Shown here piece by piece: positions 1 through 64,000 of a stretch of DNA of 64,000 nt. This DNA comes from Schizochytrium sp. TIO01 (lineage: Eukaryota > Sar > Bigyra > Thraustochytrida > Thraustochytriidae): positions 2,478,001 to 2,542,000 of the forward strand of contig SMSO01000035.1 of assembly GCA_004764695.1 (NCBI GenBank), written 5' to 3'. Below the pieces are notes generated by a model. That model did not search any database, was not told where the DNA came from, and saw only the letters and a program-made list of their open reading frames with translations. Numbering within the stretch: the first letter of the stretch is position 1; every line of letters starts with the position of its first letter. The position numbers and the translations under genes were made by a program.

Positions 1-43
1 CAGTGTGCGTGGGGTTCGTGTTCTCTTCGGCGCCTTTTGGGGC

Positions 44-97
<54 letters not shown>
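44..97. repeat. (TTTC)n microsatellite
   Basis: Nearly uninterrupted CTTT tetranucleotide units read directly from the sequence. The strand is pure pyrimidine, so the tract could form a triplex-type structure. It explains the Ser/Phe-repeat reading frame seen across it, which is not a gene. Confidence 0.95.
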
Positions 98-724
98 CTT
101 TCTTTTCTGAACGAAACGAAGAATTGCTTCTCTTTCCATTTATTGGATAGGTGGAAGGATGGATTTTATACGGCAAGAAGAAGAAGAAGAAGAAGCAACG
201 GAAGGAGCCCGTTCCTTTGACTGTTTGACTTTGTTGTGTGAGTTGTCTGTCTCCACACGTTGCCTTTAGCGGTATGTATGTGCCAGCACGCCGCAAAGAA
301 GGGCTCGACAGCGGATTAGAGAATAACCCCGGAAAGGATCCAAACGGTCGAGCGATAGGTTTCTTGAACGAGGCCTCGCCGCATACAAGTCTCCGGAGGA
401 GAACCGCAAGAACCGGAGTTTCGCAGCAAATGGTACTAGTTCTGCTTTTACCTCTACAATAGCAATAGTAGGGAAGAGTAATAGTAGGATTATTACCGCC
501 GGCAGTGTTTTGGCTATGAACTGCAGTTAGCGCTTCCTGAAGGATTGGCAGTTCTTTGGAATAAATACAGAGTTAATATTGCAAGGACTATGAAAGAACC
601 AAGGTGAGAGTTGAACTACCTCTGTACAACTCCTATTCGCGAGATGGTCGAAGCATGAATGCAAGCAGCAGTCAGATGAGCCAAAGCGCGGCATGGACTT
701 GATGAAGCCAAGCTTCTTCATCAT

Positions 725-770
725 CAAACAAACAAACAAACAAACAAACAAACAAAACAAACAAACAAAC
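725..770. repeat. (CAAA)n microsatellite
   Basis: About eleven AAAC units with one interruption. The same unit, in either orientation, recurs at 1173-1210, 41252-41335 and 41748-41779, so it is the commonest simple repeat of the window. Confidence 0.95.
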
Positions 771-1172
771 TAGAGGTCAAGTAGTCCAGAAATAACAGCC
801 GAGATTCGGCTCAGGAGTCCTTCTTAGAGTCCTTCTTAGAGAACCGCACAATCAGCAGCAGCACTAAAGGGATAAGCAAGTAAGAGCCTCTGCTCAACTC
901 GCACTACCAGTCTAGAAAACCACTGGATCATGGAATTGTCGTCGAGCAACTTGGCTCTCTGAATATAATCTACTACCTAGTGTAGCTTGACCCGACGACT
1001 ATCAAGCAAAGCAAAAGGGAGGCGGAGCAGAGAGAACATCAACGATGAGCCGTTCCTTATACTGCAGGAAGTCCGTATGTAGCAATAGTAGAGTCGATAC
1101 GTAGTAGGATTTCAGATACGCGCTTGCCAGAAAGCCTGTGCAGGAAAGTTAGGGCGTGCTGCGAGCAGATTT

Positions 1173-1210
1173 TTGTTGGTTTGTTTGTTTGTTCGTTTGT
1201 TTGTTTGTTC
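1173..1210. repeat. (TTTG)n microsatellite
   Basis: TTTG units with two single-base interruptions; reverse-complement type of the 725-770 tract. Confidence 0.9.
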
Positions 1211-3242
1211 TCGCTAAGTTCGGACTGGCTCGCCGAGCCGGTGCTGTGCTGTAGCTCAGCCGCGACTCCTGAGGGTTGGTCAACGAAGCTAAGAACAGTC
1301 AGGTAAACTTTGGAAACTCCGATCTAGCTCGTCTGGCAGATTTGCGAGAGATGACTTCACAGAGACGAGATTTTTTTATTTACTATTTTTTACTCCGTTA
1401 CTTTTTTTTGTTTCTTCTCTAGAGTAGCTCTTGAAAGGTGTCTTCTCTTCGTTTAAGAAATTCTGTCAACAGCCCTAAAGTTGAAAAATCGCGTGTTTTC
1501 ATAGTCTGAAATGTCATGGCGATAACGAAGTAAACAACTTAAGCTACCTCAACAGGCTCTGCCTAGAAAGGTGTCTTCCAGGGCTGGATATACTTTCTCC
1601 TGGCAGCAGGCAGGAGTAGGCACCTACTGTTATCAACAGTTTCAATTTTTGCATTACTATTTACCGGAAAGAACGTCTTTTGATTGTTCTATAGTTTAGA
1701 AACTAATCACCGAGATCTAATTTGCTCAGCATTAAGCAAAATTCTTCTTTTACAAAAACCAGTTATAAACCTAAAGTTCTGACGAAGAGCACATATTTTT
1801 TCCAGCGTGATCTAGTCACTTCTCAAAGTGAACAAATCGCATACAAACTATGATGGGAAAACCTAGCTTCTGAATTGCCTTATCAGATAATTCTCCCTGC
1901 TCATGTTCCTTCCCAAACTCACTCATGGCCGTAGTAAAATTGATTCAAGGGTCACGCAGCGCATAATGACTTTTTGTTTCTCTAATTCGGATAGAAAAGC
2001 ATCATCATTCTAATTCCTCAGCAATGTACTATAGATGGGCTCTTCAAAATATAGCGCAAGCCACAAACATGCCTTTTGTTTACTTTTTCTACTTTCATTT
2101 TTAAGTCTTATACTGAAGCATACATCAGACAAACTTATACACGAACTCGGGCGAATATGTGTGAAGATTGATATACAGGAACTCCTATAGGTGAATTTCG
2201 TCTTTCTTTTTTATTTTGAAGATTATTAAACCCTTAAAAGAAGCTTTCAATAAAACCCTTCAACTTTATCATTACGTCATGTAGCAACAATCTCCTGCTT
2301 GAATTGCACGACATTTTTCAAAACACAGTGCTTACCTCATCTACAGCAATGAACATCACAGAACCGCGAGAACGCATTTCTATCCTTGTACTTTCCAGTT
2401 CTATTTATTCCTCCTTTCTTTCCCCAGTTCTTTATGGTGGGGTTTAGTAGAAATATTAATTTTAAAAAAATTTATAAAATACATCTCTGTTTTTAATCAT
2501 GCTAATTCATTTTTTTTTTAATCATGATTTTCTTACATACTATTTTATTTTATTCTTTTAAAACGAACACAGAAACGACTTCTTTCAGCTTTACTTCGGT
2601 TTGAAGGTGGATGACAAATATATTCTGACTTGCTTTAGCTGCCGTGAGCTTATTTATCTCTGCACTGTATATCGCTCTGGATTCTTCTTACCTAGAATAT
2701 TTAATATTTGTTTTGTTTTTTTCCTAATTAAGTAAAACAACAATTACTTTCCCCGAACCAGAATAACTAGCCTTTACTGTAGTAAGAACATGTTTTTTCA
2801 ATTTGCTTTTCTGTTGTTTTTCCTGTCTTTGTAGTTAGTTCCCCGCTGTGCTAAAGAACGTGGATCCTTACAGAACAGGGTTCTTTCGTAGCGCCCTCAA
2901 GCCACCCCAGCGCCTGTGTGCAGCCGAGTCACTTGTCAGTCGTCCAAAATATTTAAAAGGGAGCTGACTACGATGTCGCAGCAGTTCCTCCTTTAGGCAA
3001 ATCATGGACACTCAGGTGTCGCATGACGCACTAACAGTGCGCCCAGATACGCTATAAATAAAACTAGCGGCCTTTATTCTACATCTTCTACATCTTCAAA
3101 TCGTGTGTGCTATTTCTCTCTTTCTTTTCATTAATGCTAGAGCTTTGCACCTTGAATCGCATATTAGTTTTGAAAACAAAATGATTATATATGTATTGAG
3201 CTCTCTTTTTTTCTCTTCTCCCCCTTTCTTTGTAAATTACAA

Positions 3243-3273
3243 ATTTAATTAATTAATTAATTAATTAATTAAA
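3243..3273. repeat. (TTAA)n self-complementary tract
   Basis: About seven TTAA/AATT units. The unit is its own reverse complement, so the tract can fold back on itself. TTAA is also the classical piggyBac target, which makes it a possible insertion hot spot. Confidence 0.9.
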
Positions 3274-4046
3274 ATACGGGCAATGTGCAGAACACATGGT
3301 AGTTCGGTGTTTCCACTTGAAAAAGACGGCTCTGCTGAAGCTGCTCGTTGCAAAGAGTTGTTGCGTATTCACGTGCGGTGATGGCACGTGATTGTGATGA
3401 ACTTTTGGGCAGGGCTTCTTCGAGCAAGCGAGCAATAGAGAGTCGCTCCAGGCTGGCCACCTACTGCTGCTGCTATCTCCCAAGAACCTGGAGTTCTTCC
3501 TCCTTGAAGGCGATTTCGTTCACACTGCTAGGCTAACAGAGGATCATCGTAGAGTAATCGCTAGGTTGCGGACTCTACGCAGCTTTAGAGCTACCAGCTG
3601 TTCTTGTGAGTACTCGAAAGTAAGGGTCTTCTCGTAACTAGAGCTGCGAGTAAAGCTGGATGGGCTTGCTTTACATGCTGTTCTCAGATGCCTCGTCAAG
3701 CCCAGGCTCGGTGGAACGGACGTCAGTTAGTCAGCTGTCTGAGGCTTTTGCAAGAGCACCACACGGAATAAATGTTAGTTCACGTGCTGAGATTGATTTT
3801 CCTCGAGAGCTTTGTTTGCTCAGTGTTGAGAAAACTCTCCCAAAGCAAGCTTCTCCCGATCTATCGTGTTTAGGCTATTAAGTAAAACCCAGCATGCTCG
3901 ACCAAAACATCACCCAAAAGTTGCCACTTTGAGTTGGTCCTGAGGTGGTGAAATTCATGACAGATGGAAAGGAAAAAGTTGGCCAGGCTTTCCACGAGAC
4001 TTGAAGTGCTTGAACAAATTATTCCACACGCAACTCGTATGTCAAT

Positions 4047-4074
4047 CAATGAATGAATGAATGAATGAATGAAT
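4047..4074. repeat. (AATG)n microsatellite
   Basis: Seven AATG units, followed by degenerate ATAA/GATA units to about 4096. Confidence 0.9.
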
Positions 4075-7000
4075 AGATAAATAAATGATCGATAGATACT
4101 CCCACCACAAGGCCGGCAGCCCAAATCAGCATAACTCTCGCCATTGAAGTGGTGGACCCACTAATGCATGCGAGGATTTCACATTGTCATCATCTTGTTG
4201 GGTCTGTTCTTCAGTATCTTGTTTTCCTCTAGAGAAGAGATAAAGAATAAGCAAGAACAACTTGTTTGCGCTAGCTACAAACTTTTGCATATGGCAAAGC
4301 AGTTTAATTGCCGTCAGCTTGGAAATTGTCGAAATGATGCTTGATTATGTTTGCTAATTCCGCTGCAAGCCCAGCTCTTTTACTATTGCGAAAGCCTACA
4401 TCGCGAACGAGGCGTTCTGTGGCCAGGTTTCAAAAGCAGTGAGAACGAAGAAGAATTAAAGCGCACGGAACCTTGATACCAACTAACATCTAGCATCAGC
4501 CAAAGTGTGCGTATTAATCGCTTCTACTATTTTTTACTTCTTCCTACCTGAGCACTTTAGTTCCTAGTCCATAATTTTGTCTTTAATTTTTAAATGTGCG
4601 AACTTCCTTTTCTCTCTTTCTCGTCTTTTTTATTATCTATTGTTTGTTGGAAACAAATTTACTGATGCCTCACTTTTTTTCCTATGAGCAGTCATTATTT
4701 TGATTCTTCTTTTTCAATTTCTTTTCTCCTGCTTTTTAATGAGTTGGTTTTTACTAATTTTTTACTAATTTTGTAATGTGAAAAGGAAATGGGGAAAAGG
4801 AAAAGGAAAAGAACTCTTTCGAGTAGATAATATATTTGTTTGTTTGTTATTCTTTGTGAATAGCTGCAACTAACTAACAGGTTATATCGGCCACTCTGGA
4901 GGCGAATTTACAAATACTGCGCAAGGCGTTTGGCTTGACCAACTCGTGCTATGTCTACGTGGCACGGAATGAGAGACGGTCCTTCTCCGAGCACTGGCGA
5001 AGGAACCTGAGCGAATTCCTTCCTAGTATTAGATCGCGAAATTCTCAACAATAGTACTCATTTTCCTCTAATGTTGATTTGGCGGAAAGTGACGTATTCT
5101 CTTTGTTGGTTGAAGGAATATTAAAAGAGGTTTTCCTGACTCGACAAAATCACGCCGCTTCGAGCGTCTCCATATGCTGTTTAGTAAAAGGCATCGATCG
5201 TGTATATAATTCATTCATTCATTCATCGTGCAAACAGAAGCTTTTAGTACACTTCGATCTTTCCCAATTTCAGACGATTTGAAGAGGAAATAATTTCGTG
5301 TCCTCGACACCATGTTTTCTGTTTGCCAGTAGCACCAATTTGCCAGATACAGGAAGACGGCTTGTTCAAAGAAACATTCATCTGCCCGCTAGCTAATCGA
5401 TAATTACTGATTCCAGCTTGTAATACACAGGGCTTTTACGTGTCATTTATGATTTCTTGTCCAGAATATCTATGCAGCATGAAAACCTTGCGCGCCAACA
5501 ATGCAAGTTTTGCGACAAGTTGTCACCTAGATGCTGTCGATTGAGTAGAACATTTAGAGCATCTTCGAAACAGCAAATTCTTTGACTCGTGGGGCGGCCG
5601 TGAGGAGCAGTTGCAACGGTAGAAGGAGCTAAATATGCAAAGCGGTTTTTTTATTAGTTTGTTGTTGTCTATTTGGTAAAGGTGTTTGTTTGGGTTTCTT
5701 TTTCAATTAAGATAAAACTTTACGAAGTACCTAGCGAGGTGCACCCAGTGGAAGGCGTCTACAACAGCAAGTTTTATTTGGAGCTGTGTTTTTCTTTACT
5801 ATCTATCTGCTCCCAAGAACTATAAAATCCTGGCTGCCTCCTCTCATCGAGTTTGCTTTCGATGCAAGGAGCCTCTCTGGTTGGGCGGCATGTGCGGATT
5901 AGTTCACGGTCGTGGCCGCCTAAAATGAAGGGCATTTCAAGTTTGATCTATAGTGAGACCATTTGTTTTAACTTTTGGATGCACTGCTAGTGTTTTTAAT
6001 AAAGGGGAAAGACCTGTGGGCCATTTGCTGCATCATCACGCCAAATCGTGCAGGTACTACTGAGGCTACCTACTTAGATGATCGATGTCGACCAAAGTGC
6101 ATCGCAGAGAAAGCCAAGACAAACATACCTCAAGCGAACTCAAGCTAAACAGAGCAGAAGACAATGACCAGGAAAACCTCTGCTCTGGCAGTGGTGCTGG
6201 ACACCAAACCAAGCATCTATTCACGCGCGTTGCTTAAAGTTGCTCAAGGTTGCTCGCGTTGCTGTTTTCGAAACCTTTGTAAAAAAATACACACCCCACA
6301 GAGATACGATGGTTCTACGAGTGGCTAGCACTTACTTCTCTGAGTACTGAGGGCGCCAAGTAAAACGAGGGTTTTGCTGGCTGACTTGCTGGCTTGCTAA
6401 CTTGCGAATAGTAATAGCTCACGAATAGTGAAAGTAGAAGTACAGACAGTATGCGCGAGTGGGGGTTGCGCAAGTACTGCTCGTCTCCTTCAATAAATTC
6501 TTGAAGAACAAGTTAAACGCAGGCTCCACACGACACGGACACCGTGGAGGTTTCTGTGAAAATTTCTCATGATTCACGAAACTTTCGGGGCCGTTTTTAC
6601 AGTCTGCATTTTATGGTTTGCTCTTATGGAGAATTGTCCAAGGTCAAAATGTCGTCAGAATTTTCTAAACCAGCTCAATGCAAGCAAGTGTTTAAAGACC
6701 GCCATTAGTATTGACACGAATACCTGAAGTGCTCAAAAGCCCAACCTGCAGTGTTACCCGGAACTTGAAGATTTCACCACGCACTTACCGGCCGAGCTAC
6801 GAACAGCACCTCGGTCTCCAAGATAGCGCTGCATCATGTGTTGCTAACACCTACCTAGTAAATTGCACAGGAATCAATTTGCAAATCGGCGCCACAGGCC
6901 ATTTGCTGCATAAATACTTTTCCTTGGACACCAAACATAGAGATCTCGTAGAGCGGACACGACACAAGCTGCCTGCAAGCGAGCCAACGTTATCACACTA

Positions 7001-9061
7001 CTAACGATGGCGACGTCGACGCAGAGCTCTGCTCGCGAGGTTCCGACTGTGTCCAAGTTGAAATCGCCACGTGCTTAACCTACTCGTACTCGTCTCTCAA
7101 ATTCTTTACAATGATGACTAAATGTAGCTACGCATTAATTCATTTCACAAAATGAAAGTGTCCGAGAACCAGCTCTATCTATAAACAACTAATCTCTATC
7201 TATCGCGGGCCACGGCCCACGAAGAGCCCGGCTCAACCCGTCCCCACGAGTCTGAAAAACCGTGTCTGAAAAGCTTGAAACTTCTCCTAGCTCTTCGTGC
7301 AGTATAGCCACGTGCAGGACTTGCTTATGAACTTGCTTATAGAGGCCTTCAGCCCTGTGGAACACGCGCGTGTGTCCCGTTTAGAGTAAGAGATCTTCTC
7401 GGGACACTTTTACACACAAACCCACTCGCTACTTTAGAACTCTGCTCTACTCGATAAATCAGTGCCCACCCACCACATCTAATGATTGATCGCTTCCATG
7501 GTCGAAACGAATGATGTCTATGACGCAAGTGAGAGCAAGCTAAAGAAAGCACCAGGATGATCACCAAATTATTTCTTCTGGGGCTCTCTTAATTACCAAC
7601 CGGGCCTAAAAATGCAGGCGGTAGCAATTCTCAAGTCTTATTCTTCTATTTTATTTATTTTTAGTAACATTTTTAATTTTTAGAAAGTATCTATTTATTA
7701 TTATTATTTGTTGATTTTATTAATATGGAGGGCCGATATAATAAATTATAAAATATATGTATAGAAACCATTTGGTACCTATGTATAATGAAGGAGAATA
7801 AAAAGTCGCCTTCCTCTGGGAAGATTCGTGTCCTAATCGTGTGACATTATGATTAAAAAGGAGCATAAATGCAACATAACAGAAGGGCAACTGCTTGTTT
7901 GAAGAGCAATATCAAGAAGCGATGTGACTGTGATCTGGTTGCCCATTTATTGGCAAATTTTAAAGGTATGATCGTTTTCCACTTTTCACAATTTTTCAAT
8001 TTTTCAATTTAAAAATAATAATAATAAATCAACACGTCTTCTCTGTTCGCGTTCGTATTATGTTGTCGTTGCCATGATAGTTGCTTTGCTTTATCTCAGT
8101 GTTCTCACAAGTAAGCTGCTGGTAAGCTACTATTATTCTGTTTGATCTTCGCGAAACCAAACATAGTTCCCGAGCTGCGGATTTAATGATTTCAAATGTA
8201 TGTATCCCATTTCTGCCGGGGTGTGCGAACGAATCATAGCACTTGTGTTAGTAGTAGTATCGCTTGCTTCCTTCTACTAAAGAACCTTTGTTCTGATGGT
8301 GGAATAAAGTAAAACACACATGCAATTTCAGTCAGGAGACGCCTATTCAACATTGCAACTCTTATTGGAAAGTCGCTAGCAACATCATGCTAAAGATTCC
8401 AATCGGTCACAGCTCTATTCTCATGAGGACAAGAACGTTCAAGACTTACTTTTCTGAAATGAGAACGAAAACTAACCTCTAAAATTCTACCATATTATTC
8501 TTCCTTTTTCGGGATCTGAAGCTGTGTATCCGCTAGTAAATGACGCATGGGGTGTGCGAGAGAAATCTGCAGTAACAGACTCGAAGATTGCAAATGTTAA
8601 CTGCGTTCTTTAGTAGCCGTTTTCAGAAGAACAAAAAATACTCACGCAATATTTGAGCAAATTTACAAATCCAACCATGGACAAATTGCTGAACTAGAGC
8701 TAATCGCGCAGTACAGAACCTAAGCTTTAAAGCATGCAAATTTGACTGCGCTGTTATAACCATGAAGTGGATATATGATTATCTACTAATAGCTTAAGTT
8801 GTCCCGTTGCCTACGTTTCAAAATTTTAAACTACCTTACGAGAACCTCCAAGATTTAGTATTAAATGTATCATTCTGGCAATACTAATTGTGTGCTGCTT
8901 GAAGCTCTCGTCCAAAACACTCTTCGCAATGATTGTAGCACCTAATTCTAAAGTTAAACGCATCAAGTATTCCCAGCAATTAACTTTCGCTCCTGGCCGA
9001 AAAATCAATTTGCAACTAGCCCCTGATAGGCAGGGCTCTGGCAAAAAAAAGATAAATAAGT

Positions 9062-9074
9062 TTAGCCCTGGCTA
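9062..9074 (+). repeat. Left end of piggyBac-type element: TTAG target repeat plus 9-bp TIR
   Basis: TTAG at 9062-9065 is followed by CCCTGGCTA at 9066-9074. The same nine bases occur inverted at 13546-13554, again bordered outward by TTAG. Family knowledge: piggyBac termini begin with CCC and are flanked by a 4-bp TTAA duplication. Here the 4 bp are TTAG in the same orientation on both sides, as expected of a target-site duplication. Confidence 0.85.
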
Positions 9075-9103
9075 TTTTTCGGGACGTATTACGTCCCGAA
9101 AAA
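9075..9103. repeat. Subterminal perfect palindrome, left end
   Basis: A 29-bp palindrome directly follows the left TIR: five T, CGGGACGTA, a central T at 9089, TACGTCCCG, five A. A second degenerate copy, ending ATTACGTCCCGAAAA, follows at about 9140-9160. Its position and its mirrored partner at the right end suggest transposase-binding sites, as subterminal repeats are in many DNA transposons (inference). Confidence 0.9.
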
Positions 9104-9577
9104 TCGGATAAACTTTAATTTTCCCGGTAGAGTATTTAAGGACTTATTACGTCCCGAAAAATATGTACCTACTTGAGTCATTGATCAATTCAACAGTCTA
9201 GCTCTGTTCGGGATGAAACTCGTTTAGTTTACCCTCCCCGACCTCACCTGTCCATATGTTATCATGTTCTCATGATTCTCCGATTGATAGTTGAGTTTAG
9301 GACCAAACAATGACATTCTCAGTGGCGGTTAGGTGGTGGTTAGGTTAACAGGTATTTGACACATGGTCGTTAGGTTCTCCCACGGTACCTGTTCTACCAG
9401 ACAATTAATACTGATAAACATCAATAATATCTTGCGCCAGCATGTAGTGCCAGCAGTACCAACAAAAGTACATCATACCTTACTTCATCGTCCACTTGCT
9501 AGTCTACTTGGGATCTATCAGCACTTCCCTCAGCGAAGAGGTCCATTGGCGCTTGAGTTTAACGTCAGCTGTGTGTC

Positions 9578-12500
9578 ATGTCTCTAGATGACGTCGAGAA
9601 TGACAAGGACTCAATCTACATTTCCTCTGATGAGTCTTCTTCTGATGAAGACGAGAACGATCTCTATGAGTGTTCATCGGCAAGTACTCCTGGCCATGAA
9701 AACTGGACCTTTCAATCTTACTCCACTGAAGGCGCAAAGTACCACAGCAACCTATCTGGGTCTCAACTTGGCATGAACGCAGTCCAACTCAAGTACAATT
9801 GCTCAAGCGAATTAATGCTCCCCAAGGTTCAACAAGAAAGTTCGGAGATTACTAAAAGGATTCGAAAGGTTCTTCGTGTTGACAATAACTACAAATTTAC
9901 CAGGCTTGATAGTTTCAAGATTTGTTTGCCGCCAGGCTGGGTGATTGCAGTTAAGGAATGGTTGAATAGTCTTAGCTCAAACGCATCTCCGCCATTTTCT
10001 ATCACGGATCAAGATTTCCGTGCCTACCTTCTCGTTGAAATTTCTCTGCGAGTTGCAGGAAAGTCGTTCTCGGAGTGTCTTGAGGACCCACCAGGTCATT
10101 GGAATCTAGCCCATACGGTATCCTATTCAAAAGTTCGAAAGGCAATGAGCCTGGACAAGTCCAATCGGGCAACAAAAGGGTCACGCGAGGCTAGAGTATG
10201 CTCCTCAAGTCCGATCATCCATGAAATGGGAGGTGCTGCTCAGCGCCATTGGGTGAAGATGTTCTTTGTCCCTAAAACCACTTGGATCGATCTTGATGAC
10301 GACAAGCTTCCCTATGGTTCTCCTCAGTGGGAGAATTTTGGAATTCGTACCATTCCAACGAAAACAAAAAAACAGAAACCCGTGATACATCTTGTGTGCT
10401 CTGTGGGTACAGGTCTGCTCCTAGTACCACGGTTAGAGACTTCCCACTCACCTGTTCATAAAATTGTAAGCAAGGCAATAGATTTTCTGAATGAGGGGGA
10501 GTCAGGAGAAAGCCCTGATGCGTCTGTGTCTTCAGAGCTTCGTGTATTCATTGATCGTGGTTATCTGGCATTATCGAAACCTCAGGATATGGATCGTGCA
10601 ACAAACATAACTCAAATTCTTCAGTCAAAGGGAGTCAAATTTCTTGGAACTTGTCGCAAGACCTCGTCATTCCCGTTTATAGATGTTGAAGGACCAGTTC
10701 CTGCTACGCCTGTGAGGGGAAGTCAAACTATCATTAACAGGAATGGCCGTCGAAGCACCTACACCGCTCAAAGATACCAGAATGGCGATTTTGTTGCTGC
10801 GATGATGATGCGTCACGGTGCGGGAAAGCATAGAGTTGCACAACTCATCACGAACGACCGTTGTTTGGCTGACCAAGTTTGGAGTTACGAAGTACTTCCT
10901 GCTGGAGTAGATTGGAACTCACCAGGTGGTGTAAAGCGCGTTCCACATGCTGAGATTGAGATAGAGCCGTGTGACATGAGTACATATAAGATGAAGGCAC
11001 AAGCTAATCATAAAATTAACCTTGTGAACGCCAATATCTTCTCAATGACAATTTCCCAAAGAACACCTGACTGGTTTATGGCTCGGCAATTTAGAATTAC
11101 AAGCACCGGTGCTTTTACCTGTATCAACTTTAAAAATGCTCCATTCGTTCATTCGGATGAGCTTATGGCCTTACACCACGATGTGAAATCGTTCGCTTGT
11201 CTTGACCCGCAACGAATTATCTCATTATTCCCCCGTCCTAATAAGCGTTCTTCTTATTCATCTGAAGGAGCTCAGAAGCAATATAAAAGGAAGCGTCAAG
11301 GGGAGGGTCTTATTCTTGAATATACATACTGGATGCAACGTATGAACAAAAATGAGCTTATCCAAAAGTTACTTTCTTTGGATGTAGGTGCAAAGACTGA
11401 TGGCAAAAAGATCGAACTAGCCAAGCGGATCGTAGACATCCTATCAAGAACTATAGATCATGAAACGGTCTCAAACGGAGAACTATCTTCCTTACAGGAA
11501 GACATACACCCTCAGCATGCATCTCAGGAGTCCACTACTCAAGACCTGCTGGAAATGAGTGACAGTAGTGACATTGGGGACAGCTTTCCCTTGCACAATT
11601 CTGAAACGATTGATGATAACCATACATGCACTTTCGAGGAACGCCAGAAATCATTTCTTAGAACAATCACACCAAGTTGGTTTATGAAGCCTATTCAAAA
11701 TGGGTTTTCGAATCATAAAAACCCACTGGCTTTGGGGATTGAAAATGAGGCAGACGTGGCGAAAGATCTTTCCAGATGGGTTAAGAAAGCAAGTTCCAAT
11801 AAATTCTGTATTCTCCAGCTACGCAAATATGGTCTGATTATTAATCGGGAAGTCCAATTTGTAGCAGACTCACCCGACGGTGCAGCTGTTCTTTTGAGGA
11901 ATACAGAGCTAGAAGGAAACAATTTTGTTATAGATGATGTATTTGCCTTAGAAATCAAAACAAGTACAAATGCCAAAACTATAGATGAGTTAAAGTCTCG
12001 AGTTGCTGGTCAGAGTGCGTGGCACGAATGCAAATGTGGAACAAGTGAGTTCGAGTCGTTAGTCCCAAATCCGTCGTTTCGAACTCAGTGTATCCATCAT
12101 GCAGCTACTTTAGATGTCCCTTACACCCTCCTTATATATGCCACAACTGAGGAAATCATGCAAGGAGTGCTAATCAAAGTCTCATGTGCCCAGCGCCAGT
12201 CATGGCGTGAGTATTTCAAAGCGTTGAGTGATGAATACATGGGCTTTGCTTATGGCAATCAACTTGGTAGGTTTCCTCGTTTTGCACCAGACCAATCACC
12301 AGACTGGGGTTATGCTGTGGATTTACACAGTGCCGAACTCGCTTTGCAGCTTTGGCGGAGGCATAGTGACGACGTGCTGGTCAACGGAACCCCACCGCCT
12401 TGCAAACGCCTACTGCCTTTGACTGTTAGTGTCTGGAATAAGATGATGGGCGGAGTTGATATCACTAGAAAAACTATCAATGGAGCGAGCATTCGTACTT

Positions 12501-13093
12501 CAAAGCTGACTCCTAATGCTTTGGTTTGTTTAACATTCATTGACTATATTTTATACAACTCGTTTCGAGCGTATCAGCTCCTCTCAATGGAGCATCGGAA
12601 CCTCACATCGAAGTGTAAAACAATTACGGAATGGTCAATGCTACGCAAAAATCTGTGCTGCTATAGAGGCTATCTAAGTAGTCTCGCAGAAGAAATTAGG
12701 GTTGTCTCAATGGAATCCCTTTACCCATTTGACAATACTTGTTCCATGTCTGACATAGAATTCTGCTGGAGAGCAACTGATAACACCATTTCGCCTACTT
12801 CTACAGCCTCGCTAGAATCGCCGCAACAGTATCAATACAGTAAGTCACGACTCCCAGAACTTCTACAAACTCGTTTAGTTGGACAGCATGAATGCGTGGG
12901 CAAGTTCAAGAAGAGGGGAGCCTGCATTATGTGTTGTGTTGATTGCGAACGGGGATCGGCGCCAGACCATCCATATCGTAATCCACGGAAGACCACTCGA
13001 TGGTGCCAAACTTGCAATGCTTACATTTGTAAGCATTGCAATATCAAATTTCATAGCGAGGAGCAAATTACGATTCCTCATTTCCATACATAA
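9578..13093 (+). CDS. PiggyBac-type transposase with inserted YqaJ-like nuclease and SAP-like segment
   Basis: The protein is 1171 aa, from ATG 9578 to TAA 13093, with no internal stop. The N-terminus is acidic and Ser/Asp/Glu-rich (1-35), as in piggyBac proteins. The DDE core begins with a candidate first Asp at D238 (WIDLDDD) and a second at D326 (VFIDRGY, followed by the typical G-x-x-F-x-GT-x-R region). The third is D961 in MMGGVDITRK, the piggyBac GGVD motif, although the usual GGVDxxD second Asp is R964. Between D326 and D961, residues about 495-880 match the YqaJ/PD-(D/E)XK nuclease plan: RTPDWFMARQFRITS at 495, E722/E724, SPDG at D767, EIK at E792-K794, and a Gln-containing helix at Q837. 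A SAP-like helix pair lies at 589-622. The C-terminus (from C1106) is Cys/His-rich, like the piggyBac zinc-binding tail. By family analogy it cuts and pastes the surrounding element in the nucleus; the nuclease role is unknown. Confidence 0.93.
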   Translation: MSLDDVENDKDSIYISSDESSSDEDENDLYECSSASTPGHENWTFQSYSTEGAKYHSNLSGSQLGMNAVQLKYNCSSELMLPKVQQESSEITKRIRKVLRVDNNYKFTRLDSFKICLPPGWVIAVKEWLNSLSSNASPPFSITDQDFRAYLLVEISLRVAGKSFSECLEDPPGHWNLAHTVSYSKVRKAMSLDKSNRATKGSREARVCSSSPIIHEMGGAAQRHWVKMFFVPKTTWIDLDDDKLPYGSPQWENFGIRTIPTKTKKQKPVIHLVCSVGTGLLLVPRLETSHSPVHKIVSKAIDFLNEGESGESPDASVSSELRVFIDRGYLALSKPQDMDRATNITQILQSKGVKFLGTCRKTSSFPFIDVEGPVPATPVRGSQTIINRNGRRSTYTAQRYQNGDFVAAMMMRHGAGKHRVAQLITNDRCLADQVWSYEVLPAGVDWNSPGGVKRVPHAEIEIEPCDMSTYKMKAQANHKINLVNANIFSMTISQRTPDWFMARQFRITSTGAFTCINFKNAPFVHSDELMALHHDVKSFACLDPQRIISLFPRPNKRSSYSSEGAQKQYKRKRQGEGLILEYTYWMQRMNKNELIQKLLSLDVGAKTDGKKIELAKRIVDILSRTIDHETVSNGELSSLQEDIHPQHASQESTTQDLLEMSDSSDIGDSFPLHNSETIDDNHTCTFEERQKSFLRTITPSWFMKPIQNGFSNHKNPLALGIENEADVAKDLSRWVKKASSNKFCILQLRKYGLIINREVQFVADSPDGAAVLLRNTELEGNNFVIDDVFALEIKTSTNAKTIDELKSRVAGQSAWHECKCGTSEFESLVPNPSFRTQCIHHAATLDVPYTLLIYATTEEIMQGVLIKVSCAQRQSWREYFKALSDEYMGFAYGNQLGRFPRFAPDQSPDWGYAVDLHSAELALQLWRRHSDDVLVNGTPPPCKRLLPLTVSVWNKMMGGVDITRKTINGASIRTSKLTPNALVCLTFIDYILYNSFRAYQLLSMEHRNLTSKCKTITEWSMLRKNLCCYRGYLSSLAEEIRVVSMESLYPFDNTCSMSDIEFCWRATDNTISPTSTASLESPQQYQYSKSRLPELLQTRLVGQHECVGKFKKRGACIMCCVDCERGSAPDHPYRNPRKTTRWCQTCNAYICKHCNIKFHSEEQITIPHFHT

Positions 13094-13286
13094 AAATTAT
13101 CCACACAAAAAATTAATATTACATTTAGCTTATATAAAATCTTCATTTATCGCGAAATCTTCATCTTTAGATGTTTCTCCGACTTGAGCAACGCAAAAAT
13201 AAACTACTATTGTTTATATTAACTAAACTATTAAACTAACCAAAATACCCAAACTCTTATACGTTTTCGCTAATGCAAAGTTCAGT

Positions 13287-13313
13287 TTTTCAGGACGTAT
13301 TACGTCCTGAAAA
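13287..13313. repeat. Subterminal perfect palindrome, right end
   Basis: A 27-bp palindrome: TTTT, CAGGACGTA, central T at 13300, TACGTCCTG, AAAA. It shares the GGACGTAtTACGTCC core with the left-end palindrome but lies about 240 bp from the right end, whereas the left copy abuts its TIR. Confidence 0.9.
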
Positions 13314-13545
13314 TCTAAAGGCCTATTTGCCCTATTAGGCCGTTTTATCGAGGTTGTGAGCCAATTTTTGGACGAGTAGCGTGAGCTCAATACGCTTGCT
13401 TCTGCAAAGAAATCGTGCTCAGTTTAGGGAAACAGTTGTTTCAACATGATCATACAATCAAATTTACGATTTTAGATCTTTACAGGGTTTTCTGGCGATT
13501 TTAGTCAAAAATATTTTGCGGACATAATTCGGGACATTTTGAATT

Positions 13546-13558
13546 TAGCCAGGGTTAG
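13546..13558 (-). repeat. Right end of piggyBac-type element: 9-bp TIR plus TTAG target repeat
   Basis: TAGCCAGGG at 13546-13554 is the exact reverse complement of the left TIR, followed by TTAG at 13555-13558. Further in, at about 13513-13545, the reverse strand resembles the left end loosely (ATTATGTCCG against ATTACGTCCCG), so the imperfect TIR may extend beyond nine bases. Confidence 0.85.
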
Positions 13559-16430
13559 TAATTGGATTGAAAAGTATAGAATTAGTTGAAGTTTGTGGTT
13601 AAAAACTAAACTCTCCGAGAACTTATTCATATGCTCACATGTTGGCAAGTAAGGGCATGAAGTTATGTTTCGAGCTTACGTCAATTACATATACCTTCTT
13701 CGTAAGTTATATTGTTTCCTTATTTTTTATGCATGATATGCTTTTATAAATGCATAGCCATGAGGATGTTCAGAAGGATTGCAGGCCTCCTGTGATTTTA
13801 AGGAGGAATAGACTAGCATATTATGTTCGCTGATATGATGTAAATTCGTGCGCGCAAACTAGAACTCGTATGAATGAGGAGTAGTGCAGACCCCATGCAT
13901 GTAGCCAAGTCTAGAGTGCTCGTATAAACTATAAATTTCAAAATGACTGGGGAAATCAATTTGTCAATACTTTCCTAAGAGACAGTCAAAGAAACTAAAC
14001 ATTTTAGGTTAATGAATTAACAAATTCCGAACCTTAGACATAACTCGCGGAGGTTGCAATTGAGTTACGAATATCTCAAAGTCCAGGCTCTCACGCTCAT
14101 CCTCGATCATCAGCTCTGGTTTCATCTAACTTGAAAGTGCGAAATTTAAACAATTGAATAATTTAATTGCCTGATGTCTGAAATCCATCAACCCCTTAAA
14201 TGTGTCCTATTGCTCCAGGCCTTCCTTAAAATCTCCAAAACTATTCACTGCATTTCGCTTACCTGATCCTCGGGTTGTCAATTTTACCAATAGTATTGAA
14301 CATTCATTTCCATCAGTGTCATGCTGATTTAGACTGTTGAGTAATGAGTACTGCCAATTATTATGCGCCTTCGATTCCTATTACGCATTAAAGAGAATAT
14401 CTTTCCATACTCACGTGAAGGTTTTCATCAATTATGTATAGAAACTGCAAGATAGAAAATTATGCGATTATGTGATCATCTGGGAGTCCTATCTAGGATT
14501 GACCCATATCAAATTTATTTGTACTCGATGTTGACGCGTCCAGATCATCTACGTACATTAATAGAAGATTGAACAAGCCTAAATAAGATTTTAATGAGTT
14601 TCCCCCTTTTAATCTACATAGCAGAAATGTAACTGTCGACTATATAGAATCGTTTGTTGGTTCATTTCAACAGCAAAGGTAAGTCTTATAACCGAAATAT
14701 AGAAGTACATCTGACTTTAAAGTTGAAATAATATATAGAGTTACATCAATCTCAACAAATTTTCTGATATTGATCTCACTTCCGTGTCAAATTTATGTTG
14801 AGGTCAACTATAGATAAATTACATCTGGCAAGATAATGGAGATACCCCAGAAGCCTTCTGAAGGCTTTTTACTGCTCTTTTTTAATTGAATTGGTGTGTT
14901 GGCAAGCTGCCTTGGTGTTCTAATACCCCTCCCCATTTGGTTTTATTTTTGTAACTCAGTGACCTAAGCAGCTTTAAAGTTTTGCAGTACTGGGTTCGTA
15001 TGGACTGTTAATGCAACTTTTCAAAACTTGAACACGATCGACAACTGATTTATGCAGAGATTCAGCCATAGATAAACAATAGCCTTATGATATATCCAAA
15101 ATCCATCATTTTCATGCTTAGTAGCAAACTCTACAACGAAGGACTGACTGGGTATAAGCCACGTCAGGGTGAAGCCGAAAGGTATATATAACTTTGCAGT
15201 ATTGAAAGGGAGATTTTTCACATACTGTAAAAATTCACCTCCTCAGAAATTAAACTCAGCAACACATCTGTTTAATTCGAGTGACCTTGTTTTTATTTGA
15301 TCAAATGATGCCATTGCTTGATAGAACGTTATAAATAGTTCTCATGATGAATAGCACTCTTAACTGTGGACTCTCCATAATTATATTCTTTGAGTACACA
15401 AGGTGGCCAATTTTCACAACAGCATTGTGCTAAAGTGAACCCATGCGCTGGATAAGCTGTCTGATTTATTTTGTTAGACCCGCAAGTGATTACTATAGTG
15501 TAGAAAACTTGCAACACCTGTAACCACTTGTTTAAACCCTATCTAGCTGAAGTGGTGTATGCTACTTATAATCAGCTCACATGCAAACTTGGAAATGCGA
15601 ACCAAACATTAGAAAAAAGCACATATATGCATTACTCGTTGAATATAAGAGAGTGTAAGGGAGTTTAATCACAGACTAATCGTTCAACCCTGCCATAGAA
15701 AAACCCGCCCGATACTCTTTTCTGATAAGATTAGATCAAAACGCAGCATAGGTACTCACTCTATTATCGTGTAGAGAATATCTTCAAAGTCCATGCAAGG
15801 TTGCTGTACTCATTTATAAAATAAGAAGCAAAAGAAGGTATAGTTTAAGATCCGATCTTCACAATTTTTAAAAACAAGCTTATGCATTAAAGATCATGCA
15901 AACAGTCACAACATAAATTGATGCTTACGAATCCTGTAATTTTTTAATATGCTTTTTTATAGGCTTTACATATTCCACTAAAACTAGCTTTTCCTCTGCA
16001 ACTCAAATTTGTCCTACACATTGGGCATATCAACATGGCAGGATAACACAAAGTGGGCATACACAGCTGTGTTTATCGTCGTTAGAAACGCAAAGTCATC
16101 TTTTACATTAGACAAACATGCTCATTAGTTGCGTATTCTTTACATAACGTATTTTCCAGGATATATGATATTCTGATACACATAATTTAACGTATCAGAC
16201 AGAGGTGCACAATGCATCATTTTTTCTATCTACAAATGCCTAAGCGAAGTCATGTACACAAAACCCTGACAAGCTTGCACATTGATTCACTGCTTTTCAT
16301 AAGTATGAGGGCAAACTTTGAGAAAGCGAAAATAGTTGATACTTGGATATATGCACGATCCAGTTACCTTGGATAAGAATCTTCGAAGAGAAGCAGGAGT
16401 CAAACATTGCTGAGGTCTCTAACCCATATA

Positions 16431-16765
16431 ACTAGTGGACAAGAAATTGCCCGAAAGCTTGACGTCCCTTCGTAAAGACCTCATAGACATTGGGCTTATA
16501 TTAAAGCAGATCTAGACAACCGGACTTACGTAGTTGCTGAAGACAAGAACCAAAAGTCTGAATAAATATTACCTAGAACAAAGTATGATACAGCTTGAAT
16601 TATTATTGAAGAGGCTGAATTAATGTAACCCTGTCAAGTACATTCAACACAGTTCAAGAATGCCTTAGCCTCCTAATTGTTACATGAATCAGTCTACCCT
16701 GCAAGACAGCAGTTCGCTAACTCTTTAAATCTTATTAAATCCTTCATCAAGTCTCTTGCCTTCAT
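16431..16765. repeat. Diverged dispersed repeat, copy A
   Basis: It aligns by eye with 17261-17627. CTAGTGGACAAGAAATTG matches CTAGTGGACAAGACATTG. Later segments also match: AAGTATGAT with downstream TTATTGAAGA against TTGTTGAAGA, and AAGAATGCCTTAGCCTCCTAA against a three-mismatch partner. In the first frame the copy reads SGQEIARKLDVPS, which looks like a helix-turn-helix such as those of Tc1/mariner transposases. Stops follow immediately, so it is decayed. Confidence 0.6.
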
Positions 16766-17260
16766 CTCTACGGTCAACCTCCAGCTGACCAGATGCATCT
16801 TTCAGCAAACATGAAGACGTGGGAGAGTTTAATATGGCCGCATATTCAGGTCAAGACTGTGTAAGGATCCATGATGATTACTTCTGAACATGGCTAGCTT
16901 CACCTTGCATTTATCCATAAGTAAATCATGAGAAGCCATTGTCTAGCCTTGATAGTCATCACTGAAAACGTTTTCATTTGCTGAGGCATCTCTTATTTAA
17001 GAATTGTCAAACACTTTGCTGAGTTGCATCTACACTTTCCTTCAATTGTTAATTTCAGAGAACTGCAAGGCGGAAGAGTGAGAATTCTTGATGCTAAATA
17101 GGACATCCCTACACTCAAGTATTCAGTAAAAGTATAAAGGTAGGTTTGCTTAATTTTATGAATGTCTGCATTTGATCAATTAATGATGAGGAACTTGAGC
17201 ACGAGCTGTGATATTGAATAAAACTATCGTTTAGTGTAACTAACATCTCCAACCGAGGAT

Positions 17261-17627
17261 TCTAGTGGACAAGACATTGTCAGGGTACTAGGTATTCCCT
17301 TGTAAGTCCTCTCGGATTTAAAACTATAATAGGAATGAAAATAGACAACCATATTTGCAAGGTTGTAAAGCCAAGACAGACAAGAATCGAAAGTGTACAT
17401 ATGCGTTGGTTAGATAGAGTCAAGTATGATGGAATCTAAATTGATTGTTGAAGATACCAGTTAGTCGAACTCCTTCACTTGTGTCTAACATAGATAAAGA
17501 ATGTCTTAGTCGCCTAACTATGACACGAATTAATCTGCCTCGAAATTTCATGTCAAGGGCAGCCAGCAGATTACTAACTCTTTTAACCATAGACTGCCAA
17601 GCCTTCTTCAAGCCTCTCGCCTTCATA
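17261..17627. repeat. Diverged dispersed repeat, copy B
   Basis: Second copy, about 830 bp from copy A in the same orientation. The equivalent peptide is SGQDIVRVLGIPL. The differences from copy A (E/D, A/V, V/I, D/G) are conservative, suggesting both descend from a coding ancestor. Multiple stops show it is no longer a gene. Confidence 0.6.
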
Positions 17628-18458
17628 TATATAGTTAATTTTTAGCAAAGCAGAGTGAAACCAGCAGATGTTGAACAACAGCAGCATTGATCCCGAAAAA
17701 AGCAAAATAGTTACGCTGAATAAAACAAATTATCAGCTTTGTGAATATTTAACCAAGCGTTTGAAACCATGAAAAACTTAAATTCTTCTAACACGCATGG
17801 GCGGAACAATCGGCAGCAAAAAATACAATAAACTATCCATTTAGATTGGCTCACCTCTGAAGGCCCTTCAATTACGATAAAAATTGTCGATTTTAAACAT
17901 TCAAATTGTGCAAATCCCTTTGAAAATCTCCCTGGTAGGCTAGAAGTTTGAAGCAGATTCAAGGATACTCTCAAAAGTAATCGTTGATACAGGGAAAACG
18001 AAACTCTTTGCGTTTCTTCATCGACAATTTTCATTGTGGAATAGTTTGTAAATAGAGCAATTAGGCCGCTCATCCTATACAGTTTTGGATTCGTGACAGT
18101 AGTTTCATAGTTCATTCTACCGAAAATAATTCTATGCTTTGCTTTTGTGTGGATATTGGGGAAAGACTGATGAGGCGAATTGCTCTTACGTACGTTATCA
18201 GACCAAATCTCATTGAGAGCACTGATTTCCCCAGTCGAAGAAACTATGAACTGGAAAGAATAAGGGGCTTGGAAATATATTCAAAAGCCACAAAGTAAGT
18301 TTGATGGTTGCTTAATACTTAACATTACTTATTTCAGCTCTCTTTTCCCTCAATATCAGTTTTCTAAAGTATAATAACTAGAGCCCATTATTATATAATT
18401 TCAAAGACATACTATTACGCCATATTCGATTTCACATAGTATTACAATTTATGCAGCA

Positions 18459-20159
18459 TCAGCAAGCACAACCGTTCTCATGATGACTATTTTTGTGCTC
18501 TTTCATTTCTAGGTTGCTTGATTTTAGATCACGCCAGCTCGAAAAAACACCATGCTGCATAAAAGCAGTAAGTGATTGTTCATGAGAACTACTCGCAACA
18601 CCCCGCTTCAATGACTGATATTTTTCTACGAACGGTAAATCGCTTTCTTTAGCATCACCATCATGAGATTGGTTAATATTGGTAAGAAAATCCGATGACG
18701 GAATCCCTTGTAAAGAGAGTATTTTAGCTTGGACCTGACGATATAAGTCAAAAATTGAATGCTTGCAAGTGAGAGGTCTTGGTTGAGGTTTGGCTTTGCC
18801 AATGAGCTTCTGTTTTTTGCTTTGTTTTGTTCCATGTGCTTCGCCACGTGCTTGAACAATGATTTGTGCTAGGCCCGACTGCTTCTGGCCATTTGCTAAG
18901 GTCAAGGGTGCTGCGCGAGCGTTTGTCAAAGAGTCAACATCAAGAAAGGATGGTGCCCGGATCCATTGCAAAGCAAGCCCTGCTGCTGGAGGCGGTCCTT
19001 GCGGCTTTTTACGCTTATTACATTCAGAATTTGAGGCTGGCAACTGTGACTTTTCAGAAGCCTCACGGGTATAAGCTTCAGCAGATGATCTCGACCTCGG
19101 AAAATGAAGATCACATATGGCAACTGTCCAATCTTGTGCTCCAAATAAGTTTGAATCATTCCCCTCACTCACTTGTGGGTCTTCCTGAGACTTATCAGGT
19201 GCTGTCTCCAGCAAACGCTCGTGAGTTGCACGCCAGCAAGCTTCAAGGGCATCAAGAGCTTCAGCACTTTCTGAATTGATTTGCTGACCAGCGTTTGCTT
19301 CGTTGGTGTGGATAGTGCTTCGTAGAGCGAGGACGCGGCCGGTTGCCTCATTTGTTTCGGCAGATGCACTCTCGTTTTGGCTAGATAAGCAATCAGAGCT
19401 TAAAACAAGGCCTTGAAGCAGGACTTTACCCTCAATAACACTGGAGAGCAAGGCCGTTTGTAATCCTACAACCCTCCAGCGAGCAATTTTGTCACTACAA
19501 GACATTGACAATGATCGGTCCCCTGGGTGGAGGTTGCTTCGGCCGCTTTTGCTTCGTAGCTGTCCTATCGCTTGATCTCCCTCACGGAGCTCTCGGTCTG
19601 CCACCAGCTTGGCTCCAGAGAAACGATCTGCGACAACTGATCCGTCTCCACAAGGTAGCTCCGAGACGAAGAGATAAATGGACATATCTGGACGAAACTT
19701 TAAGGATTTCTTGTTAAGGCTTTCAGTATGAGCTTCTGAGTTGATGTCATGGGAATAGGTACTGTGACCATGGTTTTCCACAAGCTCCTCTTCTATTAGC
19801 AGTGCGTCATCGTCACATACTTGATGTTCTGAATGCCTTGCCAAAGCTTCTTGCAAAATCAACCACGAGAGTCCCCTACGAGCAAGAACTTCTGCATGAC
19901 AGTCATTAATCACAAGTCCTTCAGGTGACATTTTCCGAGGTCCCAGGCACTTGCTTCCTGTTGCCAAAGAAATCACGCTTGCACTCAAGGTCGAAGCACC
20001 TGTCGCAGTCTTTTGGTCCCGCACAGCCACTAGTGCAGCCATGATCGTCCATTCCGAAGCTTGAGCCACCTGCCACTTGCGCTCGAGACCATCGTAGGCC
20101 GCCAGAGCCGCCTTGGCCACCTCCTGAGATACTTCGTTGACCCCCTTGGCACTAGTCAT
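18459..20159 (-). CDS. ADAT1: tRNA-specific adenosine deaminase 1 (ADAT1/TAD1-type)
   Basis: The protein is 566 aa from ATG 20159, single exon. ADAT1/TAD1 converts adenosine 37, next to the anticodon of eukaryotic tRNA-Ala, to inosine, which is then methylated. The adenosine-deaminase/editase domain fills most of the protein. The zinc and catalytic residues are visible: H88 and E90 in NDCHAEVLARRG, C170 in SELPCGDGS, and C221 in SMSCSDKIARW, followed by VVGLQTALLSSVIEG as in the ADAR/ADAT1 core. The N-terminal SVISLATGSKCLG segment also matches the family. Length is in the usual 400-570 aa range; the Ser/Glu-rich stretch at about 245-330 is probably a variable loop. The gene is divergent from the SulP transporter, with 3.3 kb between them. 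The call is firm because motif order and spacing both fit. Confidence 0.93.
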   Translation of the reverse strand: MTSAKGVNEVSQEVAKAALAAYDGLERKWQVAQASEWTIMAALVAVRDQKTATGASTLSASVISLATGSKCLGPRKMSPEGLVINDCHAEVLARRGLSWLILQEALARHSEHQVCDDDALLIEEELVENHGHSTYSHDINSEAHTESLNKKSLKFRPDMSIYLFVSELPCGDGSVVADRFSGAKLVADRELREGDQAIGQLRSKSGRSNLHPGDRSLSMSCSDKIARWRVVGLQTALLSSVIEGKVLLQGLVLSSDCLSSQNESASAETNEATGRVLALRSTIHTNEANAGQQINSESAEALDALEACWRATHERLLETAPDKSQEDPQVSEGNDSNLFGAQDWTVAICDLHFPRSRSSAEAYTREASEKSQLPASNSECNKRKKPQGPPPAAGLALQWIRAPSFLDVDSLTNARAAPLTLANGQKQSGLAQIIVQARGEAHGTKQSKKQKLIGKAKPQPRPLTCKHSIFDLYRQVQAKILSLQGIPSSDFLTNINQSHDGDAKESDLPFVEKYQSLKRGVASSSHEQSLTAFMQHGVFSSWRDLKSSNLEMKEHKNSHHENGCAC

Positions 20160-23100
20160 CCTCGAGAGGCCGCAAGATTGCCTATAGAGGTGTCATTGCT
20201 CGGGGTACAATGCCTTCTTTTTCCATCCAATACATACAATAAATGTAATGCATTTTTTTAGTGGCCATTGCTTGTTCAACGGAATTGATCAATCCCAGGC
20301 ATGTCCACTCATGATACCTAGATAGTTGTCCAGCGACGGATTTGTCCATGAGATCGCCAGGGCAAGTGGCTTGACCAATTTTTTATGGGTTTGATCGCTC
20401 GAAATAGAGGAGGATTATCCAGTGTCTTCTTCTGTCCTTTGCATTGCATTTCTCTATGCTAGGATACTATTGCGTCTACATCAGGTATGCAGACCACGTT
20501 TGCACTACACCAAGAGGCCAACCGCATACAAGAAGCGACTAATGTGACATGACAAATAGGTTCATGCCTTCTACAACAATATCTACAAGCCCAAACCAAC
20601 CCAAAGCCCGGGATCTGGGTCAGCTATGTTTCTTCCCATTCATCTCCTTCAGGCTCAAACAAACTCGATGCTGATTACTACTTCGTGGCACATCTTGAAA
20701 ATACAATTGCACTAGGTAGGTAGGTAGGTAGGTATATTACTAACCAAGTCTGCATCGTGGATGCTCCTATTGCTGGCACGTGACTCCTTCGTGTCACTTC
20801 TGAATTGGATGGCTGCCTATTCTGCTCCATCGGCTTTAGGGAATGGGAACAACATGGAATTACAATTACATCTGTGGGAATAAGGTAAAGCTCAGTAATG
20901 TAGAACCGCACGTTCCCTGTTGATTGTTTATTTGCTCTCTACCGCTGTGGACTCTGGTGGCGTGTGGTCACTTGTTACAAACAGCACAAAGAGCCAATGA
21001 CTCTTATCATGACGCAGAGCCACTCAGAGTTTATTTAATTTAGAGCCACGCTTCAAGGTGCTGCGCACCACCGAAAAGTTCACAGCTGATGGCCATCCCA
21101 TAACATTGAGGCGTGCGGAACGAAAACGTTTTCAGGAAACACCGAAGGTGTTTTTTCAAGCGGCACAAAGCTCTCTTGAGAAGCTCCTTGGCTCGAATTG
21201 ATGTAAACTGCTGCAAGAAAGGAAACTTGCAAAAACTACTAGTTGGTCAACACTTTCACACGGGGGGCCAAGCTCTATTTGAAAGAGCGTTTCAAGTTTG
21301 CTTGAGGGCAACTTGAAGTATGGATATACATCAACCTAGGTAGTGCACCAACAAACAACCTGGCACACTGATACCTCCAAGGCACCAGGTCTTGCAGAAT
21401 CATAGACGCGCTGTTTGCAACGACAGCTTTGATGTAATCGCTCTGTACATACCCAGGTGGGTATAGTTATCAAGCACATGCAGGCAATGGATCGTTGTGC
21501 TATTGGTTGTAACAGGCGTTCGGGTGCCACAGATGAAAGCGCTGCGGGTGATATCATGAATTCAATACATTGCGATACCTGCGATTCGTCATTTGATGTA
21601 TGTGCCTACCTAGGTAGTACCTACTACTCGGTACCTACGCCACTAAATAATTAATTAATTCTTTGGTTTCCACGAATTGCGAACACAAAGAGCCTTTGAG
21701 GAGACTCAAGCTCATTCATACCATGCGTGGCACCTCGCTTCAGGCCAGGCAATCGTGCGCAAGGCTATCCAAGCGGTTCAGGACGTTTAGGGCGAGGCGT
21801 TGGGAGGGCTTTCAAGACTAGCTTGAAATTAATGGCCATGGAGCGAGCGCAGTTTCATGGATGGCCGAGGGGAATTCTTGAGAATGTAAGTCAGCATCAG
21901 CGCCATGGACACCTGCAGTGGAATTGAGGGAATCATGATGGCATCTCGCCAGTGCAATTGTCGAGGACGATTTGCACGATGTCTTGAAAGTCAGGAAGTT
22001 CCTCTCTTTGGTTGTCAACCGGTTTGTTTCCGCGATCTGGCCATTCCATCTGCTGTGAACTTTGTGAAATTGATCGCAACGCAGATCTTATTCAAGAGCG
22101 TCACTTAGGAGAGGACAGAGGCTGCAACACGACCACCATCGCTGAGGCGGTCTGCAATTGGGACAATAGGGCAGCCTGTGTGGAGTGGTTGGGTGCGCGA
22201 GATGAGTTTGCCAACTCCAAGTCGAATGGCTGTCTTGCATTCATGAATTGGGCATTGGCGCCAGTGCTCTCGTGGTACTTGCAAGTGGCTTGAATTGAAT
22301 GATGAATGAATGAATTGTAATGCAGACAAATTAATATCAATACACCAATGCTCTAAGATGCTGAGCATTCATGCCAAGGCTTCCAAAAGCCGCCTGCCAG
22401 CGTCCTTCAAGGCGAGCTAGAATCAACCAACATCATGATGAGGCGTATGCATGTTTGTTTGCCGAGGAGTGGATTGCATTCCGAGGATGGTTTTCGATTT
22501 CTTTGCAATGAATGATCTGTTGGCTTGAATTTCGTTGTTTTGATCTTCTGATGACGATTGGTTTGGTTGCGTTCTTTATAAGTTTTTAGTAGTTCCTACG
22601 ATCACGAAGTTTTATGTTTATTTCTCTCTTTAATACAACATTTCAAGAGGGGACATTATCGAAAGACTGAATGAGATGCGGGAATGACAAAAGTCTCGGC
22701 GCGTCCGTCCTTAGCTTTGGGGCTGTAAATTAACGTGAGATTAGCGATGGCGTGTGCTGAGTTCTGGAGGAGGGCGGGGTGTCTCCGTACACAAGAATTC
22801 ACTCATTCACGAGGAGTGATTCTTCCTTCAACTCTTTTCCTTGAAGCGCTATCCTTCCTCTCTTCTTCTCTCTCTTTCTTTTTCTCTTCTTTCGAAAGAT
22901 GACAATATACAATCATTGATATCTATTATGAAATAACAAGCGAATGAAACTTTTAATAAAAAAGAGAAATAAAGAAAAAATTGAAATTGAAGTTGTTGGA
23001 GATGGAGATTGCGGATTCTTTCAATCCGTCAATTCCGCTTTTCGTTTTCCTCTACTCTTCCTCCTTTGCCGCCTCTTGACCAAAGAGCGGGCGCTGCGGA

Positions 23101-23459
23101 GAGAGCGAACTCTCTCCGGCTACTTCTTCTAAAGCAGTCGAGTCGGCTAAGAGCAAAACAACCCCTCAATTCGTCGCTTGCAGTAGAGAAGGATTTGGAG
23201 AAGCAGCCTGAAGCTTAAGGGCAGGAGATTCCAACCTTGCTCTTCTGGTCTGCCGGCCCGCTGATCTGCATTGGTCCACTCTGGTCCAAATAAGCTTTGC
23301 GGCGGAGTCGTAGTCTTTTTCGCAAACTCTGCTGCTTGTGAACTGTGAACCCGCTCTGGAGATTTCTCAGGTTTGAGATTTTGCTTAGTAGTTTCACGGT
23401 CGCATTTTCGTGACTGTTTCGTCTTGGCTAACTTCTCAAGGCTTTCACATTTACATATC
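20160..23459. other. Intergenic region between ADAT1 and the SulP transporter
   Basis: No convincing gene. It includes a (TAGG)n tract, a palindromic CTACCTAGGTAG cluster at 21334-21343 and 21605-21640, and a Cys-rich open frame at 22012-22293 without a standard start. A short peptide at 22944-23132 contains VVGDGDCGFFQSV, reminiscent of an OTU-protease active-site Cys motif, but it runs into unrelated sequence. The last part (about 23,200-23,459) should contain the promoter and 5' leader of the transporter gene. Confidence 0.5.
20713..20734. repeat. (TAGG)n microsatellite
   Basis: Five TAGG units read directly from the sequence. Confidence 0.9.
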
Positions 23460-26439
23460 ATGAGCGCCAGGACACCTCTTCTAGACGAGGCTCGCGCCGA
23501 AGACCTTGCTGAAAACATTCGTGGCAGCAGAAATGGGGATGATCAAGATCTTGACATCGACCACTTTGATAAGGTCGGTGGACAGGCTGACCTTGATCAG
23601 AGCATGCCCCCGGTTGGTGCCAGATTTTCCAGTGGAGCTGCCATGTTTGGAGGTCTTTCAACATCACCATCGCTTGGCGCACTTCGACTTCGTCGGCAGA
23701 ATTCGGGATCCTTTTTGCAGCAGCAAATGAGCACCCCTTTGGCACGGAGCCCGTTTGCGCATTACCTAGACTCAACAAAATTGCGGAGGAAACCTGGCCG
23801 GGGTGAGGATCTCTCTGGCAAACCTGGAGGAAACATGGCAGCTGGTACAGGCCGAGCGATGGCCTTCGGTTTCATCAACGGAGCTGTCATGATTCCAACA
23901 ATGGTAGGTTTTGCCTCCATCATCTACAAAGACCCGTTTTACACCGAGACGGAGCACAATTACTTGCCACAAGCCATCAAGCTTACTTTCTTGAGCTCAG
24001 CTATTCACCAGCTGTGCTTCGTCATCTTCAGCACCTTGCCGTTTGCAGTGGGCCAAGTCCAGGACGCAGGACTTATCTTCCTTTCGTCCATGGCTGTTAC
24101 CATTGTTGCCAACATGGGTGAAGGTGCTACGCCCAAGGAGATCATGACTACCACCGTTGTCAGCCTCTCTCTCTGCACAACCGTACTAGGACTCATGCTC
24201 ATCCTCACAGGAAAACTTCGTCTCGCGAGACTCATTCAATACCTCCCACTGCCTGTTGTTGGTGGATATTTGGCATTCATTGGACTATTCTGCGGCCTTA
24301 GTGGTCTCCATCTTACCACCGGTGCTCGCCTTGAGAGCGTTTTGGACCTTCCTAAGCTTGCAACAGGCCATAATATGCGTTTACTTGCACCATGTATCGC
24401 TGCCACCAGTTGGCTGTTCTACATCAATAAGTTCGCCAAGGGTAACAAATTTGCGTTGCCACTGTCACTCGCTGCAATGCCCATTCTCTTTTACATTGTT
24501 CTGCTCTTCTCTGGCCTCAGTCTCTCAGAGGCACGTGAACAGGGCTGGATAGCCATGCCAACTGAGGTGCCGCCATTCTATGAGGTTTTCACACTCTTCG
24601 ACTTTCGCAAGGTTCACTGGGGAGCAGCATTCCCGCGAGTTATCCCCACCTTTTTTGCAATGTTTGCTGTTGTTGCATTCGGATCTTCTCTCGATGTAGC
24701 GGCCATCCAGTTCGAGCTCGGTAAGCCGATGGACTATGACAGCGAATTGGTTACTGTTGGTATCTCGAATACTATCAGTGGTCTCACAGGTGGCTACACT
24801 GGCTCGTACATCTTTAGTCAGACTATTTTCACCTTACGTAACGGCATCCAACGCCGTATTTGTGGTATTGTTGTTGCTGCAGTCGAACTCGCATTGTTTT
24901 TACTGCCCATCGATCTTCTTAGCTTGCTTCCCCGCTTTTTCTTTGGATCTGTCCTTCTTTTTGTCTCCGTGGACTTGCTTTTGGAGTGGCTGGTACATTC
25001 ATACCATAATGTGGAGGTCCGCGAATATGTCCTTGTGTGGATTACATTTATTGCCATCAATATTTGGGGTCTAGAGCTCGGTATGACCATTGGCGTGATC
25101 TTCTCTTCGCTCCTTTTTGTGTATTCATACAGTCGCTCGAGCCGCCTTGAGTTCGTACCCAACCCTAGCAGCCACGCTGTGCGTAGTTACCACGACCGTA
25201 AGATCTTGGCTCGTTACAGCCCCCGCATTGCTGCTCTTCGCGTCCTTGGTTACCAATTCTTTGGCAACGTGATTGGTACAATTCTGAAAGTCCAAATGCA
25301 TGTTATCATCCGTAAGCCAGTGATTGCTGATCCACGTAGGCAAATCCAGTCAGACCAGGCACGTGCTTTGGACCTTGCTGTGGCTCAGCAGCGCGCCCAG
25401 CGTCTTCAGGATTCTCTTAATGACAACTCTGCGCACAACTCGCCGTTCTCCTCGCACTCGCCTTCCTCTGTTGATAGTCGCCAGACTCGGCGTAACGCTG
25501 GAGCCGGAGCTAGTTCCTACGCTACAGGAGCTCCGAAGGAAGGTCGCGGTAAGACTCGTACCTTGAGCGAGAGTGGCACTGACCCTGGCGCTCCCCGGGC
25601 AAGCAACTTAACTGCCAGCAATACCAATTCTAAGGGCGAACTTCAACGCCTCTACACGCCCTTGCCGAATACTCGTCTCACGGAGCCCCTTCCGCCAATG
25701 CCGGATGTGGACACACGGTATGTAATTCTGGATATGACGAATACTGCCGGCGTCGATGCCACGTCTGCACGCGCATGCTTCCTGACAATTCTCCAAAGTC
25801 TCAACAATCATGATGTTCAGCTCGTCTTTGCAGGCTTGTCGCCGCAAATTCAAGCAGTGCTTCGTAGGAACGGTGTCCTTGCACCTTTGCGGAATAGCGG
25901 AGGTAGTGGAAGCAGCGAATCTGGTGGTAGTGTCGACCCATTTGATGGTAGTGAGGACATTAGTATTGAAGATGTTGACGATGGAGCTTTTGCTATGGCT
26001 TTCCCTACTTTTGATGATGCCGTGCAGTACTGTGAGGAACGCATTCTTGGAGCTGTGGTGCAAAAGCGCAAAGAAAAACAAGATGACTTCTTCTCATCCA
26101 AGGTCTTGCGCGAAGTTCGTCAAAAGTATTTTAAGAAAATGCGATACCAACTTGGTACTCCTCTCTTGCAAAAGGGTAAACGTGCAGACTGCCTCTTTAT
26201 CATTGATTCTGGACGTGTTGCGAGGAAGGACATGGAGCGCTTTCTACTCTGGTGGTTCTATTGTTGGAATGGACGATTTCTTCATGCGCCAAAATTACTC
26301 TTACAGTGCTCAGGTTGTGGGGTCAGAGCCTGTGGTGGCTCAGACGTTAGAACGGGCTGATTTCGATCGTATGACCAAGGAAGATCCCGAGATGGCCCTT
26401 GCTCTGCAAGACGCACTGATTCGTGCTATGATCCGCTAG
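23460..26439 (+). CDS. SulP-family anion transporter with STAS and cNMP-binding-like domains (one apparent frameshift)
   Basis: ATG 23460 is the first Met of the frame. SulP/SLC26 proteins carry sulfate or other anions across membranes. This one resembles the fungal and protist subgroup (yeast YGR125W-like) that adds a cyclic-nucleotide-binding-like domain. The cytosolic N-terminus (1-130) is followed by a hydrophobic core of about ten or more segments (about 130-556), starting GFINGAVMIPTMVGFAS and including TLLAS-like and GGYTGSYIFS regions. A STAS domain runs from about residue 590 to 830, interrupted after its first strand by a Ser/Arg-rich insert of about 130 residues (25310-25700). The last 120 residues look like a cNMP-binding fold (LFIIDSGRV, then GSIVGMDDFF). 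These two pieces lie in different frames: frame one stops at 26360, and the matching frame continues to 26439. Skipping one T in the TTT at 26241-26243 joins them, giving about 992 aa. Sequence error or recent damage is likely. Confidence 0.88.
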
Positions 26440-26893
26440 TTCTTTGGTGTTAGAATCTTTAGACTCGTCTTTCAAAATGTGTGATGTCCCCGTCGCGTCT
26501 AAGAGGCAGACAAAAGTTTTGATTGTTGCGGAGCCTTCGGCACGACCATTCTTCTTCAAACATGAGTTGTGCCAATCTTTATCATGTATGAAATAGCTGC
26601 AAGTAAAATCAAACAAACATCACATCTCAAGTCTTACCACGTTTTAAAGTCTCTCTACTATTTGTTGAATGTTATCGCTATCACTTGTGTATTCCTGTCC
26701 CGTTACTTTTTTTCAAAAGGATTGGACTACTATGATATACAGAATTTTTGACTGATGAACATAGAAATTCATCTTCAAAAACAATATTGGTGCACTATCC
26801 TGACCGTAAACACCCCGGGGAATGACAATCTGCAGAGGTGGCGGCAGGACACCAGGGCAATATTGTCAAGTTAGAAAAAAAAAGAAGAGGTAG
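26440..26893. other. 3' flank of the transporter gene
   Basis: No gene seen. Presumably holds the 3' untranslated region of the transporter; an A+G-rich run at about 26875-26905 borders the following pseudogene. Confidence 0.5.
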
Positions 26894-27511
26894 TTTAAAG
26901 AAAGTGGTGACATCTGCAGACTGGAAAAGTTTATCCTTGGAGTGTTATCACGGGTTGATATCAATGATATTATCAATGATATTCTAATTCAGCTAAGTGT
27001 AGATAGGGAGTTTATACTAGCTGCTTTAAAACGTTACGCTGATTATATAATTCATGTTAACCCAATTTTCTGAAAGGATAAAGAAATCATGCTTCAGCTT
27101 GTCGAGGAAAAGCCAGAGTATCTTGAGTTGATTGTCGAAGATAAAACAAAAAATCCATTAAAATGGGATATGGAGATCAATGTATCTGCAATCAAGCTGG
27201 CGAGTAACAGAATTTTGGTGCATCCCAAAATGCGGAAGAATGTAGACGTTGCAAAATTAATCATACTAATCAACCCTCATAATTTCTTCCCTCGTTTCTC
27301 AAAGTTAATTAAGTAAGATAAGAATTTGATTATTTTGGCCATGCAAGCGGGTGCGAGGGAGAAGATACTTGCTTTAACTACAGGTCGCATTCGCGGAGAT
27401 AAAGAATTTATCAAAGAACTACTTACGATTAATCCGCACAAATTTCAGTACGGGTCGTTAGAAATTAAGCAGGATCAGGAAATGGTCATCCTAATAATTT
27501 TTACTGGGTAG
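26894..27511 (+). pseudogene. DUF4116-type repeat protein, decayed
   Basis: A single frame, interrupted only by TGA at 27071 and TAA at 27314, spells repeated units of the DUF4116 style (Asp-Arg/Lys-Glu followed by a hydrophobic helix, then a segment ending in Asn/Pro). Examples are VDREFILAALKRYADYI, KDKEIMLQLVEEKPEYLEL, NVDVAKLIILINPHNFF, GDKEFIKELLTINPHKF and KQDQEMVILIIF. DUF4116 repeats are abundant in some stramenopiles and algae; their function is unknown. There is no good start codon, and both in-frame stops would truncate the protein, so this is a relic. An alternative is several exons with in-frame introns, but no GT-AG pairs flank the stops convincingly. Confidence 0.7.
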
Positions 27512-28660
27512 ACCCTATAGGCGTGGTAGAAGAGGTGATAGAAGTTGTTCCATGTTGACGACCTCGCAAACATGGCTTACAAATTCTGAGCAAATTATGT
27601 CTTGTTTTTTCGACAGCGTCCGGCTTGGCGCAAGAATTTGCGCGACTCTTCTAGTTTGGTGTATGTTTGATCTACTAGGTTTTGCTTGCAGCCCAAAATC
27701 CGCCCTGCATTTAAACTAGGTAATCTTCGATGAGCGAGGTCTTTGGACCCAACATTTTGATAGTCATATGGAAAAAAAGATCTAGTTTGTCGTCTGGTGC
27801 AGGAGGTGTTGGTACCAGGTATATTGCAACACTTGACATGTTATTGCCACAAAAGTGATGCTACCTTAAGGAATAGTATACAAGCGCTTCATTTATAACT
27901 CTTGTATTCTGGTCTTTAAAAAGAAGGTGCAAAAAGAGTCGAAATAATCTCTTGCAAGTAAACATTCAGATTTCTGATGATCCGTGTTATCGGAAATTGT
28001 GTGGAATATAAAAACATGAACAAGAAAAAGAAGCGAGGTTTAAATTAGTCTTTTAGAAAATGCGCCTCCGTTGCCATGAAGCCTGGCAAGGAGAACAAAT
28101 TTGACTAGGCACTATGATGATCATGAATGCTAGGACCTTGAAGACTACGATGAGAGCGACAATGCATGCCTCCTGTAGTAAGAAATAACAAGTACTAAAA
28201 TTCAATAAAAGTCTATGACAGCTGCAAAAATAGATATGGCAACATTAGAGGTCTCAAAACATGTTAAGGGTTTCTGGACCTCGCGAGTTTTGGGACAACC
28301 ATTTGACTTCAGAGACCTCAAATTGCCGATAGAAGAAATGAGTCAACCCAAGATGCGGAATCTTTTCATGGTGGTTGAGGAATAGCATCCAGGTCAAATT
28401 TTAACATATCCACTCTCTCTATTTTGAAGCAGGGCACTGGGGCAAACATCTGAACAGAGGTTACAACGTCTCTGGGGTCTCTAGTTATTTGAGAAAATTG
28501 CTGGGTTTACTAAGATTGCACATTTCAAGCACGCAGATCGTAGAAATAACATGTTGGCGCTTTAAATGAATAGAATAACTTCTCTCACAACTGTCAACGA
28601 AAGAAAGAGGTACTGATAAAAACAAAAAACTAAGTCATTGAATATTACATGCCCGATACC
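27512..28660. other. Intergenic, A+T-rich
   Basis: Nothing recognisable. It lies between the DUF4116 relic and the 3' end of the purine nucleoside phosphorylase gene, whose 3' untranslated region must lie at the right-hand end. Confidence 0.6.
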
Positions 28661-29722
28661 TTAGTTGCCAGCGAGTTTCTTGAGCTCTGCAAGCTGGATC
28701 ATGGCATCAAGAGGGGTCATGGAGTTGAGGTCAAGTCCCTTAATGCGGTCTACAATGGCAGAGGGAGAAGAGGCCGAGGAGGGACCCTTAGCGAGCGTTG
28801 CATCACCAGCTGTGCCAGCCTCTACAAGGCGGCTTTCAATCTGAGAGAGGGAATCCTTGTCAAGCTTCGAAATGACGGCACGCACAAGTTGCTGGATCTG
28901 CTCTCCGCGCAACTCCACAGTCTCCAGGACCTCTTCGTGCGAGGCCACAGGACCCGTATCACCAGGCAAGCGAACAGAGTTGGTGATAAGAGACAGTCCG
29001 AGAACACGAATGCCACAGTGGCGAGCAACAGCAACTTCGGGAACGGTAGACATACCTACAGCATCACCGCCCATGTTAAGGACCATGCGAGACTCGGCTC
29101 CAGTCTCATATGTAGGTCCAGAAACCATAACGTATGTACCAAAACGACGCATGAAAGAGCTCATGCCAAGAGAATCAGCAGTCTCCCAGGTCAGTTGACG
29201 CAAAGCAACATCGTAGGCGTTGGACATGGGCGGGAAGCGAGCACCTCCGAAGGTATCATCGTTGAGGCCTACCAAAGGGTGCTTTCCAGCTAGCAAAGGG
29301 AATCCAATGTGGTCGGAAATGATCATGAGGTCACCAACCGAGAATCCACGGTTTACGCCACCTGCAGCGTTAGTAACGATGAGCATCTCCACACCGAGGT
29401 GGCGCATAAGCTTGACCGGGAGAGTCACAGTCTTCATGGAGTGACCTTCATAAGAGTGAAAACGTCCACGCATGAGGACGACATCAACCTTGTCGACCTT
29501 GCCAAACACAAGCTCGCCGGTATGACCAGCGATAGTAGTTTGGGGAAAATGAGGGATTTCAGAGTAGTCCACGACGAGCTTGTCATCGAGGGCGTTCACG
29601 AGGCCGCTAAGACCGGATCCGCAGATAACACCGACTGTGGGCTTAATGTCACCGACACGACCCTTAAGAAACTCAGCAGCATCCTGCAAGTTCTTCTTCT
29701 CTTCTTCGAAAGCAGCCTGCAT
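28661..29722 (-). CDS. PNP: Purine nucleoside phosphorylase (trimeric PNP class)
   Basis: The protein is 353 aa from ATG 29722, single exon. PNP splits inosine or guanosine with phosphate into the base and ribose-1-phosphate, in cytosolic purine salvage. Family residues are easily found: phosphate-loop GSGLSG (35-40), H67 in AGHTGE, the RFHSYEGH block (H89, Y91, E92), NAAGG (118-122), GPTYETGAE (Y205, E206), GMSTVPE (M224), SLITNSV (N248) and SHEEV (H262). The Lys after the purine-binding Asn in human PNP is Ser here. The length exceeds the usual 280-290 aa because of a C-terminal tail of about 55 residues, rich in Ala/Ser, that ends in a predicted helix (MIQLAELKKLAGN). Codon usage is more G+C-rich than its surroundings, consistent with good expression. 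The gene converges with the upstream transporter. Confidence 0.96.
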   Translation of the reverse strand: MQAAFEEEKKNLQDAAEFLKGRVGDIKPTVGVICGSGLSGLVNALDDKLVVDYSEIPHFPQTTIAGHTGELVFGKVDKVDVVLMRGRFHSYEGHSMKTVTLPVKLMRHLGVEMLIVTNAAGGVNRGFSVGDLMIISDHIGFPLLAGKHPLVGLNDDTFGGARFPPMSNAYDVALRQLTWETADSLGMSSFMRRFGTYVMVSGPTYETGAESRMVLNMGGDAVGMSTVPEVAVARHCGIRVLGLSLITNSVRLPGDTGPVASHEEVLETVELRGEQIQQLVRAVISKLDKDSLSQIESRLVEAGTAGDATLAKGPSSASSPSAIVDRIKGLDLNSMTPLDAMIQLAELKKLAGN

Positions 29723-30950
29723 ATTGACTTAGATATATTCAAGTCCTTTTCGTTTTACACGAATCCTCGGAAACCTTCAGGTCCTTCTTTGCAAGCAAGT
29801 GGACACACTAGAATCGCTTCCTTAGAGCAAGAAACGCTGTCAACGGTTTTCCAGAGTGTTCTTGCTTCTCTGAGAAAGGGATGCTGCACCTGACCGTGAG
29901 TCTGATTTCGTGGCGTTGTCCGCACTTCTTTGAGCAACGGAGAGTTCGACTTTTGTTGTCTGCATCGATCTAATTTGTGTATCAAAAGAAGCGAAAGAAA
30001 GAGTATTCATGATCTCAAGGATATTCTGGCTTTACAAGGGCGGAAGATATGAGCCCTTTAATAGGTCTCTTTCATGGCTTGAGAATCCCCCATTCAATCG
30101 CTCTATCATCGCAGGGAAACGTCTTGAAGCAACTGTCGAGCTTGCGTTCTATGTACCTGGGCTGCATGTTAGGTCGGAAAATATATTTTTCAGGCCTAGT
30201 GAACTCAGGAAATTGTTAAAGTTGAATAAAAAACTCAAGAACAAAGTGCCGCGTGTGGGCGGAGTATTCTTGTTACTTCCCTGGCACCCTAATACTATTC
30301 TTATTTGGTAAATTATAGTACTTTGTATTTTGCGTATCGTTTCACGTGAAGATTGCCTAATGTGGCCTCGAAGAGTTGACGACGCTTCGGGGGAACATTC
30401 GTAGACAAACTCTAGTCTGGGATGTGCGCAAGCAGGCTGACAAATGCTTTGCAGAAGGTAGTTTATAATATGCAAGAGATGATTAAATCTATAGCACGTC
30501 TGCTGACTTTGTTCAACCATGAAAACAGAGATGCATATACCACCTGAAATGGAAGATGTATTCATATGAATATAAGATAGAATATCCGGCATCCAGGAGA
30601 AGTTACGCAAAAGTGTGATAAAAGAAACGAACTCCAGGTGCATGGAGAAGGCTATATTCTGAATCTTGCTGATCTCAATGAATATAATATCAAGTCTAAC
30701 GAGACTCATCCCCACTGGCATGAAGAGATTTGGATACTTGCAAGAAACGAAATAGAATACGTTTGCAGAGGAATTTATTATTCGTTTGCTATGGCTACCC
30801 AAACGCGAAGAAGTCATAAGTGAGTAGGGGTGACTCAAAATGTCTGCAAAATCTTTGCGGATAGAACCTTCCTGGTTTCTTTCTTATAAGCACCAAACTG
30901 GGATAGTCGGTATGATTCTAGATATGAAGCAAATTTCGGTTGCCACGGTT
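29723..30950. other. Upstream flank of PNP; no clear gene
   Basis: Contains the PNP promoter and leader on the minus strand. Open frames on both strands overlap each other (plus 30009-30311; minus 30149-30838, starting at ATG 30838) and match no family I know. A plus-strand stretch at 30630-30823 reads as a plausible protein piece (SNETHPHWHEEIWILARN) but has no continuation. I regard these as chance or relic sequence. Confidence 0.5.
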
Positions 30951-31640
30951 CTATAATAAATCGTACACCCTCACATAGGTTGTCAAGGAATCACCTACAG
31001 ATTCAGCCTTATCATGGAAAGCATGTCTAGCCTTTGCTGCGAGACCAGCTGAATTTATATCCTGCTCATCAACACCGACGATTGCGATTCTAGACAGCGG
31101 GTGAGCTTCGCGCCAGTATTTTGTGAAGAAGTGATCATAATATTTATCTTGGAAATCTGAAACATCGTTGTCTGTCATAAAAGTGTTTCCATATTGAATT
31201 AAGAGAGCTTTGACTGTGCTAGATTCGAGTTGATGAAACCTCTGTTGATACCCTGTCTTGTCGCTCAGTACCGGGGTACTCCTCCAAGTAATATAGCGCA
31301 AAACTGCAACACGATGAAAAAGCATCTTGAAGACTCTCTTCAGAATTGGACCATCCATAGGGAAGTGGATTCGACGCAGTTTTAGCAATGCCATATCTCA
31401 TGTTAAAAAATCAAGAGTCATATCGAGATAGAAAAGAATCTGCTGCAAGGTCGTACTCTATAGGTAGTGCACTCGATTTTCTACCAACGCAACCAAAAAC
31501 CACTCCAAATTGTCCATTTGATATAACAATCGTGTTATCCGCGCAAAGATACCTTTTGAATAGGGATATAATGTCGTTACATTTGTACCCACTTGCATTG
31601 TGATAACTTGCTCACCCGTGTCGATTATCGAGTAACTTCA
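30951..31640 (-). pseudogene. Decayed protein-coding gene of unknown family
   Basis: Three consecutive minus-strand segments in different frames read like protein. About 31640-31430 includes ASYHNASGYKCNDIISLFKR and NGQFGVVFGCVGRKSSALP, ending at a stop. The next, 31401-31219, includes NPLPYGWSNSEESLQDAF. The third, 31394-30951 (147 codons from ATG 31394), includes ESSTVKALLIQYGN and YYDHFFTKYWREAHPLSRIA. Their order is collinear, as expected of one gene broken by frameshifts and a stop. I do not recognise the family. A spliced gene is possible, but the gaps are too short for introns of the size seen elsewhere in the window. Confidence 0.45.
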
Positions 31641-32599
31641 AACTTGAGACCATTTATCTTACTTCGTCTAAAAGTTTAGAAAATATGCTCAAAATTGCTT
31701 ACTTTCCTTTATTGATTATTCATTTATGAAGTAACCAAGTCCAGGAAATACTTCTCTATACAAAATGTCTTTCATTTACTTGTATAATCTTGCGTCATTT
31801 TGATTGTCCAAGCGCGGAAACCTAGGTAGCTTTACCAAGGTTTGCAAATTGTTGAGAATAGTCTATTATTAGTTTCTATGCGATTTTAAATATACAAATT
31901 CAATCATAGTTAATGTGCAACTATAAAACACTATTGTATATACCTTGTCAGAAGACCTAATGCTAGTAGACTTCATTATTTTCAGTGGAAGTAGAGGAAA
32001 GTTATCAGTGTGTGTTCTTGCTAAAACCAGTAACAGAATCCATTAAGAGTTTTAGATTTAAAGCTTAATGCCATCTCACGTCTCACAGTACAAGCTATAT
32101 ATATGACAAAGTGCATATCGAACCATTCTCTAACACAATGCTTTTGTGAGGAGAAGTTGAAAATTTCCACAGATTTTCGCCTGTTCTCTCCTGTGCTCTC
32201 TATCCCCCCTGCATACTTTTTTTCGTTGCTGCAGATGTGCCTAAACCTCAATCGGAACTAATTCTCAACTATTGGATTCTTAAACCTCAGTCAGAACTGA
32301 TCCTCTTCTAAAAGATTCTTGAATCCAGTGGGAACTAACTCTCAAGTGTTTGCTTCTTAAAACCCTACTTGGTCGGAACTAAATCTCAGCAGATTTACAA
32401 AGTTGCGGTGTGACAATATATAAAAAACTAAAAAAAACTTTTTAAAAATGGTACCAGAGTTCTCTTGGTACCAGTTTAATAATAAGGTCCCACTTTCGAT
32501 TGGTAATGTAGGGGAGGCAATCAAAACTTGGAGAGCTCTTGGGCGTGTGATAATTTTGCACGCGTTCTCAATACCAGTTCTAGAGGAATCCAAGACACA
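31641..32599. other. Intergenic region upstream of TRM13
   Basis: A+T-rich with no gene. At about 32245-32385 a degenerate repeat recurs (GTCAGAACTGATCCTC, GGGAACTAACTCTCAA, TCGGAACTAAATCTCA; core GGAACTAA-TCTCA), spaced 40-60 bp apart. It may be promoter-related or a small relic. Confidence 0.5.
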
Positions 32600-34306
32600 A
32601 TGAGTGACGCCGTAGAAAAGACGAGTCCCGCTGTAGACAGCAAGGAGCTTAGAAAACTTGAAAAGCGCAACCGGCGTCTTGAGAGGAGAAAACATGAGCT
32701 GGTGGACGCAAAGAAACGTGGTGGTGCAAGAGGACCTCGACCTGGGTGTTGCGAGTTCTTTATAAAAGGCAAAAACCGATACTGTGGCGTGGCGAAAGCG
32801 GAAAATTCTACATTTTGCGCTCATCATGGCGGTGCTCAGGAAAAAGGTAAACGTGTTCCATGCCCTCTGGACCCCACTCACGACGTTTACACAGACCAGC
32901 TTCGCAAGCACCTGCAGAAATGTGCGTCGATTCAGCAAACCGCAGTATGGACCTCCAAGCCTTATTATGCACCTGGCCTTCAGGATAGGCCTGACACAGA
33001 CGGTTTAAGCGGCGTGCAAGGTGAGCTTGCCCCCAAACAGACCACTCGCACCATGGCTGACTTTTCAGATGTGGAACGCATCACAATGATTGGACGTCTT
33101 GATGATCTCGAATGCAAAATCTTGTCCCATGTCAAGTCTGAGAGCAGAGCACGTGATCTTATTCAGTCTTCTGATGCACTGGTGTTACCTATCGAAGAAA
33201 GACACTCAAAGGAGTGTGAAAATGGTGTTCCTCAGGAGGGCCACATCGAAGGTGAATCGTTAGACAGTGGCGAGGTAAAGGAGCCGCTGAGGGCCCAAGA
33301 CACAACGGCGAAAGCACAAGAACCCCACTCTAATAAGATAAAAGGCGCTGCTAAACACCATAACCAAGAATCTGTTATCATGAGGTGTGTTCGGGCTTTA
33401 GTTTCAGGACCCTCATGCACGCTACCTAACAATTTGTGCCTCCTGGATATGGGTGCTGGCAAAGGCGCACTTTCATTGCATGCCAAGGACCAATTTGAGG
33501 ATGTAAAAGAGTTATCCCACATCCTTGTAGATCGTAGAGCCTTTAGTTATAAGAAGGATCCACTTATTGCAGCAAGTGCACATCGATTCGAGAGGATTAA
33601 AATGGACTTGCGAGATATTGACCTTTGGAAGGTTCCAACGTTAGAGGCCCTACCCGCGGATGGACGAGCTGTCCTTATTGCAAAACATTTGTGTGGGGTT
33701 GCAACTTGTTTTGCTCTGCGAGGCGCTGCGTCTCCTCAGATATGCAACGGCAAGGCCGTCGATGCTATTGTTGTTGCTCTTTGCTGCCACGGTGCGTGCA
33801 CATGGGACGGGTTCCTTGATCGAGATATCTTGAAACTGCTTGGACTTTCTCGCGCTGATTTTGAACTTATTAAGTCGATGGCAGGCTGGGCAATTGATCA
33901 TGATGTGCAATGCTGTGACAATGAATATTGTGAAGGTACTGGTGAGGAGAATAATTCGCCTGGAGGGAAACGAAGGGGGGGCAGCAAAGAAGTAAAGTTT
34001 GAGTCTGAGCAAGGCGAAGAAACTGCAACTAAGAAAGCGCGTCTGCAGCGTGATGCTCCGTGCTCCGAGACTGAAGCAGAACAAATTTATGATTCGTTGA
34101 CGCGACCTGAGCGACAACGTATTGGTTTGCAATGTAAGAACATTCTCAACCTTGCCCGTGTGCATTATCTTCAAGCTCAAGGATATGACGCATGCCTGCA
34201 AACTTACACAGATGCAAACATGACTAAAGAGAATACCTTGTTGATAGCCTTGAGGCAGAGGGATACTTCGAAATCTGTGCTTCCAGATGAAACTTGGTCA
34301 TCATAA
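32600..34306 (+). CDS. TRM13: tRNA:m4X modification enzyme TRM13 (tRNA position-4 2'-O-methyltransferase)
   Basis: The protein is 568 aa from ATG 32600, single exon. TRM13 methylates the 2'-OH of nucleotide 4 in the acceptor stem of eukaryotic tRNAs, using S-adenosylmethionine. The family layout is complete. A basic N-terminal helix (15-40) comes first, then the TRM13-type CCCH finger (C51, C62 and C73, with H75/H76 in CAHHGG). Next is a CHHC finger of U11-48K type (C88, H94, H104, C108 in CPLDPTHDVY). The methyltransferase domain contains LLDMGAGKGALSLH (about 281-294), IAKHLCGVAT (about 360), VVALCCHGACTW (about 393) and a C-terminal block near 520-560 ending YTDANMTKENTLLIAL. An acidic/basic low-complexity insert of about 60 residues precedes the last block. 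The start is the only ATG upstream of the first finger in frame. Confidence 0.95.
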   Translation: MSDAVEKTSPAVDSKELRKLEKRNRRLERRKHELVDAKKRGGARGPRPGCCEFFIKGKNRYCGVAKAENSTFCAHHGGAQEKGKRVPCPLDPTHDVYTDQLRKHLQKCASIQQTAVWTSKPYYAPGLQDRPDTDGLSGVQGELAPKQTTRTMADFSDVERITMIGRLDDLECKILSHVKSESRARDLIQSSDALVLPIEERHSKECENGVPQEGHIEGESLDSGEVKEPLRAQDTTAKAQEPHSNKIKGAAKHHNQESVIMRCVRALVSGPSCTLPNNLCLLDMGAGKGALSLHAKDQFEDVKELSHILVDRRAFSYKKDPLIAASAHRFERIKMDLRDIDLWKVPTLEALPADGRAVLIAKHLCGVATCFALRGAASPQICNGKAVDAIVVALCCHGACTWDGFLDRDILKLLGLSRADFELIKSMAGWAIDHDVQCCDNEYCEGTGEENNSPGGKRRGGSKEVKFESEQGEETATKKARLQRDAPCSETEAEQIYDSLTRPERQRIGLQCKNILNLARVHYLQAQGYDACLQTYTDANMTKENTLLIALRQRDTSKSVLPDETWSS

Positions 34307-36612
34307 TGCCAATCTTGTTCAGCCATTTAGTATCACTGTTTGGTCATCAATTGTTATTACAATTTGTCTAACTATTTTGCTTGCCTCTATGACGACTTTG
34401 CATTTGCCTTACAAAATCCCTGAAACACTTGGTTTGATACGTATTCTCATTTCCAAGTTAAAGGAGTACCTCTGACTAGATGGGGATGAAATCTAGCCAA
34501 AATTCGTGAGCTGTAGGCCTTCGTCCTTTATGTCCCAAGACCGTCTGCCACAGCTACTTCAGGTTCAATTTGGAGGTATCTATTTGCCTAGTTGTACACT
34601 CAGGCTGTGCACACCCATCGATTGTGATGGCGCTATCTCTATTTAGTACCTAGATCCCCTATCATTAGAGCTATGATGATCGTACCAACACCAGAAGATT
34701 CAGACTTGCACAAGTCTTTCTGATTGCCCGCTCGCTAGGTACCTCACAGCCCGTCTCCTTGTTTTCAAGACTTCAACGGGGTTTCCAAGGAGCCATGTAG
34801 AGCACTTCAAAGGTCAGTCCTGCTCACAAATCAGGCCCCAACTGCCACCGTGTGTTAGTTAGTTAACTCATGTGATCACGGCTCAAAAGATGTAATGTAC
34901 ATTGAGCAAAGCTTTTTATCATCGCCAAAAGTTATAGCTCCTGGATAGCGCATACTACTAGTAAAGTATTAGGCACCTGCCTACTCAAGGGTTATGATGA
35001 TTGATTTCTTTTTTGTAGTAAAGGATCTAAAATTCTAGTTGTAGTACGTACCACTGCTTCGCTTCTTCAAGATGGTCATCGCAACTAACTGTCTAGCGAG
35101 GGCCTCTGGAGGCAGGTCGGGAAGACCGAGGTCGGGCAGGCCCGCTGAAGTAGCCTGTCTCACGTGATGAACGAGCATCAATGTATCATGCATGCCCTTG
35201 GGCAGCGGTTTTGCGCAATGCGTCATGCGTCGCATGCACAGCAAAGTCTTTTACACCTTCAGTTTGCTTTCTTCTTCTTAGCGAAATAATAACGCGAACT
35301 CGATAATCAATAATAAATAAACTGCTGTTCTTTAGCATCTATCGCCTATGAAAATGGGTGAATAGAAAACTCACCGTACTCGATCGATAGCGAGTTTGTA
35401 CTGTACGACTTTCAAGTTGGTGATGATAATGAGATATGGACGTTCTCTTTCATTTTCTTTTCTTGAGGCGCCGTTGCGTCCTTCAGTTTAGTAAGTATTT
35501 ATAGTTTATCACACGTAAAGAACAGACTTTGCGCTAGCAAGCTAGTTAGGTGTCATCTGAAAGCAGTAGATTGCATATTCTCGAGGGAAGCCGTCCTGGA
35601 AATACAGGCTGGAAGCCGTCCCTCGCGAGGCGGAGTGTGACAGGCTTGGGCCTATAGCTGCTTCTCCAAAACCAGCTTGTTGGTTGAGCATATGGAAACG
35701 AAATCAGATGAAAATGAAATCGCCACGCGGCAGTTCTTCATTTGGCCTGAGGTCACCGGCGACTGTGCCAGTTCTGCTATCATATGCACCGTCCTTAAAA
35801 CCAACACATATACGCAAAGGGGAGCTCTTTAGCCCACCGGACACGGAGGTATCTCCCTCGGTGTGTGATATAGAACTCGGAGATTAAAGGGCCGAGACGG
35901 GGAGACCGCGTGAAAGCAAGTTAAAATGTCTCTAAAAGTAACTAAAAGGACGTTTAAAGGCCGCTAAAAGGAGCTTAAAAGGGAGTTACATAGCAGTAAA
36001 GAGGGATTTGAAAGGAGGTTTAAAATGCAGTAAAAGGGGCTTGGAAGGAAGTTAAAAGAAAAGTGAAAGAGAGACCTCGGAGGCGGTAGGAGTACGGTAG
36101 AGGTGGGTAGGGTATTGGGTAGATGGCAGAAAAAGATGATTGCGGAGGACCTTGAGACCGTCGCCAGCAAAGACCTCTTGCGCCAGCTGTCGTGGGACGC
36201 TTGGAGTGCATCAGGAACCGCTGACGGAAGGGTTGCAGGTTCGTGGAAGCGACTGCAATACCTGCTGCACCGGGCGAGACGTACGTGCCTGCGACGTAGC
36301 AGCCTCGGAGGCCGCTGGACACAGAAGTGAAGGTGGCGAGGAAAACAAAACAGAGCAAGATTATATAACGAGATATTGACGAGTGACTCTGAGCGGAGCG
36401 GCGACAACGCGACGACTCTGGGTTGAGGAGGTGAACAGACTGCTCTGAGTTCAAGGAATCTGAGGGCTTGGTTGCTCCGTATTGTGGAGCTTCGTTGTAA
36501 TCGTTGAGGTCGTTTGCAAGAAGGTTTCTGCCTAACTATCTTGCAACATCTTGCTGTTCTGCTTTGAGGACTTCTTGAGAAAGGTGAAGGTCAATTACGA
36601 TTGCTTGAAAAG
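34307..36612. other. Intergenic region upstream of the desaturase
   Basis: No convincing gene. A purine-rich stretch at about 35925-36075 repeats (N)4-8-TAAAAGG/AAAGG words at 10-15 bp spacing. Open frames on both strands over 35964-36454, including one minus-strand frame with a hydrophobic leader-like segment, come from this biased composition and lack ATG starts at the right place. The final 150-200 bp before 36613 should be the desaturase 5' leader. Confidence 0.5.
35925..36075. repeat. Degenerate purine-rich short tandem repeat
   Basis: Irregular repeats around CTAAAAGG, TTTAAAGG, TTAAAAGGG, GTAAAAGGGG and TTAAAAG, read directly from the sequence about 540-690 bp upstream of the desaturase ATG. 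Confidence 0.7.
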
Positions 36613-38087
36613 ATGGCACCTGCTGTTCGACGAGCTGCGAGCGACAATGTGCCAGTAGCGACCAAGATCCCTGCATCAAAACCGCAGGACAACGCTACTG
36701 ATGACAACTATGTCATGATCAACGGCCGCAAGTACAGCAAGGCGACGCCTCTTCCTCGTGAGGAGACAACGAACTATGATATCATTAACGGTGACCATGG
36801 TCTGGACCCGGCTGCGGATCTTCAAGACTCTCTGTGGACTTTGACTCCTGAACCTCACGGCCTCCGACGACAGGAGATGATCAAAGAGCTTGGCAAGGAG
36901 GTCCACAAGCTCCAGGGCTATGAGCCTCTCACGAAGTACATTGTCGTGGTTCTCATGGCTATGCAGTGTGGAATGGGTTACTACCTTCGCGAGGAGGCTC
37001 TCTACGGCGGAACTCTTAAATTCTGGCTCATTTCGTATTTCTTTGGCGCCATTATGGCCCAAGCACTTTTTTTGGCGGCTCATGAGATCAGTCACAACCT
37101 TGCCTTTAAGACTCTCAACGCTAACCGCTGGTTCGGTATGTTTACCAACCTCCCTCTTGTCCTCCCCTTCTTTATTGCTTTCAAGGAGTACCACAACCTT
37201 CACCGTAAGTTTTTTGTTTCTTGTTTAGTGTATGCTTTTTGTGGCAACAAACGAATACACGACACTCTCTGCAAAAAATGGGCGTGTAGACCCGTATATA
37301 ATGTACAAATGGCCAAACTAATGTGTGTGATTCAACTCATCGGTCGTAAAATTACATATATATACAGACAAGTACCAAGGATCCGAGCTTGATGAGGATC
37401 TTCCCTCTGACTTTGAGATCTGGCTCTGCTCCACCACTCCGGGTAAGTGGTTCTGGCAGTTCAACCAGGTCTGGGCCTACGCTCTCCGCCCCGTGGTGAT
37501 GCACCCGTTGCCATTGAACCGTTGGCTTGTGGCCAACGCTGTCATCCAGATTATCTTCACCTCTGCTGTGGTATACTTTATTGGCTGGGGCCCTGTGTTT
37601 TACTTTTTGCTTTCTGACCACTTTGCGGGTTCTATTCATCCCATCGCTGCTCACCACATTGCAGAGCACTACGTTTTTGCCGGTGAACACGAGACTGGTA
37701 GCTACTACGGACCTCTCAACTGGCTCACATGGAATGTAAGTTTCTAGATTTGTTATTTCTTTTAACATACCAATTCTATTGGTATTGATGCGCTCACAAC
37801 CCGCGTGTAGTGAACAATCCATACTAACACTTCTGATTAATGTATTTCGCCATAAAATTGGGTGTAATTCGATTAAACAGGTTGGTATGCACGACCCTCA
37901 CCACGACTTCCCCAACGTTCCCTGGTCCAATCTTCCGGCGCTCCGCCGCCTTGGTGATAAGTGGTACTCGAAGATCCCGTACCACAAGAGCTGGGTGGGT
38001 GTTCTCTACACTTTCCTTATGGACCCGACGGTGACACTCAACAATCGTGTCCGTCGCCACGAGGCTAACAAGCCCAAGGTGGAGTAA
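36613..38087 (+). CDS. Sphingolipid (dihydroceramide) delta-4 desaturase, three exons
   Basis: The enzyme puts the 4,5-trans double bond into dihydroceramide in the ER membrane (DES1/DEGS family). Exons are 36613-37204, 37368-37735 and 37881-38087. The two introns (163 and 145 bp) have gtaagt donors and cag acceptors. The spliced length is 1167 nt, coding 388 aa. All three His boxes fit DES1: HEISH at 157-161, HNLHH at 194-198 (completed only after splicing across intron 1) and HDPHH at 324-328, directly after intron 2. The DES1 N-terminal signature appears as WTLTPEPHGLRRQEMIKE (75-92). An N-terminal extension of about 65 residues precedes it; human DEGS1 is 323 aa. Four hydrophobic stretches match the usual topology. 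The ATG at 36613 is the first Met of the frame. The exons are G+C-richer than the introns. Confidence 0.95.
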
Positions 38088-40064
38088 ATGTCATTTTCGA
38101 ATAGAGACATGAACGGGGAATTGACTTCTTAGGAACTATCACGACTATACAAGCTTGGTTCTTCCTTTCCAATGCAATACTTACTTTCTTATCTTATCTC
38201 ATGGCGATACCGCTTAGGCTTACCTATGGTGGCTTTTTCGTCATCGGCTCTATACAACACTTGGCTTTTATGGCTCATTTGTTTAGTAGCACCATCACCA
38301 CCATCATGTCTACAACCCCTCACGTTACATATAATGCTTGCAAATGAATTTGCAATGCACGCGCCAGCTCTTGAGGCTTCATCTCTTCTTTTGAAAAAAG
38401 AAAAAACGAAAAATAGAGAGAGCACAAGACAAATAAACAAACAATAAATCAATAAATGAATTAATCCGAGGCCTGAACACCGATTATCTATCGCTTCACT
38501 TTGGTTGGCTCTATATCATCAGCCCTTTGTCCGCTAGGCGAAACGTTCTAAGAATGCAGCAACTATCAACTATGTGGAAGAAAGGTCTTCTCACAAAGAT
38601 CAAACAAAGTCAGTACACGTAGTACTTGCTTGCAAAAACCTCTGCTGACACTTTGGTCTTCCACATTTGTTTCTCGTCTTGCCCGGTGGAACTACGAGAA
38701 AGAAGCTCTTTAAAAAGAAAAGAAAAAGAATTGAAAGTAAGAAATGGCTGCAACACCATGCGTTTATCTACGCCATGAGCTCATACCTTGTTTTTCTGTG
38801 CAGTCAAATATACTGCGCTATTTGAAGATAGGCGGCCCGGTCCTCAATCTTCCCTAGACCTCGTACATTACTACTGATCATACTGTTCCTTAGCATTGAT
38901 TGATTCCTTCCCTATGCATACTCTAAAATTCTGGGCAGCATTAGTTAGAGGTTTGACAACCTTGTGCCTACACAGAAACAGGCTACGGCCATGCTCAATA
39001 GATTTCCGCAGGCTTAACATGCATGAGGAGATCACATCACAACCAATTAACATGCAGAAAGATATCTACCCCCAAGGGTTGTGTGTTCCGACTCCTGAAG
39101 GAACGACGCAAGTTGCATCAAGCTCGAACTGACAGATGTTCCCTCTTCCTGCTGTAACGTGTAATTCAAGTTGATTGTTTGCATTTGGCAACTGTTTTCC
39201 TTCACAGGGTACACGATCGATCTTGAGTATTGGTAATTATTCCAGCGCTACAAATCGACTGTTACTCTAGGCTGTACAAGTCGAGTGTATTGGCGAGCTC
39301 GCGGATGCCCAGACGCACTCGAGTGCCACCACGAGTATCCCAACTGACGTCTTCAAGTGGGAAGATCATAAACCCTAACGAGGAAGCTCATCTCTGCAAA
39401 AAGCTGCCTTGCAAATGATGGTGATCAGATCGACTCGAGCACCTGAAGTTGCTCATTTCAAGTCTCGTCTCCCCGCGAACCAACGAAGATGTTGCAGAAA
39501 ACGACAGACTTCTGAGAGAGATCTTTTCGTAACCAGCTCCAAGATCACACAGGATGGTCCTCGCGAGCCTGGAGTGAAAATGGGTGGTTCGTTGGCCGCA
39601 TCAGATGGTTTAGCCCCGTTCGCGCTTTTCACCTGCTGGTTCAACTTGCTGCAGGGATGAATGACATTTGGCCCTTGGAAGGTCTATCCGCTGGGCTTAC
39701 ACAGACCTGACCTGCCCGAGCCTGCGTAGGTGCCGCGAGATTCACTCCTCGACTCGTACGAACCAATCATTCGCCACAGATCGAGCGATCGATCTCGAGC
39801 TTGCCAAGGCGTACCTGCTGCCTCGGCAACGTCACGGCTTCGTGTGCAAGCTCTTGCCATTCCTTCTTCTCTGCCATTGCCAACGGCTTGGCCCCGAGAC
39901 CAAGTTTGGCAAAGCCTGCATTGCGAGTTTGCTTGCGTTTGTAAGCCGCAAGAACTACCCGATTCCCCATTTCTTCCAGGGTGGTTGGCGGCACTTTTAA
40001 CCCTCAGGACTCTCAATGCCCAAATGAGAGAGGGAGATCTCACACACATACTCAGAGGCACGTG

Positions 40065-40090
40065 CGTACGTACGTACGTACGTACATACG
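40065..40090. repeat. (GTAC)n self-complementary tract
   Basis: About six TACG units with one change. Each unit is self-complementary, so the tract can form a hairpin or cruciform. Confidence 0.9.
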
Positions 40091-40616
40091 TAGTTGAGTC
40101 GCCTAAATCCATCCCTGAAAACCGCGCACATGCACTGCAGCGCACGTTGATGCATACCGCTGACTTGAAAAGGTCGCTCGAGGCAGGTTTTCACGAGCTT
40201 TCCACGAGCGTGCTCCCTTGTATGTTTCGCTCGAGACCCCAGAACGAATGGACTTGCTAGAGCTCGCCGACCTCCATCTGGGTCGGTCAGTCAGTTCGTC
40301 GGTGGGTTCGTAGGTTAGCTGCTTAGTCCCGGTTTGCTTCCGTCGACAAGAGCAGCAGGAGGAGCTGACCTCGACGACGGGTGTCCTCGAATCTGGTGTC
40401 GCTGTGAGGATGGTTTGCGACCCCCTGATTCGGCATCCTGCAGCCACGCGCTTCCCACCGACCAGTTCAACAACGGGATCCTCGCCATTCATGAAGCTTG
40501 CTGGTGCGTGCACGAAGACAACCGCTTGAAGAGCGAGCTGGTGCCGCTGCCCCAAGAGCGGGAAACCAGCAAGCACCCAAACTCAACTTCTTCAATCGAA
40601 GTCAGCTTGAAGTCCA

Positions 40617-40684
40617 ACTTGAAGTTCAAGTTCAAGTTCAAGTTCAAGTTCAAGCTCAAGCTCAAGCTCTAGCTCAAGCTCAAC
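40617..40684. repeat. (TTCAAG)n to (CTCAAG)n hexanucleotide tandem
   Basis: About five TTCAAG units pass into about five CTCAAG units, showing a point variant spreading along the array. It encodes repeats of Lys-Phe or similar in open frames, which accounts for the KFKFKF reading seen there. Confidence 0.9.
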
Positions 40685-41251
40685 TTCTGTGGTGGAGCTC
40701 GCGCAAACATTTCGCGCGACCTGACGTGGTCGGAAAGCAAGTTGGGCTAATTTATAATACGAAGCTACTTCGTCTGTGATACGCTTACCTGTGAGAGCCC
40801 ATCTCGAGCGGATGCGGCTTCTTGGAATACGGGATCGCAGGCGAGCAAACGCGACCTCGAGGATCTCATTCGCGTGCTTCGCGATTGAAGGTTGATTGGT
40901 CCTGATGACCTCATCACAATATGGAGCCCCGATTTTCAGTTGTGGTGCTCAGTCCTGATTATTATCATCATCGAAAGACCATTTGCACAACAGACGCGCG
41001 GAGCTGCAGATGTGCGAGGACAGGAGGCCTAGATGGAGCTCCCTCTGCCTTGGTTTCTGCCAGAGATGACACGCCGTTGGCCCTGCCTGGCCGATGGCAC
41101 AGGGCAGGAGCAGGAGTCGCTGTTTTCAGATGCTTCACCGAACGAGTCAATTCCTGCAAAGCACTCGATTCCTGCAAAACAAACACTCTTTGTTTGTTTG
41201 TTAATTTGTTAGATTGTTTGTTATTTGTTCAAGTTTATTTGCTCAAGTTTA

Positions 41252-41335
41252 TTTGTTTGTTTGTTTGTTTGTTTGTTTGTTTGTTTGTTTGTTTGTTTGT
41301 TTGTTTGTTTGTAATTGTTTGTTTGTTTGTAATTG
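41252..41335. repeat. (TTTG)n microsatellite
   Basis: About 60 bp of uninterrupted TTTG units followed by two GTAATTG-interrupted blocks. Confidence 0.95.
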
Positions 41336-41747
41336 TTTGTTCACCCGTTCCCCTTCCAAAGACAGCTTGCGGTGCGGTAAGTAACAACGAATTGCACATC
41401 CCGTTTCCAGGGCCCATCACAACCAAGTTCACAAACACCGCTCCCCCAAATTACATCCTGAAAGCAGAGGCAAAGAAGTGGTCTTCCAGCAGATTTGATG
41501 CACTTACCAAGAGAGCTAGGTACAGTACCTCCTCCTCCAGAGCTCAACGAGAAACCAATGAAACTAGAAAACCAACCGATCAAGGCCAGCTGCGAGAAGC
41601 TACTCATTGTTGAGCCAAGCTTCGAACAAAGGCTGGAGTCGCACAGAGCTCCAACAGATTAACTTGAGCCTCCAAACTCAGAAACCAAACTCAAAAACGC
41701 GCTGAGGTGAGTTTGCTTTTGTTTACTTCCGGGTGAGAACCCATAAT

Positions 41748-41779
41748 AACAAACAAACAAACAAACAAACAAACAAACC
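41748..41779. repeat. (CAAA)n microsatellite
   Basis: Eight units of AAAC, in inverted orientation to the TTTG tract 410 bp upstream; the two could pair as a long imperfect hairpin. Confidence 0.9.
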
Positions 41780-42033
41780 AAGACGGACAGCTCCAGACTT
41801 GAAGGGAGGAAGAGCTGAGTAGCGAGCCCACACCAATTCAAGGAGATCCAGGCGCCACCACGGCAATCGAGTGGGCGGCCAGTACTCACTCGCACTCAAG
41901 CTGTTTGTCTGCGTCGCAGCTTGAAGGCTCAGAGCTTGTGATTGGTTATCAAAGGAACTCGGAAGAAGAAGAAGAAACAAAAAGAGAGAGAAATTCGCTG
42001 GTTCTGGTCGCTTTTGACGTACTTCCGCGCACA

Positions 42034-42180
42034 CTCTATAACCCACTTGCACATCTCTATAGCCCATTTGCAGCCCCATTTACTCTACTTGTAATCGCCC
42101 AGATAGCGCTTTATAAGAGCTCTTTAAAAGCAGTGCACAAGCAGTGTGCGCTTCCCAGGCCTCGCAAGTGGGTTATAGAG
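42034..42180. repeat. 17-bp perfect inverted repeat with 113-bp spacer
   Basis: CTCTATAACCCACTTGC at 42034-42050 recurs as its exact reverse complement at 42164-42180. A near copy (CTCTATAGCCCATTTGC) follows the left arm directly at about 42055-42071. It lies about 810 bp upstream of the Myb gene start. Confidence 0.85.
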
Positions 42181-42990
42181 AAGGGCATTGTGAAGTATAC
42201 GACACCAACAAGTGCACTATAGACTTATTGTTCACTTGCGACACATACGCACAGATCGTTCCTATTGGTTCTTTGGTCAGGAAAGCAGAGGGCCTTCCGA
42301 CGCGTGCCAAGGCCCACAAGAGCGAGGTCACAGCGCTTGGCAAAGTTCACTTGCCGCGCGAAGGCCGGAGGGGCTTGCCAAGAGGGAGCTTGGAAGCCTA
42401 CCAAAGAAGCAACCCCGATCAAAGACCGCCTAAAGTTGCTAGTGAAAAGCGTCGGCAATCTGGGGCCGACTGCTACACCCGGCTTTGTCCACCGCACTGA
42501 GCGAAAACATTCACATGCGGAAGAAGTAAAGAAATCAGCCCTGTCAAAAGAAAAAAATAATTTGTACAACAACAATAAAATAACACAGCAAACAACAAAC
42601 AACAAACCAAAATTGATCATACGTACGACTTAATTGCTTGGCGGGCTGGCTGCCAAGTGACACCTGATCGCTTGCACGGGCAGCGATTGGGGCCCATTGC
42701 TTGGCGAGGTGTGCCCTGGGCATTGCAGCGACGGCGAGGTCCTAGACGTAGAAAGGGACACGGTCTGTGGTCGCACTAGTACGTGCGACGTGTACCAGCG
42801 ACCTTGCTGGTCACGAGTAGCATATAAGCTTTAGGCTATTACGGCCTGAGAAACTGCTGCTGCAAGGTCCTGAGGCTTGAGAAATCTTGAAGATCTTGAT
42901 AAGATCTCTGGGATTAAAATTGTTACTTTCAGCTTGATTCGGAGAGTGGCGCATAAATCATCAAGGCTTGCTTATCAGCTTACATTTAGA

Positions 42991-43298
42991 ATGGCTCAGG
43001 CGTATGGCCCAGACAGTGCTCCAGGGATTATGGAACAATCACAACATCAGCAACATCATAGTCACACCTTGATGCAACCAAGGGCATACACTGAGCAGGA
43101 GGCTTTCCAAATTAATGCTATGCGCCAGCAGCAGCATCAGCAGCAGCAAGATGTGCAAATGCAGGAGTTTTCAACGAGCCAGTATCAACAAAATGCCCGA
43201 TTCCAAATTGACCAAGAACAGCAGCAGCAAAAACAGCAGCAGCAGCAGCAGCAGCAACTGCAGCAACAACAGCAACAACAGCAGCAACTACAACAGCT

Positions 43299-43343
<45 letters not shown>

Positions 43344-46311
43344 GCAACAACAACAGCTACAACAACAACAACAACTACAGATACAACAACACTCTAAGGG
43401 TATGCAATCTGCGCATTTACAACACCCGCAACAACTACCAACTCCGCATTTTCCTTCATTAGAGCACAACCAAATATTGCACAGACAACTCCAGTCTCAA
43501 CATCTACCTAACACTAACAGTGGACAAATTCAAGTGACTATTCAACAGCCAGAAATATCTCAACAGACGCAACCCCAGGTATCGCAACACTTGTCTGTTG
43601 AGCACAGTAATAGAAACCTACCTCTGCAACCATCACCATCGCCACCACTACCACAACAACAGCCTGATATTCCATCACAACTAAATAATATCTCCCACAC
43701 GCTGCAAACGCACTTAGAAACAGTGTCCAATCACTCGCAGCAGGACAATGGTGTGGAGGTTCACCCTAATGAGCATGGGAGTTCGCAACCTCACCGGCGC
43801 GCAGAAATGGCTTCGAATCTAATTCATATACAAGAGCAGTCTTCTACACTCCCTCTTCAAGGCACAGTGTCAAGCAGAGAGGAAAACAATGCAAGTATAG
43901 TCGCAGATGCTCTTGCTGGTCTAGGCCGCTCAAATCGAGCTGGACGTCTTGCCAAGGCCCCAAGTGCATCATATATTTCTAATATGGATATTGCTGATAT
44001 TGCAATGACTGATTCGGATGGAGAGCCTGCGGCCAAGCGACAGGCGATTCAAGGCAGCTCTGGGAAATTGCTAAAGAAGCGAGTACGGTCTGCACCAATG
44101 AATACATGTACACTTGAAAACCAAAAACCCCCTACAGCAGCCGCTACAGCTGCTGCAATTTCTGAAATATCTACCCAAAGGAACTCAACAAGCTTTGGAG
44201 GGGGCAGCATTACCAATGAAGAGAACTCCGCACTGCTTTCAAGAAATGGTCGGAACTCAACATTGGCATCATACCCATCTTCTTCATCGATTGATGCCCC
44301 TTCTTTACCAGCAATGCTAGCAGTAACTACGGCGCAGTCAGAATCAGGGGTTGCTCAGAAACATCCGACATGGGACTCCCCTCCGTCTCAGCAATCTTTG
44401 AACATAAGATTGCACAAATATCCACCACAGGTTCAACTTGCTGTAACGCAAACACTAAACGAGTTTGGAGGTAGCCGAGCAAGTACTGAGGTTATTAATG
44501 CAATTATTTCATCAGCTGACAACGTCTTCAAGGCGTGCTCTACCTTGTCTAAGGAACAAATGACGATTTCCCAAGCCATAGTCGCTCAAGAGCACCAGCG
44601 GAATTTAACGATAGCCCGTGAAGGCACTGCTTCTTCGCGTGCTGACTTCAGTATGCTGCAGAGGTCTGCATCAGCTTCACTTGCAACATCTCGGGATGCA
44701 AGTGGCTTACACGACAATTTGTCCCCGCTTCAAACTCAGCAGCAGCAGCAGGAACAACAGCAGCAGCAGCAGCATCAACAACAGCAGCATCAACAACAAC
44801 AACAATCAAATCAGCAGCAAGATTCGCAAGGACCTGTTACTAATAGTTTCCTCGCTACGTTTTTGGCATCACCAAAGATTGGACCAATTTCTAGCACTGA
44901 TACCAAAACAATAAGTCCAGCTGCACTCGGTGTATCTGCATCACAAATGCCGAATGGTTTGTATCTTGGTTCTCCAAAGAACAATATCGGCGGTGATTTC
45001 AATTTGATCAGCCCTGCTAGCATTAACAGAAGCACAAGTCAACACAACATTGATCAAACAACTAAAGACGGTACTTCAGAAATTCAATCAAGCATACTGC
45101 CAGCTAGCAACACATCACGACAACTTGGACCTACTATTGCACGGCCACCCACCACACTGCAAACATATAGGTCTGCTACAAGCTTACCGGTACAAGGTCC
45201 TGCTCGCGCTACTTTTCAAGGAAGCCGTGCAGAGAGCGATTCTCAAGTTGGGCGCCACGAGTCTCGATCTATGGCACGCTTGCAGAGTGCTTGGTCGGCA
45301 CCTGGTCCCTCAAATACAGCTAAAATGCAAACAATCATAAGGGAAGCCTCCAACAACCTCAGGCTTGGCCGAGCCAGTAGTGTTGGTGCCAACAGTATGC
45401 CTTCACCAGCTAGCAAGATCTTTAACCTGCAGCCAAGTGCGTTGATACAACACCGATCTTCATCGGTTGCATCCTTTCAAAGTGCTTCATCATCTGCTAG
45501 CCTAAACCCCCCTTCCTCTGAGCCCTTTTCTCCCATGGCAGACAGCCTAAGCACTGGTGGCGGCGGAACCCGCATCCAACCCCAGATTGTGGATGAGGCG
45601 AACCGCATTAAGGCAAGTACAAAACCACGCACTGGAGCTAAGAAGTGGACTCCTGAACAAGACGACGCCCTACGCCAAGCTGTTAAAAAACACAATGCTA
45701 CTAACTGGAAGGCAATCGCTGAAGATGTTCCCGGTAGAGATCACGTTCAATGTTTACAGCGATGGAAAAAGGTACTTCGTCCAGGTCTTATCAAAGGACC
45801 ATGGACAAAAGAGGAAGACGAGCTATTGAACAAGCTGATTGATAACGACCCATCGAAGCATTGGGGCAACATTGCTAGCAAGGTTCCAGGTCGCACTCCA
45901 AAACAGTGCCGCGAACGCTGGAGCCTAAATTTAGACCCCGCCATTAATCACTCCAAGTTTTCGCCCGAAGAAGACGACCTTCTTTTACGCTTGCACGAAC
46001 AAATGGGCAGTCGCTGGGCAGAAATTAAGTGTCAATTTGAAAGGCGCACCGAAAATGCTGTCAAAACTCGTTTCAAGTCTTTGTCGCGTGCGAAGGCCCG
46101 ACAATGGAGCCCTGATCAAGACTTCAAGCTTCGTGAGATGGCCAAGCTATACAATCATAACTGGGATGCAATTGGTAAAGCTCTCCATCGCTCAGTCAGT
46201 ATTGTCCGTAGTCGCTTCAAATACCTCGAAAGCTTGCCCCCGACCGTTGCCCCAGCTATTGTTACCCCTCCGCTGAGTGCCAAGAAGAGGGCAACATCTG
46301 CTCCTTCATAA
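42991..46311 (+). CDS. Four-repeat Myb-type DNA-binding protein with polyglutamine tracts
   Basis: The protein is 1106 aa from ATG 42991, the first Met of the frame; single exon. Gln/His-rich N-terminus with long polyQ (about residues 43-135, nt 43118-43395) and a second polyQ/H tract (about 583-610). The middle is Ser/Thr/Gln-rich and low in complexity, typical of an activation or scaffold region. The C-terminus carries four consecutive Myb/SANT repeats. R1 is KKWTPEQDDALRQAVKKH (from about 885), R2 GPWTKEEDELLNKLI (about 932), R3 SKFSPEEDDLLLRLHEQ (about 987) and R4 RQWSPDQDFKLREMAKL (about 1035), each with its later Trp and an R-x-x-x-x-R-W or similar third helix. R2-R3 (CRERWSLNLDP, then TRFKSLSR) follow the c-Myb/plant R2R3 plan. 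It is probably a nuclear transcription factor. SNAPc-type four-repeat Myb proteins are an alternative reading. Targets cannot be read from the sequence. Confidence 0.9.
43200..43395. repeat. CAG/CAA polyglutamine repeat inside the Myb gene
   Basis: Mostly CAG units from about 43215 to 43262, then a nearly pure CAA run at about 43303-43350 with occasional CTA/CTG codons. The opposite strand is open only because the repeat reads as polycysteine/serine there. Such a tract is likely to vary in length between strains. Confidence 0.95.
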
Positions 46312-46901
46312 GCAGTGAGTGTATCCTAAAAAGGTTCATCTGTGTACGGATGCCTACTTATGTTTGTTTATTTTTTACTTCTCCGACCAGTCCAGGTTAG
46401 TGCTACATTGTCTCCACTCTCACAGCAATACGCTAGCTCTGCTGTATTCTGTCAGGCTATGTTTCAGATGTAAGCAATGCTTAGTGTTTTCATTTTTTTG
46501 ATTCTGCCGAATCATTACTCAGAGAGGGTGAAATTACTGAGCTGTCTTGTATATTGGACTTCTGATCAAGGCAACAACTTGCCAAAATTTTCTTCTCTTT
46601 ATTCAATACCTCCGCAAATTTACTATGCCGTTCACTTCGTAACCACCTACTACGCCTAATATTTTAGTATTTTGATATTTTTAAATGGCTTGGACAATCT
46701 TAATAAAATTATTTGTTTCACAAATGCTATTTTCACTTTGAAATCGTAGATGACTAACTTCAATTCATAAAAAGCAACGACATGACAAGTTTGGTTCCCA
46801 CAACAAATTCGTAGGGTTGTCGAACCTTAGTAATAAACATATGGTCTAACAAACTTTTCTTATTCCTCTAAAACTAGTAACAATTGGAGCGTGGTGTCTT
46901 T
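46312..46901. other. Convergent intergenic gap
   Basis: 590 bp between the Myb gene stop and the stop of the ABTB1-like gene. A+T-rich and without an open frame of note; it must hold both 3' untranslated regions. Confidence 0.6.
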
Positions 46902-48518
46902 CTAATGTTGGTTAATCTTTTGGAGTTGGTGTGCATCAGTAAAGCCAAGGACCTCTTCAAAGTCATCAGTGATTGCGTCACGACGCTCGATAGGGACATC
47001 TGCAGGAAGTGCTTCGACGAAGGCCTCGCGAATTTCTGCAATAAAATAATCCTTTTTCTCAGCATCTGACTCGCAGGAAGCCTGCAAAAACATTGCCAAG
47101 GCTTCCACAACAGGTTTAATTGATTTTCCTTGGAGCTCGTCGTTGACCATGGCTTCACCGATGACACTGAAGCAAACTTCGCGTAAAGCTGCGGAAGGGT
47201 AAATAAAAGTTAGATCAAGCCACTCCCAAACATTGCTACGATCAATCAGGTGGCGAGCCACCAGCATATGCGCAGCCCAATCACTAAGCCCAGGTAGTAA
47301 GTAGGCATTGCCTATATCTAATACTCCAATTAGATCATTGCGTTCTTTGTTGATGTCTTGGCCATTCTGCGAGCCAAACAACACTTCACTACAACCTTTT
47401 CCACCTGTGTACAAAAACATAAGAGCGCAGTGTAAGATATTCGGAGGATAAGCCTTAGTGACGCTAGTATCACTAAATGCATTCCTGGTATCTTCCTTTA
47501 ACAAGTTTGCCAAATATGAACACCTCGTGAATACGACACATTCATGTACACGAAAGGTTTCATCGGCGCATTGCAACGTGTGTTCTGCTAAATGAGTCTG
47601 GACGATGAAACCCCGGCCAAGGTTTTTGGCAAGGGTCATCCCAACCGGGTATAATTTCTGCACAATTTTATCTTCGGGTCTCTTCTCACGCCTTCGACTA
47701 TTATCATCAGCAGGGGGTAGCGTCGGCACTTTTCTTAATAGAAAGCTCTCCAATTTTGCTTGGCGAGAAAGTTTGCTAAGACCTACTTTGTCACACAGAT
47801 CGATCAACGCATCTACGTGTAACGCAGCACACTCTAGCACATCTGTGTACACAAACCGCAACAAAGCTGAAAAAGCAGGAGCACTATCTGATTCTGCAAG
47901 TTGCACTCTTTCTTTAGCGTACCAAGGCCCCCAGTGGCATAAGTGCCTAGCAAATAATGGTACTCGCGAGGCTAGAATAAACCGGTGACACAAAAACTCC
48001 TCTTCGCCAACGACTACCTTGATGTCAACATACTTCTTATCTGTCTGAAGTTTGGCAATGTCTTCTCCTAATGGTGTGAGCACAAGGGTCTTTCGTTGTG
48101 AGTATTCGCGGAGCAAGGCTCGAATTTTGTCATTCAGAGCTCCGTATAGACAGCGATCACCATCAAAGGTATCCTCTGCACACGATGCTCCCTGCTGCAA
48201 AAGGTACTGGCAAACTTCAAAATGTCCTGCCATGCAGGCATAGTACAGTGGAGTGGCATCGAAATACCTGTGGTTTACCGACGTCGGGTCCTTGGCTACC
48301 AAGGTTTTAACGCGTTCTAGTAATCCAGCTTTCGATGCGACAAAGATGTCATCAGTTGATTTCATCCACGCTGATTCCCGTTCCCACTCTGCACGGTACC
48401 GTCTGGTCTCCTCAGTTTCTATGCGTTCATTCCATGCGAAGTTATCCTCAACCTCTTGGTCCTCAACTTCTTCTGCGCCAACTTGCGGTGGCACTGCCTC
48501 GGCATCATCATCAACCAT
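46902..48518 (-). CDS. ABTB1-like protein: ankyrin repeats plus two BTB domains
   Basis: The protein is 538 aa from ATG 48518, single exon. ABTB1/BPOZ proteins serve as substrate adaptors for cullin-3 ubiquitin ligases. An acidic N-terminus (1-50) is followed by two ankyrin-type repeats (about 55-118: DIFVASKAGLLERVKTLV, then ATPLYYACMAGHFEVCQYLL). The ABTB1-specific link DGDRCLYGALNDKIRALLREY (119-139) comes next. BTB domain 1 is at about 170-270 (VDIKVVVGEEEFLCHRFILA). BTB domain 2 is at about 330-445 and includes CADETFRVHECVVFTRCSYL and the NAYLLPGLSDWAAHML helix. Length is close to human ABTB1 (478 aa). The start at 48518 is the first ATG in a frame that remains open upstream to 48548. 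The gene converges with the Myb gene. Confidence 0.92.
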   Translation of the reverse strand: MVDDDAEAVPPQVGAEEVEDQEVEDNFAWNERIETEETRRYRAEWERESAWMKSTDDIFVASKAGLLERVKTLVAKDPTSVNHRYFDATPLYYACMAGHFEVCQYLLQQGASCAEDTFDGDRCLYGALNDKIRALLREYSQRKTLVLTPLGEDIAKLQTDKKYVDIKVVVGEEEFLCHRFILASRVPLFARHLCHWGPWYAKERVQLAESDSAPAFSALLRFVYTDVLECAALHVDALIDLCDKVGLSKLSRQAKLESFLLRKVPTLPPADDNSRRREKRPEDKIVQKLYPVGMTLAKNLGRGFIVQTHLAEHTLQCADETFRVHECVVFTRCSYLANLLKEDTRNAFSDTSVTKAYPPNILHCALMFLYTGGKGCSEVLFGSQNGQDINKERNDLIGVLDIGNAYLLPGLSDWAAHMLVARHLIDRSNVWEWLDLTFIYPSAALREVCFSVIGEAMVNDELQGKSIKPVVEALAMFLQASCESDAEKKDYFIAEIREAFVEALPADVPIERRDAITDDFEEVLGFTDAHQLQKINQH

Positions 48519-50850
48519 GACGGCAAACTCTAACAAGAAATGTGACAAACCCAGACAACAGCACGTTTCAGAGGTCCCAGCGCTAGATGCAAACTTGAGT
48601 CCACCCCCAAGGAGACCAGTGGTTGACTATAGCACCCAGAAAGACCTCCAAGCGCCAAGAGATTATTATCTCTCTGATGATATTGAGTCTCTTCATTCAT
48701 TTACCATCGATCCCATAGATTCATTCGTTGAATAAATTGCAATTGATTTGACAACGAGCAATCCAATCATTCGTGCGGTTTTCAGTTCTTCCACATGCTT
48801 GTGCTGCAATCAAACGTCCATCTGCAAAGACTCGGTAGAATGTATGGCAGGCTTGAAGCGAGAAGAGGACGCCAAGAAATATAATGCGGTTGAGCAAACC
48901 TATGATTTCGCAAGGTAGGTTTTAAGTACCTAGCCTGAGGAGGGAGATAATATAGATGATTTATAGGCGAGTGGAATGCACAATTAAGCGATATTAGAAC
49001 TTGAAGGACAAAGTTTGAGAAGTACAGGATCATATGGTGGGCAGCAGTGACCAGCTTAAAGGAGCCCATGTCTGCTTGCGCAAAGTGAAAAGGATACTTG
49101 CAATTGCTATTCCATTCGTTCCTATTCTGCCATGTGGTGCCTTGATATCAGAGAGACACCGGCAGTCGCACCAGGTCAAGACAATCTGTGAGGAAAAGTA
49201 TCTAGGTTTCGTTTGAGTACGTAGATACTTTGAGCGTGGTTTTCTAGTGTCCTAACAGTGTTTGAGGCTGATCTTTACGATTTTACATGCAATAAGCTCA
49301 TTGCTTGGCTTGCCCGAACAGCAGCAGAGTCGGCCATCAAGCGTATAGAAAGGATAGGAATGTCTACAAAGTTTAGACTTGGCGAAACATCTTCCGCGAG
49401 AAGAGCCTCTCCGGCAAGGCCATCTTTCTCAGCCTGAGGAACATACAGTTTTTTGAGCGAGGGAGCTTAAGACGCTAGCTATCTCTGAGAGTATGGACCA
49501 ATATTCGGAGCCGCCTTCTGAAAACAGTCCGTCAGGCGATGCCCAGACGACCCGCGCCCTTTCGAAGAGCCATCTTCGAAGAGGTCACGATCCTTATCTG
49601 TCATGACGAGTTCATTTTCTTTGCTATGCGCTCAGTTCAATCTTAATGGCAAGGTCTCCGGCAGTTTATTACCTTCTGGCCACGACATAGAGTACAATTA
49701 GTCTCGGTCCGCTCCGCCACAAACGATCCAATAAACTTGCATCAGCCAAGAGTTCCAGGCCCCACACAGGATCGCGAACCAGCCCACCGAGAACTCCTCC
49801 TGCAGCTTAGGTGTTCAAGCAAGCTGAGATCGGGATGGAGCTGTATGCAGCGAATTCAAGCTTCCCAGCCTTGGTTAAGTAAGCACTGCCCAAATACTCC
49901 AAAGGGCTTTCATTAACAAACAAGAACGATTATGTGCCTTTGAGTCAGTGGTTTTGGCTCGGAGATCTTTTTAAGTCTGCGAGTTTACCATGGATATGAC
50001 ACACGAGTACTCCATATAGTCGACGAAAATTAGGCAAAGGCTTCAAACTTGAAGAGGAACCGATTCTGTATCGTTTTAGATAACTAAAAAAAAGGAAGCA
50101 ATTCTATCAAGTTGCGTTTTTTCAGGTTTTTCTTTGAAGGAGCGCACAATAAGTTGGAATCTCTCGCACCCATGAAGATCATGTTTGCGACTGCAGAAAA
50201 AAGAAAAAAGAAAAAAACTCCTGCTTCACTGCAGATTTCCATCTAGCAACCTTGGTGTAGCCATGCGAAGCTTTGATCCTTGCTCAGAATAAGTGTATGA
50301 CCTCGTGAAAACGGAGTTATCACTTTGGGTCTTTTCCCAAAGTTTGTTCATTCAATAGCAAGTTCAAGTTCTAATCGTTGCAGATAAACAAAGAATAAAA
50401 TTCAATTTCTAATCAATAAAGATAGCGACAGTATCAAGTAAAATATAGGACCTAAAATTTATTAGTTCTGTGGAATTCCTTGTTCATTCTTTTTCATTTA
50501 AAAAATTGGAATTTAAAAACAGTCGAAGGATTGATAGGAGTACGAGAGATTCCTAGAGTTTCTACCAATGAGAGTGCATTGGATTTGCTCATTTTTGTTT
50601 ATTTCGAGATAGTTTTTGTTTGTTTTCCTCTCAGAATGAGGAAGGCGAGAACAGCAATAGTGCGACTTCAATCGAAAGCAAAGCCCTAACATAGAAATCT
50701 GCCAATTCTTCGGTGAAACTGTTTGGAGCGAGCGAAGCGCGGCAAGCACAGTAAGGTCTGGAAGCGCAGACCTGCAATATCTGCAAAGGAAGTAGATTAG
50801 AGCATATTGCGAACAGGTTTGGAGATACTTGGCACGGAGCAAAAAGAGAA
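48519..50850. other. Intergenic region without a recognisable gene
   Basis: No open frame with family resemblance. Stops are frequent on both strands. It contains A-rich runs near 50084 and 50195-50218 and presumably the promoters of the ABTB1-like gene (left) and the small membrane protein (right). Confidence 0.6.
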
Positions 50851-51276
50851 ATGACGGAGTTCTTGACAAAGCATTGGAGCAAGGTGCTCGTGGCGAATGG
50901 TACTCTGGATGCGCTGTTCCTATTTGTACCTCAGGTCGCTAATAGCCTCCGCGAGGCATACGAGCCTATGCAGCGCGTGCTTGGCACGAATACTGACTCG
51001 ATTGATGAGGCTGTGAGAGCTGGAGGACATCTCATGTTTCTGCACGGTATGGTGCGGATTTGTGCGGGACTTAACTTCAACAACAAGATTGCCCGACGCC
51101 TCGCTGCAATGTCATACTTTCTAGAGATGACATTTGCACTTGGGCCTATTGTAGCTGGCTCCAAGAATCATGCCCACGACAAGTTGTACCCGATTGTTGT
51201 ACTTCCATTCATCGGTCTGGTCTGCACTTTGCTTTGCAAGGATGCTCCTGCTGACGTCCCGGGCAAGTCCCGCTAG
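50851..51276 (+). CDS. Small four-helix membrane protein, possibly Erg28-like
   Basis: The protein is 141 aa from ATG 50851, which has AAA-rich upstream context suiting a eukaryotic start. Four hydrophobic segments are visible: about 12-33 (including DALFLFVPQVANSL), 57-75 (AGGHLMFLHGMVRICAGL), 83-104 (LAAMSYFLEMTFALGPIVAG) and 112-130 (LYPIVVLPFIGLVCTLLC). Length, topology and the spacing of a conserved-looking Arg in helix 2 and an Asn after it resemble Erg28/C14orf1, an ER scaffold for sterol C-4 demethylation, but the match is loose. Codon bias is G+C-richer than the flanks, which supports a real gene. If it is not Erg28, it is an unassigned integral membrane protein. Confidence 0.65.
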   Translation: MTEFLTKHWSKVLVANGTLDALFLFVPQVANSLREAYEPMQRVLGTNTDSIDEAVRAGGHLMFLHGMVRICAGLNFNNKIARRLAAMSYFLEMTFALGPIVAGSKNHAHDKLYPIVVLPFIGLVCTLLCKDAPADVPGKSR

Positions 51277-52266
51277 GACGAACCAAGGTTTTTGATGCCT
51301 CACATTCGAAATACCTGCGGACATTTTTTTTAAAAACTAAATTTAGTCGGCAAGGGTGCGTTTTATGACTTTCAAAAGCTTTGTCTTTGAGTTCACAACG
51401 CCTTTCACACAGATTCCCTGTAGCGCATGCATTGTGAATACAGAGCAAACCTTCCTCATTTTATTCATATCTCTAAATATATATCTAAATTTCTCTCTTT
51501 CTCGTTCAGTTTGTCTTGTATAACTTCCTTCATACCGTCTAAGCTTTCAAAATGGTTGTCTCAAATATTGTTACTGTGTATATGTCAAGTTTGGAAAGTG
51601 TATGATATAATTGAGATTGTATAGAGTCCCAATTTCGGAACTTCACAAGATTCGCGATACTTCAAGTATAAGTATCTAAATGCTTAAAATGATTAGTTGA
51701 AAAGTAAGAACCCTCGCTCAACTTTGCCGAGCATTTCGCGTGATTGAACCCACTTTTTTGTACTATAATGTACAAGCTAGCTGAGGAAGAGGAGTCCCAG
51801 TTCTCTTGCATCTCTTTCTAAATATAAACCTGTCCCACAACTATAAATGATGGGCATAATAATTGGTAGGTTGCTTTTCTACACCTTACAAAAAGAACAT
51901 ATTCTATGTTTGACTCTTTTTGAAGCTATCGCTCAGTGTCCTGGGAAGAGATCTAATGGAGTGCAAAATGGAAATTTGTATTTTAAACAATATATGCTTT
52001 TTGATATTAATCTAGGTACTACAGAGTCGAGAGAAAAGTTCAAGAAAGGTAGACTTGAATATTGCAAAGAAGGTTTAGCTAGCCATTAGTTTATTCATAA
52101 AAATTACAAAGGATATTCGGCTTGCAGAATCTTGTTTTAACTTGTCCGTTTGATTTGCTGTTTATTGCCTCAGGTAAGCAAAGTAAATTTATAATTGCAG
52201 CCCATACAAAGTAAAACTGCGAGGTCTAATGTGGAGAAAGGGAGAAGGGGATTTGTTCTTTCTTCA
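51277..52266. other. Intergenic, A+T-rich
   Basis: 990 bp between the small membrane protein and the end of the pseudokinase ORF. The open frame 51847-52089 is unremarkable. Nothing else seen. Confidence 0.6.
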
Positions 52267-54546
52267 TCATGGCGATTTTGATGATGGAGGAGTCTTCAGG
52301 AAATCTGGTTTTGGAGGAAGTGGGGGTGTCAATGGTTCAGTTGGAGAAGACATTGATAGAGGTGAATCGTTATCAGGTGGGAGATCCAGAGGGGCAGGAG
52401 AGGGCAACGGAGATGTAATGGGCATAATGCTCTGTTGCAGTGCTTTAGTCGGGGACTGGTACGGTTGGGTTTGAAGAGTTTTCACGGTATCTTCTAAGTC
52501 ACCGTGGTCTTCATCTTCAGAGTGGCGAAAATTAAACGAAGCTTTGTAGTTCTTTACCTTCCAGGACTGGGGTGGGACAGCAGGACTGCCATTACTCTCA
52601 TCAGCTTGAGACACTCCAGAAGTTCCTTCTTCTGCGGTATTCCTCTCAGAAGGTTCAAGATAGTCATTGTTTCTATCACCCTGGTTCAACCTTCGAGCCA
52701 AATAGTCTTCCAATGCCTGGTAGTGAGGTCGTGCTTGAGACGGGGGTGTAGAAACGGTATCTAAGCGGAGGCTAGGTGGACGTGGCGGCAATGGAGGAAT
52801 ATCGCCTGATGTTGATGATCTGTGTCGTGGAATTGATTGCTGCGGACCTTGACTTGAAGTTCCCGAAACGTCAATTGCACGACGCACCCGAACATTTACC
52901 TCGTCTGCAACATAAATTAAAGAGTTCTTGACATCATCCGAAGACCTATCCATTTGCTCCGCCAAACGGTCGATGCTTGCGGTTCGTAATACAAGGCACT
53001 GTTCTGTGGCCATAGGGTGGCGTTGAAGGAAACGACGGTACTCAAGTGAAGCCGTAATACGTTGCAGCATAGTGCGAAAGATTCCTTCTAGAATCTCATC
53101 CATCGATCGCATACCAACTTCATCCAAACTCAATTCCAGATTCGATAATAGACTCGCTGAATTTTTCTTTTCGATCCATGGGTGTTTGAGTAATGCCGAC
53201 ACTGAGGGACGATCCTCAGGCTCAAATCGAAGGCCTTGCGCAAGGAAGTCTTGAAATTCCTCTGAAAATTGGCAGGTCGCCTCATACGGGGAAGGGTAAA
53301 GCCGAGGCGGCGGAAAAGATGCATGTGCAGGAAGACGGATGGGAGAGTATTTTGAAAAGGCTTTCAAAAGATCAGGTACAACTCGCTCGCGTGAACGGCC
53401 TGCACGTAATATATACCAGTAGGGGTGGTGACCTATGGCGACGGTTATCATAGACATCATGAATGACCAAACATCAGATGCACGAGTCATTGTGTGACCT
53501 TGGATTTGTTCAGGAGATGAGAAGGCCAGCATGGCAGACACGGGCCGGTTTAGCTCAAATGTGTAATCAGGGTTCCATACACAGATGTTAATTCCAAAGC
53601 CACCAAGCTTGACATCGCCTTCCGTGTTGAAGGTGATGTGCGATGGCTTCACCTCTCCATGAACCAAATTTAATCCATGTAAGAATTCGAGAGCCTTCAA
53701 AACAGCCTTAGCTATCAAGCGAAGTTGGTCTTCATCACAGATAGCACGAGGCCCAACAGTGAGGTCTGGACGACCTTTGAACTGGGCATCAACGTCTTCA
53801 AGCTCCTCGTCCTGACTTGGTACCCTTGAAGACGGTTGTTGTTGGCTTGGAGGAAACTCATTGTTGAAGCTATTTGTTTCATCATCAAGCATATTAGAAC
53901 TCGAATTCCACTGACCAGATGGTGGGAAAACATTGCCTGGTACGGCTGCTGATGACATCATATATATTGCAAGCTCTTCCTCAGTGTATGGTGGGTGATA
54001 ATCCGAATCCAGCACGTCCTGCAAACTCCCTCCTTCCATGTATTCACAAATCACGGATACATTTTGTGTTAGGGGATCAAAGTAGCAGCCATACATGTTA
54101 ACAAGCTGGGGGCAAACCTCCAGAACCCGTGTGGCAACGCGGGCTTCACTGACCGTCTCAGCACCTTCAGGGAAAACATTGGGCTTAAGAAGTTGACAGA
54201 TTTTTTGCCATTGCAGTGTCATATATTCTATTCCAGCATTGGCTACCGCCATGTCAGCAACACAAACATCTTTCACCGTGACAAGCGAAAAGGTTGGCAG
54301 ATGCAAGGCAGCATAGACAGACTTGTAGTTCTGAAGCCCAATATTTACATACAAGCGAGCATATTTGACAAATGACATCTTGTCCACATCAAAGTGATTT
54401 TTTTCATTAGTCTCAGATGTGCTGACCGGTGTTGAGGACGTTGAAGCCGGCATGACCACCATGGCGTCGCTTTTGCCAGAGTCAAAATGGCTGCCAAAAG
54501 ACCCCTGTTTGCCCCATAAAGCTGACTTTCCAGACACAGATGCCAT
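52267..54546 (-). CDS. MAPKK-like pseudokinase (may be the C-terminal half of the upstream receptor kinase)
   Basis: 759 aa if started at ATG 54546; the frame is open further upstream, to a TGA near 54626. A kinase fold runs from about residue 55 to 455. The lysine of strand 3 is present (VTVKDV, K92), but catalytic motifs are altered. The HRD loop reads HGEVKPSH (H296, E298, so Glu replaces the catalytic Asp and His the Asn), and DFG reads GFG (G316 replaces the metal-binding Asp). SPEQ and DVWSF motifs remain, and the C-lobe with FEPEDRPSVSALLKHPWIE is typical of MEK/STE-type kinases. It is probably catalytically dead and acts as a scaffold or regulator (inference). The C-terminal 250 residues are Pro/Ser-rich and low in complexity. 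The N-terminal 200 bp overlap the receptor kinase frame; see the finding on a possible fusion. Confidence 0.85.
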   Translation of the reverse strand: MASVSGKSALWGKQGSFGSHFDSGKSDAMVVMPASTSSTPVSTSETNEKNHFDVDKMSFVKYARLYVNIGLQNYKSVYAALHLPTFSLVTVKDVCVADMAVANAGIEYMTLQWQKICQLLKPNVFPEGAETVSEARVATRVLEVCPQLVNMYGCYFDPLTQNVSVICEYMEGGSLQDVLDSDYHPPYTEEELAIYMMSSAAVPGNVFPPSGQWNSSSNMLDDETNSFNNEFPPSQQQPSSRVPSQDEELEDVDAQFKGRPDLTVGPRAICDEDQLRLIAKAVLKALEFLHGLNLVHGEVKPSHITFNTEGDVKLGGFGINICVWNPDYTFELNRPVSAMLAFSSPEQIQGHTMTRASDVWSFMMSMITVAIGHHPYWYILRAGRSRERVVPDLLKAFSKYSPIRLPAHASFPPPRLYPSPYEATCQFSEEFQDFLAQGLRFEPEDRPSVSALLKHPWIEKKNSASLLSNLELSLDEVGMRSMDEILEGIFRTMLQRITASLEYRRFLQRHPMATEQCLVLRTASIDRLAEQMDRSSDDVKNSLIYVADEVNVRVRRAIDVSGTSSQGPQQSIPRHRSSTSGDIPPLPPRPPSLRLDTVSTPPSQARPHYQALEDYLARRLNQGDRNNDYLEPSERNTAEEGTSGVSQADESNGSPAVPPQSWKVKNYKASFNFRHSEDEDHGDLEDTVKTLQTQPYQSPTKALQQSIMPITSPLPSPAPLDLPPDNDSPLSMSSPTEPLTPPLPPKPDFLKTPPSSKSP

Positions 54547-57500
54547 CTTGGCGTCAGCATCATCTTCAAATTCCACTGTGAGCTTCGTGTTATTATTATA
54601 AAAACCGCGTTGCCTGTGTCATGAGTCATATTTCTTGCGACGGTTGCCATCATAAAGTAGTCTTCCTTATTGAGACCTAACACAAGTCGCAAATGCATGG
54701 CAGCAAGTTTTGCCAAGCTCTGAAATACAGAGCCCTCCTCAACATGCTCGTTTTTATCAATAATCCGCAACGAGGACTCAGGAACATCGCGCCGCTCTAG
54801 CATCCATTCTGAAACACCCTCAGTCTCAAAACTCTCCCTCCCAAGAGGCCCGTTAGGCCGCGATGGCGATGTAAGCGCTTGAAGAGAAGATGAAGCAGCG
54901 GAAGCATCCGGATTCATATCGGGGTTACGGTCTTCCACGGCCACTCCCCCCTGTTCCGATTCTGCGAAATCAATGAAGATCTGCTGACTAGTACGTTCAC
55001 CTTGGAAAAATTCGTGGGCATCAAGAAGAATATGAAATCTCATCAAACAATCAGTTGCGACAACCTTGGCCAATATTGGATCAGCATATTTCTCCTTGAT
55101 TTCACAAGGGATGTAACGTCGCTGAGAGTGTTCCCATGCAAGAGCATGTGAATGGACCTGAAGCATATTAATGTTTTCATTGGAAGAGAAACGGGACCTT
55201 CGTGACGGTGATTCCTGTTTGTTTTCGCCAACCATCGAATTAAATTCCTTCACCAGAGAATGCAAGGATGGACGCAGATACGCCTCGCCTCGCCAACACT
55301 CTCGGATAACTGTGGCAATAGGTTCTGGAACATCTTCACGGATCAAAGGACGGTAACCACTGATCATAACCTCGTGGAAAAGTTTTGCAACACTCCAGTG
55401 TGTTGGGTGTGGAGATTCCTGTGGATGGAATACTTGCCAAAGCACCATACCGAAAGCATACACGTCGACACTGGTTCCGACTTGGTCCATGACACCGCGT
55501 AAAAGTTCCGGGGCCATATAAGGCGGTGTGCCACCCATTGTAGAGAGGGTCATATTCAAGGTCTTGTTTGGGCCAGTGTACAATTTCGCAATGCCCAAGT
55601 CACAAATTTTAGCATGACCACTATTGCTGATGAGAATGTTCTCCGGTTTTATGTCAAAATGAATCATGTTGCTGTCGTGAATATATGCCAAACCAGAGGC
55701 TATCTCTCTCATGAAAACGATCTTATGCATGACATCGAAAGATTCCAATGTGAATGGCAGAAAACCATCAACCACATCATCATTGAGAAGATCACGGAGA
55801 CTGCAGCAAGCGAGTTCCATAATCACGAAGAAGCGCCACTGCTCGGAGTCAGCACTACGCCTTTGAGAACAACCGTAAAGCTGGATTACGTTCGGATGGC
55901 GAAGTAGGCGGAGGTTACGCACTTCGCGCCAAATCTGATCATGCGGATCAAGAACGGGCTCTCCCAAGTCTGGGTGGCCAAACCCTCCACGAGTCATTTC
56001 ATGAGTCCACTCGAAAACTTCTGGAAAAACTTCTTTGATAGCCACTTCAGAGCCACAATATACTCCCTTCATGATGCGACCATTAGCACCGTGTCCAATA
56101 GTGGGCCCAATCTCAAGTTTGCTGTCGTCAATATCAAGATCTTTCAGCATTGCTTGAACATCATGTTTGTCATAGGCAGGGCTTTCTTTGCTTGAAGAGC
56201 GAAGAATGAGCTCATGGCCAGACTCGGAGAAGGAGTTACCGCGTCCACCTCGAAGTATTCTGCGTCTGCGTCTGATTAAAAGAATAGTAAGTGCTATGAA
56301 GCCAATGCCAACTCCGCCGCCGATCACGCCACCAACGATGGAGGGAGTGGAATTTCCATTTTCTGCGCTACTAGCAGCGTCTTCAGCTTCAAGTTCTGCC
56401 AAGGTGAGCATGTTAGGACATTCTCCAATTGTCCAAGCTAACATTGCAAGCTTTGATGCTGACAATGAGCCGATGTAGTCCGTATAGATCACCTCCGTTG
56501 TGGAAGTTGCACTAATGTCAGGAGCGTCATCAATATTATCAGCCGAAAAGTTCCACAACCCGGTATAATAGGTGTAGAAGAGATCTAAAGCTGTATTGGC
56601 AACTGGAGACCTGCCTGCGAAAAAGTCAGCAAGCACAATCTGCATTGTGTAGTCATATGCTTGAACAGTAGGAGTCTCAACTGGCGAAGTTGTAGGTTCA
56701 ATCGTAAAGGAAACTGAGGGGGAAGGCACCGCTGTAGTTCCTGACTGTGACGATGGCACTGCTGTGGGGCTGAAGCTGAGCTCACTAATGATACTTGGGC
56801 TTGCCGTGAAATTACCTGTAAAGTTGGAGTCTTGGGCGTTTGGATCCAGAGCAGTTGGTGCAGAAGTCTCTCCAGGCGCAAGCGATGGTGCAATAGTCGG
56901 TAGAAAGGTTGTTGCGGGACTCAGGGTTGGTGAATAGGTTTCGGTTGTTGTTGGTGCACTTGTGTCAGTTGGTGCGAGTGTTGTAGGGAGCAATGTGGGA
57001 GATAAGCTAGGGCGATCCGTTGGGAATTTAGTAGGAGACGTAGTTGGGGACGATGTGAACTCGTTGCGGTTGAAGTCGCGAATGCCAACAGTGACAGGGC
57101 ATTGTACTGATGTTCCATTGGTTGGCAAATTTTCCACGCACTTGTAGCTGAAGCTAACTTCAGGCATGAAATCTACAATGGCATCATCGTCATCTAAGGC
57201 TGCCCCAATGTCGTATGATTCGTCTGTACCAAGCTGGAGCTTGAGAAGATGAGCGAAAAAACAACGAATCATAATTTCAAAGGGGACGTTGTTGTATTCG
57301 GACACAAGAGAGCTCCGCATGTATGCCGAAAATTGCCGCGAGACATAGTCAGATGATAAAGCAGAGACCCTTTGTGAACTGTATGTAGAAGTCGGTGAAA
57401 CAGAATTGCTCCTAGTCGTGTGTCGAAGTGCACCTACTCGGGTACTACTCACAGGTGAGTTTGTTGTATTTGTAGCATTACTTTCAGAGGTCGGGGTTGA

Positions 57501-58718
57501 GGTGGTCGGTAAGGATGAATCCCCCGTTGACATTACGGTCGGGGAAAGGGTTACATAAAGTTCACTAGGCGATGCCGAAGGGCCCATCGATGAAGAGTCA
57601 TCCGCTGGGGCGAGTGAGGGGGAATATGTAGGCGCGAGGGAAGGTGAGAGGGTTGGTAATGAAGACGGGGCCTGTGTTGGAGATGGAGTTGGCTCTGAGG
57701 TCATCGCTGGGGTAATTAAGAAGGTGACGCCGTTCGTAAAGTCCACTTTGAGGTCACTGACGACTAGTCCAGGGAAAGTGCGCGGTGTAGGAGCCTGGGT
57801 TGGGGTGCTTGTGGGAGACACTGTTGCTGGCGTGGGCGAGAGTGTGGGTAAGGATGTAGTTGGGCTATATGTGGGTATGTTTATAGTAGGTGCAGGTGAT
57901 GGTGCAGGCGTAGGTAATTCAATAGGAACAGATTTACATGAGCATCGACCTACAGCTACAGATACATTTCCTGGAGTTGGAATGGTCCGGCCACTACCTG
58001 CGATAAAGCAAAATCCATTATCAAATTCAGTAAAGGTCAGCACTGTGCCGTTTTCGAAATCATAGGTCACAGGTGAACGAAAGCACACATCTCGAGCGAT
58101 TGTAAGACCTAGTGAAGCAGGATCAATGCTGGTGTCACAGCTTCCGGACCCATTGACCCAGGTACCGCCACCGTAGTCAGTGACATTTTCATTATTGGCT
58201 TCAAAAAACAGACGGTATAACTCTTGCCGAGAGTCATCTGCACTAAGTACAAGGGAGGTACAATCTGTTGTTGGAGCTACTGTTGGATAGCGTGTCGGGC
58301 TCACTGTCGGTGTCAAAGTCGGTCGTGGGGTTGTGGGGAAAGGGGTTGGTGCTGGTGTAGGCGGAGTCGGGGCAGAAGTCGGGCTGGGTGTTGGTGATTC
58401 GGTTGGTCCTATAGTTGGGAATGCAGTTGGTGCCTCAGAGGGTCCTATAGTTGGGAATGCAGTTGGTGCTTCAGAGGGTCCTACAGTTGGAAATGATGTT
58501 GGCAATTGTGAGGGTGCCACTGATGGAAATAATGTTGGTAGCTGGGTGGGTGCCAGCGTTGGCGCTATGGTCGGCTCTGTTGGTTGTTCAACAGGAGACA
58601 CTGTTGGAACAAGCGAGGGTGCACTTGAAGGAGCTGTCGTTTGCGCAAAGGTCCTTAATGGGTTAACCAGACAGCAAAGAATTAGAACTAACATGACATT
58701 GTGGGTCCAGGGAAACAT
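54345..58718 (-). CDS. Receptor protein kinase with SPT-repeat ectodomain
   Basis: The frame is open from ATG 59003 to a stop at 54345. I chose Met 58718 (M96 of the long frame) because it starts a signal peptide, FPWTHNVMLVLILCCLV then TFAQ; Met 58784 is also possible. In long-frame numbering, S/A-P-T-x-x-P repeats lie at about 122-250, 361-409, 435-468 and 649-716. They flank two Cys-containing modules, one of about 110 residues near 255-360. A transmembrane helix (about 885-909) is followed by RRRRR. The cytoplasmic kinase has a Gly-loop (IGHGANGRIMKG), K990 (VAIKEV), HFDIKPEN (D1117), CDLG (D1135) and GTPPYMAPE, so it should be active; style is TKL/Raf-like. The region after about residue 1470 (54600 and below) is probably out of frame. 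Extracellular ligand unknown. Confidence 0.88.
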   Translation of the reverse strand: MFPWTHNVMLVLILCCLVNPLRTFAQTTAPSSAPSLVPTVSPVEQPTEPTIAPTLAPTQLPTLFPSVAPSQLPTSFPTVGPSEAPTAFPTIGPSEAPTAFPTIGPTESPTPSPTSAPTPPTPAPTPFPTTPRPTLTPTVSPTRYPTVAPTTDCTSLVLSADDSRQELYRLFFEANNENVTDYGGGTWVNGSGSCDTSIDPASLGLTIARDVCFRSPVTYDFENGTVLTFTEFDNGFCFIAGSGRTIPTPGNVSVAVGRCSCKSVPIELPTPAPSPAPTINIPTYSPTTSLPTLSPTPATVSPTSTPTQAPTPRTFPGLVVSDLKVDFTNGVTFLITPAMTSEPTPSPTQAPSSLPTLSPSLAPTYSPSLAPADDSSSMGPSASPSELYVTLSPTVMSTGDSSLPTTSTPTSESNATNTTNSPVSSTRVGALRHTTRSNSVSPTSTYSSQRVSALSSDYVSRQFSAYMRSSLVSEYNNVPFEIMIRCFFAHLLKLQLGTDESYDIGAALDDDDAIVDFMPEVSFSYKCVENLPTNGTSVQCPVTVGIRDFNRNEFTSSPTTSPTKFPTDRPSLSPTLLPTTLAPTDTSAPTTTETYSPTLSPATTFLPTIAPSLAPGETSAPTALDPNAQDSNFTGNFTASPSIISELSFSPTAVPSSQSGTTAVPSPSVSFTIEPTTSPVETPTVQAYDYTMQIVLADFFAGRSPVANTALDLFYTYYTGLWNFSADNIDDAPDISATSTTEVIYTDYIGSLSASKLAMLAWTIGECPNMLTLAELEAEDAASSAENGNSTPSIVGGVIGGGVGIGFIALTILLIRRRRRILRGGRGNSFSESGHELILRSSSKESPAYDKHDVQAMLKDLDIDDSKLEIGPTIGHGANGRIMKGVYCGSEVAIKEVFPEVFEWTHEMTRGGFGHPDLGEPVLDPHDQIWREVRNLRLLRHPNVIQLYGCSQRRSADSEQWRFFVIMELACCSLRDLLNDDVVDGFLPFTLESFDVMHKIVFMREIASGLAYIHDSNMIHFDIKPENILISNSGHAKICDLGIAKLYTGPNKTLNMTLSTMGGTPPYMAPELLRGVMDQVGTSVDVYAFGMVLWQVFHPQESPHPTHWSVAKLFHEVMISGYRPLIREDVPEPIATVIRECWRGEAYLRPSLHSLVKEFNSMVGENKQESPSRRSRFSSNENINMLQVHSHALAWEHSQRRYIPCEIKEKYADPILAKVVATDCLMRFHILLDAHEFFQGERTSQQIFIDFAESEQGGVAVEDRNPDMNPDASAASSSLQALTSPSRPNGPLGRESFETEGVSEWMLERRDVPESSLRIIDKNEHVEEGSVFQSLAKLAAMHLRLVLGLNKEDYFMMATVARNMTHDTGNAVFIIITRSSQWNLKMMLTPRWHLCLESQLYGANRGLLAAILTLAKATPWWSCRLQRPQHRSAHLRLMKKITLMWTRCHLSNMLACM

Positions 58719-60934
58719 ATACTTTGTTCTGCAGCGTAAATTCCGCGTTTTTGTTCTAGCCTTTGTTGATATCTTTCGTTTCATCTGAACTAAACTTGCA
58801 TGTGCAAATCTCAATTTCAATGGTGGTATGTCTATTTGTGTCTCATTACATCCTTGTGCCCATCGTTTCTGTGGCTTTTGGACTTGTGGGTCCAAAAAAA
58901 ATGATCGTTTGATAATCGTAAGTTGCTGATGTTCCGGCAATATGCGTTTGCCGAATACAGCGTCTGCTGTCCCGAGCATATGCATGTGCGTGTCTGAAGA
59001 CATGATATTTTACTTTATTCCGCTCCCTGTGTGATTGTTGTTACAAGATCTTTCTGCAATTGTCCAGAAATCAATCTAGCCCCAAGACACTATAGAGCTA
59101 GTCCCTTATAAGGTTTTATATTTCCAGCGGAACTTCAACCTACAAACGTTAGACGATATGGCAAGCTAGCAGCGCTCAATAGAGCAATTCAAATATATAT
59201 GCAGTCTAATTCAAGAGTTGATGATTTACCTGCAATGATAAATCTCTAATCTCATACAAACCAGGATAACAGCCGTCCCGACACCAATTCAACGTATATG
59301 ACTAGCAAGAAAAGCCAGAATCCAAGCCCTCAAATATGCCACTGTTCACGACCACTTTCGACCAAACAGCAGAGAAGAGAAGGAAAACGAAGGTGAGGAG
59401 ATTCCTCGTTGCTTTTCTTGTCTCTCCAATTCGCTCCTTTCTATAATTGAGGCTTTTCTTTTCTTTTAAACTACGCTACTCCTACCGTCTCTACAACGCA
59501 ATGAGCGGCTCCGTCAGTGATCTCTGCAGTTTTGTCGCTGGTCCTACAGGGTCTTGCGTCTGATCGGTGCTGTATATATTGTCCCAATTGATCTTCGCTG
59601 CCTTGTCTCCGCGACGACTGTCGATGTAAGCAGGTGGATCGACAAATCGGTCGATGGTCACCGAATGGCGTTCGGGATAGAAATGCTAGGCTCCAGACTT
59701 TTACCCAGCCTTGCCTCGCCGCAGAGCGAGTCCACAGTGTAGCGGGGCTCCACGCCTGTGTCGCTACCGCGCGCTGCCGCGCCTGCGGGCCTGGCGACGG
59801 ACTCGTGGCGAGCTTTGCCTCTGTCGGTGTGCTTTGCCGCGAGGGACCAGGCAAGGGCCGCCTCTCCTTTAAGGTGGATTTCCACTTCGCACCTTGTGCT
59901 TATTTACCCTTTGTTAAGGGCCAATGAGGGGAGCACGTGTCCACCTTAAGGTCGCACAAGACTGCGGGTCCTGGGCTCCAAATTCGATGCGGCGAGCTCC
60001 GTTTCGCTCTGTTTTGGCCTGAGGCGCTTCCTGGCCAGGTGTGGAGGGAGTTTGGAGTCGTCTGTGGCTCCACGCCTCGAATTCCATGTGAATCTCGCTG
60101 CCCGTCCGCTCACTTGTGCATTCCGCTCGGAAACTCAGATCGACCGCTAATCATTTGAAGTTTTCGTTTCGTTTCGTTTCGAATTTGAACTTTGTTTGTT
60201 TGTTTCTCTTTCCAATTTCCTTTTACAAGTATTTTTAAAAGTTAGTTAGTTTCCTTTATTTGCATGATAACCATAGAAGGAGGAAAATGATGTTTGTTTG
60301 GAAAGTTGATTTGAAAAGAACCTGAACGTATTATAACACATCCACTCCTACTGACGCTTACGTGCTTGCCTAGCATTGACTATTTCTTTCTCCGAATAAT
60401 GCACAATACAGAGCACTATGTACTGCTATTAGCGCTACGCGTATTTTAATAATTAAATACGCGTCTAAAACTCGTTACTAAACTGGTCGATTAATGCAGG
60501 GTGGGTATTAATGAGGTTCAAGGTTCCCGTTTGATCGTGCGTAATTCGCGAGAGTCCTGGATCTGGGATAATCTGCATTGGCATAATCTAAATTGAGCAG
60601 GACGTCACGTTTGGCACACGTCTTTTGTCAATACTATTTGCCACCGACCTGGGCACAAGTTTGCAGCGCCAAGACCTCGGGAGATCGGCCTCCTCCTGCT
60701 CCTGTTCTTTTCAAGTTCCTACCCTACTCAATATAGGCGAACTGTTCTATTTTGTTCTATCCGCACCCGGTTCCCTCTCTCAGCTTTTAGGACAGCCACA
60801 GCGGCGTACGAAATTCGAGACCTTTATATTTTGGCTTAACTGCTTAGTAGCCACTATGATTACCGTGGAATAAAAATACGGCACGGATTAAGGGAGATAC
60901 TACATCGTTTGTTTGTGGAAGCACTCTTTGATTG

Positions 60935-61029
<95 letters not shown>

Positions 61030-62853
61030 CTTGTGGATATTCATGTGGTGTAAACTTCGAGAAAGGTTATAGCTGAATGCAAAACACCCAAACGTGATAC
61101 CACGTACCTAGCTAGTGGGTAGACACTACTTGTTACGAGCCAATGCGGTTTGCATCGTTCAACTCAACCGCATTTCCAAGTTTCATGCATTGCATCATCT
61201 GAAAACTTCAAGTCGATGATCATCTTGGCCGTTCCGTTCTATTAGCGCTGTTCCACTCTCTTATTGCTTTGGTTTTGTACTGTGATTTATTTCCGTGAAA
61301 TTCTCTCGTAAAATGAGCTCAGGCAGGCGCTCAAGCACAGTCAGTCAGACAGAAGCCAACGCTTGCAAATGCCCCGCGCTACTTTATAGACAGCCTGGAC
61401 ATGGCAGTGGCGGAGCCGTTCTCGTAGGTGCTGTGGTCTGACTCCACTTCATATTGTGTTGGCCAAGGCTTGGTTGGTTTAGAAGCACTGGGGAGGGGAT
61501 GGGGATGCCCCATTGAGTTTTCAAGTTCGCCGTTCGTGTGCGCTTTTGTAATAACCACCACCATTGCTTTCTAGCAACCTGAGGCAGCCCAATGCTGCGA
61601 AGAATAAGGCGCATGCGTGGCTCCGGGCTGGCCAAGGACTCCAAAAAACGTATACAACTCTTACGCACTGACACCCTAGCAGCAGAACTCTGCAGCAAGA
61701 GCAATCCTTGCCCAAGAATTCATGTGACACTACATTAAAAAAATACTATCTCATATGTTGCCGTGGTTGTAAGACATCCACGTTTTGCAGTTTGCATGTG
61801 CAATTGCATTCTATCGGAGGCAGACCTAGTGCTCGTTCCAAGTGCCATTGATATCGCCGCAAAGTCTTGCCTGTGGTCAACCGGAAATAGCGAGTCTCTA
61901 TGCCAAAGATGTCAAAGGAGTAGCGGGGGGCAACTTAAGACTTTCTATCTCCTATTAGGACTGCACATTGCAATTTACATATTTATATACCTCTGTACCT
62001 CTATATAATTATTTTATTCATTCTTTCATTATCTGTGTACCTAACTAGTGTTTACTATGAAAGCAGTACAAATCAATCACTGCCAAAGCCAACAAAAGGG
62101 AGCCATCTTATTGGCAAGCGTGAAACTCCAAGACCTCGATCAGTCCCTCAACTGCTCATTCACTGTCTTGTTCGTTCTGTGCAAGTTTGTGCTTGCAGGT
62201 TGTCGAGGCTAGATACCACACTTGGACACGATGGGCGGCAGCAACCCTGGTGAATTTGACTTTTACTTGCTTGCGCAGTCGTGGGCAGCCCACTTTTGCT
62301 GCTTGAAGCCGTACGTTTCTTTCTGCACGTGGAGTTGCAATGGCAGGGAACGGGAATGGAGATGAACATAGCGGAGGTAAAGGAAAAACAAAGGTTGAGT
62401 AGAGTGAGGAGGAGAAGCGAAGGAGCCCACTGCCCCCCCGTACATAATGGACTATCTTCAATAGATGGAGTGCGAGCTTGCAGACATTGAGGCCAATTTC
62501 GCGGACCACGGTTTTTTTGGTTTCAATTGCGGTACTGGTGAAATTACAGAGAAGTCATAAGAAGGTGTTTCTTTTGCAGGCTTTGAGTTGTGGAATGAAT
62601 GGGCATCGCTACAGACGAGTGATGTGTGGAGAGTCTTATTGAAATACAAAACCAATGTGCCTATGTCGGTGTGCTTATGGATAGAGAGTTTGAAGATTGA
62701 ATTGAAGAGAGTCCACGGTTAACTAACTAGAATACATTCATAACCTTGTTATGGTGCATCTGGGCTTTAACCAATCATTGTGAATTATTGCTCCTGTTGT
62801 TTACCACATGCATCGATGTGCGCATTGGCTGTCTCAACATTGGTATTGCACAG
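58719..62853. other. Intergenic region between receptor kinase and RNase T2
   Basis: No gene I can support. 58719-59003 remains open in the receptor kinase frame. A G+C-richer island at about 59,460-60,160 has overlapping frames on both strands but no family match. It contains a 10-bp inverted repeat (TTAAGGTGGA at 59869-59878, TCCACCTTAA at 59940-59949). A long GATT tract follows. The 5' exon of the RNase T2 gene must lie somewhere in the last kilobase, but I could not fix it. Confidence 0.5.
60937..61029. repeat. (GATT)n microsatellite, about 23 units
   Basis: 93 bp of uninterrupted GATT units, the longest perfect simple repeat in the window. A Ser-Ile-Asn-Gln frame on the minus strand is an artefact of it. 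Confidence 0.97.
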
Positions 62854-63430
62854 GGAGCGATGCGCCACCGTTGAAGAGGCATGGTCCAGCTCCAAACTCA
62901 TGCTTCACGGCCTTTGGCCCGCGTACTTCAACAAGCGTGAGGATGGCCGCTACCCTGCAGACTGTGCTGTGGAGGCTAAGTTTGACAAGGTAGTGATCCC
63001 GCCCCTTGCCCTCAAGTTGGCACCGAACTACCATGGTGGTCTCGCTCGCCACGAGTGGAACAAGCACGGTACCTGCAGTGGTATGCCGCCCAAGCTCTAC
63101 TTCGAGGAGGCCCTCCGTACCATGCTTGCTATCCCTAAGACTAGCCAGGGCACCCCTGAGGTCATCTCAAGCCACATCGGCAGTGAAGTCGAATCTGGGG
63201 ATGTGCGCCGTGCCTACGTCCGTGAGGTTGGTATCAAGGTCTCCGATAAATGTGTGCTCGAGGAGATCACCACCTGCTGGGACAAGGGTGAGAAGAAGTA
63301 TGGCGTTGAGAAGGTCGGCCAGCAGATTGACTGCCCAGACTACATTATGCGTGGGTTCCGTAACAACTGCGACTCAGGCAAGTGCAAGGGTAAGATTCGC
63401 ATCCCCAAGATCGGCCAGTGCGAGATCTAA
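62854..63430 (+). CDS. RNase T2-family ribonuclease, 3' exon (5' end not found)
   Basis: T2 enzymes are secreted or lysosomal/vacuolar endoribonucleases that cut RNA through 2',3'-cyclic phosphates. Both catalytic signatures are present: CAS-I as LMLHGLWP (His codon 62905-62907) and CAS-II as ARHEWNKHGTC (His codons 63049-63051 and 63064-63066), with the conserved Glu and Lys between. Downstream Cys residues (CVLEEITTCW, QQIDCPDY, NNCDSGKCKG) fit the family disulfides. The protein ends GQCEI at TAA 63430. Upstream of CAS-I only about 20 residues remain, whereas T2 proteins begin with a signal peptide and an F-x-L-x-x-x-W-P-x-x-C region. The sequence ttgcacag before 62854 looks like an intron acceptor, so the coding start is taken there as an exon. 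A short frame from ATG 62816 exists but would omit the signal peptide. Confidence 0.85.
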
Positions 63431-64000
63431 TCGGTCTTTGCAAGACCTTCACATCCAGCACAATGCATCTGCCGCCATGAGCTTGCCTAGATCCCGTTTT
63501 GCTTTTCTTCTTTCTGTATTTTCCTGCCAATATACCAGTACGAAGTTGCATATTCTGGGAATCTAGAAGGCCTTGAATTTGTTTCTAGAGGACGGCTTGT
63601 TCTAATCGTAGTTTTTGACAAGCCATACCTAACCCTTGAAAAGTCTTTGCCACCTTTTTTTATTTTTTTTATTTTTTTAAATTTCACTTCCTTCATTTTT
63701 TTAAAACCTCAGTTGAAATACCGAAGTTCATGACTTTGTATTTTATAAACTGCGAACAGTACACATTTTTACGAATGCGAATGTAATCTCACAATATGAG
63801 GGTCGAAAACCAGAAGAAGAGGATTTGCCTTGCTCTGAAACTTGAGACGAAGTTTGGGTGTTATAAAGCCCCAGCCATATGCGTGAGAATATAGTTCTCA
63901 GGGCATGATCAAACCTGTATTTTAAGTATGTATCGATGCGATGAATCTTAAATTGTTGCAGTTCAATAGAGATTTCTTGTTGAAGTTTTATTCGATTTCG
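63431..64000. other. 3' flank of the RNase T2 gene
   Basis: Contains the presumed 3' untranslated region and a T-rich run at 63650-63705. No other gene seen before the window ends. Confidence 0.6.

Follow-up and report, generated by a model that had tools for sequence, protein, structure and literature searches.

The window, i.e., the whole 64,000-nt stretch of Schizochytrium sp. TIO01 contig SMSO01000035.1 analyzed here, contains a complete transposon of 4489 bp, extending from position 9066 to 13554 on the + strand. The bounds were set by comparing the flanks of the seven full-length copies found in the genome. Flank comparison also identifies the target-site duplication (TSD) TTAG on the left (9062–9065) and on the right (13555–13558). 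The ends, when compared, reveal a left terminal inverted repeat at 9066–9074 (+), with the tip CCCTGGCTA, and a right terminal inverted repeat at 13546–13554 (−). The tips start with CCC, and such YY tips are a feature of the piggyBac superfamily. A 19-bp palindrome, CGGGACGTATTACGTCCCG, occupies 9080–9098, corresponding to bp 15–33 of the left end, and the perfect inverted repeat around it spans 9074–9104. The right end has a repeat layout unlike that of the left end; near it, at 13281–13319, lies an inner palindrome with the core CAGGACGTATTACGTCCTG.

The transposase is encoded by an ORF of 1171 codons plus a stop (9578–13093, +). The original prediction, made from the letters of the window, placed the residues D326 and D961 in one uninterrupted ORF, and this is what is found. 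The neighbors of the element in the window include genes for an adenosine deaminase domain protein, a sulfate permease, TRM13, the start of a sphingolipid desaturase, a Myb protein and a kinase. They look like ordinary eukaryotic genes, so the element sits on a eukaryotic chromosome. The adenosine-deaminase (editase) domain protein is encoded at 18459–20159 on the − strand (E 2.6e-36).

The transposase, its copies and their target sites

The proposed catalytic triad of the transposase is as follows. D240 (10295–10297) is the proposed first Asp, with D242 as the alternative, from a by-eye comparison with D268 of Trichoplusia ni (T. ni) piggyBac. The second Asp, D326 (10553–10555), is likewise matched by eye to T. 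ni D346, and both residues fit piggyBac D1 and D2 in this way. The third, D961 (12458–12460), lies in the motif WNKMMGGVD and is placed by profile and alignment. Residues 372–430 (10691–10867) resemble, by eye, the piggyBac β insertion domain, which is apparently kept. At the C-terminus, residues 1116–1159 (12923–13054) form a zinc finger, or CRD.

Over the D3 region, the transposase matches piggyBac. A profile built from the window protein and L009, the protein of a second family described below, scores 32.6 against a profile of T. ni piggyBac and piggyBat, where the best of 200 shuffles reaches 21.6. For five members, the score is 26.4 and the best of 200 shuffles 25.2. The D1–D2 half (residues 225–445) scores 16.3 against the same profile, which is unconvincing alone and comes without a shuffle control. 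Single sequences do less well: the piggyBac score is reached by 12 of 10,000 shuffles for the window protein and by 159 of 10,000 for L009. In these and the other single-sequence tests, 3719 to 4542 of the 10,000 shuffles were scored, the remainder being counted as below. The Pfam transposase model DDE_Tnp_1_7 (PF13843) has no match over its curated cut-off in the window protein. As to the zinc finger, ten Cys/His positions are kept in all five aligned members; the zf-Tnp_2 model (PF13842) finds it in the relative L030 at 22.9 bits, under the cut-off of 24, and does not match the window's own finger. Its probable binding site is the palindrome close to the left tip. The palindrome spans bp 15–33 in the window family and 12–34 in the second family, as compared with bp 17–33 bound by the CRD dimer in T. 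ni piggyBac (PMC7351741).

Searching the 64-Mb assembly (37 contigs) with the protein gave at least 26 matching places, the match counts being lower bounds. Seven, counting the window copy, are full-length at 100%, and there are zero mismatches among these seven over the 4489 bp. Every copy has an exact 4-bp duplication of its own target site on both sides. End-to-end identity together with individual duplications points to very recent transposition. In the reading favored below, which we hold at a little under even confidence, the window element would be a cut-and-paste transposon that is autonomous and was active very recently. An eighth copy of the window family is about 97.5% alike. Its left tip is readable and preceded by ATAA; it was left out of the TSD count because its right tip has decayed.

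The second family is represented by L009/L027 (contig C36) and L010/L028 (contig C33), 97–98% alike in DNA, of which the C33 copy is broken. At the protein level, L009 and the window protein share 40% identity, and the tips of the family are CCCTGGATA.

The seven window-family TSDs are ATAT, TTAT, TTAA, CTAA, TTAT, ATAG and TTAG, and those of the second family are CTAA and CTAG. That is, all nine insertions with both ends readable have a central TA, the consensus is NTAN, and TTAA occurs once. The TTAA specificity of canonical piggyBac is thus not seen here (1/9). For Pokey, a piggyBac element of Daphnia, TTAA accounts for 88.13% of insertions and about 12% are non-TTAA, and its authors propose that no bases but the central T and A may be required (PMC3849761). 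Under Pokey's 88% rate, one TTAA or fewer in nine insertions has a binomial probability of 3e-7.

The domain between D2 and D3

D326 and D961 are 635 residues apart, whereas in T. ni piggyBac D346 and D447 are separated by 101 (PMC7351741). An insert of roughly 600 residues had been predicted; the excess length stands, but it includes a poorly conserved linker (residues 546–684, 26/139 identical between the window protein and L009). Two proposed nuclease halves flank this linker. Half A (residues 481–545, 11018–11212, +) holds the N-terminal YqaJ motif W..AR..RITS; this first nuclease motif, RTPDWFMARQFRITS, begins at residue 495. The linker (11213–11629, +) follows, and then half B (residues 685–895, 11630–12262, +), with E724, D767, E792, K794 and Q837. 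Within the linker, at 11291–11497, there is a weak resemblance to a SAP domain that falls short of the cut-off (E 0.032).

The order of motifs between D2 and D3 is an E722/E724 pair, SPDG with D767, EIK with E792/K794 and a helix with Q837. The prediction that nuclease motifs occur in YqaJ/λ-exonuclease order at named residues thus holds, and all six residues (E722, E724, D767, E792, K794 and Q837) are identical in L009 despite the 40% overall identity. Enzymes of the YqaJ/λ-exonuclease family are 5′-to-3′ exonucleases.

For comparison, a YqaJ profile was built from 10 phage proteins, chosen from 40 listed of 225 records, and a host protein, L039. The latter is a stand-alone YqaJ-domain protein of 407 aa (L039 1550–2773, −) with SPDG and EIK, related to phage exonucleases; tblastn with it finds 225 phage records, and no relative of it was found in the viral contig collection. 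Against this profile, the window-plus-L009 profile scores 30.5 for residues 481–560 (YqaJ positions 1–22; best of 200 column shuffles 18.3) and 31.7 for residues 680–905 (YqaJ positions 62–173; best of 200 column shuffles 25.3). Both halves are in register with YqaJ, and none of the 200 column shuffles reaches the score of either half. In the alignment, the YqaJ positions NE, SPDG, EIK and Q are paired with E724, D767, E792, K794 and Q837. A sliding scan with 80-residue windows has its five best matches at three sites, each of them colinear with YqaJ. The hhalign probabilities are 60% (481–560), 38% (680–905) and 75% for both halves in global mode; with the whole protein as query, the probability is 9%.

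These sequence and profile data support the claim that a PD-(D/E)XK nuclease of the YqaJ/λ-exonuclease type is nested in a piggyBac-like transposase, in the interval from D2 to D3. The original prediction went further, in taking the nuclease to have been captured as the piggyBac insertion domain itself. That part does not appear to hold, for the segment at about 372–430 that resembles this domain by eye precedes the nuclease. Because a piggyBac-type insertion segment lies ahead of it, the nuclease looks like a further insertion, between the retained segment and the D961 helix, rather than a replacement.

Other searches gave weaker results or none. No YqaJ (PF09588) match over the cut-off was obtained for the window protein in Pfam scans, and the protein alone gave nothing useful against Pfam, PHROGs or PDB. 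A four-member profile had only chance-like matches in PDB (E 0.48 and above). With the YqaJ HMM, 5 of 10,000 shuffles reach the score of the window protein and 44 of 10,000 that of L009. Single-sequence AlphaFold models are too low in confidence to use (mean pLDDT 37.6 for residues 486–896 and 37.4 for 687–900). For residues 680–905, a three-member profile scores 26.4 and a five-member profile 19.8, the latter being reached by 2 of 200 shuffles. The weaker five-member match fits decay of the nuclease site in three members, judged from their sequences. The window-plus-L009 profile is preferred, a choice made with the results already seen, on the ground that the active site is gone from the other members.

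Between the window protein and L009, identity is 29/65 and 98/211 in the nuclease halves, 98/215 from D1 through the insertion segment and 48/75 in the D3 stretch. The nuclease halves are thus conserved like the D1-to-insertion core; the D3 stretch is better conserved than they are, and the linker far less so. A dN/dS comparison of two older pairs of copies, at about 15 synonymous changes per pair, had no power to reveal selection on single domains such as the nuclease.

The nested layout is common to the two mobile families and to diverged relatives in the same genome. L011 (1399–5133) has a 1244-aa open frame with 33% identity to the window protein; L030 (2601–6518) has a 1305-aa frame with stretches of 35% and 26% identity and a short one of 42%; L031 (1890–5588) has a 1232-aa frame with stretches of 26% and 41%. 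The three frames still include the nuclease region. A simple search of these loci for tips with matching NTAN found no ends. At the LExK position, the window protein has LEIK and L009 LEFK, whereas L011 has LKIN, L030 IHVH and L031 LEF-. That is, the nuclease site is intact in both lineages with ends and lost in all three aligned lineages in which no ends were found. The catalytic Asp residues are partly or wholly lost across the three, L030 retaining the triad. L011, L030 and L031 may possibly be domesticated DNA-binding genes. Another relative, L053, is spread over two frames and, by reading, lacks the ExK.

Other long ORFs match the Pfam piggyBac transposase model, i.e., L036 (473–3427), L037 (1700–4231) and L038 (1138–4317). 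L036 and L037 give near-complete matches within 1200 bases, and so have no large insertion; L038 matches only model positions 2–95. Inspection by eye shows no Asp in L036 where D2 would be expected.

Relation to known transposons

The window element resembles T. ni piggyBac and piggyBat in its 4-bp duplication with central TA, its unequal ends, its DDD core with GGVD and its C-terminal zinc finger. The tips of T. ni piggyBac begin with CCC, as do those described here. It differs from piggyBac in that TTAA is found in only one of nine duplications and that DDE_Tnp_1_7 is blind to its protein. Most of the piggyBac features tested are thus shared; since strict TTAA and the Pfam transposase model both failed, we assign the element to a divergent piggyBac-like lineage and not to canonical piggyBac. 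The non-TTAA duplications that keep the middle TA are shared with Pokey; its higher share of TTAA sets Pokey apart, and the available part of PMC3849761 mentions no nested nuclease.

The pairing of a transposase with such a nuclease is already known, in other layouts. KolobokE carries a λ-exonuclease-like nuclease (PMC9587614). It belongs to another transposase superfamily, and its nuclease lies downstream rather than nested, as described in the same source. ISL2EU is also a eukaryotic DNA transposon with a YqaJ exonuclease domain; it differs in having a separate nuclease ORF, a PHIS-type transposase with THAP, and an AT duplication (PMC4482050). The window element has one ORF and 4-bp NTAN duplications instead. 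Relative to YqaJ and λ exonuclease themselves (PF09588; 3syy, 1avq), the order of W..R..T.S, NE helix, SPDG, EIK and Q helix is the same, but here a variable linker of about 140 residues divides the domain, which is embedded in a transposase and below Pfam detection.

No nuclease nested in a piggyBac core was seen among the matches listed from the openly licensed literature, which covers papers and not repeat databases, so a Repbase entry for such a family may exist. Relatives outside this genome were not found in the viral contig, genome contig and phage collections. The plasmid collection gave two Rhizobium records only (E = 0.04, 21.8% identity). The match of plasmid NC_008382.1 (4693–5388, annotated as AbiE) to residues 709–947, at E 0.04, is probably due to chance.

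Should our interpretation be right, a freshly active NTAN element with a nuclease in its core would show that target choice and end processing are separable. It would also be a further case, beside KolobokE and ISL2EU, in which a eukaryotic transposase is combined with a λ-exonuclease-like nuclease. The leading place of piggyBac in genome engineering stems from its restriction to TTAA and its seamless excision. Since the seven copies are identical, the element is probably still mobile, so its function is directly testable.

Possible roles of the nested nuclease

The reading we favor, at somewhat less than even confidence, is that of a divergent piggyBac-like autonomous element with a DDD core, a CRD and a nested YqaJ-type nuclease that would trim the mismatched donor flap. 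The transposase would cut at the tips and join them to a 4-bp site with a central TA; joining to such sites is seen in the duplications. piggyBac-type hairpin chemistry would leave 4 nt of the old flank as a flap on the 5′ ends, a donor flap step that is described for piggyBac (PMC7351741). Since the sites are NTAN and not TTAA, the donor flap would usually be mismatched with the new site. The tethered 5′-strand nuclease may then trim the mismatched flap, permitting gap fill. All nine duplications are perfect though donor flaps would usually mismatch, which implies that flaps are removed or repaired, and the nested nuclease may be the nearest candidate for flap removal. For T. ni piggyBac, the exact flap sequence is reported to be unimportant in vivo (PMC7351741). 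This indifference, together with the roughly 12% of non-TTAA insertions of Pokey, for which no nuclease is mentioned in the available text, suggests that the host can probably handle flaps alone. KolobokE, too, has such a nuclease even though Kolobok duplications are TTAA (PMC9587614), which speaks against flap trimming. On these grounds, flap trimming is only slightly more probable than resection at the donor break.

In the case of resection, which we hold at somewhat lower confidence than flap trimming, the layout is the same and the nuclease would resect the 5′ strands of the donor, blocking seamless rejoining; homologous repair would then restore the donor, with a gain in copies. Enzymes of the λ-exonuclease/YqaJ family are known to resect DNA for recombination. 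Seven identical copies bespeak efficient spread, and λ-exonuclease-like nucleases also accompany transposases without an NTAN target. In addition, the relative at C31:3017 kb (L032, C31:3013500–3022000) has an internal deletion that starts soon after D2 and ends slightly beyond D3, of the kind that aborted gap repair leaves. In the window family itself, however, no internal deletion of more than a few bases occurs in the eight copies found (seven identical, the eighth alike at about 97.5%), and searches with both noncoding ends gave, as a lower bound, the same eight copies plus one relic matched by each end. A less probable proposal, to which we give little weight, is that the nuclease fold is kept and is non-catalytic in transposition, serving as a DNA-binding or assembly module or in regulation, with the host repairing flaps. 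The 1232–1305-aa frames of L011, L030 and L031, which retain the region with the nuclease site lost, accord with it, as do Pokey and T. ni piggyBac, which manage non-TTAA sites or mismatched flaps with no nuclease mentioned in the available parts of the sources. These three relatives are not evidence for mobility without a nuclease, because no ends were found for them, and the complete active-site set in both mobile families, at 40% identity, argues against a non-catalytic role.

Two further readings concern identity rather than role. That the D2–D3 domain is not a YqaJ nuclease, its motif order being a chance likeness in a long lineage-specific insertion, we consider very doubtful. The missing Pfam YqaJ match, the weak single-sequence scores, the modest hhalign probabilities, the unusable AlphaFold models and the shuffles that reach the five-member score speak for a chance likeness; two separate halves in the right order and register, unmatched by any shuffle, and the colinearity of the best scan windows speak against it. 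The least probable reading, improbable in the extreme, makes the element a KolobokE-like Kolobok. KolobokE does encode a λ-exonuclease-like nuclease, and Kolobok duplications are of 4 bp, as TTAA, with RR/YY tips (PMC9587614). Here the tips are CCC, as opposed to 5′-RR; the C/DxxH signature, which in Kolobok stands between D2 and the last catalytic residue, occurs twice in the window protein and neither occurrence is kept in L009; the nuclease lies between D2 and D3 instead of downstream of the transposase domain; and the protein has both a GGVD region of the piggyBac type and the zinc finger. Kolobok membership was rejected, as tips, C/DxxH and nuclease placement all fail.

Returning to the piggyBac-like reading, a wider proposal covers both flap trimming and donor resection. 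It holds that the lineage dropped TTAA targeting, took a λ-exonuclease-type nuclease into its catalytic domain for one or the other task, so that a single polypeptide would cut, join and process ends, and can insert at any NTAN; we put it forward as possible, at well under even confidence. The residues that read the target can be compared with those of T. ni piggyBac, where Y283 stacks on the last A of TTAA and N440 touches the inner A (PMC7351741). In a weak alignment, Y283 probably corresponds to T258 of the window protein and to a Leu of L009, and N440 to N954, an Asn that L009 shares. The change to Thr or Leu and the kept Asn would agree with outer bases no longer being read while the inner TA still is.
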